Notes under the pieces: generated by a model
Database searches by the model: none
What the model saw: the letters and a program-made list of their open reading frames with translations, nothing else
What the model was told of the DNA's origin: nothing
Translations under genes and position numbers: made by a program
In this document: piece after piece, positions 1 through 44,659 of the stretch
Layout of the letters: each line of letters begins with the position of its first letter
Position numbering within the stretch: position 1 is the first letter of the stretch
IMG/VR virus record: IMGVR_UViG_3300009788_001696
Location: 1-44,659 of that record
DNA: 44,659 nucleotides
Source: a virus
Reading direction: 5' to 3' (one strand)

Positions 1-1
1 G

Positions 2-283
2 ACCGCGGTCAAAGAATTGCTCGCGCGTCCCAATGATAGCGCGGTGGAGCTTTACGGCACGAAAGCGGCATCGCGGATCCAGCAAATCTTCAACCAAGCC
101 GTCACGACGATCGCGCTCAAGATCGCCGAGGAGCATTGCCGCACACCCGAGATCGAAAACGAGATCAAGCGGCTCCTCGTCGAGGCCGTCAATAAAGCCT
201 TCCACGCGGACGGCGCACAAGAGCGACTCGTCGAGCGGATGGCCGACGCGGTCCGCAAAGCGATCACCGGGGATCGCTATTGA
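2..283 (+). CDS. Hypothetical helical protein, 5'-truncated by the window edge
   Basis: The frame is open from the first bases of the window, so the true start probably lies upstream; an internal TTG at 17 would give 88 residues. The product is charged and predicted mostly helical, with no motif I recognise. Its TGA overlaps the ATG of the downstream ATPase by one base (TGATG), so the two are probably translationally coupled and in one operon. It may be the C-terminal part of a DNA-binding or partner protein of the ATPase, but that is only inference from position. Confidence 0.6.
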   Translation, partial: TAVKELLARPNDSAVELYGTKAASRIQQIFNQAVTTIALKIAEEHCRTPEIENEIKRLLVEAVNKAFHADGAQERLVERMADAVRKAITGDRY

Positions 284-1980
284 TGAAGATCGCAACCGGG
301 CTATCGCTCCCGCCGGAGGCCGTCACCGAAACATTCGGGCTCCTCGCCGCGCGGGGAGCGGGTAAGACCAACACCGCGCGCGTCATCGCCGAGGAGATGT
401 TCGCGGCCGGGCTTCGCTTCGTCGCCATCGACCCAGTCGGATCGTGGCCCGGTCTGCGGTCCTCGCGCGATGGCAAAAAGAGCGGCATCCCGATCCCGAT
501 CTTCGGCGGGAAGCATGGCGATGTCCCGCTCGAGCGCACCGGTGGCAAGCTCGTCGCGAGCCTCATCGTCGAACAACATTTGAGCGCCGTCGTTGATGTG
601 TCCACGTTCGAAAGCGAGGCCGCGCGAAAGCAATTCCTTCTCGACTTCGCAACCGAGCTCTATCGCCTCAACGAGGAGCCGTTGCATTTGTTTCTCGAAG
701 AGGCGGACGACTACATTCCACAAAAGCCAATGCGCGATGAGGCGCGGCTTGTGCGCGCGTGGTCAAACATTGTGCGCCGCGGTCGAGCTCGCGGCCTCGG
801 GATCACTCTGATCACGCAACGGAGCGCCGTCGTCGCCAAGGACGTGCTGACTCAAGTCCAGACGTTGATTGCCATGCGGACGACATCGCCGCAAGACCGC
901 AAGGCCGTCGAGGCTTGGGTCCAATACAACGACCAGAGCCGCGACATTCTCGAAAGCCTTTCGAGCCTCGAAGATGGCGAAGCCTGGATCTGGTCGCCTC
1001 AGTTTCTCAAGGTGACCAAGCGCGTCCGCTTCCGCCTTTCCAAAACGTTCGACTCGGGTGCGACTCCGACGGTTGGCAAGCGACGACGCCAGCGGACGAT
1101 CGCCGATGTCGACGTCACCGCGATCCGCGGCTTGATGAGCGCGACCATCGAGAAAGCCGAGGCCGAGGATCCGAAGTTGCTCCGGCGCAAGCTCGCCGAG
1201 CTCGAAAAGCAGAACAGGGCGTTACGCCACCCGTACCCAACGCCGGAGCCCGTGATTGAACGCGTCGAAGTGCCGATCCTCACCGACGAGGCGCGCCGCG
1301 AGATCATCGACCTCAAGCGATCGATCCTCCACATCGGCAACCGGATGACCGAGCTCACCGACAAGATCGGGGCGGCTCCGAACGCGCCGAGGGTTTTGCC
1401 CAAACCGGCCCGCGCGAGGAGCTCCAACGGTAAGCCCGAGGGAGCGGGGACGGTGCTCGCCAAGGCTCCGCCGGGCTCCCGCACCGCGAGTCGAGTTTTG
1501 CCCAGTGGGCCGGTCGATCGCGGCATGAAGAAAGCCGAGCGGAAGATCCTCACCGCTCTCGCTCAACATGGGACGCTGTCATTGACTCAAGCGGCCATGA
1601 TCGCCGGCTACCGGCCGACCTCTGGCGGCGTCCGTAACGCCGCGAGCGCCCTCCGCACCATCGGCTATGTCGAGGGCTCCAATGCATCGCTCGACGTAAC
1701 TGAGAGCGGCCTCGGGGCCCTCGGGCCCGTCGAGGAGCTCCCCACCGGCGCGGCCCTCGCCGATCGTTGGTATGGCCAACTGAAGAAAGCCGAGCGGGAG
1801 ATCCTCAAGGCCGTCATCGACGCCTATCCGGGCACCGTCTCACTCGCCGAGGCGGCCGAGATCGTTGGCTACCGTCCGACGTCGGGCGGTGTCCGCAATG
1901 CCGCGAGCAAGCTTCGAACCCTCGCGCTCATCCTCGGCGGAAACACCGCGATGCGCGCGGCTCAAAGGCTGATCTCATGA
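283..1980 (+). CDS. HerA/FtsK-like P-loop ATPase (DUF87-type) with duplicated C-terminal helical module
   Basis: A 565-residue protein with Walker A AARGAGKTN at residues 22-30, a hydrophobic Walker B strand ending in Glu-Glu (LHLFLEEAD, about 134-142) and a sensor-like ITQRS near 177. This arrangement matches HerA/FtsK-type motor ATPases, which move or remodel DNA as rings. Residues about 230-370 are a charged, coiled-coil-prone linker. The C-terminus carries two copies of a roughly 50-residue unit, each with KKAER, a helix-turn-helix-like segment and GYRPTSGGVRNAAS, probably DNA-binding. ATG 283 is preferred over the in-frame TTG at 280 because it makes the TGATG overlap with the upstream stop. 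No NurA-like nuclease is visible beside it. A role in phage DNA metabolism or host takeover is inference. Confidence 0.85.
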   Translation: MKIATGLSLPPEAVTETFGLLAARGAGKTNTARVIAEEMFAAGLRFVAIDPVGSWPGLRSSRDGKKSGIPIPIFGGKHGDVPLERTGGKLVASLIVEQHLSAVVDVSTFESEAARKQFLLDFATELYRLNEEPLHLFLEEADDYIPQKPMRDEARLVRAWSNIVRRGRARGLGITLITQRSAVVAKDVLTQVQTLIAMRTTSPQDRKAVEAWVQYNDQSRDILESLSSLEDGEAWIWSPQFLKVTKRVRFRLSKTFDSGATPTVGKRRRQRTIADVDVTAIRGLMSATIEKAEAEDPKLLRRKLAELEKQNRALRHPYPTPEPVIERVEVPILTDEARREIIDLKRSILHIGNRMTELTDKIGAAPNAPRVLPKPARARSSNGKPEGAGTVLAKAPPGSRTASRVLPSGPVDRGMKKAERKILTALAQHGTLSLTQAAMIAGYRPTSGGVRNAASALRTIGYVEGSNASLDVTESGLGALGPVEELPTGAALADRWYGQLKKAEREILKAVIDAYPGTVSLAEAAEIVGYRPTSGGVRNAASKLRTLALILGGNTAMRAAQRLIS

Positions 1981-2462
1981 CGGGGCAAACGGAGCTCGAT
2001 TTCGACGCGCCACCGGTGACGCTCACAACGCGCGACACGAGCGTCGCGGCGTACCACGCGATCGAGTCCGAGGGCCTGTTGAGCGAGTGGCGGTTGCGCG
2101 TCTATCAAACCGTGTTCCGTCACGGGCCGATGACGAGCGGCGAGGCTTTTCAAATGATGCAAGGCAAGCTCCCCTCCGACGCGAGTCCGTTGTCACAATC
2201 GCGCGCGCGCTTCACCGAGCTCCGCGATCGTGGCGTGCTCAAGGAGACCGACGAACGGCCTTGTCGAGTGTCGGGCCGGATGTGCATTGAATGGGACGTC
2301 ACCTCGGCCTTGCCTCACGATCCGATCGGACGTAACAAGCCACCAACGCGCGCCGAGTTTCGCGAGGCCGCCATCGAGCTGCGCGCCATGTTCCGCGAGC
2401 GCGGTGACTTCTCGCCCGAGTTGCAACGCGTCTGTCAATGGATCTCAGCGAAAGGCCAGTGA
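1977..2462 (+). CDS. Small winged-helix-like protein downstream of the ATPase
   Basis: A 161-residue protein starting at the ATGA that overlaps the ATPase stop by four bases. Residues about 35-90 (RLRVYQTVFRHGPMTSGEAF, then a recognition-helix-like SQSRARFTELRDRGVLKE) read as a winged-helix domain. A polar tail follows, ending in a predicted helix. A DNA-binding partner of the upstream ATPase or a regulator is plausible from the coupling. Longer upstream extensions of this frame run inside the ATPase gene and are shadow. I do not recognise a named family. Confidence 0.75.
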   Translation: MTGQTELDFDAPPVTLTTRDTSVAAYHAIESEGLLSEWRLRVYQTVFRHGPMTSGEAFQMMQGKLPSDASPLSQSRARFTELRDRGVLKETDERPCRVSGRMCIEWDVTSALPHDPIGRNKPPTRAEFREAAIELRAMFRERGDFSPELQRVCQWISAKGQ

Positions 2463-3046
2463 TGACCGAAAAGAATACCTCAGCATTTTCAGCACAGATC
2501 GTTTTCTGTTTCATCGGGGCCGTCGGCGCCTGGACGATGGGCGCGATCGCTATCGGACGCGGCATGGTCGATTGCGAGTGCCCTGAGCAGAGCTCGACGC
2601 CGGTCGCCGCGCCCTCGACGTCGACATCACCGCCGAAGCCCTCGACGTCGCCGCCACCGCCGGAGCGTTGGCGTTTCGTTTCGGATCCGTCCAAGGTCCT
2701 CGGCCGTTGGGTCGATGCCGAAATTGGAACCGCAACCAAGGACGGCAAGATCGTCAACGGCGGGATCGAGATGACGTTCGAGGCCCGCGGCTCGAAGAGC
2801 AAGACGCCTTTCAACGTCAAGTTTTTGGCGCCGGACGATGGGCACATGAGCTCCGAAACGATCGGCGGCGGTTGCGGGTTCTATCCGCCGGAAGGCTCCA
2901 TGGCCCTGACACCGATGACCGCGTTTTGTCGTGGGTATGGCCTCGAGGATCGACTCGAAACCAAGATCACCATCGAGCGCCGCGCCGATCGGTTGAAGTT
3001 TGCGATCGATGGCGTGCTCAGTGGCGAGCTCGTCAAGGGCGAGTGA
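2462..3046 (+). CDS. Membrane-anchored hypothetical protein with Pro/Ser/Thr-rich linker
   Basis: A 194-residue protein starting MTEKN at the TGATG junction with the preceding stop. A single hydrophobic segment (about residues 9-32, containing AQIVFCFIGAVGAWTMGAIA) is followed by CEC and then a Pro/Ser/Thr-rich linker at about 42-65. The rest looks like a compact beta-rich domain with a GGGCGFYPPEG turn. It is probably a membrane-tethered protein with its C-terminal domain outside the cytoplasm. It sits inside the ATPase operon. Its function is unknown; superinfection exclusion is one possibility, but no motif shows it. Confidence 0.75.
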   Translation: MTEKNTSAFSAQIVFCFIGAVGAWTMGAIAIGRGMVDCECPEQSSTPVAAPSTSTSPPKPSTSPPPPERWRFVSDPSKVLGRWVDAEIGTATKDGKIVNGGIEMTFEARGSKSKTPFNVKFLAPDDGHMSSETIGGGCGFYPPEGSMALTPMTAFCRGYGLEDRLETKITIERRADRLKFAIDGVLSGELVKGE

Positions 3047-3050
3047 TGCG

Positions 3051-3233
3051 ATGCACTGGAAGTGGGGAGATTTCGTCGCGCTACGGAAACGGCGCGCGAA
3101 TGAAAAGTGTGAACCGGCTGGCTTCAGGACTGGGAAGCGAAGCAAGCGCACCTCGCGGCGCATTCGCAAAGCTAAGGATCGGCTCGTGAAACTATTGAGA
3201 CGACATCGACGCTTCAGCTCAGGAAAGGTATGA
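3051..3233 (+). CDS. Small highly basic protein (60 aa)
   Basis: Starting at ATG 3051 the product begins MHWKWGDFVALRKRRANEK and is very rich in Arg and Lys, with a basic amphipathic C-terminal half (RRIRKAKDRLVKLLRRHRR). An ATG at 3046 in another frame overlaps the upstream stop more neatly but encodes a less protein-like sequence, so I prefer 3051. It could be a nucleic-acid-binding peptide. It lies between two genes of the same operon with only a few bases on each side. Confidence 0.45.
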   Translation: MHWKWGDFVALRKRRANEKCEPAGFRTGKRSKRTSRRIRKAKDRLVKLLRRHRRFSSGKV

Positions 3234-3239
3234 CCGAAA

Positions 3240-3506
3240 ATGCGAGGTTTCAAACCGGATCCGGTCCTTTGGTCGAAGATCAACCAAGCGATCCTCGACG
3301 AGAACGCGGCGACCGTGATGGTAACGATGATCTCGGGCTTGTGCGCGATCATCCAGTCGTCGGGAGTCGTCACCGACGAGGATCACGCGCGCGCCCATCT
3401 CGCCGCAATGCTCATCTCGCCCGACAACCGCGAGGGCGTTGGGTCGTTGCGGGAGATGATGGAGATCGAGCTCAAAACGCTCGATGACGGGAAGTGGATC
3501 ACGTGA
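3240..3506 (+). CDS. Hypothetical protein (88 aa)
   Basis: The frame starting MRGFKPDPVLWSKINQAI gives an 88-residue acidic, mostly helical protein with a central hydrophobic stretch (VMVTMISGLCAIIQS, about 25-40). The other ATG at 3230 opens a low-complexity Arg/Asp-rich frame that looks like shadow. It ends in a GTGA overlap with the next gene. No family is recognised. Confidence 0.6.
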   Translation: MRGFKPDPVLWSKINQAILDENAATVMVTMISGLCAIIQSSGVVTDEDHARAHLAAMLISPDNREGVGSLREMMEIELKTLDDGKWIT

Positions 3507-3781
3507 TCACCCGTCGCGCGATGATCGTCGGTTCGGTGGCGAGCGTTGCGAGCTCGATGGTCCACGGTGTGCCTACAATGGACCACGTTAGGCCTACATT
3601 CGGCCGACCGTTGATCCTCGACATCCTCCGCGCTCAGTTGGAGATCGAGCACTACTTTTTTTGCGCGCTACACGTCGAGGTCCCTTGCGACAACCTCATC
3701 AACATCACGATCGAGGCCGGCCAATACGCGCGCCTTGAAACCATCGAGCTCGACATCGAGGTTGTCGAAGCTACAAAATGA
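3503..3781 (+). CDS. Small protein with twin-arginine-like N-terminus
   Basis: GTG at 3503 overlaps the preceding TGA (GTGA), giving 92 residues starting VITRRAMIVGSVASVASSMV. The Arg-Arg pair followed by a weakly hydrophobic, small-residue stretch resembles a Tat or Sec-type signal, and the mature part is acidic with YFFCALHVEVPC. An in-frame GTG at 3494 is an alternative start. It is the last gene of the plus-strand operon; its stop lies at the edge of the terminator stem. Function unknown. Confidence 0.5.
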   Translation: MITRRAMIVGSVASVASSMVHGVPTMDHVRPTFGRPLILDILRAQLEIEHYFFCALHVEVPCDNLINITIEAGQYARLETIELDIEVVEATK

Positions 3782-3828
3782 AAAGTGCCCCCCCACGCTC
3801 CCGGAGGTGACCGGTTACGTGAGGGGGC
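3774..3828 (-). terminator. Rho-independent-like terminator of the leftward late operon
   Basis: Arms at 3787-3797 (GCCCCCCCACG) and 3818-3828 (CGTGAGGGGGC) pair over 11 positions with one mismatch. Read on the minus strand, the stem is followed by ACTTTTCATTTT, a T-rich tract. It lies about 48 bases past the stop of the last late gene and between convergent operons. It has no T tract in the plus direction, so it serves the minus strand best. Confidence 0.65.
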
Positions 3829-3875
3829 TGGGCTCGACCCAAGTCGGAGCTTGGGCGAGGGAGTTTGCAGGCTGG

Positions 3876-4433
3876 CTATTTTCTTTTCGCGTCTAGTTCT
3901 TTGATGATTCGAAGTCTTTCGCGCATAACTTGGCTCACGAGCTCAGGCCGCTTGAGCTGTCGCCACTGGCCGCGCTTGGTCTGTTGCATGCCGCACAAAA
4001 TCTTGAGTTTGGGCTTGTTGAAGCCTTGGAAGCTGAACAGCCATTGCCAGAACAACGCGCCCCCGACTTTCTCGCGACACATGTCGCGGTTGATCGTGAT
4101 GTAGCGCGCGCCGGTTTGGAGGTTGGTCCGCCAATCTTCGAGGAGCTGTCGCCGCTTGTCGCATTCGGGAGTGAATCGGCTTTTTTGACACTCGGGATAG
4201 TTGCGCAAACGGATCTGGAGGATCCCAACGTACTCTTCGCGGCCGACGACGTTTTTGGCGTGAGGCCTCCAACGGCTTTCAAACTCGCCCATCGAGATCA
4301 TCGTCACCGGATCGAAGTGATGCTCGACGGCGAGCCGACTAATCACGCGGGCGTATGGGCGCGCGACCGCGTCGGACATGTTCGGGATCGCGCACTGCAA
4401 AGCGGCGATGATGTAACTAAGCGGTCGGATCAT
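3876..4433 (-). CDS. SLT-type lytic transglycosylase
   Basis: A 185-residue protein starting at ATG 4433 (MIRPLSYIIAALQ). The segment MISMGEFESRWRPHAKN (residues 45-61) followed by an EEYVGILQIRL region is the Glu-Ser active-site arrangement of Slt-family enzymes, with Glu52 the probable catalytic acid, and the hydrophobic N-terminus may be an export signal. These enzymes cleave the MurNAc-GlcNAc bond of peptidoglycan. Longer extensions of this frame to 4850 lie inside the upstream gene and are shadow. The start overlaps the upstream gene by 17 bases. It is the last gene of the late operon and may act in lysis or as a virion muralytic enzyme. Confidence 0.8.
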   Translation of the reverse strand: MIRPLSYIIAALQCAIPNMSDAVARPYARVISRLAVEHHFDPVTMISMGEFESRWRPHAKNVVGREEYVGILQIRLRNYPECQKSRFTPECDKRRQLLEDWRTNLQTGARYITINRDMCREKVGGALFWQWLFSFQGFNKPKLKILCGMQQTKRGQWRQLKRPELVSQVMRERLRIIKELDAKRK

Positions 4434-4881
4434 CTCGATAGTGCGTCGGCGTGTTTCCGAAGTCGCGGATCCGGTCGAAGAAAGTCGACTCGAAGTCGGC
4501 GGCCTCGTGGCTTTGCTTTGCCTTGAGCTCGGCGGACTCCGAGGCTTGGTGCAATTCGAATTGTTCGACGAGGTGTTCACCAACGCGGCGATGTTGCGAG
4601 CAAAGGCGAGCCGCGCTCGTGTCGTAAGCGACGATCGCGCGCGTGCCTTGCCCGTATTGGCTCCCCGCATCGCCATCGACGAGCGCGCCGATGATCGCGT
4701 TGCGTCGCGACTGTGCGGCGATGGGGACGGGATCGGTCGCGACTTGGCCGCACGCGACACACGTCGGCACCTCGGGCGGATTTTCTTTTTCGTGTCTGTT
4801 TTGACGAACGACGGACCACACGAGCGCGCCGACGGCTGCGATGCCGACAAGGAGCATCACGATTGTCTGGATATCTGGCAT
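4417..4881 (-). CDS. Single-pass membrane protein with Cys-x2-Cys/Cys-x2-His motif
   Basis: A 154-residue protein with a strong ribosome-binding site (GGAGGG, 8 bases before the ATG). One N-terminal membrane segment (IVMLLVGIAAVGALVWSVV, about 6-24) is followed by a basic stretch, suggesting a cytoplasmic C-terminal domain. CVACG (about 41-45) and LCSQH (about 92-96) could together bind zinc. The C-terminal half is polar and helical. It sits among lysis genes; an accessory lysis or membrane role is inference. Confidence 0.7.
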   Translation of the reverse strand: MPDIQTIVMLLVGIAAVGALVWSVVRQNRHEKENPPEVPTCVACGQVATDPVPIAAQSRRNAIIGALVDGDAGSQYGQGTRAIVAYDTSAARLCSQHRRVGEHLVEQFELHQASESAELKAKQSHEAADFESTFFDRIRDFGNTPTHYRDDPTA

Positions 4882-4925
4882 GGAGAAACCCTCCGAGGTT
4901 GCTCAGGTTTTGAGTTTGGAAAAAG

Positions 4926-5606
4926 CTACTTAGGGGACACTGGCACTGGGCGAGCCGGCGCCTGCGGTGGCGCTGCCTTTTTTGCGGCCGCAAGTTTCCG
5001 CTCGATCTTCGCGATGGTCACGTCCGCCAGAGCTGACGCTTCGAGTGCGGCCTTCTCGTCGAGAGGTTCGAGGCTAGCTGACGCCTTGGCGCCGCGCGAT
5101 TGCGCTTTGGCGGCGGCGAGTTGTGCTCCGTAAAGGTCGCGATCCAGTTTTTGTTTTTCAAATGCGCGCCGTTCGGCCTCGTATTCCCGAAGCGCCTGTT
5201 CTTCGATCCTTTGCTGCATATCGTAGGACGCTGCCGCTTCACGATCGAGCGACCCACCGACGAACACCGTAGGCACACCAACAACGGTGAGCGCGCCGAG
5301 GAGGATGCCGCCGATTTTCTTCCACGGGGTTTCGGTGATCGCGCCGTTGGCTTGCTGGATCCGCGACTTTGGAGGCTCGTCCTCCTTGTCGCGGATGCGC
5401 TCGACGTCGTTCTCGGCTTTTTCAACGCGCTCGGTGACGCTCTCGACCTTGGACTTCACTTCGCCCATGTCGATCTTGATGCCGGTCATGGTCTTATCGA
5501 GCGCGCCGATCTTGCCGTGGAGCTCCTTGCGATCTTCGCGTTGCTCCTTGCGATCTTCCTCGCGCGTGCGGCGTAGCTCCTTTGCGAATTCTGCGATCTC
5601 GGTCAT
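4926..5606 (-). CDS. Coiled-coil single-TM protein, holin-like
   Basis: A 226-residue protein: a long charged coiled coil (residues about 1-85, rich in KELRRTREEDRKEQREDRKE-type heptads), one hydrophobic segment (IGGILLGALTVVGVPTVFVG, about 98-117), then a second Ala/Glu/Lys coiled region and a Pro-rich tail. Its start overlaps the GH73 endolysin stop by four bases (ATGA). An N-terminal coiled coil before one membrane span resembles XhlA-type holin accessory proteins, although this protein also has a long C-terminal domain. Holin or spanin-like function is inferred from position and topology. Confidence 0.65.
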   Translation of the reverse strand: MTEIAEFAKELRRTREEDRKEQREDRKELHGKIGALDKTMTGIKIDMGEVKSKVESVTERVEKAENDVERIRDKEDEPPKSRIQQANGAITETPWKKIGGILLGALTVVGVPTVFVGGSLDREAAASYDMQQRIEEQALREYEAERRAFEKQKLDRDLYGAQLAAAKAQSRGAKASASLEPLDEKAALEASALADVTIAKIERKLAAAKKAAPPQAPARPVPVSPK

Positions 5607-6349
5607 GCCGCCGCCGCTTCCGCGAGGCCGGTGCGCCAGTTTTGCATTTTCGACATCTCAGCTTCGAGCTCCTTGAGACGGCGGTTCATCTCGTCGAGCG
5701 TGCCGGTTTCAATCTCGCCCGGAGGTGGCGGTGCGAGTGTCTTGTCAGAGCTCGCGCCAACGAACGCCTCGACGACCGGCATGAATTGACGATAGAGCGC
5801 CAAGACGCCGCCCCGGCCGTTGCGGCCGTCGTAATAGAGATCCGGCGGTGCGGTGAAGTAGCCAGCGCGATAGAGCTCCGTCACAAATTCGTAAACGTCC
5901 GCGTCATCACCGTCGGCCTCGACGATCGCATCCCAACAATCCTGATAACGGTTTGGCTTGCCGTTGTGCGGCGTCGTGTCGACACCGAGGAATCGGCAAT
6001 AGTCGCGCACTCCCTCCTCGAGCGTGGGGAACGCGCGAAAGTTGGTCCGCGGATCCTTCGGCGTGTACCACTCGACAACCCATTTTCCATCGCGCATGAT
6101 CCGCTCGTTGCACTTGAATTGGCAAACCTGGCCACGCCAACCGCGACCGGGTCGGATGTTGCCGATGTTGTTGTTGAGGATCGATTTCCAAGCGCCGGTT
6201 TCGAGCGCCGATTGAGCGACGATGAGACAGAGGGACGCCGCGTCCGGTGCGTCGCCGGTGATCTCCGCGTAGCACTTCGAAACGTGAGGCATGAGATCGC
6301 CCGCGCTGATCGACGTGTTGACCGTCTTGACGATTTGAAACTTGCTCAT
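5603..6349 (-). CDS. Endolysin, GH73-type N-acetylglucosaminidase
   Basis: A 248-residue protein. The N-terminal half contains AQSALETGAWKSILNNNIGN (residues 45-64), the hallmark of FlgJ/AcmA-like glucosaminidases, with Glu50 as the likely catalytic acid. The C-terminal 40 residues form a short Pro-rich linker and an Asp/Glu-rich helix. No signal peptide is seen, so release would need a holin. It is coupled by four-base overlaps to genes on both sides. With the SLT enzyme downstream, the phage encodes two glycan-strand cleaving activities. Confidence 0.85.
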   Translation of the reverse strand: MSKFQIVKTVNTSISAGDLMPHVSKCYAEITGDAPDAASLCLIVAQSALETGAWKSILNNNIGNIRPGRGWRGQVCQFKCNERIMRDGKWVVEWYTPKDPRTNFRAFPTLEEGVRDYCRFLGVDTTPHNGKPNRYQDCWDAIVEADGDDADVYEFVTELYRAGYFTAPPDLYYDGRNGRGGVLALYRQFMPVVEAFVGASSDKTLAPPPPGEIETGTLDEMNRRLKELEAEMSKMQNWRTGLAEAAAA

Positions 6350-6621
6350 GCTTTCCTCGGCGGGTGTTGTGGGTGGGGTGTTTCGACCTTGGTGATTTCG
6401 TCTTGCGGCGCGCGCGCGAGGACCTCGTCGATGCTCCCGATGAGCACGTTGAGATCGACGCCTTTCTTTCGAAGGTCATCGAGCGCGTCGAGGGCGGCTT
6501 TGAGCTCTAACTTTTCGAGGGCCGGCTTGGCTCGCACGAGATCGGGGATGAGCCCGAGGACCTCACGCGCGGTGTCTCGAAGCTGTCGGAGCTCCTCGAC
6601 CTCGACCTCAACTTTGGACAT
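6346..6621 (-). CDS. Small coiled-coil protein upstream of the endolysin
   Basis: A 91-residue acidic, helical protein (MSKVEVEVEELRQLRDTARE...) with heptad-like Leu spacing and a Pro/His-rich C-terminus. Its ATGA overlaps the endolysin start, so it is cotranslated with it. No clear Shine-Dalgarno sequence precedes the ATG; an inverted repeat begins ten bases upstream. The family is not recognised; an endolysin partner is possible by context only. Confidence 0.6.
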   Translation of the reverse strand: MSKVEVEVEELRQLRDTAREVLGLIPDLVRAKPALEKLELKAALDALDDLRKKGVDLNVLIGSIDEVLARAPQDEITKVETPHPQHPPRKA

Positions 6622-6800
6622 GTGGATAGTGCGCCATAATTACGACGTAAATACGGCGTAGTTATGCGCCGTTGGGATGGAACACCTTTCCGGCGTCCGG
6701 TTTTGCCGTCGCGAAGTATGCAACGATCCCGGGTGTTTCCGATGGAACATGGCAACTTGCTCTTTTTGCCAAACTGACCGCTTTTGCTTGAGCGCTCAAG
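6622..6800 (-). other. Intergenic gap with two inverted repeats
   Basis: This is one of the few non-coding gaps inside the late operon. An imperfect inverted repeat pairs 6631-6644 (GCGCCATAATTACG) with 6657-6669 (CGTAGTTATGCGC), with one bulged base, enclosing two TACGNCGTA palindromes. A perfect 16-nt palindrome GCTTGAGCGCTCAAGC occupies 6786-6801 at the stop of the upstream lipoprotein gene. Neither is followed by a T tract on the minus strand, and I could not place a convincing promoter. A processing site, attenuator or protein-binding site would all fit. Confidence 0.5.
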
Positions 6801-7106
6801 CTACTCGCAGAGGCCCGCCTCGTCGCAGTCCTTGGCCGCGGTGAGGCACCCGACCGGGTAGCGGATCCCCTCCTTGGCCTCGGCCTTCGAGGCGCCCGCA
6901 CACTGCTTTTCGCAACGGGGCTGAGGCATGCCGCAACCCTTGCCAGGATCGATGGATTCCAGGTTCTGGCACGCGGACGAACAATCACCCGCGCCATCCG
7001 GCGGCGGCAGAGGGGGCGGCTCAGGCTCCGGCGGGGGCCAGGTACAGCCGGCGGCGAGGAGCGCCGCACCTACATACGTCCAACATATATTTGCGCGCCG
7101 TGTCAT
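6801..7106 (-). CDS. Cys-rich lipoprotein with Pro-rich stalk
   Basis: A 101-residue protein starting MTRRANICWTYVGAAL at the ATGA overlap with the upstream protease gene. A hydrophobic signal ends in the lipobox LLAAGC, followed by a Pro/Glu stalk (WPPPEPEPPPLPPP) and a domain with several spaced cysteines (CSSAC, GCGMPQPRC, EKQC, DCDEAGLC) that probably form disulfides. It should be an outer-envelope lipoprotein. A Pro-rich lipoprotein near the endolysin recalls Rz1-type outer spanins, but the Cys-rich domain is unlike Rz1. Surface modification of the host is an alternative. Confidence 0.7.
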   Translation of the reverse strand: MTRRANICWTYVGAALLAAGCTWPPPEPEPPPLPPPDGAGDCSSACQNLESIDPGKGCGMPQPRCEKQCAGASKAEAKEGIRYPVGCLTAAKDCDEAGLCE

Positions 7107-7864
7107 GCCGCCACCGCTTCGATCCCTTTCACGTAGCAGGCAAAGGGAGCTCGACCGACCCGGTCCGGATGGAGCCAGGCGCCACCGTCGATCCCGTAGT
7201 TTTTCGACCATGAATTCTCGATGAAGATTTCGCGACGGCCGTCGCTCCGCGTCCGATAGTGTTTGGCGGCGACGATGTGGAGCCCTCGCGATCCCGAGCT
7301 CGGCGGCCCAACCATTCCGTCGATCGGTCGGTTGAACGCGTCGTCGGCGGTGACGACGATCCCGCCGGGTTGCTTGAGGTCGAGGCTATCGCACAAGCGA
7401 TTGACGAGCGCGTCGCCGACATCATAAATCGGCTTGATGTCGACGAGGTAGTTTTGGGCCATTCCTCGGGCGATGGCATTCGGGATCGAGTGGAGCCGAT
7501 CGCGGTCCGGATCCCACGCGTCGAAAGCGCAAAGCCCATGATCGCGCGCGGCGGTGCGAATCGATCGCGAGCTCACGCCAACGTCCGAAATATTCTCTTT
7601 GCCGGAGTCGTGGATCCGCCCCCACGTCCAAGGGAAGTACGGCGACATTTTGATCCCGAGGATCCAATACGCAGAACGCGCGAGGAAATGACCGGTGCAG
7701 CTTTGGCCGCGTTGGTTCAAATACCAAAGCGGCTCGTCGATGAAACCGCCGCCATCACTCAACGCGCCGAGTCGCTCGGTGACGCCGTCGATCCGTAACA
7801 AGCTGTCATGGACCTCATCCCAAGTCGGAATGTCCATCACATAGCCGGTCTCGAATTCACTCAC
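7103..7864 (-). CDS. Papain-like (C1-type) cysteine protease
   Basis: Starting at GTG 7864, after GAGG at suitable spacing, the protein has 253 residues. NQRGQSCTGHFLA (50-62) resembles the papain NQGxCGSCW active-site segment, with Cys56 as the probable nucleophile. GLHIVAA places a His at 196, and FIENSWSKNYGIDGGAWL (214-231) matches the C1 Asn-Ser-Trp motif, with Asn217. The Cys-His-Asn order and spacing are those of the papain superfamily. No signal peptide or propeptide is evident. It lies between two lipoprotein genes, near the lysis genes and just after the fibres. A virion or lysis-stage protease is inference; bacteriocin-type C39 peptidases are a less likely alternative. Confidence 0.75.
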   Translation of the reverse strand: MSEFETGYVMDIPTWDEVHDSLLRIDGVTERLGALSDGGGFIDEPLWYLNQRGQSCTGHFLARSAYWILGIKMSPYFPWTWGRIHDSGKENISDVGVSSRSIRTAARDHGLCAFDAWDPDRDRLHSIPNAIARGMAQNYLVDIKPIYDVGDALVNRLCDSLDLKQPGGIVVTADDAFNRPIDGMVGPPSSGSRGLHIVAAKHYRTRSDGRREIFIENSWSKNYGIDGGAWLHPDRVGRAPFACYVKGIEAVAA

Positions 7865-8177
7865 CGCACACCTCGAAGATCGTCGGCTCCTCGTCGCACT
7901 CGCCCGCGCCGGCTCGCACGGTGCCGACAGATTGGTCGGCGGCGAGTAGATGGCGCGCCTCACACGACTTTTGCCAGAGCTTCCAGACTTGGAGCGGATC
8001 GATCCCGAGTCGCTTGGCTTCGGCCTGGATCTCGGCTTGGTTGTTTTCGCCGAGGAGCTCGCAAGCGGTCTTGTGCGCGTCGCTGACTTTTTGAAGAGCC
8101 GCGCATCCGAACACGATTGCGCAAAGTGCGACCCAAAGGATGAAGCGAGCTAGAACATATTTCGTTGATGAATGCAT
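7857..8177 (-). CDS. Small lipoprotein
   Basis: A 106-residue protein with a basic N-terminus, hydrophobic core and lipobox (LWVALCAIVFGC), then a helical domain (KVSDAHKTACELLGENNQAE...) with four or more further Cys. It should be exported and lipidated. Its stop overlaps the protease GTG region by eight bases, so the two are probably coupled. Spanin-like, or a partner or inhibitor of the adjacent protease; the sequence does not decide. Confidence 0.65.
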   Translation of the reverse strand: MHSSTKYVLARFILWVALCAIVFGCAALQKVSDAHKTACELLGENNQAEIQAEAKRLGIDPLQVWKLWQKSCEARHLLAADQSVGTVRAGAGECDEEPTIFEVCGE

Positions 8178-8216
8178 TTCGTCACCTCGAGTTGAGAAGC
8201 GTCCGAAGATTCGGAC

Positions 8217-8591
8217 TCATACCGTCGCCGTGAAATCTTGCGTCACGATGAAGCGCCCACATCGCGGGGTTGTTTTGCGGCCGCCGTTTTCTTTGACCTG
8301 CAAATCGTGGAAGTAGTCGCCGACGGCGATGCCCTCCATGACGGCGTCGCTGATCCGGACGGTGATCAGAGCATCGACACCAAGCAACGGATCGGGAGGG
8401 CCGGGATCGTCGATGACAACGCCGCCACCGGTCAACGAGACCTGAGCGAGGCCAGGATCCGGATCGGACGCGAGCGCTTTGATCGTGAAAAGAATTTCCT
8501 CGGGCGAGACGAGCACCGGATCGGATCCGCGTACCACGCGAAATTGGCGGACGAAGGTGTCGCCGCGTTTGGTTGTGAGGGCGAGGGTCAT
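8217..8591 (-). CDS. Fibre-associated beta-sandwich-like protein
   Basis: A 124-residue beta-rich protein (MTLALTTKRGDTFVRQFRV, then ILFTIK, then YFHDLQVKENGGRKTTPRCG). The pattern of an N-terminal RGDTF, a central FTIK and a YxxDLQV strand is one I associate with small phage proteins encoded beside tail fibres and similar to the N-terminal domain of receptor-binding BppU proteins. It overlaps the giant repeat fibre by four bases. It is probably a fibre adaptor or cap; the exact role is inferred. Confidence 0.6.
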   Translation of the reverse strand: MTLALTTKRGDTFVRQFRVVRGSDPVLVSPEEILFTIKALASDPDPGLAQVSLTGGGVVIDDPGPPDPLLGVDALITVRISDAVMEGIAVGDYFHDLQVKENGGRKTTPRCGRFIVTQDFTATV

Positions 8592-11233
8592 TTTTTCCTT
8601 ACGACCTCGGCGGTCATTGGGATCGGTGGTACGGCGGCCGCTGTCATCGTCTTGCGTTCGTCGATTGTTCGCCGGCTGAGTTTCGCATTTGCCGTCGCTC
8701 CGACGTTGACGGTGGCGGTGATCGGCTCGGTGAGGACGATCGTGAGATCGGCGTTCGCGGTTGCGCCGACGAGCTCGGTGGCATCGAGGCGGCCATTGCC
8801 TTTCAGGAGCGCGTTTGCGGTAGCGCCGACACCTTCCGTCGCGTCAAGGCGTCCTGTGGCATCGAGAGCGGCGTTGGCTTGAGCTCCGACCGCGACCGTC
8901 GCCGTCGCGAATGCCTTGCCGTCGAGGTCCGCGGTGGCCGTAGCCCCGACTGTGGCCGTCGCTTCGATGCGACCCTTGGCTTTGAGCGCCGCGGTCGCCG
9001 TCGCGCCGACTGGCTCTGTCGCCGCCAGCATCGACGCCGCGTTGAGAGCCGCGTTCGCTGTAGCGCCAACTGTGGCGGTCGCCGAGAGTCGGCCAATGCC
9101 GCGAAGGTCCGCGTCGGCCTGAGCTCCAACCACCTCGGTCGCTTCGATGCGACCCTTGGCGTTGAGGTCTGCATTGACCGTGGCTCCGACGTTGACTGTG
9201 GCGGTGATCGCACCCGACGCGACGTCGGTGAGGTTCGCGTTGGCGGTAGCGCCGACGCCCTCGGTAGCTTCGAGCCGGCCGGTTCCATTTAGGTCGGCGT
9301 CGGCCTGAGCGCCAACGAGCTCGGTGGCTTCGAGCCGACCGGTCGCGTCGAGGGCGGCGTTAGCCGTGGCTCCGACGCCCTGGGTGGCATCTAGGCGCCC
9401 CTTGGCATCGAGGGCCGCATTGGCGGTGGCTCCGACGCTCGCAGTGGCTGATAGCCGGCCGGTCGCCTTGAGGTCCGCGTTGGCCGTTGCGCCGACCGGC
9501 TCAGTCGCTTCGAGTCGACCGGTCCCGTTGAGGTCTGCGTTCGCGGTGGCGCCGACGGGCTCAGTGGCTTCGAGGCGCCCCCTTGCGTTGAGGTCCGCAT
9601 TCGCGGTCGCGCCGACCGTGGCGGTCGCTGATAACCGCCCGCGGGCCTTGAGGTCGGCATTCGCCGCGGCTCCAACCGTCTCGGTCGCGGTTGCTCGAAC
9701 GAAGGGTTTGAGGTCCGCATTCGCCGTGGCCCCGATTGGCTCGGTGGCTTCGAGGCGCCCTCGGCCATCGAGATCCGCATTGGCCGTGGCGCCGACGTTC
9801 GCGGTGGCGGTGATGTTGACGGTCGCACTGAGAGCTCCGTCGGCCTGAGCTCCAACCGTTTCGGTCGCTTCAAGTTTGCCGATCGCTTTGAGATCGGCGT
9901 TGGCCGTCGCGCCAACCGGCTCGCTCGCGTCGAGAGCTCCTCGACCGTTGAGATCCGCGTTCGCTGTCGCGCCGACCGGCTCCGTTGCATCGAGCGCGCC
10001 GGTGCCGTTGAGGTCCGCGTTCGCCGTCGCGCCGACGTTGACCGTCGCTTCGAGCTTGCCGATTGCGTTGAGGTCCGCGTTTGCAGTCGCGCCGACGTTG
10101 ACCGTCGCGGTGATTGGATCGACGCCATCGAACGGCGCATCGGCAAACGCATCGACGTCGCCCATGAGGTAGTCCATGGACTGGTTTCCATGACCTACGC
10201 CGTCGCGCGCGCACGCGAGTACGACTTCAAAAATGTCACCCGCGGCTCCCGCGCTCCACGATACTGATCCAGTCGTGAAAAGATGGATGCCGGTTCCGCT
10301 CGCGAGCGATTCGACTTGCGCTTTGGTTTCTTGGTCGGCGCCACCGCCGGCACTTACTCGCGCAAAGTGTCCGACCGATGAGCCTGCGGTCGTGTAACCG
10401 AAAGTCAGACCGGATTCGGTCGCGCTGACTTCAATCTGCGCGCGATAATTCCCGGTCGGCCATTGCGTTAGATTTGGCTCACCCGCGGCGGTGATATGCG
10501 ATGCATAGAGCGCGTCACTGTTGATCCCGAGGTTGCCGCCGAACATCGTGGCGGCAGTGCCCTGGATGAGATCCATCGAGCGTGCGTTGCCCGATGCGAT
10601 GGTGTGCGGGCCGGTCCGCGTCGGGTTATTTAGGAAGTAGGTCTTTGTTCCGTCAGGAACGCGATAGCGGCCTTGCGAGCGTTGCGGTTTAACGAGGCCA
10701 TCAACATCGAGCTCGGATGCGTCTAGCCCTTCCGTCCACGCGCGCCACGTTGTCGCCGGTCGCGCGTCGTCGTGTTCGGTGGCCTTCTCGTCGGTAGTCC
10801 AAACGCCATGCCGCACGTTTGAAGTCGGCGCTACGAAGTCGCTCCAAGGTTCCGGGTCGCTGATAAAGTCAGAGGCGTCCTCCGCATAGATGACCTTGGT
10901 TTGGCGCGTGTTGATCGCGCCTCCAAGGTAACTGTCGGCCGCGAGGGTTTTGAACGTCCAAACTTCGGCGTGACGATGGTCCGCCCAATCATCCGCGTCG
11001 TCGTTCCATGCGGTGACGATGATCGTCTCCGAGTCGACGTGCTCGACGTGGTAATGGTCGAATCCTTTCAGCGTTACGCCTTGTACGCAAAGCGCGTAGA
11101 TCCAACCGATGACGTTGTCGATCGTCTCAGTGCCGGACGGCACTGACTTTGCTACCGTCGACCCCCATGCGGTCGAGTCAACCTCGTCGTATGCGGCGAC
11201 CGTCGCGCGGGTCCACTGAATACAAAGCCGCAT
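8588..11233 (-). CDS. Giant tail-fibre-like protein with 24 twenty-residue repeats
   Basis: An 881-residue protein. Residues 1 to about 372 form a non-repetitive head with a concanavalin or lectin-like flavour (SGLTFGYTTAGSSVGHFARV). It is followed by about 24 tandem copies of a 20-residue unit with consensus GRLEATEPVGATANADLNGT, and a short tail ending in PPIPMTAEVVRKK. The repeat is built from alternating small and hydrophobic residues, as in beta-solenoid fibre shafts. Its C-terminal tail and repeats are shared with the upstream gene at 11236-13161, two bases away, so the pair arose by duplication. It is presumably an adhesin or fibre of the virion. No enzyme motif is seen. Confidence 0.75.
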   Translation of the reverse strand: MRLCIQWTRATVAAYDEVDSTAWGSTVAKSVPSGTETIDNVIGWIYALCVQGVTLKGFDHYHVEHVDSETIIVTAWNDDADDWADHRHAEVWTFKTLAADSYLGGAINTRQTKVIYAEDASDFISDPEPWSDFVAPTSNVRHGVWTTDEKATEHDDARPATTWRAWTEGLDASELDVDGLVKPQRSQGRYRVPDGTKTYFLNNPTRTGPHTIASGNARSMDLIQGTAATMFGGNLGINSDALYASHITAAGEPNLTQWPTGNYRAQIEVSATESGLTFGYTTAGSSVGHFARVSAGGGADQETKAQVESLASGTGIHLFTTGSVSWSAGAAGDIFEVVLACARDGVGHGNQSMDYLMGDVDAFADAPFDGVDPITATVNVGATANADLNAIGKLEATVNVGATANADLNGTGALDATEPVGATANADLNGRGALDASEPVGATANADLKAIGKLEATETVGAQADGALSATVNITATANVGATANADLDGRGRLEATEPIGATANADLKPFVRATATETVGAAANADLKARGRLSATATVGATANADLNARGRLEATEPVGATANADLNGTGRLEATEPVGATANADLKATGRLSATASVGATANAALDAKGRLDATQGVGATANAALDATGRLEATELVGAQADADLNGTGRLEATEGVGATANANLTDVASGAITATVNVGATVNADLNAKGRIEATEVVGAQADADLRGIGRLSATATVGATANAALNAASMLAATEPVGATATAALKAKGRIEATATVGATATADLDGKAFATATVAVGAQANAALDATGRLDATEGVGATANALLKGNGRLDATELVGATANADLTIVLTEPITATVNVGATANAKLSRRTIDERKTMTAAAVPPIPMTAEVVRKK
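8677..10118 (-). repeat. 60-bp tandem repeat array coding for 24 fibre repeats
   Basis: A degenerate 60-bp unit encodes GATANADL and a linker. About 24 units are seen, most exactly in register; a few carry small insertions (for example around ITATVNVGA and TDVASGAITATVNVGA). Synonymous and non-synonymous differences between units indicate an old array kept under protein-level constraint. It is not CRISPR: units are contiguous and coding. Confidence 0.85.
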
Positions 11234-11235
11234 GG

Positions 11236-13161
11236 CTAGTCGACCTCGTCGGCAGTCATTGGGATCGGCGGGATATGTTCGGCCGTCATGAGCTCGCCTT
11301 CGTCCGGCGTCCGTAGACTGAGCGCCGCGTTCGCCGTCGCTCCAACGTTAACGGTCGCTTCGAGCTTGCCGGTCGCATTAAGGTCGGCGGTTGCAGTCGC
11401 TCCAACCGACGTCGTCGCCGTTGCGAATGCCTTGCCGTCGAGATCCGCGTTCGCCGTTGCGCCGACATTGGCCGTAGCGGCGATGTTGACCGTGGCACTG
11501 ACAACTCCGTTCGCCTGAGCTCCAACCGACTCGGTCGCTTCGAGTTTGCCCGCGCCTTTGAGGTCGGCGGTGGCGATGGCGCCAATGCCTTCGGTGGCTT
11601 CGAGGCGGCCGGTGGCATTGAGGTCGGCGTTCGCTGTCGCGCCAACACCTTCGGTGGCGTCCAGAGCTCCGCGACCGTTGAGATCGACATTCGCTGTCGC
11701 CCCTACGTTTGCTGTCGCCTCGAGTCGGCCTTTGGCTTTGAGCGCCGCATTGGCCGTCGCGCCAACGGGCTCGGTGGCGCGGAGTTGTCCTAGATCGCTC
11801 AGGTCTGCGCTAACCGTTGCACCGACATTGGCCGTCGCTTCGAGACGACCGATCGCCTTGAGCGCCGCATTCGCGGTAGCACCGACTGGCTCCGTGGCTT
11901 CGAGCCGGCCTCGACCTTGGAGGTCCGCATTGGCTGTCGCGCCGACGAGCTCGGTGGCGGTAGCTCGGACGAATGGCTTGAGCTCGGCGTTGGAGGTAGC
12001 TCCGACGGGCTCGGTGGCGTCGAGAACTCCTCGGCCATCGAGGTCGGCGTTGGCCGTCGCGCCGACGGTCGCCGTTGCTTCGAGGCGTCCCCTACCTTTG
12101 AGCGCCGCGTTCGCTTGAGCGCCGACGGTCGCGGTCGCGGTGATCGGAGATACGCCTGCGGGAAACTCGATCACTTCGTAAAAGAGAGTTTCCGTGCTGA
12201 GAGAATCCGTCGTGTTGGCTTCGACCTCGGTCGTGCTGTTGAACTCAATTGAGCCCATCAAAGTGTTTTGGTCGTTCGCTTCCGTGCTCGATGCGTTGGG
12301 CGCCATCGGGCAGTGGGCAAATGAGCGTGACAGAACAACGGCGCTGATCGCATCCGTTCCAACGGTCACACCCGAACCATTTACGATGCTGCCCCGCTGG
12401 ACAGTGACACCTGCGGCGACGGTAAACTCGACGACAAAAGCATCCAGTTGTGCCGTGCCAGCGGGATCGTCGCGCACGTAGCGGACGGTCGTTGTGTCGA
12501 AGAGAAAGCAGACACCCCACTCGTCCGGCTCGTCGCCAAAGTTGTCGAGCTCTTGCGATCCGAAAAGCAGAGTCCGATCGAGAGCTACCGCAGTGATCGT
12601 CGCGTCCGCGGTTACGCCTGGAATTGAGAGCGCCTGAACGCGCTCCACGTTGAAGAGTCCCCCCGACGAGGTATCTTCGACTACCCACCAATCGAGCGTG
12701 ATTGTGTCCGTCGCGGTGTCGCGCTCGAAATGTAGATTCGTGGTGCTCGAAAGCATCGCGCGAATCGAAACGGTATCGTTATCACCGCCGGTGATCTCAT
12801 AGGTGAAGAGTGCGAACGCCTTTGTGAGATCAACCGCTGTGATCGTCTCGTCATGAGTCGCGGTGGAGAAAGTCGCGCTTCCAGATTGGATCGTTACTTC
12901 GCCGGTGTCCCACTCGATGACGACGGCTTGGATGATGAGTTGCCCGACCGTATTTGCGCGGCCGACCTCAAGCCGATTCGGTCCGGTTAGGAACCGAGCG
13001 CGAACCATAAAATTTGTGTAGTCGTCTGCTCCGGGCTGGGTGTTGACGGAGATACGCGGCGTACAATCGGCAACGTTGCCGACGGATAGATTGACGGTCG
13101 CACTCGCGACACCATCGGCGAGTGTGATCGAATGATTTTCGATTGAGATGACGGCGGCCAT
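11236..13161 (-). CDS. Second repeat-containing tail-fibre-like protein with 14 repeats
   Basis: A 641-residue protein. About 345 N-terminal residues are beta-rich (SITLADGVASATVNLSVGNV..., VRARFLTGPNRLEVGRAN...), with recurrent [TA]ITAVxLxR motifs suggesting three similar subdomains. Then come about 14 copies of the 20-residue GATANADL repeat and the tail PPIPMTADEVD. Its repeat and tail are paralogous to the next gene, but its N-terminus differs, as expected of two fibres sharing a shaft and carrying different heads. It is probably a virion adhesin or structural fibre. Confidence 0.75.
   Translation of the reverse strand: MAAVISIENHSITLADGVASATVNLSVGNVADCTPRISVNTQPGADDYTNFMVRARFLTGPNRLEVGRANTVGQLIIQAVVIEWDTGEVTIQSGSATFSTATHDETITAVDLTKAFALFTYEITGGDNDTVSIRAMLSSTTNLHFERDTATDTITLDWWVVEDTSSGGLFNVERVQALSIPGVTADATITAVALDRTLLFGSQELDNFGDEPDEWGVCFLFDTTTVRYVRDDPAGTAQLDAFVVEFTVAAGVTVQRGSIVNGSGVTVGTDAISAVVLSRSFAHCPMAPNASSTEANDQNTLMGSIEFNSTTEVEANTTDSLSTETLFYEVIEFPAGVSPITATATVGAQANAALKGRGRLEATATVGATANADLDGRGVLDATEPVGATSNAELKPFVRATATELVGATANADLQGRGRLEATEPVGATANAALKAIGRLEATANVGATVSADLSDLGQLRATEPVGATANAALKAKGRLEATANVGATANVDLNGRGALDATEGVGATANADLNATGRLEATEGIGAIATADLKGAGKLEATESVGAQANGVVSATVNIAATANVGATANADLDGKAFATATTSVGATATADLNATGKLEATVNVGATANAALSLRTPDEGELMTAEHIPPIPMTADEVD
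11318..12149 (-). repeat. 60-bp tandem repeat array coding for 14 fibre repeats
   Basis: The same 60-bp unit as in the neighbouring gene, with about 14 copies. Related unit subtypes occur in both arrays (for example PFVRATATE and NITATANVGA or NIAATANVGA), showing that the arrays share ancestry or exchange by recombination. Confidence 0.85.
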
Positions 13162-13226
13162 TTACATTATGGCGCGGTGGGGCGACGCCCTTGGAACGCC
13201 ATCACGACGCCGCTGAGTCCCTCAGC

Positions 13227-14018
13227 TCATGCGTCGTCGATCTTTGCGTGACCGATGCGACGCGAACCGCAGTCCAGGCAAACTGCAACTTGGCCGTTGC
13301 CGTGCTTGCCTTGACGCAATTGTAGATTGTCGATGCGGTTGTCATCACGTTTGCCGTTGATGTGGTGAACTGTTTCGGAGCGCAGAAGTGGACGGCCCAG
13401 TTGCTTCGCCATCTTTAGGCGGTGTTCCATGACGTAGCCGTGAGCAGTGCGCATGGATGCGAACGGGCTATCGATAGCGACTGCCACCATCATGTATCCA
13501 GCAACATGGCGGACCCTTCCGCCTTTCCAAGACCTGTGACTAGGACCACCCATCCTTGGATATTTTGCGATGCCGTTGGCGTGTAGAAGCCGAGAAACGC
13601 GACCTTGCGAACTTGAAAGCGACGCTGCGATAACTTCTTGTGACTCTCCGGATTTGTATCGCTTCAAGATTTCCGCGGCATGCTCATCCGAGAATTCTTG
13701 GCAACGATTGCCGCGACCCTTGATGACACCACCAACTCTATGAACCGCATCGCGAACTGTCTGGATACTGCACTCATGCCGTTTCGCTAGAACCGTCAGT
13801 GACTTCGCTTCTTCGTATTCGGCCGCGAGAGATCTCGCTTGCGCATCATCGAAAAGCCGATAGCCGTCACGCCATCGCTGGATACCGCCAGAAAGATCGA
13901 CTCCCGCCCGCGTGAGCAATCGATATGCCTGTGTGTGCGAGACGCCAAGCTCACGCGCAACCGCTCGCCCCGTGCCGTGCTCTTCGTAGAGTTTGCGGGC
14001 TTTTTCTACATTGTTCAT
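13227..14018 (-). CDS. HNH homing endonuclease with N-terminal helix-turn-helix domains
   Basis: A 263-residue protein. Two or three helix-turn-helix-like units at the N-terminus (GTGRAVARELGVSHTQAYRL, SLTVLAKRHECSIQTVRDAV, SQEVIAASLSSSQGRVSRLL) precede a C-terminal HNH_3-type nuclease (YVMEHRLKMAKQLGRPLL, then ETVHHINGKRDDNRIDNLQL). The His-His pair and Asn residues of the ββα-metal fold are present, and a CLDCG near the C-terminus may be half of a zinc site. It is free-standing, inserted among fibre genes, and preceded by a long palindrome. It is a selfish element rather than a virion component. Confidence 0.9.
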   Translation of the reverse strand: MNNVEKARKLYEEHGTGRAVARELGVSHTQAYRLLTRAGVDLSGGIQRWRDGYRLFDDAQARSLAAEYEEAKSLTVLAKRHECSIQTVRDAVHRVGGVIKGRGNRCQEFSDEHAAEILKRYKSGESQEVIAASLSSSQGRVSRLLHANGIAKYPRMGGPSHRSWKGGRVRHVAGYMMVAVAIDSPFASMRTAHGYVMEHRLKMAKQLGRPLLRSETVHHINGKRDDNRIDNLQLRQGKHGNGQVAVCLDCGSRRIGHAKIDDA

Positions 14019-14023
14019 ACCGT

Positions 14024-14085
14024 GGAGTTAAGCGGGCCTGCGGTAACTTTGTCAAAGTGCAACCTGCTAGGCCCGGCTTAACTCC
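14024..14085. repeat. 62-nt long imperfect palindrome upstream of the HNH gene
   Basis: Arms 14024-14039 (GGAGTTAAGCGGGCCT) and 14069-14085 (AGGCCCGGCTTAACTCC) pair with one bulge. The intervening 29 bases pair further through GCGGT with ACCTGC and ACTTTG with CAAAGT, giving a nearly complete hairpin. It lies between the fibre-associated gene and the endonuclease start, 6 bases from the HNH ATG. On the minus strand the inner arm contains TTGACA, with TTAACT 18 bases further, so it could also hold a weak promoter for the HNH gene. Confidence 0.7.
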
Positions 14086-14098
14086 CGTATATCACTCA

Positions 14099-14530
14099 CT
14101 AATTCCAGACAATATTGAGGGCGCCGATTGCGAATTCAGGCGTAATTCCCGGGTTGACGATGAGCGATGCGTCGAGAATTCCAGAGACGGTGATCTCAGT
14201 CGCGCCGCCGCCGGGCTTGCCCACCGAGAAGTGAGTTTGCGTTTCAGGGCCGGACGTCGACTCTGGGAAGGTGATCGCCGCGACGTTGTCGACCGTCTCA
14301 GCGACAACGAGCCAACCGCCGGCCGTCCGCGCAACGCTCTGGCGCGCGTAGCCGGTATATGCCGACTCGTTGGTGGACATCGTTCCGGCCTCGCCGGGGT
14401 CGGCGGTGTGCAGCGCGACGTCGAAGGTGGCAATCGGTGATGCCGCCGCGTCGTCGGCGATGTTTGCCCAAGTGACCGCGTTGAAGATCAACAGGCCGAG
14501 GGCGTTTTCTGCCGCGTTCGATAGGCTCAT
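14099..14530 (-). CDS. Conserved phage tail-associated protein (143 aa)
   Basis: The protein begins MSLSNAAENALGLLIFNAVTW, followed by LHTADPGEAGTMSTNESAYT, GYARQSV, GGW and a THFSVGK strand. I recognise this pattern from a small protein family encoded beside tail-fibre genes in many phages, with conserved LHTxDPGE...TNExxYxGYAR. The function is not established as far as I know; an assembly or fibre-attachment role fits the context. It has an AAAGAGAAA ribosome-binding region. Confidence 0.7.
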   Translation of the reverse strand: MSLSNAAENALGLLIFNAVTWANIADDAAASPIATFDVALHTADPGEAGTMSTNESAYTGYARQSVARTAGGWLVVAETVDNVAAITFPESTSGPETQTHFSVGKPGGGATEITVSGILDASLIVNPGITPEFAIGALNIVWN

Positions 14531-14557
14531 GATGGTTTCTCTTTCCTATGGTTTGGC

Positions 14558-15037
14558 TTACGCCGTTTGTCGCACGGGTTCCGCCGCGCCTTCGTTGGTT
14601 TCCTCGTTGTCGGTTTCGTCGCGATCCTCGTCGGTGCCGGCCTCTTTCATTTCCCGTCGCTCGGTCGGAGCTCCGGCGATGCAGCCATAGAACCGGCGAA
14701 CCTGTAGGAACACGTAAGGATTCAGCGAGCGTTGAGAAGCTGGATCGCTTTTCACGAGCAGCATCGTGGCGAGTAGCGTCGCGTGTGCGACCTCGCGGAT
14801 CTCCCGCTCGTTGCCTGCCTTGACTTCACTGAATGCCTCAACGAGCTCGGCGACGATCCGATCTTCGTCCTCGGTCCCAATTGGCAATTCGACGAGAATG
14901 AAGTTGATGAAAAAGTCTGCGAACGAAAGTAGCTTGACGAGCTTGCCCTTGATCGGAAGGCCTAGCCCTTCGACGTCCGCGTCATCCGGGATGAGCGGAT
15001 AGCGAAGGACGACTTTCTCTTCTGCTTTTCTGGTCAC
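14558..15037 (-). CDS. Hypothetical protein with acidic C-terminus
   Basis: A 159-residue protein: a helical core (LVKLLSFADFFINFILVELP, then AHATLLATMLLVKSDPAS and NPYVFLQVRRFYGCIAG), then a hydrophilic Glu/Asp/Thr-rich tail. It lies between the 701-residue fibre and the 143-residue tail protein. It could be a fibre assembly chaperone, which often has a charged tail and sits right after its fibre gene; this is inference from position. Confidence 0.6.
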   Translation of the reverse strand: MTRKAEEKVVLRYPLIPDDADVEGLGLPIKGKLVKLLSFADFFINFILVELPIGTEDEDRIVAELVEAFSEVKAGNEREIREVAHATLLATMLLVKSDPASQRSLNPYVFLQVRRFYGCIAGAPTERREMKEAGTDEDRDETDNEETNEGAAEPVRQTA

Positions 15038-15079
15038 TGTTTTTTCTCCCTTTGTTGCCCGTCGATCCCATTGACGGAT

Positions 15080-17185
15080 TTACGTTAGCGTGTGTGTCAC
15101 GTCCGAGCTGTCGCGATACTTGAGAAGCCCATCGGCGCCATCAACGTAAAGAAAGATTTGTTCCGGGCTGCTAGATGGAGCCGAGCTCGGGTTTGTCGTC
15201 GCTTCGTCGATGACGATGCCGCCGACCATTCCACCAAACGCGGTTGCTTCCTGCGATTGGAGCGAGACGTTGCCGCCCAGAATGAACGCGATTCCTGTGA
15301 GACCGCTGCCGATTGGCGCGCCGCCGCGCATTCCGACATCGCCGCCATCGTTGTTGGTGCCGCCAAGCGCTGCGCCGCCGTCGAAAGACATCGCGACACC
15401 CTTCGCGTCGACCGGGTTGCCGACCGCCTTGTGCCTGACGAGTAAGACGTCGACCGGCGTATAGGTGAACACCGTCTCGCTTGCGATGCTCGGATCGATT
15501 TTCAGAACGTTGATCCCAGTCGACTCGTCCTTGAACAGAAAAGCACCATAGGTGCCGCCGTTGATGTCACCGAGGGTCGCTTGCCAGTTTCCGCCCGTGC
15601 CACTGCTGTCGCCACAGCCGCCGGCCTCCGTGAGAAATGTTCCACCTACGAACGCGCCAGTGGGCGCCGGTGGCGCTGCAAACGTAAAGTTTTTCGCGGA
15701 TCCCGTTTGCGCAACGGCTGTGATCAATCCGCTTCCACCTTGACCGAGGAACCGCATCGCGCCTCCAAAGTCGGCAAAGCCGGATGGAAGGGCAAGTTGT
15801 GTGACGCCCGCGATACTGAATTTAAAAGCAGATCCGGTCGGAAGCAAAAAGTCCATTCCGAGAATTGCGACGTTGTTTTGCCCGTAGGTCAGAATGTCAC
15901 TCACGGAGACGAACACAGCGCGTAGGTCCCCATCGTCGAGGAAGTTGCGAAACTTCAGCGCCGCGTTATTCGCGCCACGAAACGCACCTGAGATCGCAGG
16001 GATTGCGCCGGTCGTAACAAAACCAGTCGTGCGGATCTCGCTGCCCATAAAATTGGCCAGCGCGCTACCGATGTTCATCCGGGGCGTGCCGTCTTGGTTA
16101 TAGACAAGGCCTGTACTTGAACGTAGCTCGAGATTGCCGCCGATCGACTGCTCACCGATTATGATCGCGCCCGCGTTGTAATTGATGACGTTGAAGTGTC
16201 CGGACTCGCCAACGATGAACGCGGAGATTTGAAAGGAGACCGTCCCGCGAATGTCGCCCTCATCCGAAAATGTCCCGCCCGCTTGACTCACTCGGAGATG
16301 GTTGCCGCTCGCGATCGTTGCGATACCCGTCTCGAAGCGCGCGATCTCGGCGGACGCGATGTCTTGGATGATCGTGCGGTCTTGTCCGGTGTATCCGTTG
16401 AGGACGAGACCGCTCCCCGTCGTGCGGATGACTGGCTCGGTTTGTCGCCTAAAGTCGAGCTCACCGAGCGCGTCGATCGCATCGCCGCCGGTGAGGTCGA
16501 GGTTCGTCCCTCCGGTCGCGTTGCTTCCCGGCGCGACCGCGAGCATCGCCGCAAGCGTGAAGGCCGTCGCCGCCCATCGTGAGCCGCCCGCGGTGCGATG
16601 ACGCGCGATGACGTTGTCCGCGACGTTGCCGGTCCCGAGGCTCGCGTTTTCCCACTCGACGCCTTGGATGGCCGCGACGTTGGTCGCACCTAGAGCTCCC
16701 GTGACGTCGCCCATGAGCACCGCCCTCGACCATGCCGTTGGGTCGGTGTCGATGACATCGTTGGGCGGGTCGGTCGTGCATGTCCAAGTCTGGTCCGCGT
16801 ATGTCGCGCCCTCGGTGACCTGGACTAGCGTGCCGGCTGCGCTTCCTCCGGGCTGATAGTTGAGCGGTCGCGTCCACGCGCCCGCATGCGCGATCCATGG
16901 ACCGTTTTGGCTGCCCGTCGACTGCGCCGTCAAAGTGACGCCGTCGCCGTCGGTGTCGATGGCGACGGTGTCGACAACATTCGCGAGACCGTTGAGGCTT
17001 GCGACGTTCACATCCGCAAGAGCTCGCACCTTGATCAGTGCGGCGCTGTCCGCGCTGAATTGCGTTGAATCGGCAACATCGACCATCCAACCGCCAACAC
17101 GAGTGGCAGTGTTCGCGCCCGCCGCGACCTCGTCGCGGATCGTTTGCGCATCGGCGAGTGATTGTGATCTTGTAACTACTGCCAT
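15080..17185 (-). CDS. Tail fibre protein
   Basis: A 701-residue protein. Residues about 45-155 carry the pattern common at phage fibre N-termini: VASLNGLANVVDTVAIDTDG, GPWIAHAGAWTRPLN, VTEGATYADQTWTC and DPTAW. The remainder is Gly/Ala/Asn-rich and beta-strand-rich, with no enzyme motif, and the last 60 residues (FGGMVGGIVIDEATTNPSSA...) resemble a trimerisation or attachment tip. It follows the gp48-like baseplate gene with a 4-base gap, as expected for the main fibre. Confidence 0.8.
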   Translation of the reverse strand: MAVVTRSQSLADAQTIRDEVAAGANTATRVGGWMVDVADSTQFSADSAALIKVRALADVNVASLNGLANVVDTVAIDTDGDGVTLTAQSTGSQNGPWIAHAGAWTRPLNYQPGGSAAGTLVQVTEGATYADQTWTCTTDPPNDVIDTDPTAWSRAVLMGDVTGALGATNVAAIQGVEWENASLGTGNVADNVIARHRTAGGSRWAATAFTLAAMLAVAPGSNATGGTNLDLTGGDAIDALGELDFRRQTEPVIRTTGSGLVLNGYTGQDRTIIQDIASAEIARFETGIATIASGNHLRVSQAGGTFSDEGDIRGTVSFQISAFIVGESGHFNVINYNAGAIIIGEQSIGGNLELRSSTGLVYNQDGTPRMNIGSALANFMGSEIRTTGFVTTGAIPAISGAFRGANNAALKFRNFLDDGDLRAVFVSVSDILTYGQNNVAILGMDFLLPTGSAFKFSIAGVTQLALPSGFADFGGAMRFLGQGGSGLITAVAQTGSAKNFTFAAPPAPTGAFVGGTFLTEAGGCGDSSGTGGNWQATLGDINGGTYGAFLFKDESTGINVLKIDPSIASETVFTYTPVDVLLVRHKAVGNPVDAKGVAMSFDGGAALGGTNNDGGDVGMRGGAPIGSGLTGIAFILGGNVSLQSQEATAFGGMVGGIVIDEATTNPSSAPSSSPEQIFLYVDGADGLLKYRDSSDVTHTLT

Positions 17186-17189
17186 GGCT

Positions 17190-17960
17190 TTACTCGAAGG
17201 TAGAATCGAACGACGGGCCGAAAAGGCCGACCGTTTGATAGTCCACGATTGTCACTATCCAGTTTTGCATGGGATTGAGTTTCAGTAAGAGACGCTCGAA
17301 TTCGAACCGCCTGGAGTTGGGAACGACCGCGGGTGTTGGAAACACGGGCCCCGCGAAATATATGAAGTACGGCCAGAACGCCGGATCGTCGGGGACTTCG
17401 GGAGGCGCGACCGGTGTGAGCGTGTTGTTGACGATGTAGCCGACCTCGTTGGCGAGGAACCGGTTGCACTGAGGTTGCCCCGGGATCGGATTGCCAAATG
17501 CATCGGTCGCCGCTTGGCACTGAGGCTGGTCAGGGAACGCCGAGCTCTGCTCAGTACCGATGAGCGGCTTGTTCGTGTGAAGCCGAGGATCGATTGCAAC
17601 GTAAGGCGGACCCGAGCTCCACCAATCGTAAATGAAAACGTCGGTGAAGCCGGCCGCCTGGATAATGCCTTGGATGTAGCTCGGTGACTGGCCACCGGTC
17701 GCGGCCCACTCTGCGGCGAGTGCGAGCCGGCGTTGCGGCTCGGTCCCTTGGAGGAACATTCCAAATTGCTCTTCCCACTGCTCGAGCTCGCGCGTCGTCG
17801 GTGGGAACACGTCATCAAAAACGTCGTCGATGTATGCGCGCGCATCGACTGGCGCACCGCCCGCAAGGCCTTCGAAAAAACGCCTGAGCGTCTTGTCGAT
17901 GGTGAGTCGCCAGGCGCGCGCCTGCGGAAGTAGGTGTTGGAATTGTCGAAAGAACGGCAT
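17190..17960 (-). CDS. Baseplate wedge protein, Mu gp48/DUF2313-like
   Basis: A 256-residue protein starting MPFFRQFQHLLPQARAWRLT and continuing TLRRFFEGLAG; the LLPxGxAW-type opening is typical of the gp48/YmfQ (DUF2313) baseplate family. Later segments (PSYIQGIIQAAGFTDVFIYD) fit the same fold. The family length is normally about 190-210, so this one has an insertion at about 140-190 (QCQAATDAFGNPIPGQPQCN). These proteins link the baseplate J ring to fibres. The gene is separated from gpJ by a fibre gene, which is not the usual Mu order. Confidence 0.75.
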   Translation of the reverse strand: MPFFRQFQHLLPQARAWRLTIDKTLRRFFEGLAGGAPVDARAYIDDVFDDVFPPTTRELEQWEEQFGMFLQGTEPQRRLALAAEWAATGGQSPSYIQGIIQAAGFTDVFIYDWWSSGPPYVAIDPRLHTNKPLIGTEQSSAFPDQPQCQAATDAFGNPIPGQPQCNRFLANEVGYIVNNTLTPVAPPEVPDDPAFWPYFIYFAGPVFPTPAVVPNSRRFEFERLLLKLNPMQNWIVTIVDYQTVGLFGPSFDSTFE

Positions 17961-17972
17961 CGAGCTTGCCCG

Positions 17973-19247
17973 TTATCTCATTGGCAACGCGCGCAACGAT
18001 CCGAGGACGGTTGCCGTTGGCAATGGCTCAAATCCTGCGAGCACTTTTCCATTGAGTCCGTCCTCTCCGAAGCCCACAGAATTTAGGCGCGTGATGTTCG
18101 GCGAGAGTTTTTGGAAGCGCCATCCTGTCACGGTAAGATCCGCGTCGCTCGGTGCAAAAAAGATATGGCCGATGTTCCCGATGTTCCCGCCGATCACCCA
18201 AATCCCGCCGAGAGATCCAACGCTTCGTTCGTGCGTGATTGATTGCGCGTTGAGCGGAAGTGCAGCCGGACCGACCAAGACCCAAGTATCTCCATCGGAT
18301 GACGTGTAGATGTTTCCGAGGCTCGTGCCATACGCGAGAAACTTGTCGAGCTTCGGATTATAGCCGACGGTGTAAGTGTCCGACACGAGGACGCTAGTGA
18401 TGTCCGCCCATGTGATCCCGTCGGTCGAGCGCATGAGCTTCGTCTTAGCAGCGGACGCCGCAGAGATTACCGAAACGCCCGACTCGCTCACGGCGTGGCT
18501 CTCGAGGATGTCGTCGGTGAAAGTCGCGGTAACGTTCGCGGTTCTTAGCGTCCATGTGAGGGACCCGCCGGGTGCGGTCGCTATCCACGCGGCGATGGGT
18601 CCGCTAGTGCGTCCGATCGCAATGAACAAATCAGCGCTCGGATCATAGACGATGCTTTGGATGTTGACCGTCGAGCCACCGGGCAAGAGTGTCGTCCCCC
18701 ATGCGCCACTGATCCCGGTGCGCGAATAGGCTGTATCGTCGTCACCGACCGCGAGCCAAATGTCGTTGGCTCGACTGTGCGCGATGTCTACCAGACCAAT
18801 GTTGTCGGTCATGCCGCTGCTAGCGTCGGTCCACGTAGCTCCATCATCGTGTGAGATCATCGCCTCATCGCTGAATCCCGCGACCATCCAGACGAGATTT
18901 TTTTCTTGCCAGGCCATGCCGCGCGGCTCGATGTCGTTGTTGATCGCGTTGCTAGGAGCTCCGAGCCAGCTCTGCAAATCGCGACCGGCGCCGGCCGCCT
19001 CGAAGAGCAATTTGAGCGCGTCGAGGTATTGGCTCGCGCCAACTTTGTCGGGGACGTTCGTCGCCGTGAGCCCGGCTTCGTCCAACATGGCTTGTTGAAA
19101 GCCGAACAGATCGTTGACGAGGAGTGCTTCCCAAGGCGTGCCGGTGCCATCGCCAGGGACGGCGACGTTGCGCGCCTTGCCAAGCGGATACGCGGGATCC
19201 GACGTTAGGATCTGTCCGGGATAGGTGAGTTTTGGTTCGAGTGCCAT
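17973..19247 (-). CDS. Fibre or adhesin with Asp-box beta-propeller
   Basis: A 424-residue protein. The N-terminus (LGKARNVAVPGDGTGTPWEA, then DLFGFQQAMLDEAGLT) is a phage fibre attachment segment. The rest contains repeated Asp-box-like SxDxGxTW motifs: SHDDGATWTD, STDGITWAD and SSDGDTWVLV, which in sialidases and BNR proteins mark blades of a beta-propeller. No catalytic Arg triad is clear, so glycan binding is more likely than hydrolysis. It lies 6 bases after gpJ and before the gp48-like gene, suggesting a baseplate-bound receptor-binding protein. Confidence 0.7.
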   Translation of the reverse strand: MALEPKLTYPGQILTSDPAYPLGKARNVAVPGDGTGTPWEALLVNDLFGFQQAMLDEAGLTATNVPDKVGASQYLDALKLLFEAAGAGRDLQSWLGAPSNAINNDIEPRGMAWQEKNLVWMVAGFSDEAMISHDDGATWTDASSGMTDNIGLVDIAHSRANDIWLAVGDDDTAYSRTGISGAWGTTLLPGGSTVNIQSIVYDPSADLFIAIGRTSGPIAAWIATAPGGSLTWTLRTANVTATFTDDILESHAVSESGVSVISAASAAKTKLMRSTDGITWADITSVLVSDTYTVGYNPKLDKFLAYGTSLGNIYTSSDGDTWVLVGPAALPLNAQSITHERSVGSLGGIWVIGGNIGNIGHIFFAPSDADLTVTGWRFQKLSPNITRLNSVGFGEDGLNGKVLAGFEPLPTATVLGSLRALPMR

Positions 19248-19253
19248 CGCGCC

Positions 19254-20453
19254 TCAAATGTAGATGGGTTGACCGGCGGCTAGCTTTGCCTTTTCGCCGT
19301 TGCCAAGCGTGGCGGCCGAGATCGGCAAACCCGCTTGGCTGAGAGTCACGAGAGTGACGGTCCCGCCCGCAGCACTCACGACCGCGTCAACAACGCCGCC
19401 GATCGCCGCTGTCGTGATCCGATCGTCGCGTGGAAAAACTGAGAGCCCGAGGATGAACGGCTCGCGTGACCGCATGTGTTCATCGATAGCCGTCGCGATG
19501 TCCGCCTTGACCTGGGTTTCATTCTCAACAACGAGGCCGGCGATCGTCACTTCGAAACCCGTTCTTGTGATCGCGAATACATTGACCGCCGCGGTTACCG
19601 GCCTTCGAGTTGCCAGGCCCGCAACGTCCAATTGGATGGCATCGAAAACGGCGGTGAGTTGTGGGCCGGTCGGGATACCATCGGGCCCACCGGTCGCGGT
19701 GTCGGCCTCCGCGAAAACGTCGACCTCGCCAGGGTTGTCGCTCGTGTAGGGGTAAATGTTGATGATGCCGGCGACTTCCTCACCCCAAACGCGATAGTCC
19801 GCATACGCGCCGCCTTGCGGCCTGGCTTGGAATTTCTTGATGATGCGAGCTCGGTAGGCCGCGGTACTCTCGGCGTCCGAACCCGTGATCACTTCCGCGG
19901 TGACAACGGCCTCGCGCGCGACGTTTGCTTGCGGGTTTGCAAACGTGACGACGTCGCCCGCGACGAGGTTGCCGATGTCGCCAGATCCATCGCCGCCCTG
20001 TTGATCGGATGACGCGACCATGTCGACGGGCTTGGTTGGCGCGTCGAGCGCGATGATGTTCTTGGTGAGGTAGACGATCCCGGTGTTGGACCTGAGCAGT
20101 TGGGTTTGTGCTGGGAGGTTTCCGACTTGGTTGGTGACCGTGATGTCGATCGTGAGCTCGGCTTGCACCGCCGCGATCGGTTTACCGATCCCGATGAGAT
20201 CACCCCACAGCTCGAGCGGCTTGACGAGGATGCCATTGACTTCCGTTTCTTCCAGAGTCGCATGCGCAACGAACATTTGGAGGAAGTTGAAGCCGGCGTA
20301 TTTGTAGATGAGGATGAAAACGGCAGCGAGCGCCTTGGCCAACACTCGCGAGAACGAGCGTGGCAACAACGGGATCGTCTGCGAAAGCGACGCCTCGAGC
20401 GAGGCAATGATCGCATCGTTGATCTGTTGGGTTGTGGGTACTTGGAGGGCCAT
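19254..20453 (-). CDS. Baseplate assembly protein J (Mu gp47-like)
   Basis: A 399-residue protein with the Baseplate_J pattern: ILVKPLELWGDLIGIGKPIA near the N-terminus, then AQTQLLRSNTGIVYLTKN, a central GSDAESTAAYRARIIKKFQA, VAGIINIYPYTSDNPGEVDV and a C-terminal IDEHMRSREPF. Length and motif order match Mu gp47 and P2 J. It forms the wedge ring of the contractile baseplate. It lies between gp46 (10 bases upstream) and the beta-propeller fibre. Confidence 0.9.
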   Translation of the reverse strand: MALQVPTTQQINDAIIASLEASLSQTIPLLPRSFSRVLAKALAAVFILIYKYAGFNFLQMFVAHATLEETEVNGILVKPLELWGDLIGIGKPIAAVQAELTIDITVTNQVGNLPAQTQLLRSNTGIVYLTKNIIALDAPTKPVDMVASSDQQGGDGSGDIGNLVAGDVVTFANPQANVAREAVVTAEVITGSDAESTAAYRARIIKKFQARPQGGAYADYRVWGEEVAGIINIYPYTSDNPGEVDVFAEADTATGGPDGIPTGPQLTAVFDAIQLDVAGLATRRPVTAAVNVFAITRTGFEVTIAGLVVENETQVKADIATAIDEHMRSREPFILGLSVFPRDDRITTAAIGGVVDAVVSAAGGTVTLVTLSQAGLPISAATLGNGEKAKLAAGQPIYI

Positions 20454-20462
20454 CGTTTGCGG

Positions 20463-20906
20463 TCAGTCTTGGTTCAAGTCTCTACCGGTCGCGGTGAACA
20501 CGAATTGAAAGTCATCGTCACCGATCTCGATTTGGACGTCGATTTTTACGGTGTTGATCCTTGGGATCGTCGCCTCGACGCCGACGAAGGTTGCGAGATC
20601 GGTTTCCGTCATCCACGCGAGATCGCGGTTGGCCGCGTCCTCGATGCGCCGGAGGTTAGAAGGGATCGCGGGGATGGAGCGAAGTAGCGATTGGAACTCG
20701 CTCCGATAGTGCCTGACTTCCTCGGGCTCGGTCTTGTTTCCCCACCATTCGAGATCCTTGGTGGCGTCTCCGCCGGTGTCGCGCTCATTGCCTCCGAAAA
20801 GCGATAGATACGCGGCCCCAACCAAGCCATCGTCTAGCTCAGCTTGGCCGTTCGTATATGTGATCTCGCCGCCATCGTCTGTCTGAAACTGTCGGACGTC
20901 CGTCAC
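20463..20906 (-). CDS. Baseplate protein, Mu gp46-like
   Basis: A 147-residue protein. ELDDGLVGAAYLSLFGGNER followed by LEWWGNKTEPE is the signature of phage GP46 family proteins, and the C-terminus has the beta-strand pattern (TVKIDVQIEIGDD) of gp25/gpW lysozyme-like baseplate wedge proteins. Start GTG 20906 overlaps the stop of the GIY-YIG gene (GTGA). Its first residues, VTDV, repeat those of the GIY-YIG protein, consistent with insertion of the endonuclease at this start codon. Confidence 0.85.
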   Translation of the reverse strand: MTDVRQFQTDDGGEITYTNGQAELDDGLVGAAYLSLFGGNERDTGGDATKDLEWWGNKTEPEEVRHYRSEFQSLLRSIPAIPSNLRRIEDAANRDLAWMTETDLATFVGVEATIPRINTVKIDVQIEIGDDDFQFVFTATGRDLNQD

Positions 20907-21652
20907 TGATGCGCCCTCTCAAGATTCAAATGTTTCCAGGATTCTCGATTTACGATCCTTCGCACTTGGGTCCGACCAACTGCGAACCTTTTTGAAAGGC
21001 TGCTGATGGTGACTTGAGCGTTATGAAGAGCAATCATCTGGACCACATCGGAATCGGTCAACTTCGCTCGTCCATGCATGGAGCCGTGTGGCGCTCCAGA
21101 CTTCGCCTTGGTCGACGAAATCTTTCTTTTTGTTTTGTCGGAGTGCTTCTGACCCGTACGCAATTCGGCCAATCGTTGTTTGGTAGCCTCGGAGTGACGA
21201 CGGCCAATATGCGCAACCGCCATGCGTTTTTTGACAGCGTCGGAGTGAAATTTCCCTAACCGATGAGTATTGCCGATGGCCTTCTTGTTTCCGAGTTGTG
21301 CGTCCGACATCTTGGAACGTTGCTCTGATGTCGGACGCCAGCCCGTTGAACCGTTTCCGCCAGCCACCATATTTGTCAGGTCGACTCCAAGTGAACGTGC
21401 AAGCGCAATCCAAAAGCGTTCGCGTTCTGCGAGTTGTGCCTCATCGCAGTATTCAAGAATTCGGACAGAGAAACTTTCTCCTTTGTCGCTCAATTCTTGA
21501 ATCCACTTCGCTTTGTCGGTGTCGTCTTTTCGGTGGCGATGCGCCGCCATACGATCCATCGCGTTGCGCGTTTGGCCGATATATCTGATCCGGCCACAAG
21601 GACCTGGCTCGCAGAGCGCATATATGAAAAACATTGTCGCGACGTCTGTCAT
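20903..21652 (-). CDS. GIY-YIG homing endonuclease with NUMOD-like repeats
   Basis: A 249-residue protein. FFIYALCEPGPCGRIRYIGQTRN (residues about 8-30) is the GIY-YIG core, with the Arg and downstream Glu (AERERFW) expected of the nuclease. The middle has three NUMOD3-like repeats (KFHSDAVKKRMAVAHIG, RRHSEATKQRLAELRTG, QKHSDKTKRKISSTKAK), and the C-terminus has a helix-turn-helix (ISSLSKRFAVGRTQVRRIV). It is a free-standing, I-TevI/Seg-type selfish gene inserted between baseplate genes. It overlaps both neighbours by four bases. Confidence 0.92.
   Translation of the reverse strand: MTDVATMFFIYALCEPGPCGRIRYIGQTRNAMDRMAAHRHRKDDTDKAKWIQELSDKGESFSVRILEYCDEAQLAERERFWIALARSLGVDLTNMVAGGNGSTGWRPTSEQRSKMSDAQLGNKKAIGNTHRLGKFHSDAVKKRMAVAHIGRRHSEATKQRLAELRTGQKHSDKTKRKISSTKAKSGAPHGSMHGRAKLTDSDVVQMIALHNAQVTISSLSKRFAVGRTQVRRIVNRESWKHLNLERAHQ
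21641..21652 (-). repeat. 12-nt imperfect direct repeat bordering the GIY-YIG insertion
   Basis: On the minus strand, ATGACAGACGTC at 21652-21641 (start of the GIY-YIG gene) is repeated as GTGACGGACGTC at 20906-20895 (start of gp46). Ten of twelve bases are identical, and both copies are start codons followed by codons for T-D-V. It reads as an insertion footprint that restored the downstream start. Confidence 0.6.
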
Positions 21653-22728
21653 GAGGTCCTAAAGATGCTCCCGAATGCGGCCCACGCCGCGCTGTTTGAG
21701 GACGCCACCGCGACGCCGTAGATTGGCGCCTCTGGGCCGTCCGGTGTCCCTGGTAGGCCGTCGCTCAGTTGGTCCGCGAGGGCCGTACCAAGCTCGCTAG
21801 CCGGCCCGGTGTAGCTCCAAAAAGTGAGGCCGCCGACTTCGAGTAAAAGATCGATGTCGGCGATGAATGCAAGCGTTGCGTCGATGTCGAATTGGATCCC
21901 GCTGATAGATGCTTCAAGGTCTGTTTGGACTTCGATGCTTCCCAACGCCGCATCGAGATCGATTGAAAGGCCGAAGTCGACGATCGTGCCCGGGTCGGGG
22001 AGGTTCACACCGAGCGACACTTCGATCTGAGCTTCGAGCGCGGCCTTGGCTTGCTCGAGGGCGGTGAGGATGAGTCGCACCGGTTCGAGGATTAGCTTTA
22101 CTCCAACGTTCCAATCGTCGCCGGTGAGCGTGCCGAGGCTTTGAAGTTGCTGTTGGTCGGTCGTGTTGCCGAGGTCTTTGTTGGAGCTCTCGCCGGTGTT
22201 GAACCCGAGCGAGAAAGATTCCCACGATGCAAAAAGATTTGTCGCGATGATGAGCGCGTCGATGTTGTCGTTGGGTGCGGTGTTGGCGAAGCCTTGCGCC
22301 GTGGCGCTTTCGAGCGTTCGGCCGAAGCCTTCGGCCTGGCCTGAGTAGCTCCAACCCTGGAGGCTCGACGCATCTGCCCCAAGATTAAGATCCGCGACAA
22401 CCGGTTGGACGAGTGTGATTTGCGCATCGACGAGGCCGAGATTCGCAACGAGCTCAAGATTGGCATCCCCGCTCAGAGAAATCCAAGCGGCCGGATTGAA
22501 TGCGGCGAGTAGATTCGCTGGATTGAGAGCTAAAGCGAACGCCGCCGCGAAGCCCGCAAGGTTGGGAGGGAAGTCAGCGCTAAATTGGATCTGAGTTTCG
22601 ATCGCCGCGGTGAGCCCCGCGATGTCGCCGGTGAGTTTGGTGACGTCCGCGGTGAAGGCGACGGTCGAAGCGCCCAAACCAATGTTCAGGGCCGAGACCG
22701 GCAACGTGCCGACGAGCTCGATGCCCAT
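21649..22728 (-). CDS. Baseplate-region structural protein of unknown family
   Basis: A 359-residue protein rich in Ala, Leu and Asp, largely amphipathic helix (IQFSADFPPNLAGFAAAFAL, IVDFGLSIDLDAALGSIEVQ). Two related segments, LQGWSYSGQAEGFGRTL (about 121-137) and FWSYTGPASELGTALADQL (about 300-318), suggest an internal duplication. It lies between spike and gp46 with 3-base spacing, where Mu-type phages have small baseplate proteins. I do not recognise the family; an accessory hub or tail protein is inferred. Confidence 0.65.
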   Translation of the reverse strand: MGIELVGTLPVSALNIGLGASTVAFTADVTKLTGDIAGLTAAIETQIQFSADFPPNLAGFAAAFALALNPANLLAAFNPAAWISLSGDANLELVANLGLVDAQITLVQPVVADLNLGADASSLQGWSYSGQAEGFGRTLESATAQGFANTAPNDNIDALIIATNLFASWESFSLGFNTGESSNKDLGNTTDQQQLQSLGTLTGDDWNVGVKLILEPVRLILTALEQAKAALEAQIEVSLGVNLPDPGTIVDFGLSIDLDAALGSIEVQTDLEASISGIQFDIDATLAFIADIDLLLEVGGLTFWSYTGPASELGTALADQLSDGLPGTPDGPEAPIYGVAVASSNSAAWAAFGSIFRTS

Positions 22729-22731
22729 GCC

Positions 22732-23301
22732 TCACCCTTTGACTTTCGGATTGCCGCTGATCCCTTGTCCCGCGGCGAGGATACCGCCGGTCGGCGATGC
22801 GTGGATTGGCAGAACAGGCGTCACAGGGACCAAGCCCGCAACCATCGGCGGCACCGTCACTGCAACGAGATCACCGACGCGCATGATGTCGGCGCCGGCC
22901 GCGTCGCTCAGTCTCACATCCGGGCTGTCTAGGTTTACGACCGGAGACTTGATCGACGTCGCAACTGTCATGTCAATCGCGAGCGTTCCGTCATTTTTGA
23001 GCCAGAGCTCCCCGACTTCCTCGCCCGTCGAGGCGTCGCGACAATAAAGCCGCCGCTCGCCTTGGCTCGCCTTGCCTCGTTTCTTTGGGTCGGCGTAGCC
23101 GGTGATGTGTTGGGAGTTGGTGCCCGGCGAGTCGCCGGTTGCCATGATGTCGCCCGTGAGCGGTTGTGCATCGACTCCGGTGCCGTCGAAGTGTTGAGCG
23201 GTGAAGGCCGCACCGCCACCGGGATCGCCTTTGACTTGTGCGATCTCGTTGGTTCCAACCGTCTCACGGATGAACTCTAGGACTGTGGCTATTCTTCCCA
23301 T
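22732..23301 (-). CDS. Baseplate spike, Mu gp45/gpV-like
   Basis: A 189-residue protein: N-terminal VLEFIRETVGTNEIAQVKGD, an OB-like region (GDIMATGDSPGTNSQHITGY, then RLYCRDASTGEEVGELWLKN) and a short Ser/Asp-rich beta-helix stretch (VVNLDSPDVRLSD). A C-terminal HASPTGGILAAGQGISGNPK matches the conserved end of Mu gp45-type spikes. It would form the membrane-piercing trimer at the tail tip. It overlaps the hub gene by 13 bases. Confidence 0.85.
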   Translation of the reverse strand: MGRIATVLEFIRETVGTNEIAQVKGDPGGGAAFTAQHFDGTGVDAQPLTGDIMATGDSPGTNSQHITGYADPKKRGKASQGERRLYCRDASTGEEVGELWLKNDGTLAIDMTVATSIKSPVVNLDSPDVRLSDAAGADIMRVGDLVAVTVPPMVAGLVPVTPVLPIHASPTGGILAAGQGISGNPKVKG

Positions 23302-24356
23302 GGTAACTCACTGGGGAGCTCGCCGCTAAATGCGCCGGGTAAGACGAGCTCGAGTGTTGCAACCTCGGTGTCGGCGTCTTGATTCAACTTCACCGACCTC
23401 ACTAGAAACTCGGTCTCGCGATAGATCATGGCGTCCGGCGCGTGGAGGGTAACTGTCGTGTTTTCTTTCCATAGGTCGCCTTGAGGATCGCGCCACGATG
23501 GGATCGGCCCGATCGCGAATGAGACCGCATTGCCGAACATTCTACCCATCTTCGCTTTGGCGGCGGCCTCCGCGTCAGCGTCGTCGGTATCTTCGACGGT
23601 GAAAGATCGCGGCCGTAGCGTTTTGCGTAGGAACGTATTGAGCTCGGTGAACCTTGACCCGGCTTTGCCGTTTTTGGCCGGAACGAATGCGGTCAATTCT
23701 GAAAAGTAGTCTTGCGGTGAGAACGATGGCGACACCGAGGGCAACGGTCGCTCGTTGTCTTTGAAGCGCGCCACCGGTGAGCCAACCTCTATCGACCTCC
23801 AACACAATAGTTTGCCCTCGGGCGTGTTCGAGATGACGAGGTTTCGTTGCTTCGCAAGCTTCACCAAAAGACCGTGCGGCGTGTCTTGTGGGGTGAGCTC
23901 CACCTTGTCGAAGCGCGCGCCCTCCTCAGCGCGGAAGTCCACGCCGATGTTGAACGCGCGGGCGAGTTTGAGTGCAATGTCTCTGAGTCCGAGCTTATTG
24001 AACTCGGTCGGGACTTCCGCCGGTGGCTCGGTACAATCCTCCATCACCGCCGGGAAGGCATAGCCCGCACAAGTGACCGTGCGCGCGTCCGGTGTTTTCT
24101 CCGGCTTGATGTCGACAAGCGTGCCGGTGAACACGCACTCGGTCCCGACAAAGACCTCCATGCCTTTGAAACTGAACGGCCGAAACACCTCGCGCAATTC
24201 CTTCCGCTCGGCTTCGAATGGTGCGCTGAATGATACGGTCGAAAACGTATCGATCGATCTAACGATCTCGACGCTCGTCCAAAACTTGAAATCGGCACCA
24301 CTCTCGAAGATGCTGCCAGTGTTCGGATCGATGATCCGGATCGTGACTTCCTCCAT
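23289..24356 (-). CDS. Baseplate hub protein, Mu gpP/gp44 (gpD)-like
   Basis: A 355-residue protein with the hub fold pattern: an N-terminal SVEIVRSIDTFSTVSFSAPF, then VFVGTECVFTGTLVDIKPEK, ARTVTCAGYAFPAVMEDCTE, a KLARAFNIGVDF helix-strand, HGLLVKLAKQRNLVISNTPE and a C-terminal LVRSVKLNQDADTEVATLEL. The order and length fit the Mu P and P2 D family that joins the tail tube to the spike. Its position between the DNA-circularisation-like protein and the spike is standard. Confidence 0.85.
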   Translation of the reverse strand: MEEVTIRIIDPNTGSIFESGADFKFWTSVEIVRSIDTFSTVSFSAPFEAERKELREVFRPFSFKGMEVFVGTECVFTGTLVDIKPEKTPDARTVTCAGYAFPAVMEDCTEPPAEVPTEFNKLGLRDIALKLARAFNIGVDFRAEEGARFDKVELTPQDTPHGLLVKLAKQRNLVISNTPEGKLLCWRSIEVGSPVARFKDNERPLPSVSPSFSPQDYFSELTAFVPAKNGKAGSRFTELNTFLRKTLRPRSFTVEDTDDADAEAAAKAKMGRMFGNAVSFAIGPIPSWRDPQGDLWKENTTVTLHAPDAMIYRETEFLVRSVKLNQDADTEVATLELVLPGAFSGELPSELPWEE

Positions 24357-24359
24357 CGC

Positions 24360-25712
24360 TCACGGATCCGGATAGTAGCGGATGACTCTGCCACGCTTGA
24401 GCTCAAGGATCTCGCTCCCGCTGAGCTCATTGGTGTTGATGAGGAAGTCGAGGCGGTCGTCAACGCTTCCGTAGACCTCGGCCGATAGGTCGATGATCGT
24501 GCGCGCGCGGTCGAGGACGATGACGCGCTCAGGAACGAGCGAGAACGAAACCTCAATGAGAAAGCCAACCGACAGAGCCACCGCTTGGTGAAGCGCTTGA
24601 TACCCCTCGCCGGTGTCGAGCTGGAAGTTGCCAAGCGCGGGGATCGCTTCGAGCGCGGTGAAGCCGGGCTCACGAAACTCGGTCCATGCGTCGAATTGAT
24701 TTTGGACGGCCTCGGCGGCTTCGATGGCGTCCGGCTTCGTCTCGAACGTGTTGTTGAGGACGGATGAGACGCTACCAGCAACCGCCGAGCTCGCATGTAG
24801 ATCGGCCGTGTGGAAGTCATTCGCGACCCTTGTGGTCAACGACTGATTCGCGGTGCCTGGCAAAAGCGAGATCGCCGGATTGCCGGCATCGGATCCGAAG
24901 ATGCTGTTGGCTAGATCGCCGTATGCATCGAGGCGCGATTGGATTCCCGCGAGCGCGCGCGCGGGAAGCGTGATCATGTTCGAGATTTGTTGCGCGAGCT
25001 GCAACGGTTGGCCAATGAGAATGTCGAGGCCAAGATTGATGTCTCGTTGGATGGTTCGAAATTCGCGGGTGACGCTTAGCGTAGCCTCAGAAACATCGCC
25101 CAACGCATCGCTAACGCTCAACAGGAAGTCGCGGATCGTCGCCTTCGTCGAGGCCTCTTCGAGTGCTCCGGCGAGGTTCATGCTGTTTGCCCACTGTTGA
25201 GCCTCGGCCAGATTGAATCCGGCGAGCGCCGCGAGGATCTCGCTTTCGGCACTCTTTCCAGCGGACGGGAAGATCGCGCCGAGCGTTTTGAAAAACGTTA
25301 CCTCGACGACCGTTTGATTCGCCGCGGTGACGAGATCATCGCGTCGCACAATCTCACCGAACGGCACGACATTAAATGTCCCGTATAGCGGATGCTGCAA
25401 CTTGCCAACGCCGCGCTCGAGTAGCGACTGCTCAAAGGCCGTCGCAAATAGATCGTGTTGCCCACCGCTGAAAAAGCAGCGCAACGGATAGCGACGAGGA
25501 CCCGATCCGTTGTCTTGAATATACGCGCCGTCGACACCGGGAAACTCGAAGGCGGTTGTCCGCTTTCGGTTCAACCGGCGGACGTCGGTGAAATCGAAAG
25601 TGATGCGCGTTCCGCCTGGCGACGTGTACGCGGCCTCGCGCAAACGATCTTGCCAAGTGTCGCGGTCGATACCACTGAGCCCGGAGGATCCGGGGAGGAT
25701 CGATTGAGTCAT
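24360..25712 (-). CDS. DNA-circularisation N-like tail protein (Mu gp43-like)
   Basis: A 450-residue protein. Residues about 18-120 (TWQDRLREAAYTSPGGTRIT, RRLNRKRTTAFEFPGVDGAY, LRCFFSGGQHDLFATAFEQS, GVGKLQHPLYGTFNVVPFGE) match the DNA_circ_N domain found between tape measure and hub in Mu-like phages. The remainder is helical. Despite the family name, it is probably a structural component near the hub. The start is 2 bases after the tape-measure stop. Confidence 0.85.
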   Translation of the reverse strand: MTQSILPGSSGLSGIDRDTWQDRLREAAYTSPGGTRITFDFTDVRRLNRKRTTAFEFPGVDGAYIQDNGSGPRRYPLRCFFSGGQHDLFATAFEQSLLERGVGKLQHPLYGTFNVVPFGEIVRRDDLVTAANQTVVEVTFFKTLGAIFPSAGKSAESEILAALAGFNLAEAQQWANSMNLAGALEEASTKATIRDFLLSVSDALGDVSEATLSVTREFRTIQRDINLGLDILIGQPLQLAQQISNMITLPARALAGIQSRLDAYGDLANSIFGSDAGNPAISLLPGTANQSLTTRVANDFHTADLHASSAVAGSVSSVLNNTFETKPDAIEAAEAVQNQFDAWTEFREPGFTALEAIPALGNFQLDTGEGYQALHQAVALSVGFLIEVSFSLVPERVIVLDRARTIIDLSAEVYGSVDDRLDFLINTNELSGSEILELKRGRVIRYYPDP

Positions 25713-25713
25713 C

Positions 25714-27885
25714 TCAGAGAGCTCCGCTCTGTTGGAGCTTCAACGATCCGGCGCCCTTTGGTTGCTTGGTGATCTGAGCTCGCCCGGATTGGTCGATGAT
25801 CGTCACCTCGCTCCGTTGGGTCTCGGTCGACTCGGTGATCGCGCGCGAGGTCACCTCGCCCGGTGTCACGACTTGTGGATCGCCACCTTGCGCGGCGATG
25901 GCCGATTGAGTGAGACCGCTGAGGAAGCCCTCGAAGGCCTGGAGGCGCGTATTCGATGCCGCGATGGCTGCGCCCTCGCGCGCGATCGTGTCGTCAAATT
26001 GCTGGGCTGACGCCGCGCTCATCTCCTGTTGGAGGTTCATCGCTTTTTCAAACTCGGCGTTGGCGCCAACCACGCCTTCTTGGCTTGCCAAAAGACTATC
26101 GAATGACGGCCCCAACTTTGCGTTCGCGGCTCCGATGTCGAATTGCTGGCCGAGCGTACCGGCTCCGGCGCCTGCACCGGCAACGGCTTGGACTCGGCCA
26201 ACAACCTCCTCGCCTTTCTTCCGTCCAACGCTCGTTTCGAGTTGTCGCTCACCTGCGCGCTCGCGCGCCTTGCGGTTTTGGAATTCGTCGATCGCTTCGA
26301 ACGGGCTGAAAGTGCCTTGCTCGAACATCTCCGAAATCGTGCCGGTGATGCCAAGGCCTTCTGTTTCGGCGGCGAGTTTGTTGAGCTGATCCCAGATTGC
26401 GATGAGAGACAACACAACCGCCGTGAGCGCTAGAACGCCGGCCACGACAACGCCGAGGCCGATGCCGGCCGCAACCTGAAAAGCGAACATCGCGATCTTT
26501 CCAGCGAAGAGCGCGGCGTTATACAGCCACACCGCCGCCGTCGCGAGCGCAACAAGGCCTTTCCAAATGAACAGCGCCACGGCCGCGGCCTTGATGGCGA
26601 TCGTCATCACAAGCCAAACCGCGACACCGGCGCCGATCGCCTTGAGGACAAGGACGATCCCGTCCATGTTCTCGCGTGTCTTTTCGAGGAAACTGACAAA
26701 CTCAGATTGGATCAGCTCGTCATTCTTTTCGATCCACTTCGTCATGCCTTGAATCATGGCGCGCAAGGGTCCGCTCTCGGTGTCGAATAGTTGGATCTTG
26801 ACGCTGTCCGCGGCGGCCTCGAGTTTCAACAAGTCGCCGGTGAGCGTGTCCATCCGGATGTCGGCCATTTTCTTGGCGGACCCGCCAGCCTTTTCGAGCT
26901 CCTTGGTGAGCCTCTCCAACTTGCCCGTCTCGAAGAGCTTCGACAAATTCGAGGCCGCCTTTTGACCTCGAAGGCCGACGAGCTCGGCGAGGAAAGCGAC
27001 TTGCTTCATATTGCCGCCGGACTTCTTGGCGCCCTTCGAGAGGTTGGCGAGGATCTCGTTGAAGGGGAGCGCGTTGCCGGCGGTGTCCTCGAATGCGATC
27101 CCGAGGTCCTTGAACTTTTTCCGCAACGACTTCGAAGGCGCGGCAAGCTTCGTCAACATCGTGTTCATCGCCGAGCCTGCAACGCTCGCGTCGAGGCCGA
27201 CATCTTGGAGCGACGCGACACCGGCGACGACGTCGGTGAGCGGAATGTTCAGTTGCCGCGCTGTCGACGCGACGTTTTTCATCGACTCGCCGAGCGTCCC
27301 GATCGTGCTGTTGGTGCGCGCCGACGCGAGAGCGAGGACGTCCGCGACGTTGCTGGCCTCGCTCGCTTCGAGGCCCATGCCCTTGAGGACGTTCGAGACA
27401 ACGTTGGAAACCTCGGCGAGCTCCAAGCCAGAGGCGGCCGCGGCATCGAGCACACCGGGGATCCCGCTCATGATCTCGTTCGTCTCGAAACCGGCGCGAG
27501 CCATGATCTCCATCCCCGCGGCGACTTGCGTTGCGGTGAATTTCGTGGTCGCGCCTAGCGACTTCGCTTGGTCCTCCAACGGTTTTATTTGGTCTCGCGT
27601 TTTCAGCGACACCGCGCCGACGTTGGTGATCGCTTGCTCGAAGCTCGCCCCGGTCCGCCCAATGTTCAACAATGCCGCGCCGGCCGCCGCTCCCATAGCC
27701 GCCGCCGCGATGCCGGCTTTTCTCAGCCCGGCACCGACGCGCGCAGACACGCGGCTCATACGACGAAGGCCCGCCTCCGCCTTACGCGTGAAGCGGGCCA
27801 CCCCTCGCGACATCTTCGCGATCGGTCGACTGAAACGATCTCGCGCCTTGAAGATGGCTTCCACGGAAAACCTACCCTTGGGCAA
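25714..27885 (-). CDS. Tape measure protein
   Basis: A 723-residue protein: basic N-terminus (VEAIFKARDRFSRPIAKMSR), a TP901-type core (FEQAITNVGAVSLKTRDQIK, ATTKFTATQVAAGMEIMARA), long helices and a hydrophobic zone at about 390-500 with several membrane-like segments (AVWLVMTIAIKAAAVALFIW, IGLGVVVAGVLALTAVVLSL). TTG 27885 follows AAAGGGA at good spacing; a GTG at 27864 (VEAIFKARDRF) is an alternative start. Tail length is set by this protein; 723 residues by the usual 1.5 angstrom per residue rule would give a tail of roughly 100 nm. Confidence 0.92.
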   Translation of the reverse strand: MPKGRFSVEAIFKARDRFSRPIAKMSRGVARFTRKAEAGLRRMSRVSARVGAGLRKAGIAAAAMGAAAGAALLNIGRTGASFEQAITNVGAVSLKTRDQIKPLEDQAKSLGATTKFTATQVAAGMEIMARAGFETNEIMSGIPGVLDAAAASGLELAEVSNVVSNVLKGMGLEASEASNVADVLALASARTNSTIGTLGESMKNVASTARQLNIPLTDVVAGVASLQDVGLDASVAGSAMNTMLTKLAAPSKSLRKKFKDLGIAFEDTAGNALPFNEILANLSKGAKKSGGNMKQVAFLAELVGLRGQKAASNLSKLFETGKLERLTKELEKAGGSAKKMADIRMDTLTGDLLKLEAAADSVKIQLFDTESGPLRAMIQGMTKWIEKNDELIQSEFVSFLEKTRENMDGIVLVLKAIGAGVAVWLVMTIAIKAAAVALFIWKGLVALATAAVWLYNAALFAGKIAMFAFQVAAGIGLGVVVAGVLALTAVVLSLIAIWDQLNKLAAETEGLGITGTISEMFEQGTFSPFEAIDEFQNRKARERAGERQLETSVGRKKGEEVVGRVQAVAGAGAGAGTLGQQFDIGAANAKLGPSFDSLLASQEGVVGANAEFEKAMNLQQEMSAASAQQFDDTIAREGAAIAASNTRLQAFEGFLSGLTQSAIAAQGGDPQVVTPGEVTSRAITESTETQRSEVTIIDQSGRAQITKQPKGAGSLKLQQSGAL

Positions 27886-27910
27886 TGATCGATCCCTTTC
27901 TCAATTTCTC

Positions 27911-28492
27911 TTATGCGGTGATGACTTGCAGATTCCAGGGAACGTGAAGCCCCCATGCCGTGCTGCCGCGTAACGGCACGATGTGATCAACATGATGCGG
28001 CACGCCCGTCTCATTGGAGAGACGGTATGCCAACTCATACAGGGCCAAAATCTCGCGCTTGAGTTTGTCGCTCAACCACTGCGGAGACTGTCGGATCTTC
28101 CGAGCCTGATACATCTTGTAATCCGCTGTGCATCTTGCGCGATTCCGCTTGCGCCATTCTGCTCGGTACTCTTGTTCGCTCGCTAAGTAGCTCCCATCTA
28201 GCCGCTTTTCTCTCTTGGCTTCCCGAGAGCGTCTTTTCGCGCGTTCTCGGAACGCTGCGTCGTTGGCATACCTACGGTTTTGCGAACCGCGCTGTTCTGC
28301 GAGTACTTGTTCTCGGCAACGAATCCGCCTCTCAGCAGTGTAACGGCGATCCTCTTCTTTGACGACGACCGACGCGCGCCGCTCGCGATTTGCAATTCGC
28401 CTACAAGCTAAACACCTGTTGTCGCGCGCGCTGCGTTCTGCAACGTGTCCGAATCTGCACGGCTCAATGCTGCTGACTTTGCGGCGTGGCAT
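27911..28492 (-). CDS. HNH endonuclease, C-terminal motif cut by a TAA stop
   Basis: A 193-residue basic protein with an N-terminal CRFGH...CLAC zinc-finger-like motif (about 12-31), a long Arg-rich region and a C-terminal HNH signature (HHVDHIVPLRGSTAWGLHVP, then WNLQVITA). The frame stops at TAA, but the following codons in frame encode EKLRKGS, which aligns to the ENLRKSA that follows in the sister HNH gene at 31816. The last conserved segment was therefore probably removed by a nonsense change. The ATG directly abuts the TAA of the frameshifted chaperone. The element lies exactly between chaperone and tape measure. Confidence 0.85.
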   Translation of the reverse strand: MPRRKVSSIEPCRFGHVAERSARDNRCLACRRIANRERRASVVVKEEDRRYTAERRIRCREQVLAEQRGSQNRRYANDAAFRERAKRRSREAKREKRLDGSYLASEQEYRAEWRKRNRARCTADYKMYQARKIRQSPQWLSDKLKREILALYELAYRLSNETGVPHHVDHIVPLRGSTAWGLHVPWNLQVITA

Positions 28493-29208
28493 TTACTTCC
28501 TCGGCCTCGGTCTTGGCTTGGTGTGCTTGTGGAGTGATTTGCGGATCGCGTCGTAAAAGAACTTGATCTGATGGTTCTTCAAATCGAACGGTGAAGGGAG
28601 CGACGTATATTCCAAACAGATTTGTAGGAACATCTCACCGTAAACGCTTTCGATAGTATGGCGCGGGCTTCCGCTTTCTCTGTCCCTTGGTAGCCGCTCG
28701 TCGCTCCCGACGCGTACGAGGTACGTGGCTACCTCTAGGCCAAAAAAAGCGTCACGATCGCTTGGCAGACTTTCAGATCGCGGCCGTGCATGTTTTCGAA
28801 CGTCACCGCGCTGGTCTGAGTCATCTCGGCCATCGAGGCGAACATCTTCGAAATGTCGTGTCCTTTCTTTTTCTGGTCCATGGCCGAGTAGGTCGAGCCC
28901 TTCGGCTCGTGAAAGATGATCGGATCCTTGCTAGCTCCCATCACCGGCGTATAGATCGGCTCGCCTTCCGCGTTGACAACGAGGCGGCCCTTGCGGATTG
29001 CGCGACTCATTACGCGCTCGGCCGATTTGAACGCTTGGAGGTCCTCGTCGTCCATGCCTTCCGGCTTGACGTCGAGATCCATTTTTTCGATGAACCGATC
29101 GAAGTCGGCTTGCGCGGCGTCGCGCGCGACCTTTTCTTTTTCTACCGCCTTGGCGGCTTCCTTCGACTGCGCGTCTCCCTCGCCCGAGTCGATGCCCGTA
29201 TTTTGCAT
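28493..29208 (-). CDS. Tail assembly chaperone, -1 frameshift product (G-T / gp41-42 type)
   Basis: Joined product: 0 frame 29208-28741, then -1 frame 28741-28493, 238 residues. The first 156 residues end in VTLFL. The -1 extension begins GLEVATYLVRVGSDERLPRD and ends in HQIKFFYDAIRKSLHKHTK followed by a Pro/Arg tail. A helical FYDxIR segment is typical of the C-terminal part of such chaperones, which bind the tape measure during tail assembly. The slip site is C TTT TTT TGG, read as T TTT TTG in frame, just before the 0-frame TAG. The extension fills an otherwise empty 240-base gap, ending directly next to the HNH ATG. Confidence 0.85.
28735..29208 (-). CDS. Tail assembly chaperone, short (0-frame) product
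   Basis: A 157-residue acidic, helical protein (MQNTGIDSGEGDAQSKEAAK..., FDRFIEKMDLDVKPEGMDDE...) located between tail tube and tape measure. This is the position of gpE (P2), gp41 (Mu) or gpG (lambda), whose main product is the unshifted form. It ends at TAG 28737-28735, two codons after the slippery site. In related phages both products are needed in a fixed ratio. Confidence 0.85.
   Translation of the reverse strand: MQNTGIDSGEGDAQSKEAAKAVEKEKVARDAAQADFDRFIEKMDLDVKPEGMDDEDLQAFKSAERVMSRAIRKGRLVVNAEGEPIYTPVMGASKDPIIFHEPKGSTYSAMDQKKKGHDISKMFASMAEMTQTSAVTFENMHGRDLKVCQAIVTLFLA
28741..28747 (-). other. Programmed -1 ribosomal frameshift site
   Basis: A run of seven T on the minus strand gives the heptamer T TTT TTG in the zero frame, fitting X XXY YYZ. 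Slippage by one base places the ribosome on GGC CTA GAG, and the frame stays open for 82 codons to TAA 28495-28493. A stem-loop stimulating element may lie in the following Gly/Arg-coding GC-rich stretch; I did not fold it. Confidence 0.8.
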
Positions 29209-29228
29209 TTGAGTTGCTCCTTATGTTG

Positions 29229-29612
29229 TCACTGTTGCGTGAGTTTCTGCGGACCCATGAGGGTCACATCCGACGTCGTGTTCTGCGATCCTGTCGGGAA
29301 TTCGCCGGTGATGGTGCCTTTGCCCTGGTAGGTGACGCGCGACGCGTACGTCACCGCGATCGTGACGAAGTCGAGTTGATCCGCGACCTCTTGCAAAAAG
29401 TCGCTGTCGCCGCGCGACTCGTCGATCTCGACCGCTAGGCCGTCGAGCTGCCAAGGGACGCGCGTCTTGATCAGTCGCGCCGTCCCGTTGCCGTTCGGCT
29501 GCACCTCGTTGGTAAAGCCGCCGATCTGCCGACCCGAGTCGGCGTCGGCCGCTACGGGAAACAGTCGCCCGCGAATTGAAACGCTCTCGATGGAGCCGCC
29601 GATTGCTGTCAT
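29229..29612 (-). CDS. Tail tube protein (Mu gpM-like)
   Basis: A 127-residue beta-rich protein (MTAIGGSIESVSIRGRLFPV, then FTNEVQPNGNGTARLIKTRV, VTYQGKGTITGEFPTGSQN) directly after the sheath gene. Length and the pattern of an N-terminal GGSIES...GRLFPVAADA with a GTITGE strand are those of Mu-type tube proteins, which stack as hexamers inside the sheath. It is one of the clearest markers of a myovirus tail here. Confidence 0.88.
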   Translation of the reverse strand: MTAIGGSIESVSIRGRLFPVAADADSGRQIGGFTNEVQPNGNGTARLIKTRVPWQLDGLAVEIDESRGDSDFLQEVADQLDFVTIAVTYASRVTYQGKGTITGEFPTGSQNTTSDVTLMGPQKLTQQ

Positions 29613-29644
29613 GTGCTTTTTCCTTTTCTGTTAGGCGGCCGCAC

Positions 29645-31129
29645 TCACGCCGCGGCGGCTTGGGCTCCGAAGAAGAAGCCAAACTTGAGGGTGACGTCGA
29701 TGATGTTCGAGTTGCCCGAGAGCTGCACCGTGAACACGATGTCGAGCCGTTTCGGATTCTGCGAGTTGATGACCGCGGTGATCGACTTCTTGGCTTTCGC
29801 GGGGTCACTGATGATCGCCTGCAACGCTAGCGCGTCGATGAGGCCGGCGATTTCCGCCTTGGCTTGCTTCGGCGTCTTGGCGTTCGGGTTCACCGTCGGT
29901 TGATCGTCGGGGATGAGTGGAGCTCCATCCCACTCCGGCGTCGCAAAGATGAGCGCCACGTTGAAGTGGATTTGTTGGAGCTTGACGATGTCGACAACGT
30001 AGCGATAGGCGGGAGGTGTCTCGCCGACCGGCGCATACATGGTGATCGTGTCGGCCATGTTGACGACGCTATCGACAACCTCGACCGTCGAGCTCCCGCC
30101 CTTCACCGCCGCGTCGCGCGTCGGGTAGTCCCACTGGTCGCCGTCGAGGCCGGGGATGAGACCGGTCGCGCGTTGGCTCCCGTAGTCAGTCGGCGGGTTG
30201 CTGTTCGCGACCCGAGCGACCCGAGCAACCTCGCGCGCCGCAACCACGAATTCCAGGTTGACCGACCCGGGTGCAACGAGTTGGACGTTGGTCCGGTCGG
30301 TGCCGCGCGTCGAGGTTACGCTCACCGCGGTCGGCTGGTCGATCTCGGTGTTGCCGTAACAGAACACCATCGGCTTGCGGACGATCGCGCCCCATCGACC
30401 CTCACCGAACGCTGAGAGCTCGTCGAGCGTGACGGCGTCGTCAAACTCCATTTGGTTGATCCCGATGGTCTCCCAAATGTTGCCGACCTGAGCGAGCGCC
30501 GCGGTGAGTGACGGGTTGACGGTGCCGCCGACGTGTTGGGTGATCGCGAAGGTCACGCCGGCACTCGGCCCGATGATCTCCATGAAGATATCGTTGGCCG
30601 TCGCGCCGAACCACTTCGATACGAAGTTTGCGACCGTCGCGCCATCGGTCGCGATCGTCGGCATCTCGAGGACCGCGTTGACCGCGGCGACGATTTGCGC
30701 GACGACCGTGGCAACGACGACCGCGCCGACCGGGATGGTAAAGCCACTCGAAAGGATCCCGTTCACGCGCACCCGATACTCTTCGGCCGATGTCGCGGCA
30801 CCCGATGGCGTGATGTCACCGGCCGACGCGGCTCCACCGCCATCATCCTCGAGCGGATAGATCGTCACCGGGATCGTCCCGACGCCGTCGCCGTTGACCG
30901 GAAACAGCTCGCGCGCGATGAGGTGCGCCGGCGAGCCGTAACCATAGGTGTCGCCAACTTGTTTGGCGCTCGTCACCTGTTTCTTGGTTGTCGCGAATGT
31001 CACCGCGGTCGCGCCTTGCGCGAACACCGCGATCCGTTGTGGGAGAAACAAAACCGAGGCGTCGCGGAGGTCCTCGAATTCGGTCGTGACACCGACGACT
31101 CTGGCGATTGCTGATGAATCAATACCCAT
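29645..31129 (-). CDS. Tail sheath protein (Mu gpL-like)
   Basis: A 494-residue protein starting MGIDSSAIARVVGVTTEFED. Features typical of the sheath family are an N-terminal domain with QRIAVFAQGATAVTFATTKK and GYGSPAHLIARELFPVNGDG, and a C-terminal domain with DIVKLQQIHFNVALIFATPE and VFTVQLSGNSNIIDVTLKFG. This forms the contractile outer tube. The segments GLIPGLDGDQWDYPTRDAAV and GGSSTVEVVDSVVNMADTIT also match Mu L. The gene lies just before the tube gene. Confidence 0.9.
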   Translation of the reverse strand: MGIDSSAIARVVGVTTEFEDLRDASVLFLPQRIAVFAQGATAVTFATTKKQVTSAKQVGDTYGYGSPAHLIARELFPVNGDGVGTIPVTIYPLEDDGGGAASAGDITPSGAATSAEEYRVRVNGILSSGFTIPVGAVVVATVVAQIVAAVNAVLEMPTIATDGATVANFVSKWFGATANDIFMEIIGPSAGVTFAITQHVGGTVNPSLTAALAQVGNIWETIGINQMEFDDAVTLDELSAFGEGRWGAIVRKPMVFCYGNTEIDQPTAVSVTSTRGTDRTNVQLVAPGSVNLEFVVAAREVARVARVANSNPPTDYGSQRATGLIPGLDGDQWDYPTRDAAVKGGSSTVEVVDSVVNMADTITMYAPVGETPPAYRYVVDIVKLQQIHFNVALIFATPEWDGAPLIPDDQPTVNPNAKTPKQAKAEIAGLIDALALQAIISDPAKAKKSITAVINSQNPKRLDIVFTVQLSGNSNIIDVTLKFGFFFGAQAAAA

Positions 31130-31144
31130 GATCTGATTTCTCCA

Positions 31145-31843
31145 TTAGGGGGGGGTGGCTGCAAAGTCGGCCTCGAGGATGACCTTGCCGTCGCTTTGGC
31201 GCTTCACGAGGATCGAGATGAGATCCAATGTGGTTGGCACAACTTGGGGTGATAGTTCGTTGATTGAAACGGACAGCGCGAGCCGCACGCCGTGAACCTT
31301 CTCGATCTCGCGGCCTTCGATGTTTGGTTGGAAAGTGTTGATGGCGCTCACCTCGCGACCGGCGACGAGGTCTTGACCTTGAAAGCCAAGATAGGTGTAC
31401 GCGCCATGCATGAGAATATTCCGGACGAGCTTCAACGCGCGTTGCGCTTCCTTCGCGCCCTTCGCATCGCCGAGGACATGGCCCGCGCTCGTTTCATCCG
31501 CGGAGCTCACTCCGTAGCCGTAACAATCGATGTTGAAGATCGCCGGCCCTTGTTGTCGCTTGACGTTGTTGCTCCGCCCGCGGTCGGTGTTCCACGCGTC
31601 GTACCAAATGTTGATGATCGGCGTGACGTCCTTTTGGCTCTGAGGCGCATCGATGAACGCTTGCCAAGGGTTGGTGGTCTCTGAGAAAACGTCGAGCTTC
31701 CAAAGGCGTGGATCCTTGTCCGCCGCCGAGGCCAATGCCTCTTGATTCGCGCTTTCGACAACGAGGATGGCCGCGAGCTCGTCGCGGACGAGCTCGAACG
31801 TGTCATCTTTATCGATCAGCTCAACGATTCTTGCTGTGGCCAT
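31145..31843 (-). CDS. Tail completion or terminator-like protein
   Basis: A 232-residue protein starting MATARIVELIDKDDTFELVR at ATG 31843, after GGAAGAG at the right spacing; the longer frame to 31894 lies inside the upstream HNH gene. It contains NIWYDAWNTDRGRSNNVKRQ, a LKLVRNILMHGAYTYLGFQG stretch and a C-terminal beta-rich region. Its place between the head-tail joining genes and the sheath matches Mu gp37-like or gpU-type terminator proteins. The function is inferred from position and length. Confidence 0.7.
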   Translation of the reverse strand: MATARIVELIDKDDTFELVRDELAAILVVESANQEALASAADKDPRLWKLDVFSETTNPWQAFIDAPQSQKDVTPIINIWYDAWNTDRGRSNNVKRQQGPAIFNIDCYGYGVSSADETSAGHVLGDAKGAKEAQRALKLVRNILMHGAYTYLGFQGQDLVAGREVSAINTFQPNIEGREIEKVHGVRLALSVSINELSPQVVPTTLDLISILVKRQSDGKVILEADFAATPP

Positions 31844-32358
31844 GTTGCGCTCTTCCGTAGGTTTTCGCGTGCCGGAATTACCTGAAGATTCCAAGGCACA
31901 TGCAAACCGGACACGGTTTGCCCTTGCAGCGGAACGATGTGATCGACGTGGAAGCCGTCTGGACAGCTCTCATAAATTGCCGCGATGGCTTTCTTGTCCA
32001 CCCAAGATGGCGTGCGTTTCAGCTTTGCCGCTCTTCGGTTCGCAGCCCACAGGTTAACCTTCGCTTTGTTGGCGGGATCCCTGGCCCAACGTCGCCTTCC
32101 CTCGCGGATGTGTCGGCGTCGCTTCTCTATGTTCTGCGCTATCCAAGCTTTGGACACAGTCGCACAACGAGCTGCGTTTCTGGATTTCCATCGTCTGCTA
32201 TAGACGAGATGTTTTACTGGATCCGAGCGAAGCGACTGGCATGTGACGCAACCACCGCTCGTCGCGAATCTTTCGCTACGGTGCCCGTTCTTGCATTCCT
32301 TGCCAGTGAAATACCGTGTCGCTCCGGATGCCAGTGCAGCTTTCCGAGTGGAATGCAT
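31816..32358 (-). CDS. HNH homing endonuclease (intact form)
   Basis: A 180-residue basic protein with an N-terminal CKNGH...CVTCQ zinc-finger-like motif, an Arg/Lys-rich linker and an HNH domain (HVDHIVPLQGQTVSGLHVPW, NLQVIPARENLRKS). Unlike its sister at 27911, it keeps the ENLRKS segment. ATG 32358 overlaps the upstream TAA by one base (TAATG). Its last 28 bases overlap the next gene's start, and its ENLRKS codons supply that gene's ribosome-binding site. It is a free-standing mobile gene within the late operon. Confidence 0.9.
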   Translation of the reverse strand: MHSTRKAALASGATRYFTGKECKNGHRSERFATSGGCVTCQSLRSDPVKHLVYSRRWKSRNAARCATVSKAWIAQNIEKRRRHIREGRRRWARDPANKAKVNLWAANRRAAKLKRTPSWVDKKAIAAIYESCPDGFHVDHIVPLQGQTVSGLHVPWNLQVIPARENLRKSATWPQQESLS

Positions 32359-32741
32359 TATGGAACGTAGTGCTCAAGGATCAGAACCGTGCCGCCGAAG
32401 TCCCGATCGGGCCGCGTGTCGCTCACCTTGTAAAAGTGCTCGACGTTGTCGGTGTCGGTGTGCTTCACAACCCATGGCTTGCGCTTGGCATCGGGGATCC
32501 CGATCGGCAGGTCCATGCCGGCGGCGATGACGGTGTCCATGTTCAACACGACGGACGCGATCCGACCGCTCACCGCTTGGCCGGTCTCGGGATCGATCTG
32601 CTCGCTCACGTCATTCGTCAAACCGACAAAGGTCCGCACTTGACCCTCCGGGGACGTGAGCTCGATCGACCGGCCGAAGCCGGCGGCGGAGTCCTCGACG
32701 ATTGTCTTGAAATCCGCCGCCGCCTGATCTCTCAGGTTCAC
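32358..32741 (-). CDS. Head-tail joining protein
   Basis: A 127-residue protein (MNLRDQAAADFKTIVEDSAA, then GFGRSIELTSPEGQVRTFVG, SEQIDPETGQAVSGRIASVV, YKVSDTRPDRDFGGTVLILE). The sequence pattern is that of small neck proteins encoded after the major capsid in Mu and lambda-type modules. It probably attaches the tail to the portal side. It overlaps the preceding small gene by 4 bases. Confidence 0.7.
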   Translation of the reverse strand: MNLRDQAAADFKTIVEDSAAGFGRSIELTSPEGQVRTFVGLTNDVSEQIDPETGQAVSGRIASVVLNMDTVIAAGMDLPIGIPDAKRKPWVVKHTDTDNVEHFYKVSDTRPDRDFGGTVLILEHYVP

Positions 32742-33082
32742 TTCTTGGTCTCGTCGACTTTCTTCGCGGCCTTCTTAGGTGCCGTGACGTAGCCGAGCTC
32801 GACCATTTTCGCGAGTTGCTCCTTGCCTTGTTCGACGTCCTCCGCGCGCTTGCAGAAGTCGCGCGCGGTGACGGGTTCATCCGGTCCGAGGACGCCACGC
32901 GCACACGTCAACGATTTGCCTTCGGCAACCCGGTGATGCATGCCCTTCTTTTGGGCGGCCTCTTTCCGAAGCGCTTCGTCCGATTCCTTGCGGGCCTTGA
33001 TCTGTCGGTTGCGTTGTTCCGCCGCAACTTTCGGATCTGGACCCGCCGACGCTCCGACCGTCGGTGATGTTGGTTCAGCCAA
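32738..33082 (-). CDS. Small neck or capsid-associated protein
   Basis: A 114-residue protein starting at TTG 33082 (LAEPTSPTVGASAG), preceded by AAGGGAG with nine bases of spacing; the longer frame overlaps the capsid gene and is shadow. It has a charged middle (RNRQIKARKESDEALRKEAA), CARGVLGPDEPVTARDFC with two Cys, and a Lys-rich C-terminus (KKAAKKVDETKK). Its position between capsid and joining protein is that of lambda FI, but similarity to FI is not clear. Confidence 0.6.
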   Translation of the reverse strand: MAEPTSPTVGASAGPDPKVAAEQRNRQIKARKESDEALRKEAAQKKGMHHRVAEGKSLTCARGVLGPDEPVTARDFCKRAEDVEQGKEQLAKMVELGYVTAPKKAAKKVDETKK

Positions 33083-33098
33083 TGTTTTTTCTCCCTTC

Positions 33099-34178
33099 TT
33101 ATGCCCTGGTGTTGAGGGTTCCGTATGTGTCGATCGCCGTCGGGATCGTGAGCGGACGCGTTCCGGCACTCACCTTGAGGTGGCGATTGTCGGGAGTGAT
33201 CCACGCGTTCGTTGTCAGGTCGATCCCAACGCCGCCGTCCGAGATGCGCGGTGGCAAGAATGACATCGCGCGCGTCTCCGGTTGAGCCACCATCGGGATC
33301 GATCCGAAGGTGAGATCCATCCGGCCGCCTTCCGACATCATGATCACGAGATCATCGGTGACGTATGGCGTGTCCAGACCGGTTTGCGGGTCCTTGAAAA
33401 AGCCGTCATAGGTCCACATCTCAAAGAGATAGTTTTGGATCCAGACGAACCCTTGGAAGGTCGCGCCCTCACCGCGCGCTTGCGGCCGAATCTCGGCGAC
33501 GAACATGCGACGATTGTCGAGGCGCGCTTGCACCTCGGTGTCGGAGATGAAGTCCTCGAACGCGAGGCGACCAAAGATCAGTTTGTTCGGCGTCTTTTTT
33601 CCGTCGCGTCGAATGATGACCGCGAGGGCATCGAGGTCCGCGAGCGGAGTTTCGGAGCCGCCGCCCCAATCGTTGGTGACCGTCGGGAAGTGGCTCGCCT
33701 TCGGCTTGAAATCCAAGCTGTAAAGCGTGACACCGTTTTTGTCGGGCAGATCAAGTTGACCCGTTTGCAACACCTGCGAGGATTGACGTTCGACCGCGCG
33801 CCGGATCTTGCGTTCCAGCTTGCGGAAGATCCGCGTCGATTCCCTGAAAGCGTTCGCGCCGAAATTCGGATCCTCGAAAGGATTCGCGCCGGCTTCACGC
33901 TTCAGGAGATTGTACGCGGTGATCGTGCCTTCCTCATCGTACACCGGCGGCGTGAACCGCTTGTTGGTGTAGAGATTGGACTCGTTCTGTCGAGCTCCTG
34001 CGGAGATGTCCTGAATCACGATCGCGACGTCCTCGTCACCGCGAACGATGTCGATCTCCACAAACTCGGTGTTGTGGAAGTTGCGCGGCGGACTCTGGAA
34101 AAAGCCGCTCAGGAACATCGGCGCTTCTGCCTCTTCGAGGTAGAGCTCGATCATTCGGATGGTTGATGCATCACTCAT
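33099..34178 (-). CDS. Major capsid protein (lambda gpE-type)
   Basis: A 359-residue protein with an N-terminal FFQSPPRNFHNTEFVEIDIV stretch, GARQNESNLYTNKRFTPPVY, then NLLKREAGANPFEDPNFGAN. The C-terminal part contains KLIFGRLAFEDFISDTEVQA, FVWIQNYLFEMWTYDGFFKD, an MMSEGGRMDLTFGSIPMVAQ segment and FLPPRISDGGVGIDLTTNAW. Residue pattern and length fit the lambda E family of HK97-fold capsid proteins. It lies in the order protease-decoration-capsid typical of lambda. It would assemble the icosahedral head on the scaffold encoded just upstream. Confidence 0.9.
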   Translation of the reverse strand: MSDASTIRMIELYLEEAEAPMFLSGFFQSPPRNFHNTEFVEIDIVRGDEDVAIVIQDISAGARQNESNLYTNKRFTPPVYDEEGTITAYNLLKREAGANPFEDPNFGANAFRESTRIFRKLERKIRRAVERQSSQVLQTGQLDLPDKNGVTLYSLDFKPKASHFPTVTNDWGGGSETPLADLDALAVIIRRDGKKTPNKLIFGRLAFEDFISDTEVQARLDNRRMFVAEIRPQARGEGATFQGFVWIQNYLFEMWTYDGFFKDPQTGLDTPYVTDDLVIMMSEGGRMDLTFGSIPMVAQPETRAMSFLPPRISDGGVGIDLTTNAWITPDNRHLKVSAGTRPLTIPTAIDTYGTLNTRA

Positions 34179-34209
34179 TTTTCGATTCCTTTCGCTTCAG
34201 CCGGTTGGC

Positions 34210-34611
34210 TTACTGATTGTCCAACTGAGCGAGTTGCTCAACGTCTTGCGTTGTGATGTTGAAGTCGCGGAGCCCGTCGAGCTCTACGGCGTCGATGTTG
34301 GAGCCGTCGCCATCGGCGTCGATGATCAGGCGGTCCCGGTTGACAACGCCATGCACGAGCGCGCGGATGGCTTCGTCGCCAGCGCCCGCGGCGATGACGT
34401 CATAGGTGAGAACGGCCTTCGCGATGCCGTCCTCGTTGGTGACCCCACCTTTGACGTATGGGATCAATTTGAGGCTCACGCTATCGCGCGCGAGGATTGT
34501 CCCCGCAACGACAGTGCCCGCGCCACCGAAGGTGAGAAGCTCGTCACCGAACTTTCCATCTTCGAGCTCGACACTTCCGGTGTCGACGTTGGTGATGACT
34601 GGATCAGGCAT
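34210..34611 (-). CDS. Head decoration protein (lambda gpD-like)
   Basis: A 133-residue beta-rich protein (GDELLTFGGAGTVVAGTILA, SVSLKLIPYVKGGVTNEDGI, AKAVLTYDVIAAGAGDEAIR, LVHGVVNRDRLIIDADGDG). The pattern AGTILARDSVSLKL followed by TYDV and VNRDRL is characteristic of the D/HDPD family that binds three-fold sites on expanded capsids. It overlaps the protease stop by eight bases and precedes the capsid gene. Confidence 0.88.
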   Translation of the reverse strand: MPDPVITNVDTGSVELEDGKFGDELLTFGGAGTVVAGTILARDSVSLKLIPYVKGGVTNEDGIAKAVLTYDVIAAGAGDEAIRALVHGVVNRDRLIIDADGDGSNIDAVELDGLRDFNITTQDVEQLAQLDNQ

Positions 34612-34960
34612 TTGCGCTCACTCCATTCTTGCCGTCGAGGATCGCGACGATGTTGTCGCCGAGGTCCGGGCCTTCGCCCGTTGTGGTTGCTGCGCCATCG
34701 ACGGCCTCGCCGGCCGCGGCGCTGTCGGTTTGCTGCGTCTCGATGTCGGTGCGGTTGCGACCGGCCATCGAGTATTTGGCCATCAAGGTTTGTGTCATCT
34801 CTGACCCGTCCTTGATGGCCGCGATGGCGGTGGTCATGTCGCCGCTACCCTCGCCGCACGTCAAATGTGCGCCGACCCGATCGCGCTCTGTCGCAACCGC
34901 TTCCTCGCGGATGACGGCACAGAGCTCCGGGTGCTGTGCTTTTAGCTCTTCTAGATTCAT
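34604..34960 (-). CDS. Nested capsid scaffold protein (Nu3-like internal start)
   Basis: ATG 34960 in the same frame as the protease would give a 118-residue protein starting MNLEELKAQHPELCAVIREE, preceded by AAGAGA eight bases away. This matches how lambda makes Nu3 from inside gene C: a helical, Gln/Glu-rich scaffold expressed in excess. The protein has an N-terminal helical segment and a Thr/Ala-rich C-terminus. An internal start is inferred; no experiment shows it. Confidence 0.55.
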   Translation of the reverse strand: MNLEELKAQHPELCAVIREEAVATERDRVGAHLTCGEGSGDMTTAIAAIKDGSEMTQTLMAKYSMAGRNRTDIETQQTDSAAAGEAVDGAATTTGEGPDLGDNIVAILDGKNGVSANA

Positions 34961-35971
34961 GGGTTTTCTCTTTTCGTTTGGAGCCGCACTTGCGGCGGTT
35001 GCGGTTGGTGCGACTCCGGTGGCCGGAGCGTCGTCGGTTGGGGTTGGTGGATCGGTGACGAGTGCGAGATCAGGAACGGACACCGCCACGACATCGCCAA
35101 CGGATGCGACCGGTTCGGGGGTCGCGTGCGCGTTTGCCTGTTGGCCGCCGCGCGCGCTCATGTCCTCGTCGATCTCTGAGCTCGAGGGTGGGGGCACCAC
35201 GACGGCGGCGATCCCCGTCTTTGCGACGCGGTCGATCATGCCTCTACGCCGAGCCTCGGCCGACAGAAGGATACCCCCACGGCCGAAGGTCTTGTTGACG
35301 TTCGAGACCGTGGTACCTCGCCCGCGCGCGATGGCATCCGCGAAGATCGCATGTAGCGCGTCGAGATGTTCGATGATGACCGCCTTGCCCTCGGGTGTGC
35401 TCGGATCTGGTCGCTTGTTAGGAGCCTCGGTGCTCGTGATGTCGATGACTTCCTCCATGTGGAAGAAACTCACCGCGACGCCAATGCTCCCGAATTGGAC
35501 AGCCGCGTTGGTCGCCGTGATCTTGCCGCCCGTCGCTGCGATGGCATAGGCCGCCGAGGCTGCAAATGAGGCCGTCACCGAGCTCGGCTTCTTGGAGGCC
35601 TCGATCGCGCCGAGGGTGTCGAACAATCCGTTGACCTCACCTCCGGGACTGTTGATCTTGAAAACGACTTTTTTGACACCCGGATCCGCGTCCGCGAGCG
35701 CGACCGCTTGGCGGATGCTTGCGTAGGTCGTGTTTCCACCGCCGAAAAGCCAGGCGAAAAAGTCCGGCGTCTCAGTCAGGATCCCCTCAACGGTGATCTC
35801 AGCGACGTCACCCGCGACGTTGAGGTTGCGCGGCGTGCCACCGTGGCGCGCGGTCTCCGCCACGCAACGCTCCGCAAAGTCTGCGCGTTGCGCTTCACTG
35901 CAATCGATCCCAGCGGCGCGGAGCGCGCGCAACTGCTCAGCGACTTCTTGCTCAAGTAACCACATCGGCAT
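34604..35971 (-). CDS. Head maturation protease (S49/lambda gpC-type) fused to scaffold
   Basis: A 455-residue protein. Residues 70-230 carry a ClpP/SppA-type serine protease fold: KVVFKINSPGGEVNGLFDTL, then SVTASFAASAAYAIAATGGK with the probable nucleophile in ASFAASA, and FGSIGVAVSFFHMEE. After about 270 the sequence is Pro/Ala-rich linker, then a helical scaffold domain starting with MNLEELKAQHPELC. The fused arrangement with an internal start is that of lambda C and Nu3. The start overlaps the portal stop (TGATG). Confidence 0.88.
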   Translation of the reverse strand: MPMWLLEQEVAEQLRALRAAGIDCSEAQRADFAERCVAETARHGGTPRNLNVAGDVAEITVEGILTETPDFFAWLFGGGNTTYASIRQAVALADADPGVKKVVFKINSPGGEVNGLFDTLGAIEASKKPSSVTASFAASAAYAIAATGGKITATNAAVQFGSIGVAVSFFHMEEVIDITSTEAPNKRPDPSTPEGKAVIIEHLDALHAIFADAIARGRGTTVSNVNKTFGRGGILLSAEARRRGMIDRVAKTGIAAVVVPPPSSSEIDEDMSARGGQQANAHATPEPVASVGDVVAVSVPDLALVTDPPTPTDDAPATGVAPTATAASAAPNEKRKPMNLEELKAQHPELCAVIREEAVATERDRVGAHLTCGEGSGDMTTAIAAIKDGSEMTQTLMAKYSMAGRNRTDIETQQTDSAAAGEAVDGAATTTGEGPDLGDNIVAILDGKNGVSANA

Positions 35972-37659
35972 CAGGCGGATTCCCTTTCTTCTTTCTCTTC
36001 GCGTCGATCGTCCTCGTCGATGTCGACCTCACCGCCCTCGCCGTCGTCGGTCGGCGGTGGCGCTGGAAGCGCAGCCGGCGGTGCGGGCTCGAGTGGCTCG
36101 TTGGCTTCGGCGACCTCTACGTTTTCGAGTTTCAACTTTCGAATGTTGCGCGAGAACTTCGTCCCGGTGAGCTCGCGCGCCGCGCGGTCGCGCGTGATGA
36201 GTCCCATGGCGATCAAAAGCTCGTAACCCTTGGCGAGCTTCGTCAAGTCGACGGCCGGCTTGACGTGTCCCGACCAATCCGATCGGCACCAAGCCGCGAA
36301 GAGCGCAAACTCGCGCGGGTTGCGGAACGCTTGGAGCAATCCCTCGGCGGTGATCGTTCCGTTGAGGACGCTGGAAACGAGCCACTCGAAATAGATGGGT
36401 TTGCAAAACTGCGATCCGAATTCGGTGCGGATCGCGTTCAAGTAGATTTTGAATTCGTTGATCGCCGCTTGGCTTGCGCTGTAGTTATTCGAGAACGCGA
36501 GGCGCAAAATCTCGGGCGGCGTGTTGTTCGCCCATGCCAGCGTTTGGACGATCGCCTCTTCGAATTCGCCAAACTTTTCGTCCGTGCCATCCGCCCGAAA
36601 GCCAACCGGCTCCTCGCCGGTTTGGAGCTCGTCGAGGATGAGCCCTGGCATGAACTCGGCGACGTTGAAGCTTCGATCCGTGCCTTGTGAGTCGTTGACG
36701 AGCTCGTGACCTTTACGGACTGCGTTGCCGGACATGGGCTTTGTGCCCATCTTGTCCGTCCCTTTTTTGATGAACATCGCGACGAAGGAATTTAGGACAG
36801 CTTTGCGCAACGTCGCGTCGCGGTACCGGTCGAGCTCCTTGAGCGATTGCAGGACAAGCGAGAGCATCGGCTTGCCCCTGACATCGTGGAGCCGCTTGTC
36901 GGTGCCATAGACCAACCAAGCCAGGCGCCGGCCACTCTTCTCGCCGAATGCCGGGACCCGTTTCGACTCGAACTTGAGGACGCCGCGCGCGTGAACATCT
37001 TGTTGGATGTGATAGGCGACCTGGCGGCCTTGCTTGTCGAGCTCGACGCCATGCAAGACCCGGTTACCGTTTCGAAGGCGTCCACCTTGAACCATGAGCG
37101 GGTTGCGAACCAAGGCGCCGTTGACAAGGCGGATCCGCGGGAGGCGCGTACGTTGATCCTGTTGAATCATCACGAGGACGTCACCGGCGACGAGCGCCTC
37201 CATCCTCGCCGCCGCTTGTAGCTCTCCGAACGTTTGCCGCTCGACGTGGTCGCAAAGTCGAGGCATGTCCGACCAAACCTCGAAGAGGCTCTCAGTGAGC
37301 TCGGTCCAATCGGCGAGCTCGTCGAGCTCGAAGCCGAGAACTTTCTCCTCGGGGATCGCTTCGAGATGGAGGCCGGTGTTGATCTCGTTGATGACAAGGC
37401 GGCGGATCAATCCGCGCGCGTAAAGGTTTTCTTCGAAGAGCTGCGCGGAGCGCGCGCGCAACGTCCAGTAGTCAGGAACGAAAAGGTGCGTGTTGCCAAA
37501 ACCACCGGGGAACTTTTCGCCGTCCTGCCAAACGTTGCGAAACGGCGCCGGCGCCGTTGGTAGGTGCGTCGCGTCGATCGTTGCTAACGCACTCTGACCG
37601 ACCGGCATCGCCTCGAGCGCGGCGGCTTTCTTCTTTCGCCGTTTGCTCTTCTTTCCCAT
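35971..37659 (-). CDS. Portal protein (lambda gpB-type)
   Basis: A 562-residue protein starting MGKKSKRRKKK at ATG 37659, which gives the TGATG overlap; a longer start at 37695 would lie inside the upstream gene. Signature segments include YWTLRARSAQLFEENLYARG, LAWLVYGTDKRLHDVRGKPM, LVLQSLKELDRYRDATLRKA and NNTPPEILRLAFSNNYSASQ. These match lambda B/phage_portal_2. The dodecameric portal sits at the packaging vertex. The C-terminus is Pro/Asp/Glu-rich, probably disordered. Confidence 0.92.
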   Translation of the reverse strand: MGKKSKRRKKKAAALEAMPVGQSALATIDATHLPTAPAPFRNVWQDGEKFPGGFGNTHLFVPDYWTLRARSAQLFEENLYARGLIRRLVINEINTGLHLEAIPEEKVLGFELDELADWTELTESLFEVWSDMPRLCDHVERQTFGELQAAARMEALVAGDVLVMIQQDQRTRLPRIRLVNGALVRNPLMVQGGRLRNGNRVLHGVELDKQGRQVAYHIQQDVHARGVLKFESKRVPAFGEKSGRRLAWLVYGTDKRLHDVRGKPMLSLVLQSLKELDRYRDATLRKAVLNSFVAMFIKKGTDKMGTKPMSGNAVRKGHELVNDSQGTDRSFNVAEFMPGLILDELQTGEEPVGFRADGTDEKFGEFEEAIVQTLAWANNTPPEILRLAFSNNYSASQAAINEFKIYLNAIRTEFGSQFCKPIYFEWLVSSVLNGTITAEGLLQAFRNPREFALFAAWCRSDWSGHVKPAVDLTKLAKGYELLIAMGLITRDRAARELTGTKFSRNIRKLKLENVEVAEANEPLEPAPPAALPAPPPTDDGEGGEVDIDEDDRREEKEERESA

Positions 37660-37922
37660 CAGGTCACCGGCCGCCCGTAGAAGCCAGCACCACACCGACG
37701 AGCGTCGAGGGTTGCAAGCCGGTTGTCGAGTTGATCGAGCGAAAGCCGAAGCGATCCGAGCGTGCCGCGCGTGACGCTCTGGCGAGTCTGTCCGCTGTCA
37801 AGTGTGTACGACTGCGCCCCGGCCGCGACCTGAGTGATCGCGGCTTCTGTGGCGATGATGAGCGCCTTGGTTGCGGCGATTCGATCCGCGAGCCATTGAT
37901 CGTCGAGTGCGGTTGTTGCCAT
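37659..37922 (-). CDS. Small head-tail joining protein (gpW-like position)
   Basis: An 87-residue helical protein (DRIAATKALIIATEAAITQV, then SYTLDSGQTRQSVTRGTLGS, LRLSLDQLDNRLATLDARRC). It lies between terminase and portal, where lambda has W. The TLDSGQTRQSVTR segment, followed by Leu-rich helices, is one I associate with gpW-like proteins in this position. It has a 1-base overlap with the portal start. Confidence 0.75.
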   Translation of the reverse strand: MATTALDDQWLADRIAATKALIIATEAAITQVAAGAQSYTLDSGQTRQSVTRGTLGSLRLSLDQLDNRLATLDARRCGAGFYGRPVT

Positions 37923-37931
37923 GCGGTGCGG

Positions 37932-40010
37932 TTACTTGTTCTCGTAAAACATCGGCCCACCCTCGGCGTTGCCCTCTTTGCAGAGATGCCAAAACTCGGG
38001 CCAATTGACGTTGTCCATTTCGAGCTGCCCCACGCAAACATTCCAAGCCAACATGTCGAGCGCGGCGGCGTTGTAGACGAGGAGATCCCAAAGCTCGTTT
38101 CGCGATCCCGATGGTCGGTGCCACTCGAATCCGATGCGTCGGCCGGTGGTCTTGTGAACCTTTGGACGCTTCGACTCGGCGGTGAGCTCCTTGAGCTGCT
38201 TATCGTCCGCGTCTCGAGGTGCGTTGAAGTGTCCGGTTGGTTGGCGATCGATGCCGCTCCAATTGCGCTTGAGCGCGCCGTGCCATCGTTCTTTGTAGAG
38301 GTCGACCGTGACGCTAAACGCGACGGTTCCCATCGGCGTCGTGAATTCTGAAAACTCTCGAAGCGTCGCGCCCTTCGGCGCCATCTCGCGACCTTTGATC
38401 GGGTAGACGTTGGACGCATATTCGTTGGCGAATTGGTACGCCTGATCCGCGCGATACCCTGAGTCAACGAGAACAACGGGGAGCGGATACCGCTTGCCGT
38501 CGTCGCCGTGATAGGCCGCTCCTTCGACGAGCTCGCGCAGTCGTCCCCATGTCCCGGCGTCCTCGAGGTTCTCGGTGTCCCCCTCGAAACGCCAATAGTC
38601 GATGAGGAAGCACGTCCGACCGTGGCACCATCCGAAAACGGCGACGGCGAGATTGTCTTTGTGAATGTCGACCGCGCCGGTGAGCAACATGATCGGCGCG
38701 CCGGTGTAGGCCTCGGCCAGCTTGTTCGGCACCTCGCCAAAGTGATAGTCGCGCCGGTGAGCCGACACCGACTCGAAGCGGACCTTTTCGCCGCGCACCT
38801 CGAAGGGTTCGCCGAGGATGTTGTTGTAGAAAGTCTGGAGGGCCGTGACGTCGATCGGTTCGTTCCGCTCTTCGTCCCAAGCCTGCAACCACTCTCGCAC
38901 GCAAGCCTCCCAGGTTTGCATTCCAACCGGGGAATAGAGCGCGTTGATGTGGTAGCTCCGGTTGTCGGGATGCGCCGGCACCGCGGTCGGCCGCCATTCG
39001 GCGCCATGGTCCGGCGATAACAAACGCATTTTGTCATCGTTGATGTGCGGGTGTCCGCACTCCTCGCACTTGTATCGAACCGAACCGGGGACGAGCTTGC
39101 CGCCCTTCATGTCCCACACGATGCCGGTGATCTCGCCGGTCTCTTTGTTGGTGCGCTTCCACCGCAACGTTTGCGAGTGCTCGCACCCGAGGCACTTGAC
39201 GAAGTAGAAACGTTGATCGCCGAGCATGAATTGCTCGTGGATCTTCGAGGCGCCCTTGATGCCCGGCGTCGAGCAGTCGAGGATCTTGCGCGACTCCTCG
39301 AAGCCCTTGGTACGCGCCTCGACGAGCTTGAGCGGGTCGCCGTCCTTGTTGGCCAGTGGCCAGCCGTCGATCTCGTCGCGAAGTAGGATTTGGATCGAAG
39401 CCGATCGGAGCTTGTTCGCGTTCTGAGCTCCGAGGGGGACGAGATAGCCGCCGCCCTCCCATTCGAGTTTTTTCTCAGTCCAACCGGTTTTGCGTCCGCG
39501 GTTGGCGTCCGACGCCTTGATGAGGTCGGCCAAACCAGAGTGGACGAGCATCGGCGTGATGTTCGCCTCCATGCGGAGCTTTGCGAGCTCGCCGTCGGCG
39601 GTGACCATCATCACCGGCGCCGTCTTGATGTGCGCGATGAAATAACCGATCGCGTTCTCGATGACGCCGACGGTGATCCCGATCTGGGCCGCCTTCATGA
39701 TCGCGATCAAACGGATCGGACTGTTGACGCTCAGGCAATCGAGGATCTCGCGAAGGTACGGCGCGACGTCGAACCGATAATAGCCCGGCATCGAGGTGAC
39801 GCTTGGCGGAAGGTAGCGCGACGCCTCGGCCCATTCGCTGGGCTTTACAACAACGAGCTCGGTCGTGAGCGCTTCGAATTGAAGCGCCAACCATTCGCGC
39901 TCCTCGGCCTCCCAATCGATCTCACCGTAGCGGTCGAAGTTTCGGATCTGGACGTCGTCGGTGTGCTCCTCAGTGGAGCTTGGGTCGCTTTCCGGTTCCG
40001 GCGTCGTCAT
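37932..40010 (-). CDS. Terminase large subunit (lambda gpA-type)
   Basis: ATG 40010 (MTTPEPESDPSS) gives 692 residues; an in-frame ATG at 40076 with AGGT upstream would add 22. Motor features are an unusual Walker A (IAIMKAAQIGITVGVIENAI) and a Walker B with ILLRDEIDGWP. A Cys4-type finger is formed by VKCLGCEHSQT and YKCEECGHPH. The nuclease half contains TGAVDIHKDNLAVAVFGW and VLVDSGYRADQAYQFA, matching the gpA family. It packages DNA into the prohead, so cos-type ends are likely by analogy. Confidence 0.92.
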   Translation of the reverse strand: MTTPEPESDPSSTEEHTDDVQIRNFDRYGEIDWEAEEREWLALQFEALTTELVVVKPSEWAEASRYLPPSVTSMPGYYRFDVAPYLREILDCLSVNSPIRLIAIMKAAQIGITVGVIENAIGYFIAHIKTAPVMMVTADGELAKLRMEANITPMLVHSGLADLIKASDANRGRKTGWTEKKLEWEGGGYLVPLGAQNANKLRSASIQILLRDEIDGWPLANKDGDPLKLVEARTKGFEESRKILDCSTPGIKGASKIHEQFMLGDQRFYFVKCLGCEHSQTLRWKRTNKETGEITGIVWDMKGGKLVPGSVRYKCEECGHPHINDDKMRLLSPDHGAEWRPTAVPAHPDNRSYHINALYSPVGMQTWEACVREWLQAWDEERNEPIDVTALQTFYNNILGEPFEVRGEKVRFESVSAHRRDYHFGEVPNKLAEAYTGAPIMLLTGAVDIHKDNLAVAVFGWCHGRTCFLIDYWRFEGDTENLEDAGTWGRLRELVEGAAYHGDDGKRYPLPVVLVDSGYRADQAYQFANEYASNVYPIKGREMAPKGATLREFSEFTTPMGTVAFSVTVDLYKERWHGALKRNWSGIDRQPTGHFNAPRDADDKQLKELTAESKRPKVHKTTGRRIGFEWHRPSGSRNELWDLLVYNAAALDMLAWNVCVGQLEMDNVNWPEFWHLCKEGNAEGGPMFYENK

Positions 40011-40470
40011 CGACAGCCGGGCCGACCTCTGGCTTGCCAGCTCGCCGAGCAATCTCGTCAAGGACCCTTGCGGCATCGTCGCGACCTAGAACGTCCTCAA
40101 CGCATTCGAGGAGCGCGTTGAGTTGATCCTTGATGCGGTCATCGTGGGTCGCTCCTTGGAGGGCTTTGGTTCCGAATTCGTTGCCGGCTTTGCGCGCGAC
40201 GTACCACGCCGAAGCGCGCCAATCTTTCTTGCCGGCTCGCGTGATGTTCCGGACTTGCTCGGTGAGGGACTCGCCCTCGGCCGCGACGACCTTGGCCGCG
40301 AATGACTTGAACGGCTCCTTGGCCTTGGGGAGCTCGCCGAGGCTCATCCACCGCTTGACCGTCCGCTCGTCGGCCCCGATGAGCGCGGCCGCGTGCTTCC
40401 GATAGTTGCCGTCCTTGATGGCCTCGATGAACGTCGAGACGTTTTCAGGGGTGAGCTTCGATTTCGCCAT
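39970..40470 (-). CDS. Terminase small subunit
   Basis: ATG 40470 gives 166 residues starting MAKSKLTPENVSTFIEAIKD. A helix-turn-helix (YRKHAAALIGADERTVKRWM) lies near the N-terminus, followed by a helical oligomerisation region and an acidic tail (VGPAVDDDAGTGK). A GTG at 40479 in frame is disfavoured because it lies directly after the -10 of the putative promoter. It is the first gene of the late operon and overlaps terL. Confidence 0.85.
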   Translation of the reverse strand: MAKSKLTPENVSTFIEAIKDGNYRKHAAALIGADERTVKRWMSLGELPKAKEPFKSFAAKVVAAEGESLTEQVRNITRAGKKDWRASAWYVARKAGNEFGTKALQGATHDDRIKDQLNALLECVEDVLGRDDAARVLDEIARRAGKPEVGPAVDDDAGTGKRPKLH

Positions 40471-40479
40471 CGTGCCCAC

Positions 40480-40507
40480 AGGATACTGAACAAGCGCGCC
40501 GCGTCAA
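40480..40507 (-). promoter_or_regulatory. Putative late-operon promoter, divergent to the early promoter
   Basis: On the minus strand, TTGACG (40507-40502) and TATCCT (40485-40480) are separated by 16 bases. The predicted start site would be only a few bases before the terS ATG at 40470, so the mRNA would be nearly leaderless. The -35 box directly abuts the conserved AAAATAGATCC element of the divergent promoter, so the two are likely to share regulation. This is sequence inference only. Confidence 0.5.
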
Positions 40508-40526
40508 AAATAGATCCGATTTGGGC

Positions 40527-40555
40527 TTGCACTTCGGAAAGCGGTTTCCTATACT
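40527..40555 (+). promoter_or_regulatory. Operator-containing promoter, copy 1
   Basis: TTGCAC (40527-40532), then a 17-base spacer ending in GGAAAGCGGTTTCC (40536-40549), then TATACT (40550-40555). The GGAAA/TTTCC arms form a short palindrome across the spacer, a good place for a repressor or activator. The repeat extends upstream to an AAAATAGATCCGATTTGG block (40507-40524) and an ACTGAACA box (40485-40492). It drives the 67-residue gene at 40589. Confidence 0.8.
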
Positions 40556-40588
40556 TCAGGAGTCAGCAGGAACCAAGGAGCCGAGACC

Positions 40589-40792
40589 ATGAACACCATC
40601 ACCAACATCATCCACGAAACCGTTGATTGCTTCGTTGCCGAGACCGAGGACGGCCGCATCCGCGTCGGCGCTCACGGCGCTGTTTTCACCGACTACCCCG
40701 CCGACCTCATCGACGTTGATGCTCTCGTGGCCTCCGACGACTTCGATGGCGATGCCGAGGAGCTCGCCTTGCACACCGAGGACCTCGCCTAA
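40589..40792 (+). CDS. Small acidic protein under operator-promoter copy 1
   Basis: A 67-residue protein (MNTITNIIHETVDCFVAETE...), very acidic with a DFDGDAEELALHTEDLA end. AAGGAG lies eight bases before the ATG, and the leader GTCAGCAGGAACCAAGGAG is closely similar to the leader of the next gene. The promoter is 30 bases upstream and a strong terminator follows, so it is a single-gene transcript. Its acidity could fit a DNA-mimic or antirestriction role, but no motif proves it. Confidence 0.65.
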   Translation: MNTITNIIHETVDCFVAETEDGRIRVGAHGAVFTDYPADLIDVDALVASDDFDGDAEELALHTEDLA

Positions 40793-40813
40793 GGCTTCTG
40801 GCCCGCCCGTCCC

Positions 40814-40850
40814 ACGGCCCCTGGCGAAAGCTCGGGGCCGTCGCCTTTTC
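40814..40850 (+). terminator. Rho-independent terminator
   Basis: Perfect 8-bp stem ACGGCCCC (40814-40821) with GGGGCCGT (40834-40841), loop with a GC-GAAA-GC core, then CGCCTTTTC. It ends the first small-gene transcript. The next copy of the ACTGAACA box starts directly after it. Confidence 0.8.
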
Positions 40851-40901
40851 TACTGAACAGAGGGGAGGGAGAAAAAAGATCGCCTCGGGTGCGTTTTATT
40901 G

Positions 40902-40930
40902 TTGACCATCGGAAAGCGGTTTCCTATAAC
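40902..40930 (+). promoter_or_regulatory. Operator-containing promoter, copy 2
   Basis: TTGACC (40902-40907), 17-base spacer with GGAAAGCGGTTTCC (40911-40924), TATAAC (40925-40930). The core 17-nt spacer is identical to copy 3 and differs by one base from copy 1. Upstream, an ACTGAACA box lies at 40852-40859, but the AAAATAGATCC block is missing here. It drives the 117-residue gene at 40967. Confidence 0.8.
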
Positions 40931-40966
40931 AAGGGGGTCAACAGGAACCACCAAGGAGACCGACCC

Positions 40967-41320
40967 ATGAGCTCATTCATCTGCGACGACCGCCACATCT
41001 CAGCCCTCGCCACCTTCGCCAGCGAGAACAACATTTGCGACCGCAACGAGGCCGAGGCGCTCGCCATCGAGCTCCACGCCGAGAACGTCCGAAGCGTGAA
41101 CCATCGCTACAGCGAGAGCGACGCCGACGCCTTCACCTTCGAGCGTGTCGCCACCGCGGGCGAGCCGGTCCGCATCCTCAAGGCCGTCCACTGCTACCAG
41201 TACCAGGCCTGTGAGCATGAGGGCTGGGCCGACAGCCACGCCGCCAAGGTGTGCGAGGCCATCCTCTCGGCGGCGTGTCGCCAGCTCAAGGGCTACAGCG
41301 ACGCGGCTTGGGGCTACTGA
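40967..41320 (+). CDS. Conserved small protein (117 aa) under promoter copy 2
   Basis: A 117-residue protein beginning MSSFICDDRHISALATFASE, with NVRSVNHRYSESDADAFTFE and KAVHCYQYQACEHEGWADSH, ending YSDAAWGY. I have seen this pattern (MSSF..DxHI, then NVRSVNxRY, FxF, KxxxCYxYQxCE) in hypothetical proteins of plasmids and phages, but know no function. AAGGAG is eight bases before the ATG. Its leader GTCAACAGGAACCACCAAGG resembles that of the preceding gene. Confidence 0.8.
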   Translation: MSSFICDDRHISALATFASENNICDRNEAEALAIELHAENVRSVNHRYSESDADAFTFERVATAGEPVRILKAVHCYQYQACEHEGWADSHAAKVCEAILSAACRQLKGYSDAAWGY

Positions 41321-41399
41321 GCCACGGCGAGAGGGGGGGGGCCACCGGGGCCCCTCCCACTGAACAGGCGAGGCCCTCGAAAATAGATCCGATTTGGCC

Positions 41400-41428
41400 T
41401 TGCGTATCGGAAAGCGGTTTCCTATAAC
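41400..41428 (+). promoter_or_regulatory. Operator-containing promoter, copy 3
   Basis: TTGCGT (41400-41405), 17-base spacer with GGAAAGCGGTTTCC (41409-41422), TATAAC (41423-41428). It is preceded by the AAAATAGATCCGATTTGG block (41380-41397) and the ACTGAACA box (41359-41366), so it matches copy 1 over about 70 bases. The ATG of the next gene is only 6 bases after the -10. Confidence 0.8.
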
Positions 41429-41434
41429 TAACTC

Positions 41435-41566
41435 ATGGCGAACGGGACTCGAAGGGCGATTCAAGCGGCGGCTCTCGTCGCGGCCCTCGTCGGAGTCCTC
41501 GCCGGAAACTCAAACCCATCCGGGCGCTTCGTCCGCGAGCTCAATCCCACGGAGATCAGCAAATGA
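41435..41566 (+). CDS. 43-residue hydrophobic peptide, leaderless start
   Basis: ATG 41435 to TGA 41566 encodes MANGTRRAIQAAALVAALVG followed by VLAGNSNPSGRFVRELNPTE and ISK. It has a basic N-terminus and a 17-residue Ala/Leu/Val segment that could be a membrane span or signal. The ATG lies at the predicted transcription start of promoter copy 3, so the mRNA would be leaderless. Its TGA overlaps the next ATG by four bases (ATGA), giving translational coupling. It is too short for routine calling and could be missed. Confidence 0.6.
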   Translation: MANGTRRAIQAAALVAALVGVLAGNSNPSGRFVRELNPTEISK

Positions 41567-41811
41567 CCGACCGACGCACCGACCTGAACGCCGCCCTTCG
41601 TTGGGTCCTCACCGGCATCGAGAACAGCGCCCTCACAAGCGGCTACCTCCGTTGGTCCGATGTCGATGGCTCATGGCACCAAACGCCGCACCGACCCGAG
41701 GCCGGCTACCGCGTGGACGCCGAAGGCATCGTTTATCGCATCATCGCCGAAGGCCGCGAGCGTCGCGTTGGCAAGGTCGACAAATTCCACGCATTCATCA
41801 TCGAGGACTGA
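41563..41811 (+). CDS. Hypothetical protein (82 aa)
   Basis: An 82-residue protein starting MTDRRTDLNAALRWVLTGIE at the ATGA overlap. It has SGYLRWSDVDGSWHQTPHRP, YRVDAEGIVYRIIAEGRERR and a C-terminal HAFIIED. It is a small mixed alpha/beta protein upstream of the methyltransferase with only four bases between. No family is recognised; an accessory to the methyltransferase operon is inferred. Confidence 0.7.
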   Translation: MTDRRTDLNAALRWVLTGIENSALTSGYLRWSDVDGSWHQTPHRPEAGYRVDAEGIVYRIIAEGRERRVGKVDKFHAFIIED

Positions 41812-41815
41812 GGCC

Positions 41816-42796
41816 ATGCGGATCGGTTCACTGTTCAGCGGGATCGGCGGCTTAGAGCTTGGCCTCGAATGGGCCGGGCTCGGTCGCACGGTGTGGCAAG
41901 TCGAATCCAACGCGTTTTGTAGAAGCATCCTGAGCAAACATTGGCCGGAGGTAAAACGCCATGAACAAATCGAAACAGTCGGAGCCGAGTGCCTCGAAAG
42001 AGTCGACCTCATCTGCGGAGGGTTTCCCTGCCAAGATATCAGCTCGGCGGGCAAGGGCGCTGGCCTCGACGGTGATCGAAGCGGCCTTTGGTTCGAAATG
42101 GCGCGCGTCATTCGCGAGCTTCGACCGCGCTTCGTCGTCATTGAAAATGTTGCAGCGCTCGTTATTCGAGGACTCGATCACGTCCTCAGTGACCTTGCCG
42201 CGGGCGGGTATGATGCGATCTGGCTCCCTTTACGAGCTGCCGACGTTGGAGCGCCCCATCGCCGCGAGCGGATCTTTATCGTTGCCTGGAGACTGGACGA
42301 CGCCCATGGCGGGCGACGCTGGGCGAGGACCGCGACGAACGCCGAAGGGGCCAGGTCGCGGGGGTCAACGGGATCTGGTGACGGATGCGATCGAATGGCC
42401 GACGCCTCTGGCAACCGAAACGAAGCGCAGCAACGATCGACGGAATCGAAAACAAGGGCGGTCACTCACACACACGGTGCGAACGATGTGGCCGACAGCG
42501 ACAGCCGGCGACGCGAGGGCTGGCGGCTCCCGCAACACACCGACGAGCAAAGCTCACGCGGGACTCAGTCTGACAGACGCGGTGACGACCGGGGAGTCAA
42601 CTGGCCGCCAGGACCCAACGGTGACTGGGACGCCTATGTCCGAGCGGGTGGTCCTGAACCCGTGGTTCGTCGAGGCACTCATGGGATTCCCAATCGGGCA
42701 CACCGACTGCGAGCCCTCGGAAACTCCGTCGTCCCGCAATGCGCCGAAGTGATCGGACACATCATCAAGCAACTTGAAAGCAGAGGACCTCAATGA
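41816..42796 (+). CDS. C5 cytosine DNA methyltransferase (Dcm family)
   Basis: A 326-residue enzyme starting MRIGSLFSGIGGLELGLEWA; longer starts lie inside the previous gene. All key motifs are present: I FSGIGG (7-12), IV GGFPCQ with catalytic Cys72, VI ENV (110-112), VIII APHRRERIFIVA (146-157) and X RLRALGNSVVPQ near 297-308. The region between VIII and IX (about 160-280), where the target-recognition domain should be, is hydrophilic and low in complexity (SRGSTGSGDGCDRMADASGN...). It would methylate DNA to evade host restriction or to mark phage DNA. The same DNA also encodes a second long ORF at 41961-42752. Confidence 0.92.
   Translation: MRIGSLFSGIGGLELGLEWAGLGRTVWQVESNAFCRSILSKHWPEVKRHEQIETVGAECLERVDLICGGFPCQDISSAGKGAGLDGDRSGLWFEMARVIRELRPRFVVIENVAALVIRGLDHVLSDLAAGGYDAIWLPLRAADVGAPHRRERIFIVAWRLDDAHGGRRWARTATNAEGARSRGSTGSGDGCDRMADASGNRNEAQQRSTESKTRAVTHTHGANDVADSDSRRREGWRLPQHTDEQSSRGTQSDRRGDDRGVNWPPGPNGDWDAYVRAGGPEPVVRRGTHGIPNRAHRLRALGNSVVPQCAEVIGHIIKQLESRGPQ
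41961..42752 (+). CDS. Overprinted gene nested in the methyltransferase, +1 frame
   Basis: A 263-codon ORF in the +1 frame relative to the methyltransferase. It has ATG 41961 and a perfect GGAGGT Shine-Dalgarno eight bases upstream, which itself lies inside the methyltransferase coding sequence. The protein has order: SSSLKMLQRSLFEDS, TLPRAGMMRSGSLYELPTLE, DWTTPMAGDAG, EWPTPLATETKRS, MWPTATAGDARAGG, LNPWFVEALMGFPIGHTD. These match a pattern I recall from phage proteins found with Dcm genes (LFEDS...LPRxGMMxxG.LYxxP, WPTPxAxD, NPxFVExLMGFPxGxTD). It should be taken as dual coding until tested. Function unknown. Confidence 0.6.
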   Translation: MNKSKQSEPSASKESTSSAEGFPAKISARRARALASTVIEAAFGSKWRASFASFDRASSSLKMLQRSLFEDSITSSVTLPRAGMMRSGSLYELPTLERPIAASGSLSLPGDWTTPMAGDAGRGPRRTPKGPGRGGQRDLVTDAIEWPTPLATETKRSNDRRNRKQGRSLTHTVRTMWPTATAGDARAGGSRNTPTSKAHAGLSLTDAVTTGESTGRQDPTVTGTPMSERVVLNPWFVEALMGFPIGHTDCEPSETPSSRNAPK

Positions 42797-43077
42797 AAAC
42801 TAAAACAGACGGCCGCACTGGCCGCACCATCGCCACCGACGGCCAAGCCCTCGGGCATGCGCTGAGGTGCTCGATCCCGCGCCTCAAGGCCGCGGCGGTC
42901 GCTCACGTTTGCAAGGTCTTGCGAAAGCACAAGGGCCGCACCATCCCCGCGGCCGACGAGCTTGGCATCACCTCGCGATCCCTCACGACTTGGATCGCGG
43001 ACTCGAGCGAGCTCGCCGCGGTCCGCGACAAGTTTGGCACTTGGGGCCGTGTGCCCGATCGGTTGGTGAAGTCATGA
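42793..43077 (+). CDS. Small HTH-like DNA-binding protein
   Basis: A 94-residue basic protein whose ATGA overlaps the methyltransferase stop. KVLRKHKGRTIPAADELGIT followed by SRSLTTWIADS reads as a Fis/Xre-type helix-turn-helix near residues 40-70. It begins MKTKTDGRTGRTIATDGQAL. It is a possible regulator of the early operon or of the operators upstream, though nothing direct links it to them. It ends in an ATGA overlap with the next gene. Confidence 0.65.
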   Translation: MKTKTDGRTGRTIATDGQALGHALRCSIPRLKAAAVAHVCKVLRKHKGRTIPAADELGITSRSLTTWIADSSELAAVRDKFGTWGRVPDRLVKS

Positions 43078-43673
43078 ACGACACATCGAAACAGCTTCGA
43101 GCCGTAGAGGTCGAGCACCTCTTCGATACGGGCTCCAACGAGAATTGCCCCAAGGCGACACTCGATGCTTCGTCTAATCCGGTCTGCGATTGTGGCGCAG
43201 ACGGAAAGAACGAGATCATTCAACGTGCGGCGGATTCACTAGAGGCATTGGCCGAGGTGCTCGCTCCGTTTGGTGCCGCTGTCCACCCTAACGGCAAGAG
43301 TGTCGCCGTGATCGATTACTGCTGGCCTTACTACGCCGCGAGCAAAGCCTTGATAAAGTTTGGTAGCGGCGAGGCGATCACCTTCACCGGTTTCAACGGT
43401 GTCGGCGACGCAACGCAATATGTGTGGGAGGGACTTGTCGAGTACGACGAAGGGCTGCACCGCATGGTTTTCCGCGCGAAGCATACGAAGGCGATCGAAC
43501 CGATCCAGGGGCCGCTGTCGATGGTTAGCGAGTCGTCGGCGGAGGTAGACGTTGTGTGTCAGTTTGCCCCGATGAACTTTGACGGACAGCGGTGTCGCGT
43601 CACAATCGAGGTACTCGACGAGGAGTCCGACGAGGACGATGGCGGACCGCCCGATTCCGGCACCGGTTGGTAA
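43074..43673 (+). CDS. Hypothetical acidic protein (199 aa)
   Basis: A 199-residue protein starting at ATG 43074 in the ATGA overlap. NPVCDCGADGK near residues 38-48 may be a metal or zinc-binding knuckle; the middle (EALAEVLAPFGAAVHPNGKS, VIDYCWPYYAASKALIKFGS) is mixed alpha/beta, and the C-terminus is very acidic (LDEESDEDDGGPPDSGTGW). No family is recognised. It is the last gene of the plus-strand cluster. Confidence 0.65.
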   Translation: MNDTSKQLRAVEVEHLFDTGSNENCPKATLDASSNPVCDCGADGKNEIIQRAADSLEALAEVLAPFGAAVHPNGKSVAVIDYCWPYYAASKALIKFGSGEAITFTGFNGVGDATQYVWEGLVEYDEGLHRMVFRAKHTKAIEPIQGPLSMVSESSAEVDVVCQFAPMNFDGQRCRVTIEVLDEESDEDDGGPPDSGTGW

Positions 43674-43680
43674 GTCATTC

Positions 43681-43713
43681 GGCGGCGACCCGCTAGCTTG
43701 ACGGGCCGCCGCC
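43681..43713. terminator. Strong hairpin after the plus-strand cluster
   Basis: Arms GGCGGCGACCCG (43681-43692) and CGGGCCGCCGCC (43702-43713) pair over 12 positions with one mismatch and a nine-base loop. It lies seven bases after the stop at 43673 and before a convergent gene. No T tract follows, so efficiency as a factor-independent terminator is doubtful. Confidence 0.55.
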
Positions 43714-43906
43714 TGGCATTTCAAAACTTGAAATGGTTGTGGTTGGTAGGGAACGATGACGGCCGCGGCCGCCGCGTGTGACCTTTCGGCCACGTTCCCG
43801 GCATGGTTCACCTCCGATGCTGTTCGCAACCTCGACGGCTCTAGCTATACGCGCCGTCTCGGTCGGTGGTCTTGTGCGCGCGCGATTGACCGAGGGATCG
43901 TGGGGA
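43714..43906. other. Convergent intergenic region with an 8-bp inverted repeat
   Basis: A perfect inverted repeat CATTTCAA-AAC-TTGAAATG spans 43717-43735. A plus-strand ATG ORF at 43756-43968 (MTAAAAACDLSATF...) crosses the end of the convergent gene and has no strong ribosome-binding site; I do not call it. Near 43890-43915 AGGGAT and ATCCCT could form a hairpin that ends the minus-strand gene. Confidence 0.4.
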
Positions 43907-44575
43907 TCATCCCTTGCGGAGGATGCGCGCCGCGTTCGCTTTCATCGGTCGAAGCTGTGACTCGATGAGCTCGCGTACGATGGCCTCCGCGCGCTCGAGT
44001 GACTCGCCGGCTTTCGCCGCGGCGTAGACGCGCCGGCTAATTGTCCGCGGTGAATCGGTGACGAGCCGGCGTAGTCCCGAATCGAGCCATCCGAAAACGT
44101 GTTGCTTGACGAGCTCGCGCGAGATCAACTTGCCTTGGAGCTTGTCGGACGCGAGCCGCGACGATCGGACGTCCTCGATCTTCTTGGCCGCTTCGAGCCA
44201 GTCCTTGACCGTGCGCTCCGTTCCGAACCGGTCGAGGAGCTCGCGCAAGGTAAGGTCGAGATAGTCGTTGATGTCGAAGGCATTCGAGCGGAGCTCGGTC
44301 GGTTCCGCGGTATCACTTCGAGGAGGACCACCGGGTTTCTTCTTGGCGCGGGCCTTGGCTTTCGCCGGTTTGGCCGGATCCATCTGAGCGCGGGCGGGTC
44401 GGCGCTTGTGGCCTCGCGCGTATTTCTTGGCGGCCGGGTGGTCGATGTCGATGCGGTCGCGGACCTTCGCAGCCGATAGGACGTTCCGGCATGCCTTGGT
44501 GATTGCCGCCGGTGACACGCCGCACGTCGCGGCAAATTGCGACCGGCTTTCGAGTCGCTTGGTTTGCTTCGGCAC
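43907..44575 (-). CDS. DNA-binding protein resembling a Nu1-type terminase small subunit
   Basis: A 222-residue basic protein starting at GTG 44575 (MPKQTKRLESRSQFAATCGV). SRSQFAATCGVSPAAITKAC is a helix-turn-helix, and IDIDHPAAKKYARGHKRRPA gives a basic arm. The C-terminal half (NDYLDLTLRELLDRFGTERT, LISRELVKQHVFGWLDSGLR, SLERAEAIVRELIESQLRPM) is helical. HPAAKKYA followed by ISRELV..VF is seen in Nu1/DUF1441-like packaging proteins. Because terS already lies before terL, it could be a regulator, a second packaging factor or a relic. Confidence 0.55.
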   Translation of the reverse strand: MPKQTKRLESRSQFAATCGVSPAAITKACRNVLSAAKVRDRIDIDHPAAKKYARGHKRRPARAQMDPAKPAKAKARAKKKPGGPPRSDTAEPTELRSNAFDINDYLDLTLRELLDRFGTERTVKDWLEAAKKIEDVRSSRLASDKLQGKLISRELVKQHVFGWLDSGLRRLVTDSPRTISRRVYAAAKAGESLERAEAIVRELIESQLRPMKANAARILRKG

Positions 44576-44659
44576 CGTCCTCTAAAACGTCGAGCCCTCC
44601 AGGTTAAAAACGATCCGGACTTTTGAAATTGTCCAAGAAGGGCCGTCGCGAATCTGAAC
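44576..44659 (-). promoter_or_regulatory. Short leader of the last minus-strand gene
   Basis: On the minus strand GAGG lies three bases before GTG 44575. Further upstream, GGAC and GTCC form a small inverted repeat around AATTTCAAAA (near 44617-44634). I could not place a convincing -35/-10 pair, and the window ends here. Confidence 0.3.

Follow-up and report, generated by a model that had tools for sequence, protein, structure and literature searches.

In the contractile-tailed phage P2, the gene pair E/E+E' lies between the tube and tape measure genes and is expressed through a -1 shift, and the slip site of phage lambda is G GGA AAG. The model for the roles of the short and the long chaperone is provided by lambda gpG/gpGT (PMC5009743, available part), and that source also mentions the efficiency of the P2 frameshift. 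The tail chaperone shift of phage Mu is -2, according to the portions available of PMC5009743, PMC4378225 and PMC2628397, which makes Mu the exception to the original prediction for the locus described here, in which lambda, Mu and P2 were all said to use exactly such a -1 shift. For phage Adele and the TAC-N/TAC-NC proteins of Pakpunavirus / Vandenendeviridae, a -1 shift has been proposed on a conserved GTTTTT poly-T signal, with a TAC extension that is open in all 56 alleles (PMC12846349, available part).

The window analysed here is the whole of a 44,659-base virus record, in which the chaperone ORF and its extension both lie on the minus strand (Table 1). The reading frames and the heptamer are observed directly: the short ORF ends with ...GTG ACG CTT TTT TTG GCC TAG, so that a single sense codon, GCC, separates the heptamer T TTT TTG from the TAG, and the initial codon of the extension frame, GGC, shares the last base of the heptamer. 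The 82-codon extension encodes the peptide GLEVATY...HQIKFFYDAIRKSLHKHTKPRPRPRK. The coordinates, lengths and peptide given in the original prediction for a 157-residue ORF ending soon after T TTT TTG were correct, on the minus strand, and the window's reading frames confirmed that a -1 shift opens the 82-codon extension.

Judged from sequence, the locus very probably employs -1 programmed ribosomal frameshifting to produce a G/GT-like chaperone pair. Two tail assembly chaperones would be made from one start codon. Most ribosomes would stop at the TAG and release the 157-residue short form. On the others, a minority, the tRNAs for Phe (UUU) and Leu (UUG) that occupy U UUU UUG would move back by one base, so that translation would run past the TAG for another 82 residues and yield a protein of ~238 aa. 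If the pair works as lambda gpG/gpGT does, the tape measure protein may be coated by the short form and tail tube subunits recruited by the extension, with both chaperone forms departing ahead of tail completion. That the shift takes place on the ribosome, how often it does so and what either product does are in each case what we infer from the observed features.

Table 1. Features of the window and of related loci; coordinates that carry a locus label (L) refer to that relative, all others to the window.
Feature	Coordinates	Strand	Details
Tail sheath gene	31129-29645	minus	494 aa; phrog_165, 6.9e-82
Tail tube protein gene	29612-29229	minus	127 aa; phrog_4699, 1.9e-34
Short tail assembly chaperone ORF	29208-28735	minus	157 aa + TAG (28737-28735); putative G-like product
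Slippery heptamer T TTT TTG	28747-28741	minus	in frame; XXXYYYZ scan and synonymous conservation peak
-1 frame extension, putative T-like domain	28741-28493	minus	82 codons + TAA (28495-28493)
Candidate stimulatory stem, 7 bp	28733-28689	minus	arms 28733-28727 and 28695-28689; begins 7 nt past slip site
HNH / endonuclease VII-like gene	28492-27911	minus	193 aa; phrog_26577, 5.5e-16; phrog_1035 (endonuclease VII), 4.1e-8
Tape measure protein gene	27885-25714	minus	TTG start, 723 aa; PF10145, 6.4e-46
Pre-stop sequence of the two relatives with no recognisable slip motif	L055 2082-2108; L063 1715-1741		GCC TTA TTA ATG GAT TAG
Leftward NinH / HTH-like block	L007 2087-3282; L008 2258-3272; L010 2198-3284; L016 2147-3282; L017 1986-2936		

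The window carries a Mu-type contractile tail module, with the gene order tail sheath, tail tube, short ORF, extension, HNH-like gene and tape measure, followed 3' of the tape measure gene by a DNA-circulation-type baseplate gene and a gpP-like hub gene. The chaperone thus sits, as had been proposed, after the tail tube gene and before the tape measure gene, but is not directly adjacent to the latter: the gap from the extension stop to the tape measure gene is 607 nt and is occupied by the HNH-like gene. Likewise, the extension's TAA does immediately adjoin an ATG (28492), but this ATG, taken as support in the original prediction, is not the tape measure start and opens the inserted HNH-like gene. 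Across relatives, with tape measure starts extrapolated from the alignment, the tape measure gene begins -19 to +36 nt from the extension stop at 113 of 114 loci. The HNH-like gene that separates extension and tape measure in the window is an insertion and no part of the frameshift. Its own relatives (30-49% identity) were found at other places in the tail module in 20 other loci, several of which are the same contig, and this scatter of positions among related phages suggests a mobile intergenic endonuclease. The ATG at 28492 is preceded by GAGGAAG, which may be the former ribosome binding site of the tape measure gene.

Because the tape measure start adjoins the extension stop, it was also considered whether translation of the tape measure gene might be coupled to the frameshift. 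This idea was rejected: of 79 tape measure starts, 71% have a predicted Shine-Dalgarno pairing at least as strong as -6 kcal/mol, compared with 85% of 67 for the sheath gene and 11% of 415 for random stretches, so that such coupling is not needed. Gene blocks at further positions were seen in some relatives. In the Vibrio relatives L007, L008, L010, L016 and L017, a leftward block (NinH / HTH-like and other genes) splits the tail operon between tube and chaperone, and in Pseudoalteromonas phage PY6 (L006 5558-6367) three leftward hypothetical genes separate the tape measure gene from the DNA circulation genes.

Gene position, fold and conservation of the extension make a tail assembly chaperone by far the best reading of the short ORF. 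At the sequence level, it matches phrog_4648 (E 6.7e-27), a family annotated as of unknown function, and in the window it scores 16.4 bits against PF10109 Phage_TAC_7 ('E, or 41 or 14'), for which the curated cutoff is 25; 27 of 58 members of the chaperone family match PF10109 at E <= 0.01, the best at 8.7e-7. The predicted structure has a mean pLDDT of 88.5, and in Foldseek comparisons of this model three unnamed viral proteins rank ahead of the named chaperones, which comprise a predicted 'tail assembly chaperone' (probability 1.00, E 0.008) and a 'tape measure chaperone' (probability 1.00, E 0.012). A Foldseek search of the same model against the PDB returned nothing at E <= 0.001, and neither the short ORF nor the extension gave a significant sequence match among solved structures. 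The AlphaFold model of the extension, of fair confidence (mean pLDDT 84.2), is a small domain containing two helices, for which sequence and structure comparisons yielded no clear known relative: its best Z against solved structures is a middling 3.9, and one of 78 members of the extension family matches PHROGs, weakly.

The window has a GC content of 61%. Past the stop of 61 of the 212 window frames considered (stop-to-stop, >=100 codons) there is a -1 run of at least 81 codons, so openness of the -1 frame is by itself unremarkable. Six of these 212 frames carry an in-frame XXXYYYZ heptamer no more than 30 nt from their stop, and the chaperone ORF alone combines such a heptamer with a long -1 run. 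The main weight of the evidence falls firmly on the relatives, and not on the window's open frame.

A search with the short ORF matched 22 phage records, 11 of which were used, together with 56 viral-contig loci; a further four phage loci were reached via the tape measure protein and 51 loci via the extension. Some of these are one contig retrieved twice, and unique sequences (for example, 83 unique loci) were therefore counted. Of the 67 loci that the short ORF retrieved, five end ahead of its stop, and all 62 that keep the stop continue, in the -1 frame, into a homologous extension. The same holds for 4 of 4 loci found via the tape measure protein and for 51 of 51 found via the extension, the latter set being biased by construction. 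Such a split could also come from an indel, introduced during sequencing or assembly, in the T run of what is really one continuous ORF; T runs are error-prone, and the window is an IMG/VR virus record. An error of this kind is refuted, unless shared by all, by the -1 relation, which holds at all 117 other loci where the short ORF's stop is kept, isolates and sites with short T runs among them, and by the lack of any locus in which short ORF and extension are fused in one frame; we give it a negligible probability. A scan of genome contigs produced 97 pattern matches, none of which was a prophage relative.

Conservation of both the frame and the protein is seen directly in these relatives. All 83 unique loci whose extension is complete have an extension frame free of stops, whereas the other two frames contain on average 3.9 (the short ORF's own stop included) and 3.7; thus, no frame break of the sort that the original prediction had set against itself was encountered. 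Purifying selection on the extension in the relatives is evident from a median dN/dS of 0.086 in its frame versus 1.42 and 2.14 in the shifted frames, calculated from 157 pairs at 70-97% identity (138, 150 and 134 of them usable, respectively), pairs that lie outside the window, to which no relative is close enough.

The joined gene is annotated at the chaperone locus of none of 13 annotated relatives, and the word 'frameshift' is absent from the available portions of PMC10132091 and PMC5371815, two papers on relatives. Four of the 13 annotations list the 3' part of the extension as a separate hypothetical protein, in keeping with a separate gene that is translated by re-initiation past the TAG, and a GTG or TTG is present near the junction in some relatives. 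Set against this, the window has an overlapping second ORF, in another frame, with no ATG, GTG or TTG near the junction; its earliest extension-frame start is an ATG 104 nt past the short ORF stop, and conserved residues early in the extension precede that codon. In 43 of 84 unique loci there is likewise no start codon between the opening of the frame and 30 nt past the stop, and synonymous conservation of the slip codons also speaks against a separate gene. Since no start codon lies near the window junction, re-initiation is extremely improbable, and translation of the extension by a -1 frameshift remains the preferred reading.

The slip codons themselves are conserved, as is directly observed across 83 loci. 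In the short ORF, the final CTT, TTT and TTG codons show an excess of synonymous identity of 0.73, 0.50 and 0.62, respectively; the scored columns as a whole average 0.06 (sd 0.11), and the peak places the signal exactly at the proposed slip site. The slippery motif of the window, T TTT TTG, falls within the overlap of the two frames. In the relative L120, the -1 frame is open for just 13 nt ahead of the short ORF stop, and its shift must therefore occur on T TTT TTA. Together with gene position, fold and conservation of the -1 relation, the synonymous peak upholds the earlier identification of a -1 frameshifted tail assembly chaperone.

Loss of the heptamer in relatives, named in the original prediction as a refutation, did occur in part: T_TTT_TTN is present in 57 of 83 unique loci and missing from the other 26, in all of which the extension frame is nonetheless unbroken. 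T_TTT is followed by another codon (ATG, CTG, ATT, CTT, TCG or GCG) in 14 of the 83 loci, and T_TTA then ATG occurs in 10; in L057, L101, L107 and L116 the T_TTT that was counted lies further upstream, with its codon starting 18 nt ahead of the stop. In the remaining two, L055 and L063, no slip motif could be recognised, and the -1 extension is retained. This variation bears on transcriptional slippage, in which RNA polymerase would add or drop a U on the T7 run, leaving part of the mRNAs with the two frames fused. Poly-T runs can slip during transcription (PMC3711429, available part), and besides the run at the slip site (28748-28742) only two other T7 runs occur in the whole window, both strands counted. 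The available text of PMC3711429, however, quotes transcriptional realignment for T runs longer than 8, as against 7 here, and in 26 of the 83 unique relatives the T run at the site is no longer than six, with the -1 extension still kept. Because the frame is kept in relatives with such short T runs, transcriptional slippage is very unlikely, and a shift on the ribosome is favoured.

For the most part, the variation of the slip site falls within known rules. In E. coli reporters with a stimulator, U_UUU tetramers and, weakly, U_UUA tetramers drive -1 shifts, and these tetramers fit most of the non-heptamer relatives; the study, on Z_ZZN tetramer and X_XXZ_ZZN heptamer motifs, deals with reporters, insertion sequences and enterobacterial genes and not with the phage family here (PMC4066793, available part). 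Annotated phage frameshifts with other motifs have been reported by PRFect (PMC10885494, available part). The odd loci are the 12 with T_TTA or with no motif. Switches between the heptamer and other sites number at least 11 on the joined-protein tree, whose branches are long and whose forks are often weak, and L060 and L064, at 93% identity over 300 nt, have CTG in one where the other has TTG. It is conceivable, and we suggest it only tentatively, that the slip signal has been repeatedly rewritten within one family while the -1 extension was retained. If so, the family would be a natural mutational series for finding other drivers of the shift; and if the T_TTA and motif-less loci truly shift, they would represent -1 sites at or beyond the edge of the usual rules. 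In any case, slip-site variants within one homologous family are ready test sequences for the looseness of -1 sites.

Downstream of the slip site there is a slight excess of RNA stability. Relative to shuffled sequences, the stretch from -3 to +72 around the stop has a mean z of -1.06 over 82 loci, 28% of which fall below -2, compared with mean z values of -0.18 to -0.60 and 6-7% below -2 for four control stretches. In the window, a 7-bp stem may act as a stimulator and is weakly supported, with a z of about -2.0 (53 nt), -2.3 (63 nt), -0.9 (43 nt) and -1.7 (75 and 93 nt) depending on the length folded. A pseudoknot or hairpin common to the relatives was rejected on comparison by eye, the structures varying from locus to locus.

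A frameshifted chaperone is a textbook trick of tailed phages and is not fundamentally new; at this locus it is well supported by many relatives, and the annotation can be corrected for a group of contractile-tailed phages and their uncultured relatives.

Compared with the described systems, the locus resembles P2 E/E+E' in its organisation. With the Mu gp41 region it shares the Mu-type tail module, matches of family members to PF10109 and the downstream DNA circulation and gpP-like genes. The Mu shift is -2 whereas that of the window family is -1, and an extension in the +1 frame, as a Mu-type shift would require, was found neither in the window nor in any of the 117 other loci that keep the stop. 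A contractile tail and a poly-T -1 site are shared with Pakpunavirus / Vandenendeviridae, which are another phage group; in the window family CTTTTTTTGG is the most frequent of several sites. The likeness to lambda gpG/gpGT, drawn by analogy, lies in the -1 frameshift chaperone pair; in contrast to lambda, the window phage is contractile-tailed and its T TTT TTG sits three nt from the stop. As far as sequence can tell, the window displays every testable feature of the lambda G/GT-type class.

Follow-up and report, generated by a model that had tools for sequence, protein, structure and literature searches.

A promoter cassette between two small-terminase genes

The window, that is, the whole 44,659-base stretch of DNA analysed here, is the record of a tailed-phage viral contig of about 62-64% GC, whose minus strand carries P2/Mu-like contractile tail, portal, protease, capsid and large terminase genes. 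The left end of the record falls inside an ORF, and the genome is therefore incomplete. The right end is apparently a physical terminus: a cos-like end at 44659 lies 84 bp upstream of the small-terminase gene terS1 (43907-44575), and six relatives' contigs from different metagenomes (L009, L012, L013, L020, L023 and L025, compared with 44600-44659) all start with GTT at the equivalent point, about 90-115 bp ahead of their small-terminase gene; three relatives read through it. Judged from these contig ends, a conserved cos-like terminus is common to the phage group, and the phage is of the cos type.

Between terS1 and TerL lies an extra block, consisting of TerS2 and a divergent promoter cassette, which is missing from most relatives. 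Two different small-terminase-like genes are present in this one genome; most relatives have only terS1, directly beside TerL. TerS2 (39970-40470, minus strand; phrog_4102) is divergent from the first promoter of the cassette, which is convergent and lies between the two small-terminase genes, with 67-aa and 117-aa genes followed by 43-aa, 82-aa, cytosine methyltransferase, 94-aa helix-turn-helix (HTH) and 199-aa genes.

These genes can be drawn as three putative transcript units on the plus strand. Unit 1 would consist of an acidic 67-aa ORF without a confident family (40589-40792), with the RBS AAGGAG ahead of it and a candidate terminator hairpin behind it at 40814-40850 (ACGGCCCC/GGGGCCGU, then the U-rich tail CGCCUUUUCU), whose z of -1.35 is modest and which is absent from the terminator-scan list. 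The 117-aa ORF of unit 2 (40967-41320) has no family match and no homologues in viral contigs, and a strong hairpin without a U-tract (41332-41359) lies 3' of it. Unit 3 begins with a 43-aa ORF with a hydrophobic N-terminus (41435-41566), which is ATGA-coupled to an 82-aa ORF (41563-41811), and continues with the cytosine-5 DNA methyltransferase (41816-42796; 326 aa, phrog_363, E 1e-79), the 94-aa protein (42793-43077), which has a weak Fis-type HTH match and is the sole DNA-binding candidate within the regulated operon, and the 199-aa ORF that ends the cassette (43074-43673). Several genes of this unit have overlapping stop and start codons, making a translationally coupled operon. Only 6 nt separate the end of the third promoter's -10 from the ATG at 41435, with the predicted start falling on the ATG itself, so that the mRNA of unit 3 would be leaderless.

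A second plus-strand ORF (41961-42752) lies wholly inside the methyltransferase gene, in the +1 frame, and matches another phage family, phrog_1008 (E 2e-32); both overlapping frames are kept in the relative L014, at 45% (methyltransferase frame) and 33% (second frame) identity, and the two are probably an overprinted gene pair. An inverted repeat, CATTTCAA-AAC-TTGAAATG, is found at about 43716-43736, intergenic between the cassette and terS1.

An invariant palindrome within three promoter spacers

Searching the window, we found the 20-mer TCGGAAAGCGGTTTCCTATA exactly at 40534, 40909 and 41407, all on the plus strand, and a window-wide count identified it as the sole 20-mer present three times. 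The sequence-only reading had described these copies and suggested looking for more in the remaining genome; the window holds no site beyond the three at up to three mismatches, with 0 in 100 shuffles. The copies are 375 and 498 bp apart, and each sits in a promoter of the form TTGnnn-N17-TATAmy, with the 17-base spacing and the palindrome placed as had been described. Promoter 1 (40527-40555) reads TTGCAC-TTCGGAAAGCGGTTTCC-TATACT, a consensus geometry with the -35 at 40527, the -10 at 40550 and the operator GGAAAGCGGTTTCC at 40536-40549; promoter 2 (40902-40930) reads TTGACC-ATCGGAAAGCGGTTTCC-TATAAC (-35 at 40902, -10 at 40925, operator at 40911-40924); and promoter 3 (41400-41428) reads TTGCGT-ATCGGAAAGCGGTTTCC-TATAAC (-35 at 41400, -10 at 41423, operator at 41409-41422). 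The operator takes up the 3' portion of the spacer, directly next to the -10, and the shared element as a whole runs out of the spacer into the first four -10 bases, a minor correction to the earlier description. With its arms GGAAA/TTTCC, the 14-mer is complementary in 6/7 base pairs, the imperfect pair being G-G; an equally good palindrome occurs in 1.1% of the 17-mers of the window. A MerR-type spacer operator, which needs a dyad within a lengthened spacer of 19-20 bp, was rejected on the 17-bp spacers of all copies.

The way in which the copies differ is informative. Between copies 1 and 3, identity extends upstream (25/30, and 90% over 50 nt), whereas copy 2 agrees with both in 20/20 bases of the core and in only 11/30 just upstream, which indicates that the spacer itself is constrained; copies 1 and 2 resemble each other in their leaders. 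Within the promoters, the -35 hexamers vary at their three final positions and the -10 hexamers at their two final ones, while the spacer is invariant except for its first base. Promoter spacers are read weakly by RNA polymerase and are normally free to vary, and an invariant spacer beside varying hexamers is, on sequence grounds, the pattern expected for a protein-binding site.

Further elements shared by the promoters, also pointed out earlier, were recovered as described. The ACTGAACA box lies upstream of all three on the plus strand (40485-40492, 40852-40859 and 41359-41366), at 65, 73 and 64 nt from the respective -10, and occurs once more on the minus strand at 27246, an unrelated site; its first copy overlaps a weak minus-strand promoter match facing TerS2 (TTGACG-16-TATCCT, 40507-40480). 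The element AAAATAGATCCGATTTGG is common to copies 1 and 3, being found in the window only at 40507-40524 and 41380-41397, both on the plus strand.

Taken together, the identity confined to the core in copy 2, the geometry repeated three times, the ORF after each promoter and the hairpins between units make a regulon with a shared operator at three promoters very likely. The sequence-only reading had spoken of a regulon of three small transcripts, and "small" holds for units 1 and 2 but not for unit 3, a longer methyltransferase operon.

The same architecture marks LacI-family genes in Clostridia

The operator has a form known from the LacI/GalR literature. In a set of 1303 LacI-family factors, the palindrome is even for 1251, a CG stands at its centre for 1173, and autoregulation applies to 72% (PMC4052901); GGAAAGCGGTTTCC is likewise an even-length, 14-bp palindrome with a CG at its centre (GGAAAG-CG-GTTTCC, 6/7 pairs). 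We scanned 85,000 bacterial genomes, one per species, with the pattern TTGNNNNNNGGAAANCGNTTTCCTATA (TTG-N6-GGAAANCGNTTTCC-TATA), and identified 12 loci, against a chance expectation of about two by our estimate under uniform base composition; the scan demanded TATA, and other arrangements in high-GC hosts would escape it. In 12/12 loci the first downstream ORF, lying 54-198 nt beyond the point where the match begins, encodes a LacI-family regulator (PF00356 at E 4e-18 to 1e-21, plus a ligand-binding domain), and at 2/12 loci (L034 and L039) the promoter spacer contains exactly GGAAAGCGGTTTCC. Because the pattern was built with the central CG, this association tells what such sites are in bacteria and is no proof of the binder in the phage. 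A strict consensus version gave 0 matches in 398 genomes of the Fusibacter phylum.

Four of the genomes that gave the 12 LacI-family loci were examined for further operators: each has a single copy or a tandem pair beside the regulator gene, and one of them has one additional site. Being essentially confined to the regulator gene in these four, the operator is therefore an autoregulatory operator of the regulator. These Clostridia promoters (L028-L039, for example in Anoxynatronum and Fusibacter) resemble those of the phage in the TTG-N6-GGAAANCGNTTTCC-TATA arrangement, in spacing and in the operator abutting the -10. They differ in having one site or a tandem pair, placed ahead of the gene for the regulator itself, at low GC, whereas the phage has three dispersed sites, high GC and no regulator gene in the window. 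Since all 12 loci are from Clostridia with 39-49% GC, unlike the phage, we treat them as an analogy and not as a guide to the host. A characterised operator of similar kind is that of PtxS, a Pseudomonas LacI-family protein, which acts as a repressor from its site TGAAACCGGTTTCA near the -10 (PMC5902321). Both operators are 14-bp even palindromes with a central CG near the -10; those of PtxS, TGAAACCGGTTTCA, serve metabolic operons, whereas GGAAAGCGGTTTCC serves phage genes.

The sequence-only reading had named no regulator from the window. Our search for a LacI-family gene in the window found none at E up to 10 (in a record whose left end is incomplete), and the operator's form points to a LacI/GalR-type protein, to which we give an even chance.

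Operators in relatives and in other phages

Comparison with relatives had been proposed as a check, and the nearest syntenic ones do carry a promoter at the equivalent place, but with a different spacer, and do not help in deciding. L014 and L016 keep TerS2 and have a divergent promoter ahead of small ORFs, leading in L014 to a methyltransferase; these promoters read TTGACC-N17-TAGTGT (L014) and TTGACC-N17-TAGGTT (L016), and the operator palindrome was not found in either spacer, so that the operator is not conserved across the group. A search based on TerS2 returned as relatives only these two and an A/T-rich locus (L040) without such a promoter. Ahead of the RBS, the divergent leaders of L014 (1240-1290) and L016 (430-480) both contain a GTCGC-loop-GCGAC hairpin, whose loop sequence differs between the two.

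Among viral contigs generally, the NCGN-centred architecture was not found, and a loose N4 version gave 26 matches, about chance level by our estimate. Good promoters among these (L047, L054, L059/L064 and L061/L066) have GGAAA-N4-TTTCC with A/T centres in equivalent geometry. None of their records contains a LacI gene, so that LacI is not needed for similar arms to arise in a phage. An exact 19-mer match in L004, the only one in viral contigs, falls within coding sequence in an unrelated phage of 44% GC and was taken as chance; a 33-mer search of plasmids and phages gave nothing useful.

Alternative explanations

An ordinary phage-encoded repressor, for example of the XRE/CI type, could bind the operator from the missing part of the genome, its LacI likeness being convergent. 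We regard this as a real but minority possibility. The record's left end lies inside an ORF, none of the window proteins scanned could be recognised as a replication protein, an integrase or a repressor, and other phages with identical geometry and GGAAA-N4-TTTCC, such as L054, have XRE-like proteins nearby. Phage immunity typically involves identical operators at scattered positions, and here three exact copies stand at phage promoters, the multi-operator arrangement of such a repressor; in phiC31, with its conserved inverted repeats, and in mycobacteriophages L1/L5, one repressor likewise acts on dispersed identical operators at promoters. In both of these systems, however, the repressor is phage-encoded, the mycobacteriophage sites are asymmetric, unlike the palindrome seen here, and the phiC31 operators are longer repeats. 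Against a phage repressor, the palindromes of the other phages all have A/T-rich centres and none NCGN, and the NCGN version was found in the genome scan only at LacI-family genes. A second protein that might act on all three promoters is the 94-aa HTH protein encoded in unit 3, autoregulating in the manner of restriction-modification controller proteins. It is encoded within the regulated methyltransferase operon, has a weak HTH_8 match (E 0.021) and has a partial homologue annotated as HTH; we nevertheless consider it improbable, as it has no XRE/C-protein match, no PHROG match and no relatives in viral contigs, and its predicted structure, of low confidence (pLDDT 52), is uninformative. A C-protein restriction-modification system as such, defined by an XRE-type C protein beside a methyltransferase with C-boxes, was rejected, the protein showing only the weak HTH_8 match.

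Two further readings dispense with a common regulator. Recent duplication of a promoter segment would account for the long identity of copies 1 and 3 and for the likeness of the leaders of copies 1 and 2, but not for copy 2, where the core, including the normally free spacer, is intact on a diverged flank; we judge it very improbable. Scarcely credible is the proposal that the repeats are packaging sites (cosB/R-type) for the adjacent small terminase: they do lie upstream of TerS2, and three repeats resemble the R-site arrangement of lambda, but the cos-like end is elsewhere, upstream of terS1, each repeat falls exactly in a promoter spacer heading an ORF, and the intervals between copies are wide.

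A model for joint repression of the cassette

We chart the following model. Three sigma-70 promoters would drive a non-structural cassette of small proteins, a cytosine methyltransferase and an HTH protein, each with the common operator between its -35 and -10. One dimeric repressor bound there would block RNA polymerase at all three promoters, and the cassette would then switch as one unit. The operator would be of LacI/GalR type (an even palindrome, GGAAA-NCGN-TTTCC, with central CG), and the protein bound to it would most likely be a LacI-family repressor. As none is encoded in the window, the simplest candidate would be a regulator that belongs to the host itself and responds to a metabolite. 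We consider a single LacI/GalR-type, probably host-encoded repressor of all three promoters the best explanation as a whole, though it is evenly balanced between being right and wrong. That the regulator is both LacI-type and host-encoded is a more doubtful proposition. Phages themselves can carry LacI-type proteins, phrog_11145 being a match to a LacI-family protein at 1e-84, and "host" is therefore an extra step beyond "LacI-type".

Control of phage promoters usually lies with phage repressors; among host regulators, LexA and CRP are the known exceptions. Phage T1 offers a precedent: its pir, dam and recE promoters are under repression by cAMP-CRP (PMC6737242), a regulator of host metabolism acting on several phage promoters, among them one for a DNA methylase, much as proposed here; the T1 case concerns CRP and was measured, whereas for the present phage a LacI-type protein is inferred. 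We tentatively suggest that an early methyltransferase cassette may be placed under a host LacI-family sugar repressor through its three operator copies, such that host carbon state would gate phage genes without a phage repressor, a reading we think unlikely as it stands. If true, a LacI-family operator copied into phage promoters would link host sugar metabolism directly to phage gene expression, and the central-CG palindrome in the spacer would serve as a simple genomic signature in other phages.

Elsewhere in the window, a HerA-like ATPase gene (280-1980, plus strand) has a C-terminal winged-helix stretch that resembles the HrcA DNA-binding domain, and HNH and homing-endonuclease-like genes (13227-14018 and 20903-21652, minus strand) are inserted among the tail genes.

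Follow-up and report, generated by a model that had tools for sequence, protein, structure and literature searches.

The gene for a C5-cytosine DNA methyltransferase in a viral contig from IMG/VR contains, wholly within it and in the +1 frame, a second open reading frame of 263 codons, and the question raised by this locus is whether that frame is a gene in its own right and, in that case, what its product does. The window, meaning the whole stretch of DNA analysed here (44,659 bp), carries tail sheath, baseplate wedge, tape measure, portal and terminase genes, and it therefore looks like a contractile-tailed phage. A preliminary description had reported the nested ORF from the sequence alone, and its coordinates, its ATG and the GGAGGT placed 8 nt upstream were all confirmed (Table 1). 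Likewise, the motifs that had been attributed to the methyltransferase, I, IV (PC), VI (ENV), VIII and X, are all present in the chain encoded in frame 0, here called alpha, the nested product being called beta. It had also been stated, rightly, that WPTPxA and ADxDG are one DNA read in two frames, and the same applies to SGMMRNG and GYDAEW. The similarity among nested frames is thus partly forced by frame 0, so that tests of constraint were needed.

Table 1. Features of the methyltransferase locus and its flanks (positions in the window)
Feature	Position	Strand	Basis
Promoter-like TTGCGT-N17-TATAAC preceding the methyltransferase operon; its spacer contains the GGAAAGCGGTTTCC palindrome	41400..41428	+	
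ORF of 82 aa and unknown function, directly upstream of alpha	41563..41811	+	
Alpha: C5-cytosine methyltransferase, frame 0, 326 aa, motifs I-VIII and X	41816..42796	+	PF00145, phrog_363, AF2, M.HhaI match
Shine-Dalgarno (SD) GGAGGT of the nested gene, ATG exactly 8 nt downstream	41947..41952	+	
Beta: nested +1-frame gene, ATG start, 263 aa, no stops; putative TRD and motif IX subunit	41961..42752	+	phrog_1008, constraint tests
Alpha motif IV GGFPCQDIS (catalytic PC)	42017..42043	+	sequence
Dual-coded block: beta residues 50-95 (predicted beta strands) over the alpha motifs IV-VIII region	42108..42245	+	AF2, synonymous differences
Alpha motif VI (IENV)	42140..42151	+	sequence
Alpha motif VIII GAPHRRERIFIV	42248..42283	+	sequence
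Three PTPTA-type repeats of beta (WTTPMAGD, WPTPLATE, WPTATAGD), at the position of the TRD; disordered spacer in frame 0	42294..42644	+	sequence, codon-position switch, pLDDT
Beta motif-IX-like segment LNPWFVEALMGFPIGHT (+1 frame); alpha leader GTHGIPNRAHRL is the same DNA	42654..42704	+	
Alpha motif X ALGNSVVPQ, frame 0	42713..42739	+	
94-aa ORF, ATG overlapping the alpha stop codon; HTH_8-like match weak and below cut-off	42793..43077	+	

Genomic surroundings

The sequence TCGGAAAGCGGTTTCCTATA occurs in three exact copies in the window (40534-40553, 40909-40928 and 41407-41426), each within a sigma-70-like promoter (TTGCAC, TTGACC or TTGCGT, 17 nt, then TATA..) that holds the GGAAAGCGGTTTCC palindrome in its spacer. 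These three promoters, of which one precedes the methyltransferase operon, are probably co-regulated by one repressor. Beside the tail genes, three large ORFs on the minus strand (8588-11233, 881 aa; 11236-13161, 641 aa; 15080-17185, 701 aa) had no PHROG match at 1e-4, and the C-terminal part of a further minus-strand ORF (43907-44575) matches the FtsK/SpoIIIE-like phrog_13700. In addition, phrog_864, named DNA primase and 1064 positions long, matches the methyltransferase at positions 671-870 (1.3e-6), a similarity which suggests that it may include fused or mislabelled members.

Retention of the overlap among relatives

Two independent sets of searches, one with the nested protein as query and the other with the methyltransferase, yielded about 175 viral loci, and a genome scan provided 80 further bacterial and archaeal records. 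A long +1 ORF extending from inside the catalytic domain to approximately motif X was kept in 79 of the 80 viral loci found with the methyltransferase alone, and a similar result was obtained for prophages across many phyla. The proposal of a second gene would have been refuted by a nested frame often broken by stops in homologues with an intact methyltransferase, or by one showing no constraint beyond that of the outer frame. The opposite was observed on both counts: the relatives recovered with the methyltransferase only keep the frame open, and stop depletion, profile scores, synonymous differences and a switch in codon-position periodicity, all described below, reveal additional constraint. 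Together they support the earlier inference of a dual-coding pair conserved across phages. The nested protein is matched by phrog_1008 (2.4e-32, residues 6-255), as were all eight relatives tested. Frame 0, for its part, carries the catalytic N-terminal half of alpha at every locus of the nested family examined, which demonstrates the co-occurrence of the two frames.

Selection on the nested frame

In this gene alone, the +1 frame stays open in 2% of synonymous-codon shuffles, which is moderately unlikely, so that the single sequence would not convince by itself; the relatives do. In 73 non-redundant loci, 16 stops were found in the +1 frame between codons 60 and 160, against 193 ± 11 expected from synonymous shuffles, with no depletion in either of the controls, namely the third frame (frame 2; 257 stops, 275 expected) and the +1 frame before the nested gene (83 stops, 80 expected). 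The stop count between motifs VIII and IX was dropped because it was conditioned by how those loci had been chosen, and the sample collected with alpha only (the 79 of 80 above) was used in its place. Across relatives, 57 SD-preceded ATGs were observed in the +1 frame against 21.8 expected, a fairer comparison than one with an earlier expected number, in which shuffled stops had been mixed.

A +1 profile applied to held-out genes scored 116 bits in real genes and 78 bits in frame-0-synonymous shuffles from codon 50 to motif VIII (motifs II-VIII), and 70 and 3 bits, respectively, from VIII to X. The 78 bits still reached by shuffles that encode the same frame-0 protein are what can be said in favour of regarding the open frame as a mere consequence of the composition and conserved motifs of frame 0, with forced shadows such as SGMMRNG over GYDAEW. 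This explanation is scarcely tenable, since it is already contradicted by the higher scores of the real genes on both sides of VIII, by the absence of stop depletion both in frame 2 and ahead of the nested gene, and by the codon-position periodicity, which switches frame. The profile test separates real from shuffled genes in frame 2 too and, because any extra constraint on the DNA would do so, it is not specific to the +1 frame when taken alone, unlike the stop depletion and the codon-position periodicity, which are.

Synonymous differences among relatives amount to 0.97-0.99 of those expected at codons 1-50 (~0.98 before codon 60) and then fall gradually, down to 0.62-0.84 at codons 101-140, which encode nested residues 54-93. 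In 70 disjoint pairs of relatives, the share of differences falling on the third position of frame 0 was 63% before the nested gene, 51% from codon 97 to motif VIII and 29% between VIII and IX, where the first position of frame 0, corresponding to the third position of the +1 frame, was the fastest (41%). Thus, coding in the catalytic half is mainly in frame 0, constraint acts on both frames from IV to VIII, and the +1 frame takes over between VIII and IX. Little constraint was seen over the first ~50 residues of the nested protein; nested residues ~50-95 and the segment shared by motif IX and the leader of motif X hold most of the true two-frame constraint. In this 3′ segment the same DNA is doubly conserved, as L-N-P-x-W-V-E-W-L-M-G-F-P-x-G-W-T in the +1 frame over GRVAxGVPxRVDRLxxLGN in frame 0. 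The M and G of the motif-IX-like segment were invariant in 158 of 158 relatives, which had been selected by a regular expression itself containing MG, and the spacing from IX to X was exactly 16 codons in 168 of 188 loci. These analyses demonstrate selection on both frames: the nested frame is selected far beyond chance, and the overlap is not a local accident.

Domain anatomy of the two chains

The large domain of M.HhaI combines the N-terminal part of the chain with the motif X helix at the C-terminus; between these two stretches lies the small domain, which holds the TRD and motif IX. Alpha matched PF00145 over residues 1-164 only (E 7.8e-42) and phrog_363 at 3.9e-78, and its AF2 model was confident at residues 1-165 (pLDDT ~97) and again at residues 294-323, with values of 90-97 for most of the motif X helix, whereas residues 178-271 were predicted to be disordered (pLDDT < 50). 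The model was superimposed on M.HhaI with Z 25.9 and rmsd 1.9 over 195 of 327 residues. From the M.HhaI anatomy and this AF2 profile, it was concluded that alpha is a large domain without a small domain, not meeting the usual monomeric form in which TRD and motif IX are found on the I-VIII chain. Its middle, judging from the model, would be mostly a disordered read-through of beta DNA. The missing pieces are best read as the PTPTA repeats and the motif-IX-like segment of the nested frame, by their position and by the fused relatives described below, without a structural match.

The AF2 model of beta, built on an alignment from which four rows derived from annotated records had been left out, was poor (mean pLDDT 60, pTM 0.25); its block means were ~78-85 for residues 51-80 and 62-67 for residues 81-100, and its highest-confidence part, to which nested residues 54-93 belong, was predicted as beta strands. 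PDB fold searches with this weak query model returned no meaningful match, nor did any match of the beta profile to solved C5-methyltransferases survive. A motif-IX match of the profile to a DRM methyltransferase in the PDB (E 0.73 with 10 sequences) was lost with 68 sequences and was not used. With a poor model and no PDB fold match, the TRD label of beta rests on position and fused relatives. Most relatives have two or three PTPTA repeats, the range being 0-5. The LNPWFVEALMGFPIGHT segment is present only in the +1 frame, and its assignment as motif IX is putative, being based on the in-frame position of its counterpart in fused relatives. On the same grounds of position and fused relatives, beta is very probably the sequence-recognising half of the enzyme, which bears out and refines the initial suggestion of a methyltransferase partner to that of the TRD and motif-IX half of the same enzyme.

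Natural variants across frames

Motif classes were assigned to the loci by pattern, which left a few of them unclassified, and the natural rearrangements so demonstrated show which part of the enzyme can sit in which frame. In the type of the window (188 loci), TRD and IX are in the +1 frame and X is in frame 0, which ends a median of 138 codons after VIII. In a second type, TRD, IX and X are all in the +1 frame, as in Mycobacterium phages Arturo and Miramae and prophage loci L211, L243 and L267; in 8 of the 11 loci of this type frame 0 continues for 0-16 codons beyond VIII, and in the other 3 for 44-61 codons. A mixed type, with a PTPTA-like TRD sequence in the +1 frame and IX and X in frame 0, was found in Gordonia phage Neville (L104) and Rhodococcus phage ReT1v-2 (L110), and its placement of IX and X is shared by S. 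platensis L112, L179 and L265. Frame 0 remains open past VIII essentially only when IX or X is still ahead in it. The frame crossing point of Neville and ReT1v-2 differs from that of the window type. In Mycobacterium phage Jarcob (L109, 1200-2370), the split of the methylase lies before VIII, with GYDAQW as the end of frame 0 and with VIII, TRD, IX and X all in the +1 gene.

Single-chain enzymes of actinobacterial relatives, with I-VIII, PTPTA repeats, IX and X in one frame, are represented by gp66 of Mycobacterium phage Kenuha5 (509 aa) and by an enzyme of a Tsukamurella plasmid (544 aa). The nested family is connected to these fused forms by a series of matches, each of them significant, from the window to L001 (3e-17), from L001 to the Arturo group (about 1e-6), and from Arturo gp75 to both Kenuha5 and Tsukamurella (2e-22 each). 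Compared directly by BLAST with the fused Tsukamurella enzyme, the nested protein of the window gave no significant match (E 0.12), and a 96.9% profile match falls in the low-complexity repeats; an apparent in-frame copy of the WPRSGMMRNG block in that enzyme, WPRTGTM, is suggestive only.

The order of the motifs in the DNA (I-VIII, TRD, IX, X) is that of a normal single-chain C5-methyltransferase and, together with the existence of single-chain relatives, it would agree with one polypeptide produced by programmed frameshifting, with a slip to the +1 frame after VIII and, in the window type, a return before X. Such an arrangement is very unlikely here, given that the window type would need two opposite slips at good efficiency, and selection on the +1 frame well upstream of the slip (codons 101-140, with stop depletion from codon 60) and an ATG and SD of its own argue against it. 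Moreover, IX and X are 16 codons apart in the window type versus 23-36 in most same-frame relatives, so IX overlaps the leader of X rather than preceding it.

The same variants bear on whether the nested gene, although real, could be independent of the methyltransferase and do no more than share its DNA, acting for instance as a regulator or an anti-defence factor. The lack of a recognised fold in beta and the seemingly unconstrained start of the protein leave some room for this, and it is improbable, to a slightly lesser degree than frameshifting, because beta was never found without alpha in the loci examined, motif X moves between frames with frame 0 shortening accordingly, PTPTA repeats and IX are, in the fused forms, part of a C5-methyltransferase chain, and alpha has no room for a folded TRD.

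A proposed two-polypeptide methyltransferase in overlapping frames

With considerable confidence, the locus can be interpreted as a two-polypeptide C5-cytosine DNA methyltransferase encoded in two overlapping frames, although its translation, its assembly and its activity are inferred. Alpha would be the large domain, which binds AdoMet and DNA and flips the base; a disordered linker, no more than the beta DNA read in frame 0, would connect its N-terminal motifs I-VIII with its C-terminal motif X. Beta, translated from its own SD and ATG, would supply the small domain, composed of a folded block at ~50-95, the PTPTA repeats at the TRD and motif IX; in the absence of expression data, the enrichment of SD-preceded ATGs is the only, indirect, sign of this translation. 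The two chains would assemble in trans, beta picking the target sequence and alpha methylating the cytosine; the complex, its activity and the specificity role of beta are likewise inferred, with no activity data available. The methylation would probably protect phage DNA from host restriction, a function inferred from common practice.

If this interpretation is true, the specificity-setting part is missing from the annotation of many phage methyltransferases, an enzyme obtained by cloning only the annotated gene would be inactive, and attempts to predict specificity from that gene would fail. The locus would also represent a well-sampled and deeply conserved same-strand overlap in dsDNA phages, whose two products are parts of one enzyme. 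A broader hypothesis can be put forward only tentatively, and with somewhat less than even confidence: a large share of the phage and prophage C5-methyltransferases annotated as a single 'Dcm' may be heterodimers with an unannotated +1 target-recognition subunit, whose dual-coded block arose by overprinting on the catalytic domain and whose PTPTA repeats are interchangeable specificity modules, some single-chain actinobacterial enzymes being later fusions.

Comparison with known systems

The small subunit of M.EcoHK31I reportedly has its ORF within that of the large subunit, in a different frame.

C5-methyltransferases made of two polypeptides include M.AquI and M.EcoHK31I, and fragments of monomeric C5-methyltransferases complement in trans (PMC3404938). 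In M.EcoHK31I, also described as naturally split (PMC3439449), motif IX belongs to the small subunit and motifs I-VIII and X to the large one (PMC3404938), an arrangement shared by the window, where alpha has I-VIII and X and the motif-IX-like segment is on the putative second polypeptide. However, the predicted TRD of M.EcoHK31I is on the large subunit (PMC3404938), whereas in the window the TRD position is occupied by tandem PTPTA repeats in the nested frame. No recognisable M.EcoHK31I-like R-M locus was found in a search of plasmids. M.AquI is naturally split by a break inside the variable region (PMC3404938), and both X and IX are on its small subunit, unlike the window, in which X is in frame 0; the placement of IX and X on the small subunit is found also in Arturo, L098, L103, L211, L243 and L267.

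A second protein in another frame of a phage methylase gene is also known from ShiLan-domain methylases, in which an out-of-frame HNH endonuclease is hidden (PMC11855218), but there it is a mobile insertion encoding an endonuclease and not a part of the enzyme. A literature search, which did not cover subscription literature, found no paper on the phage overlap described here. In databases, phrog_1008 (nested) and phrog_363 (alpha) are both named 'DNA methyltransferase' by PHROGs, without mention of an overlap or split, and in mycobacteriophage annotations both of the overlapping parts appear as 'DNA methylase'. Paenibacillus phage Diva has the same layout in DIVA_49/DIVA_50, the latter annotated as 'g49 internal gene' with no function proposed, and many other records annotate only alpha. 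The locus therefore belongs to a large, mostly unannotated phage family for which M.EcoHK31I (YGGCCR; Lee, Kam and Shaw 1995) is the named precedent, and what appears to be new is the near-universal retention of the overlap, a TRD position assigned to the hidden frame, the mapping of a dual-coded block and the variants that cross between frames.
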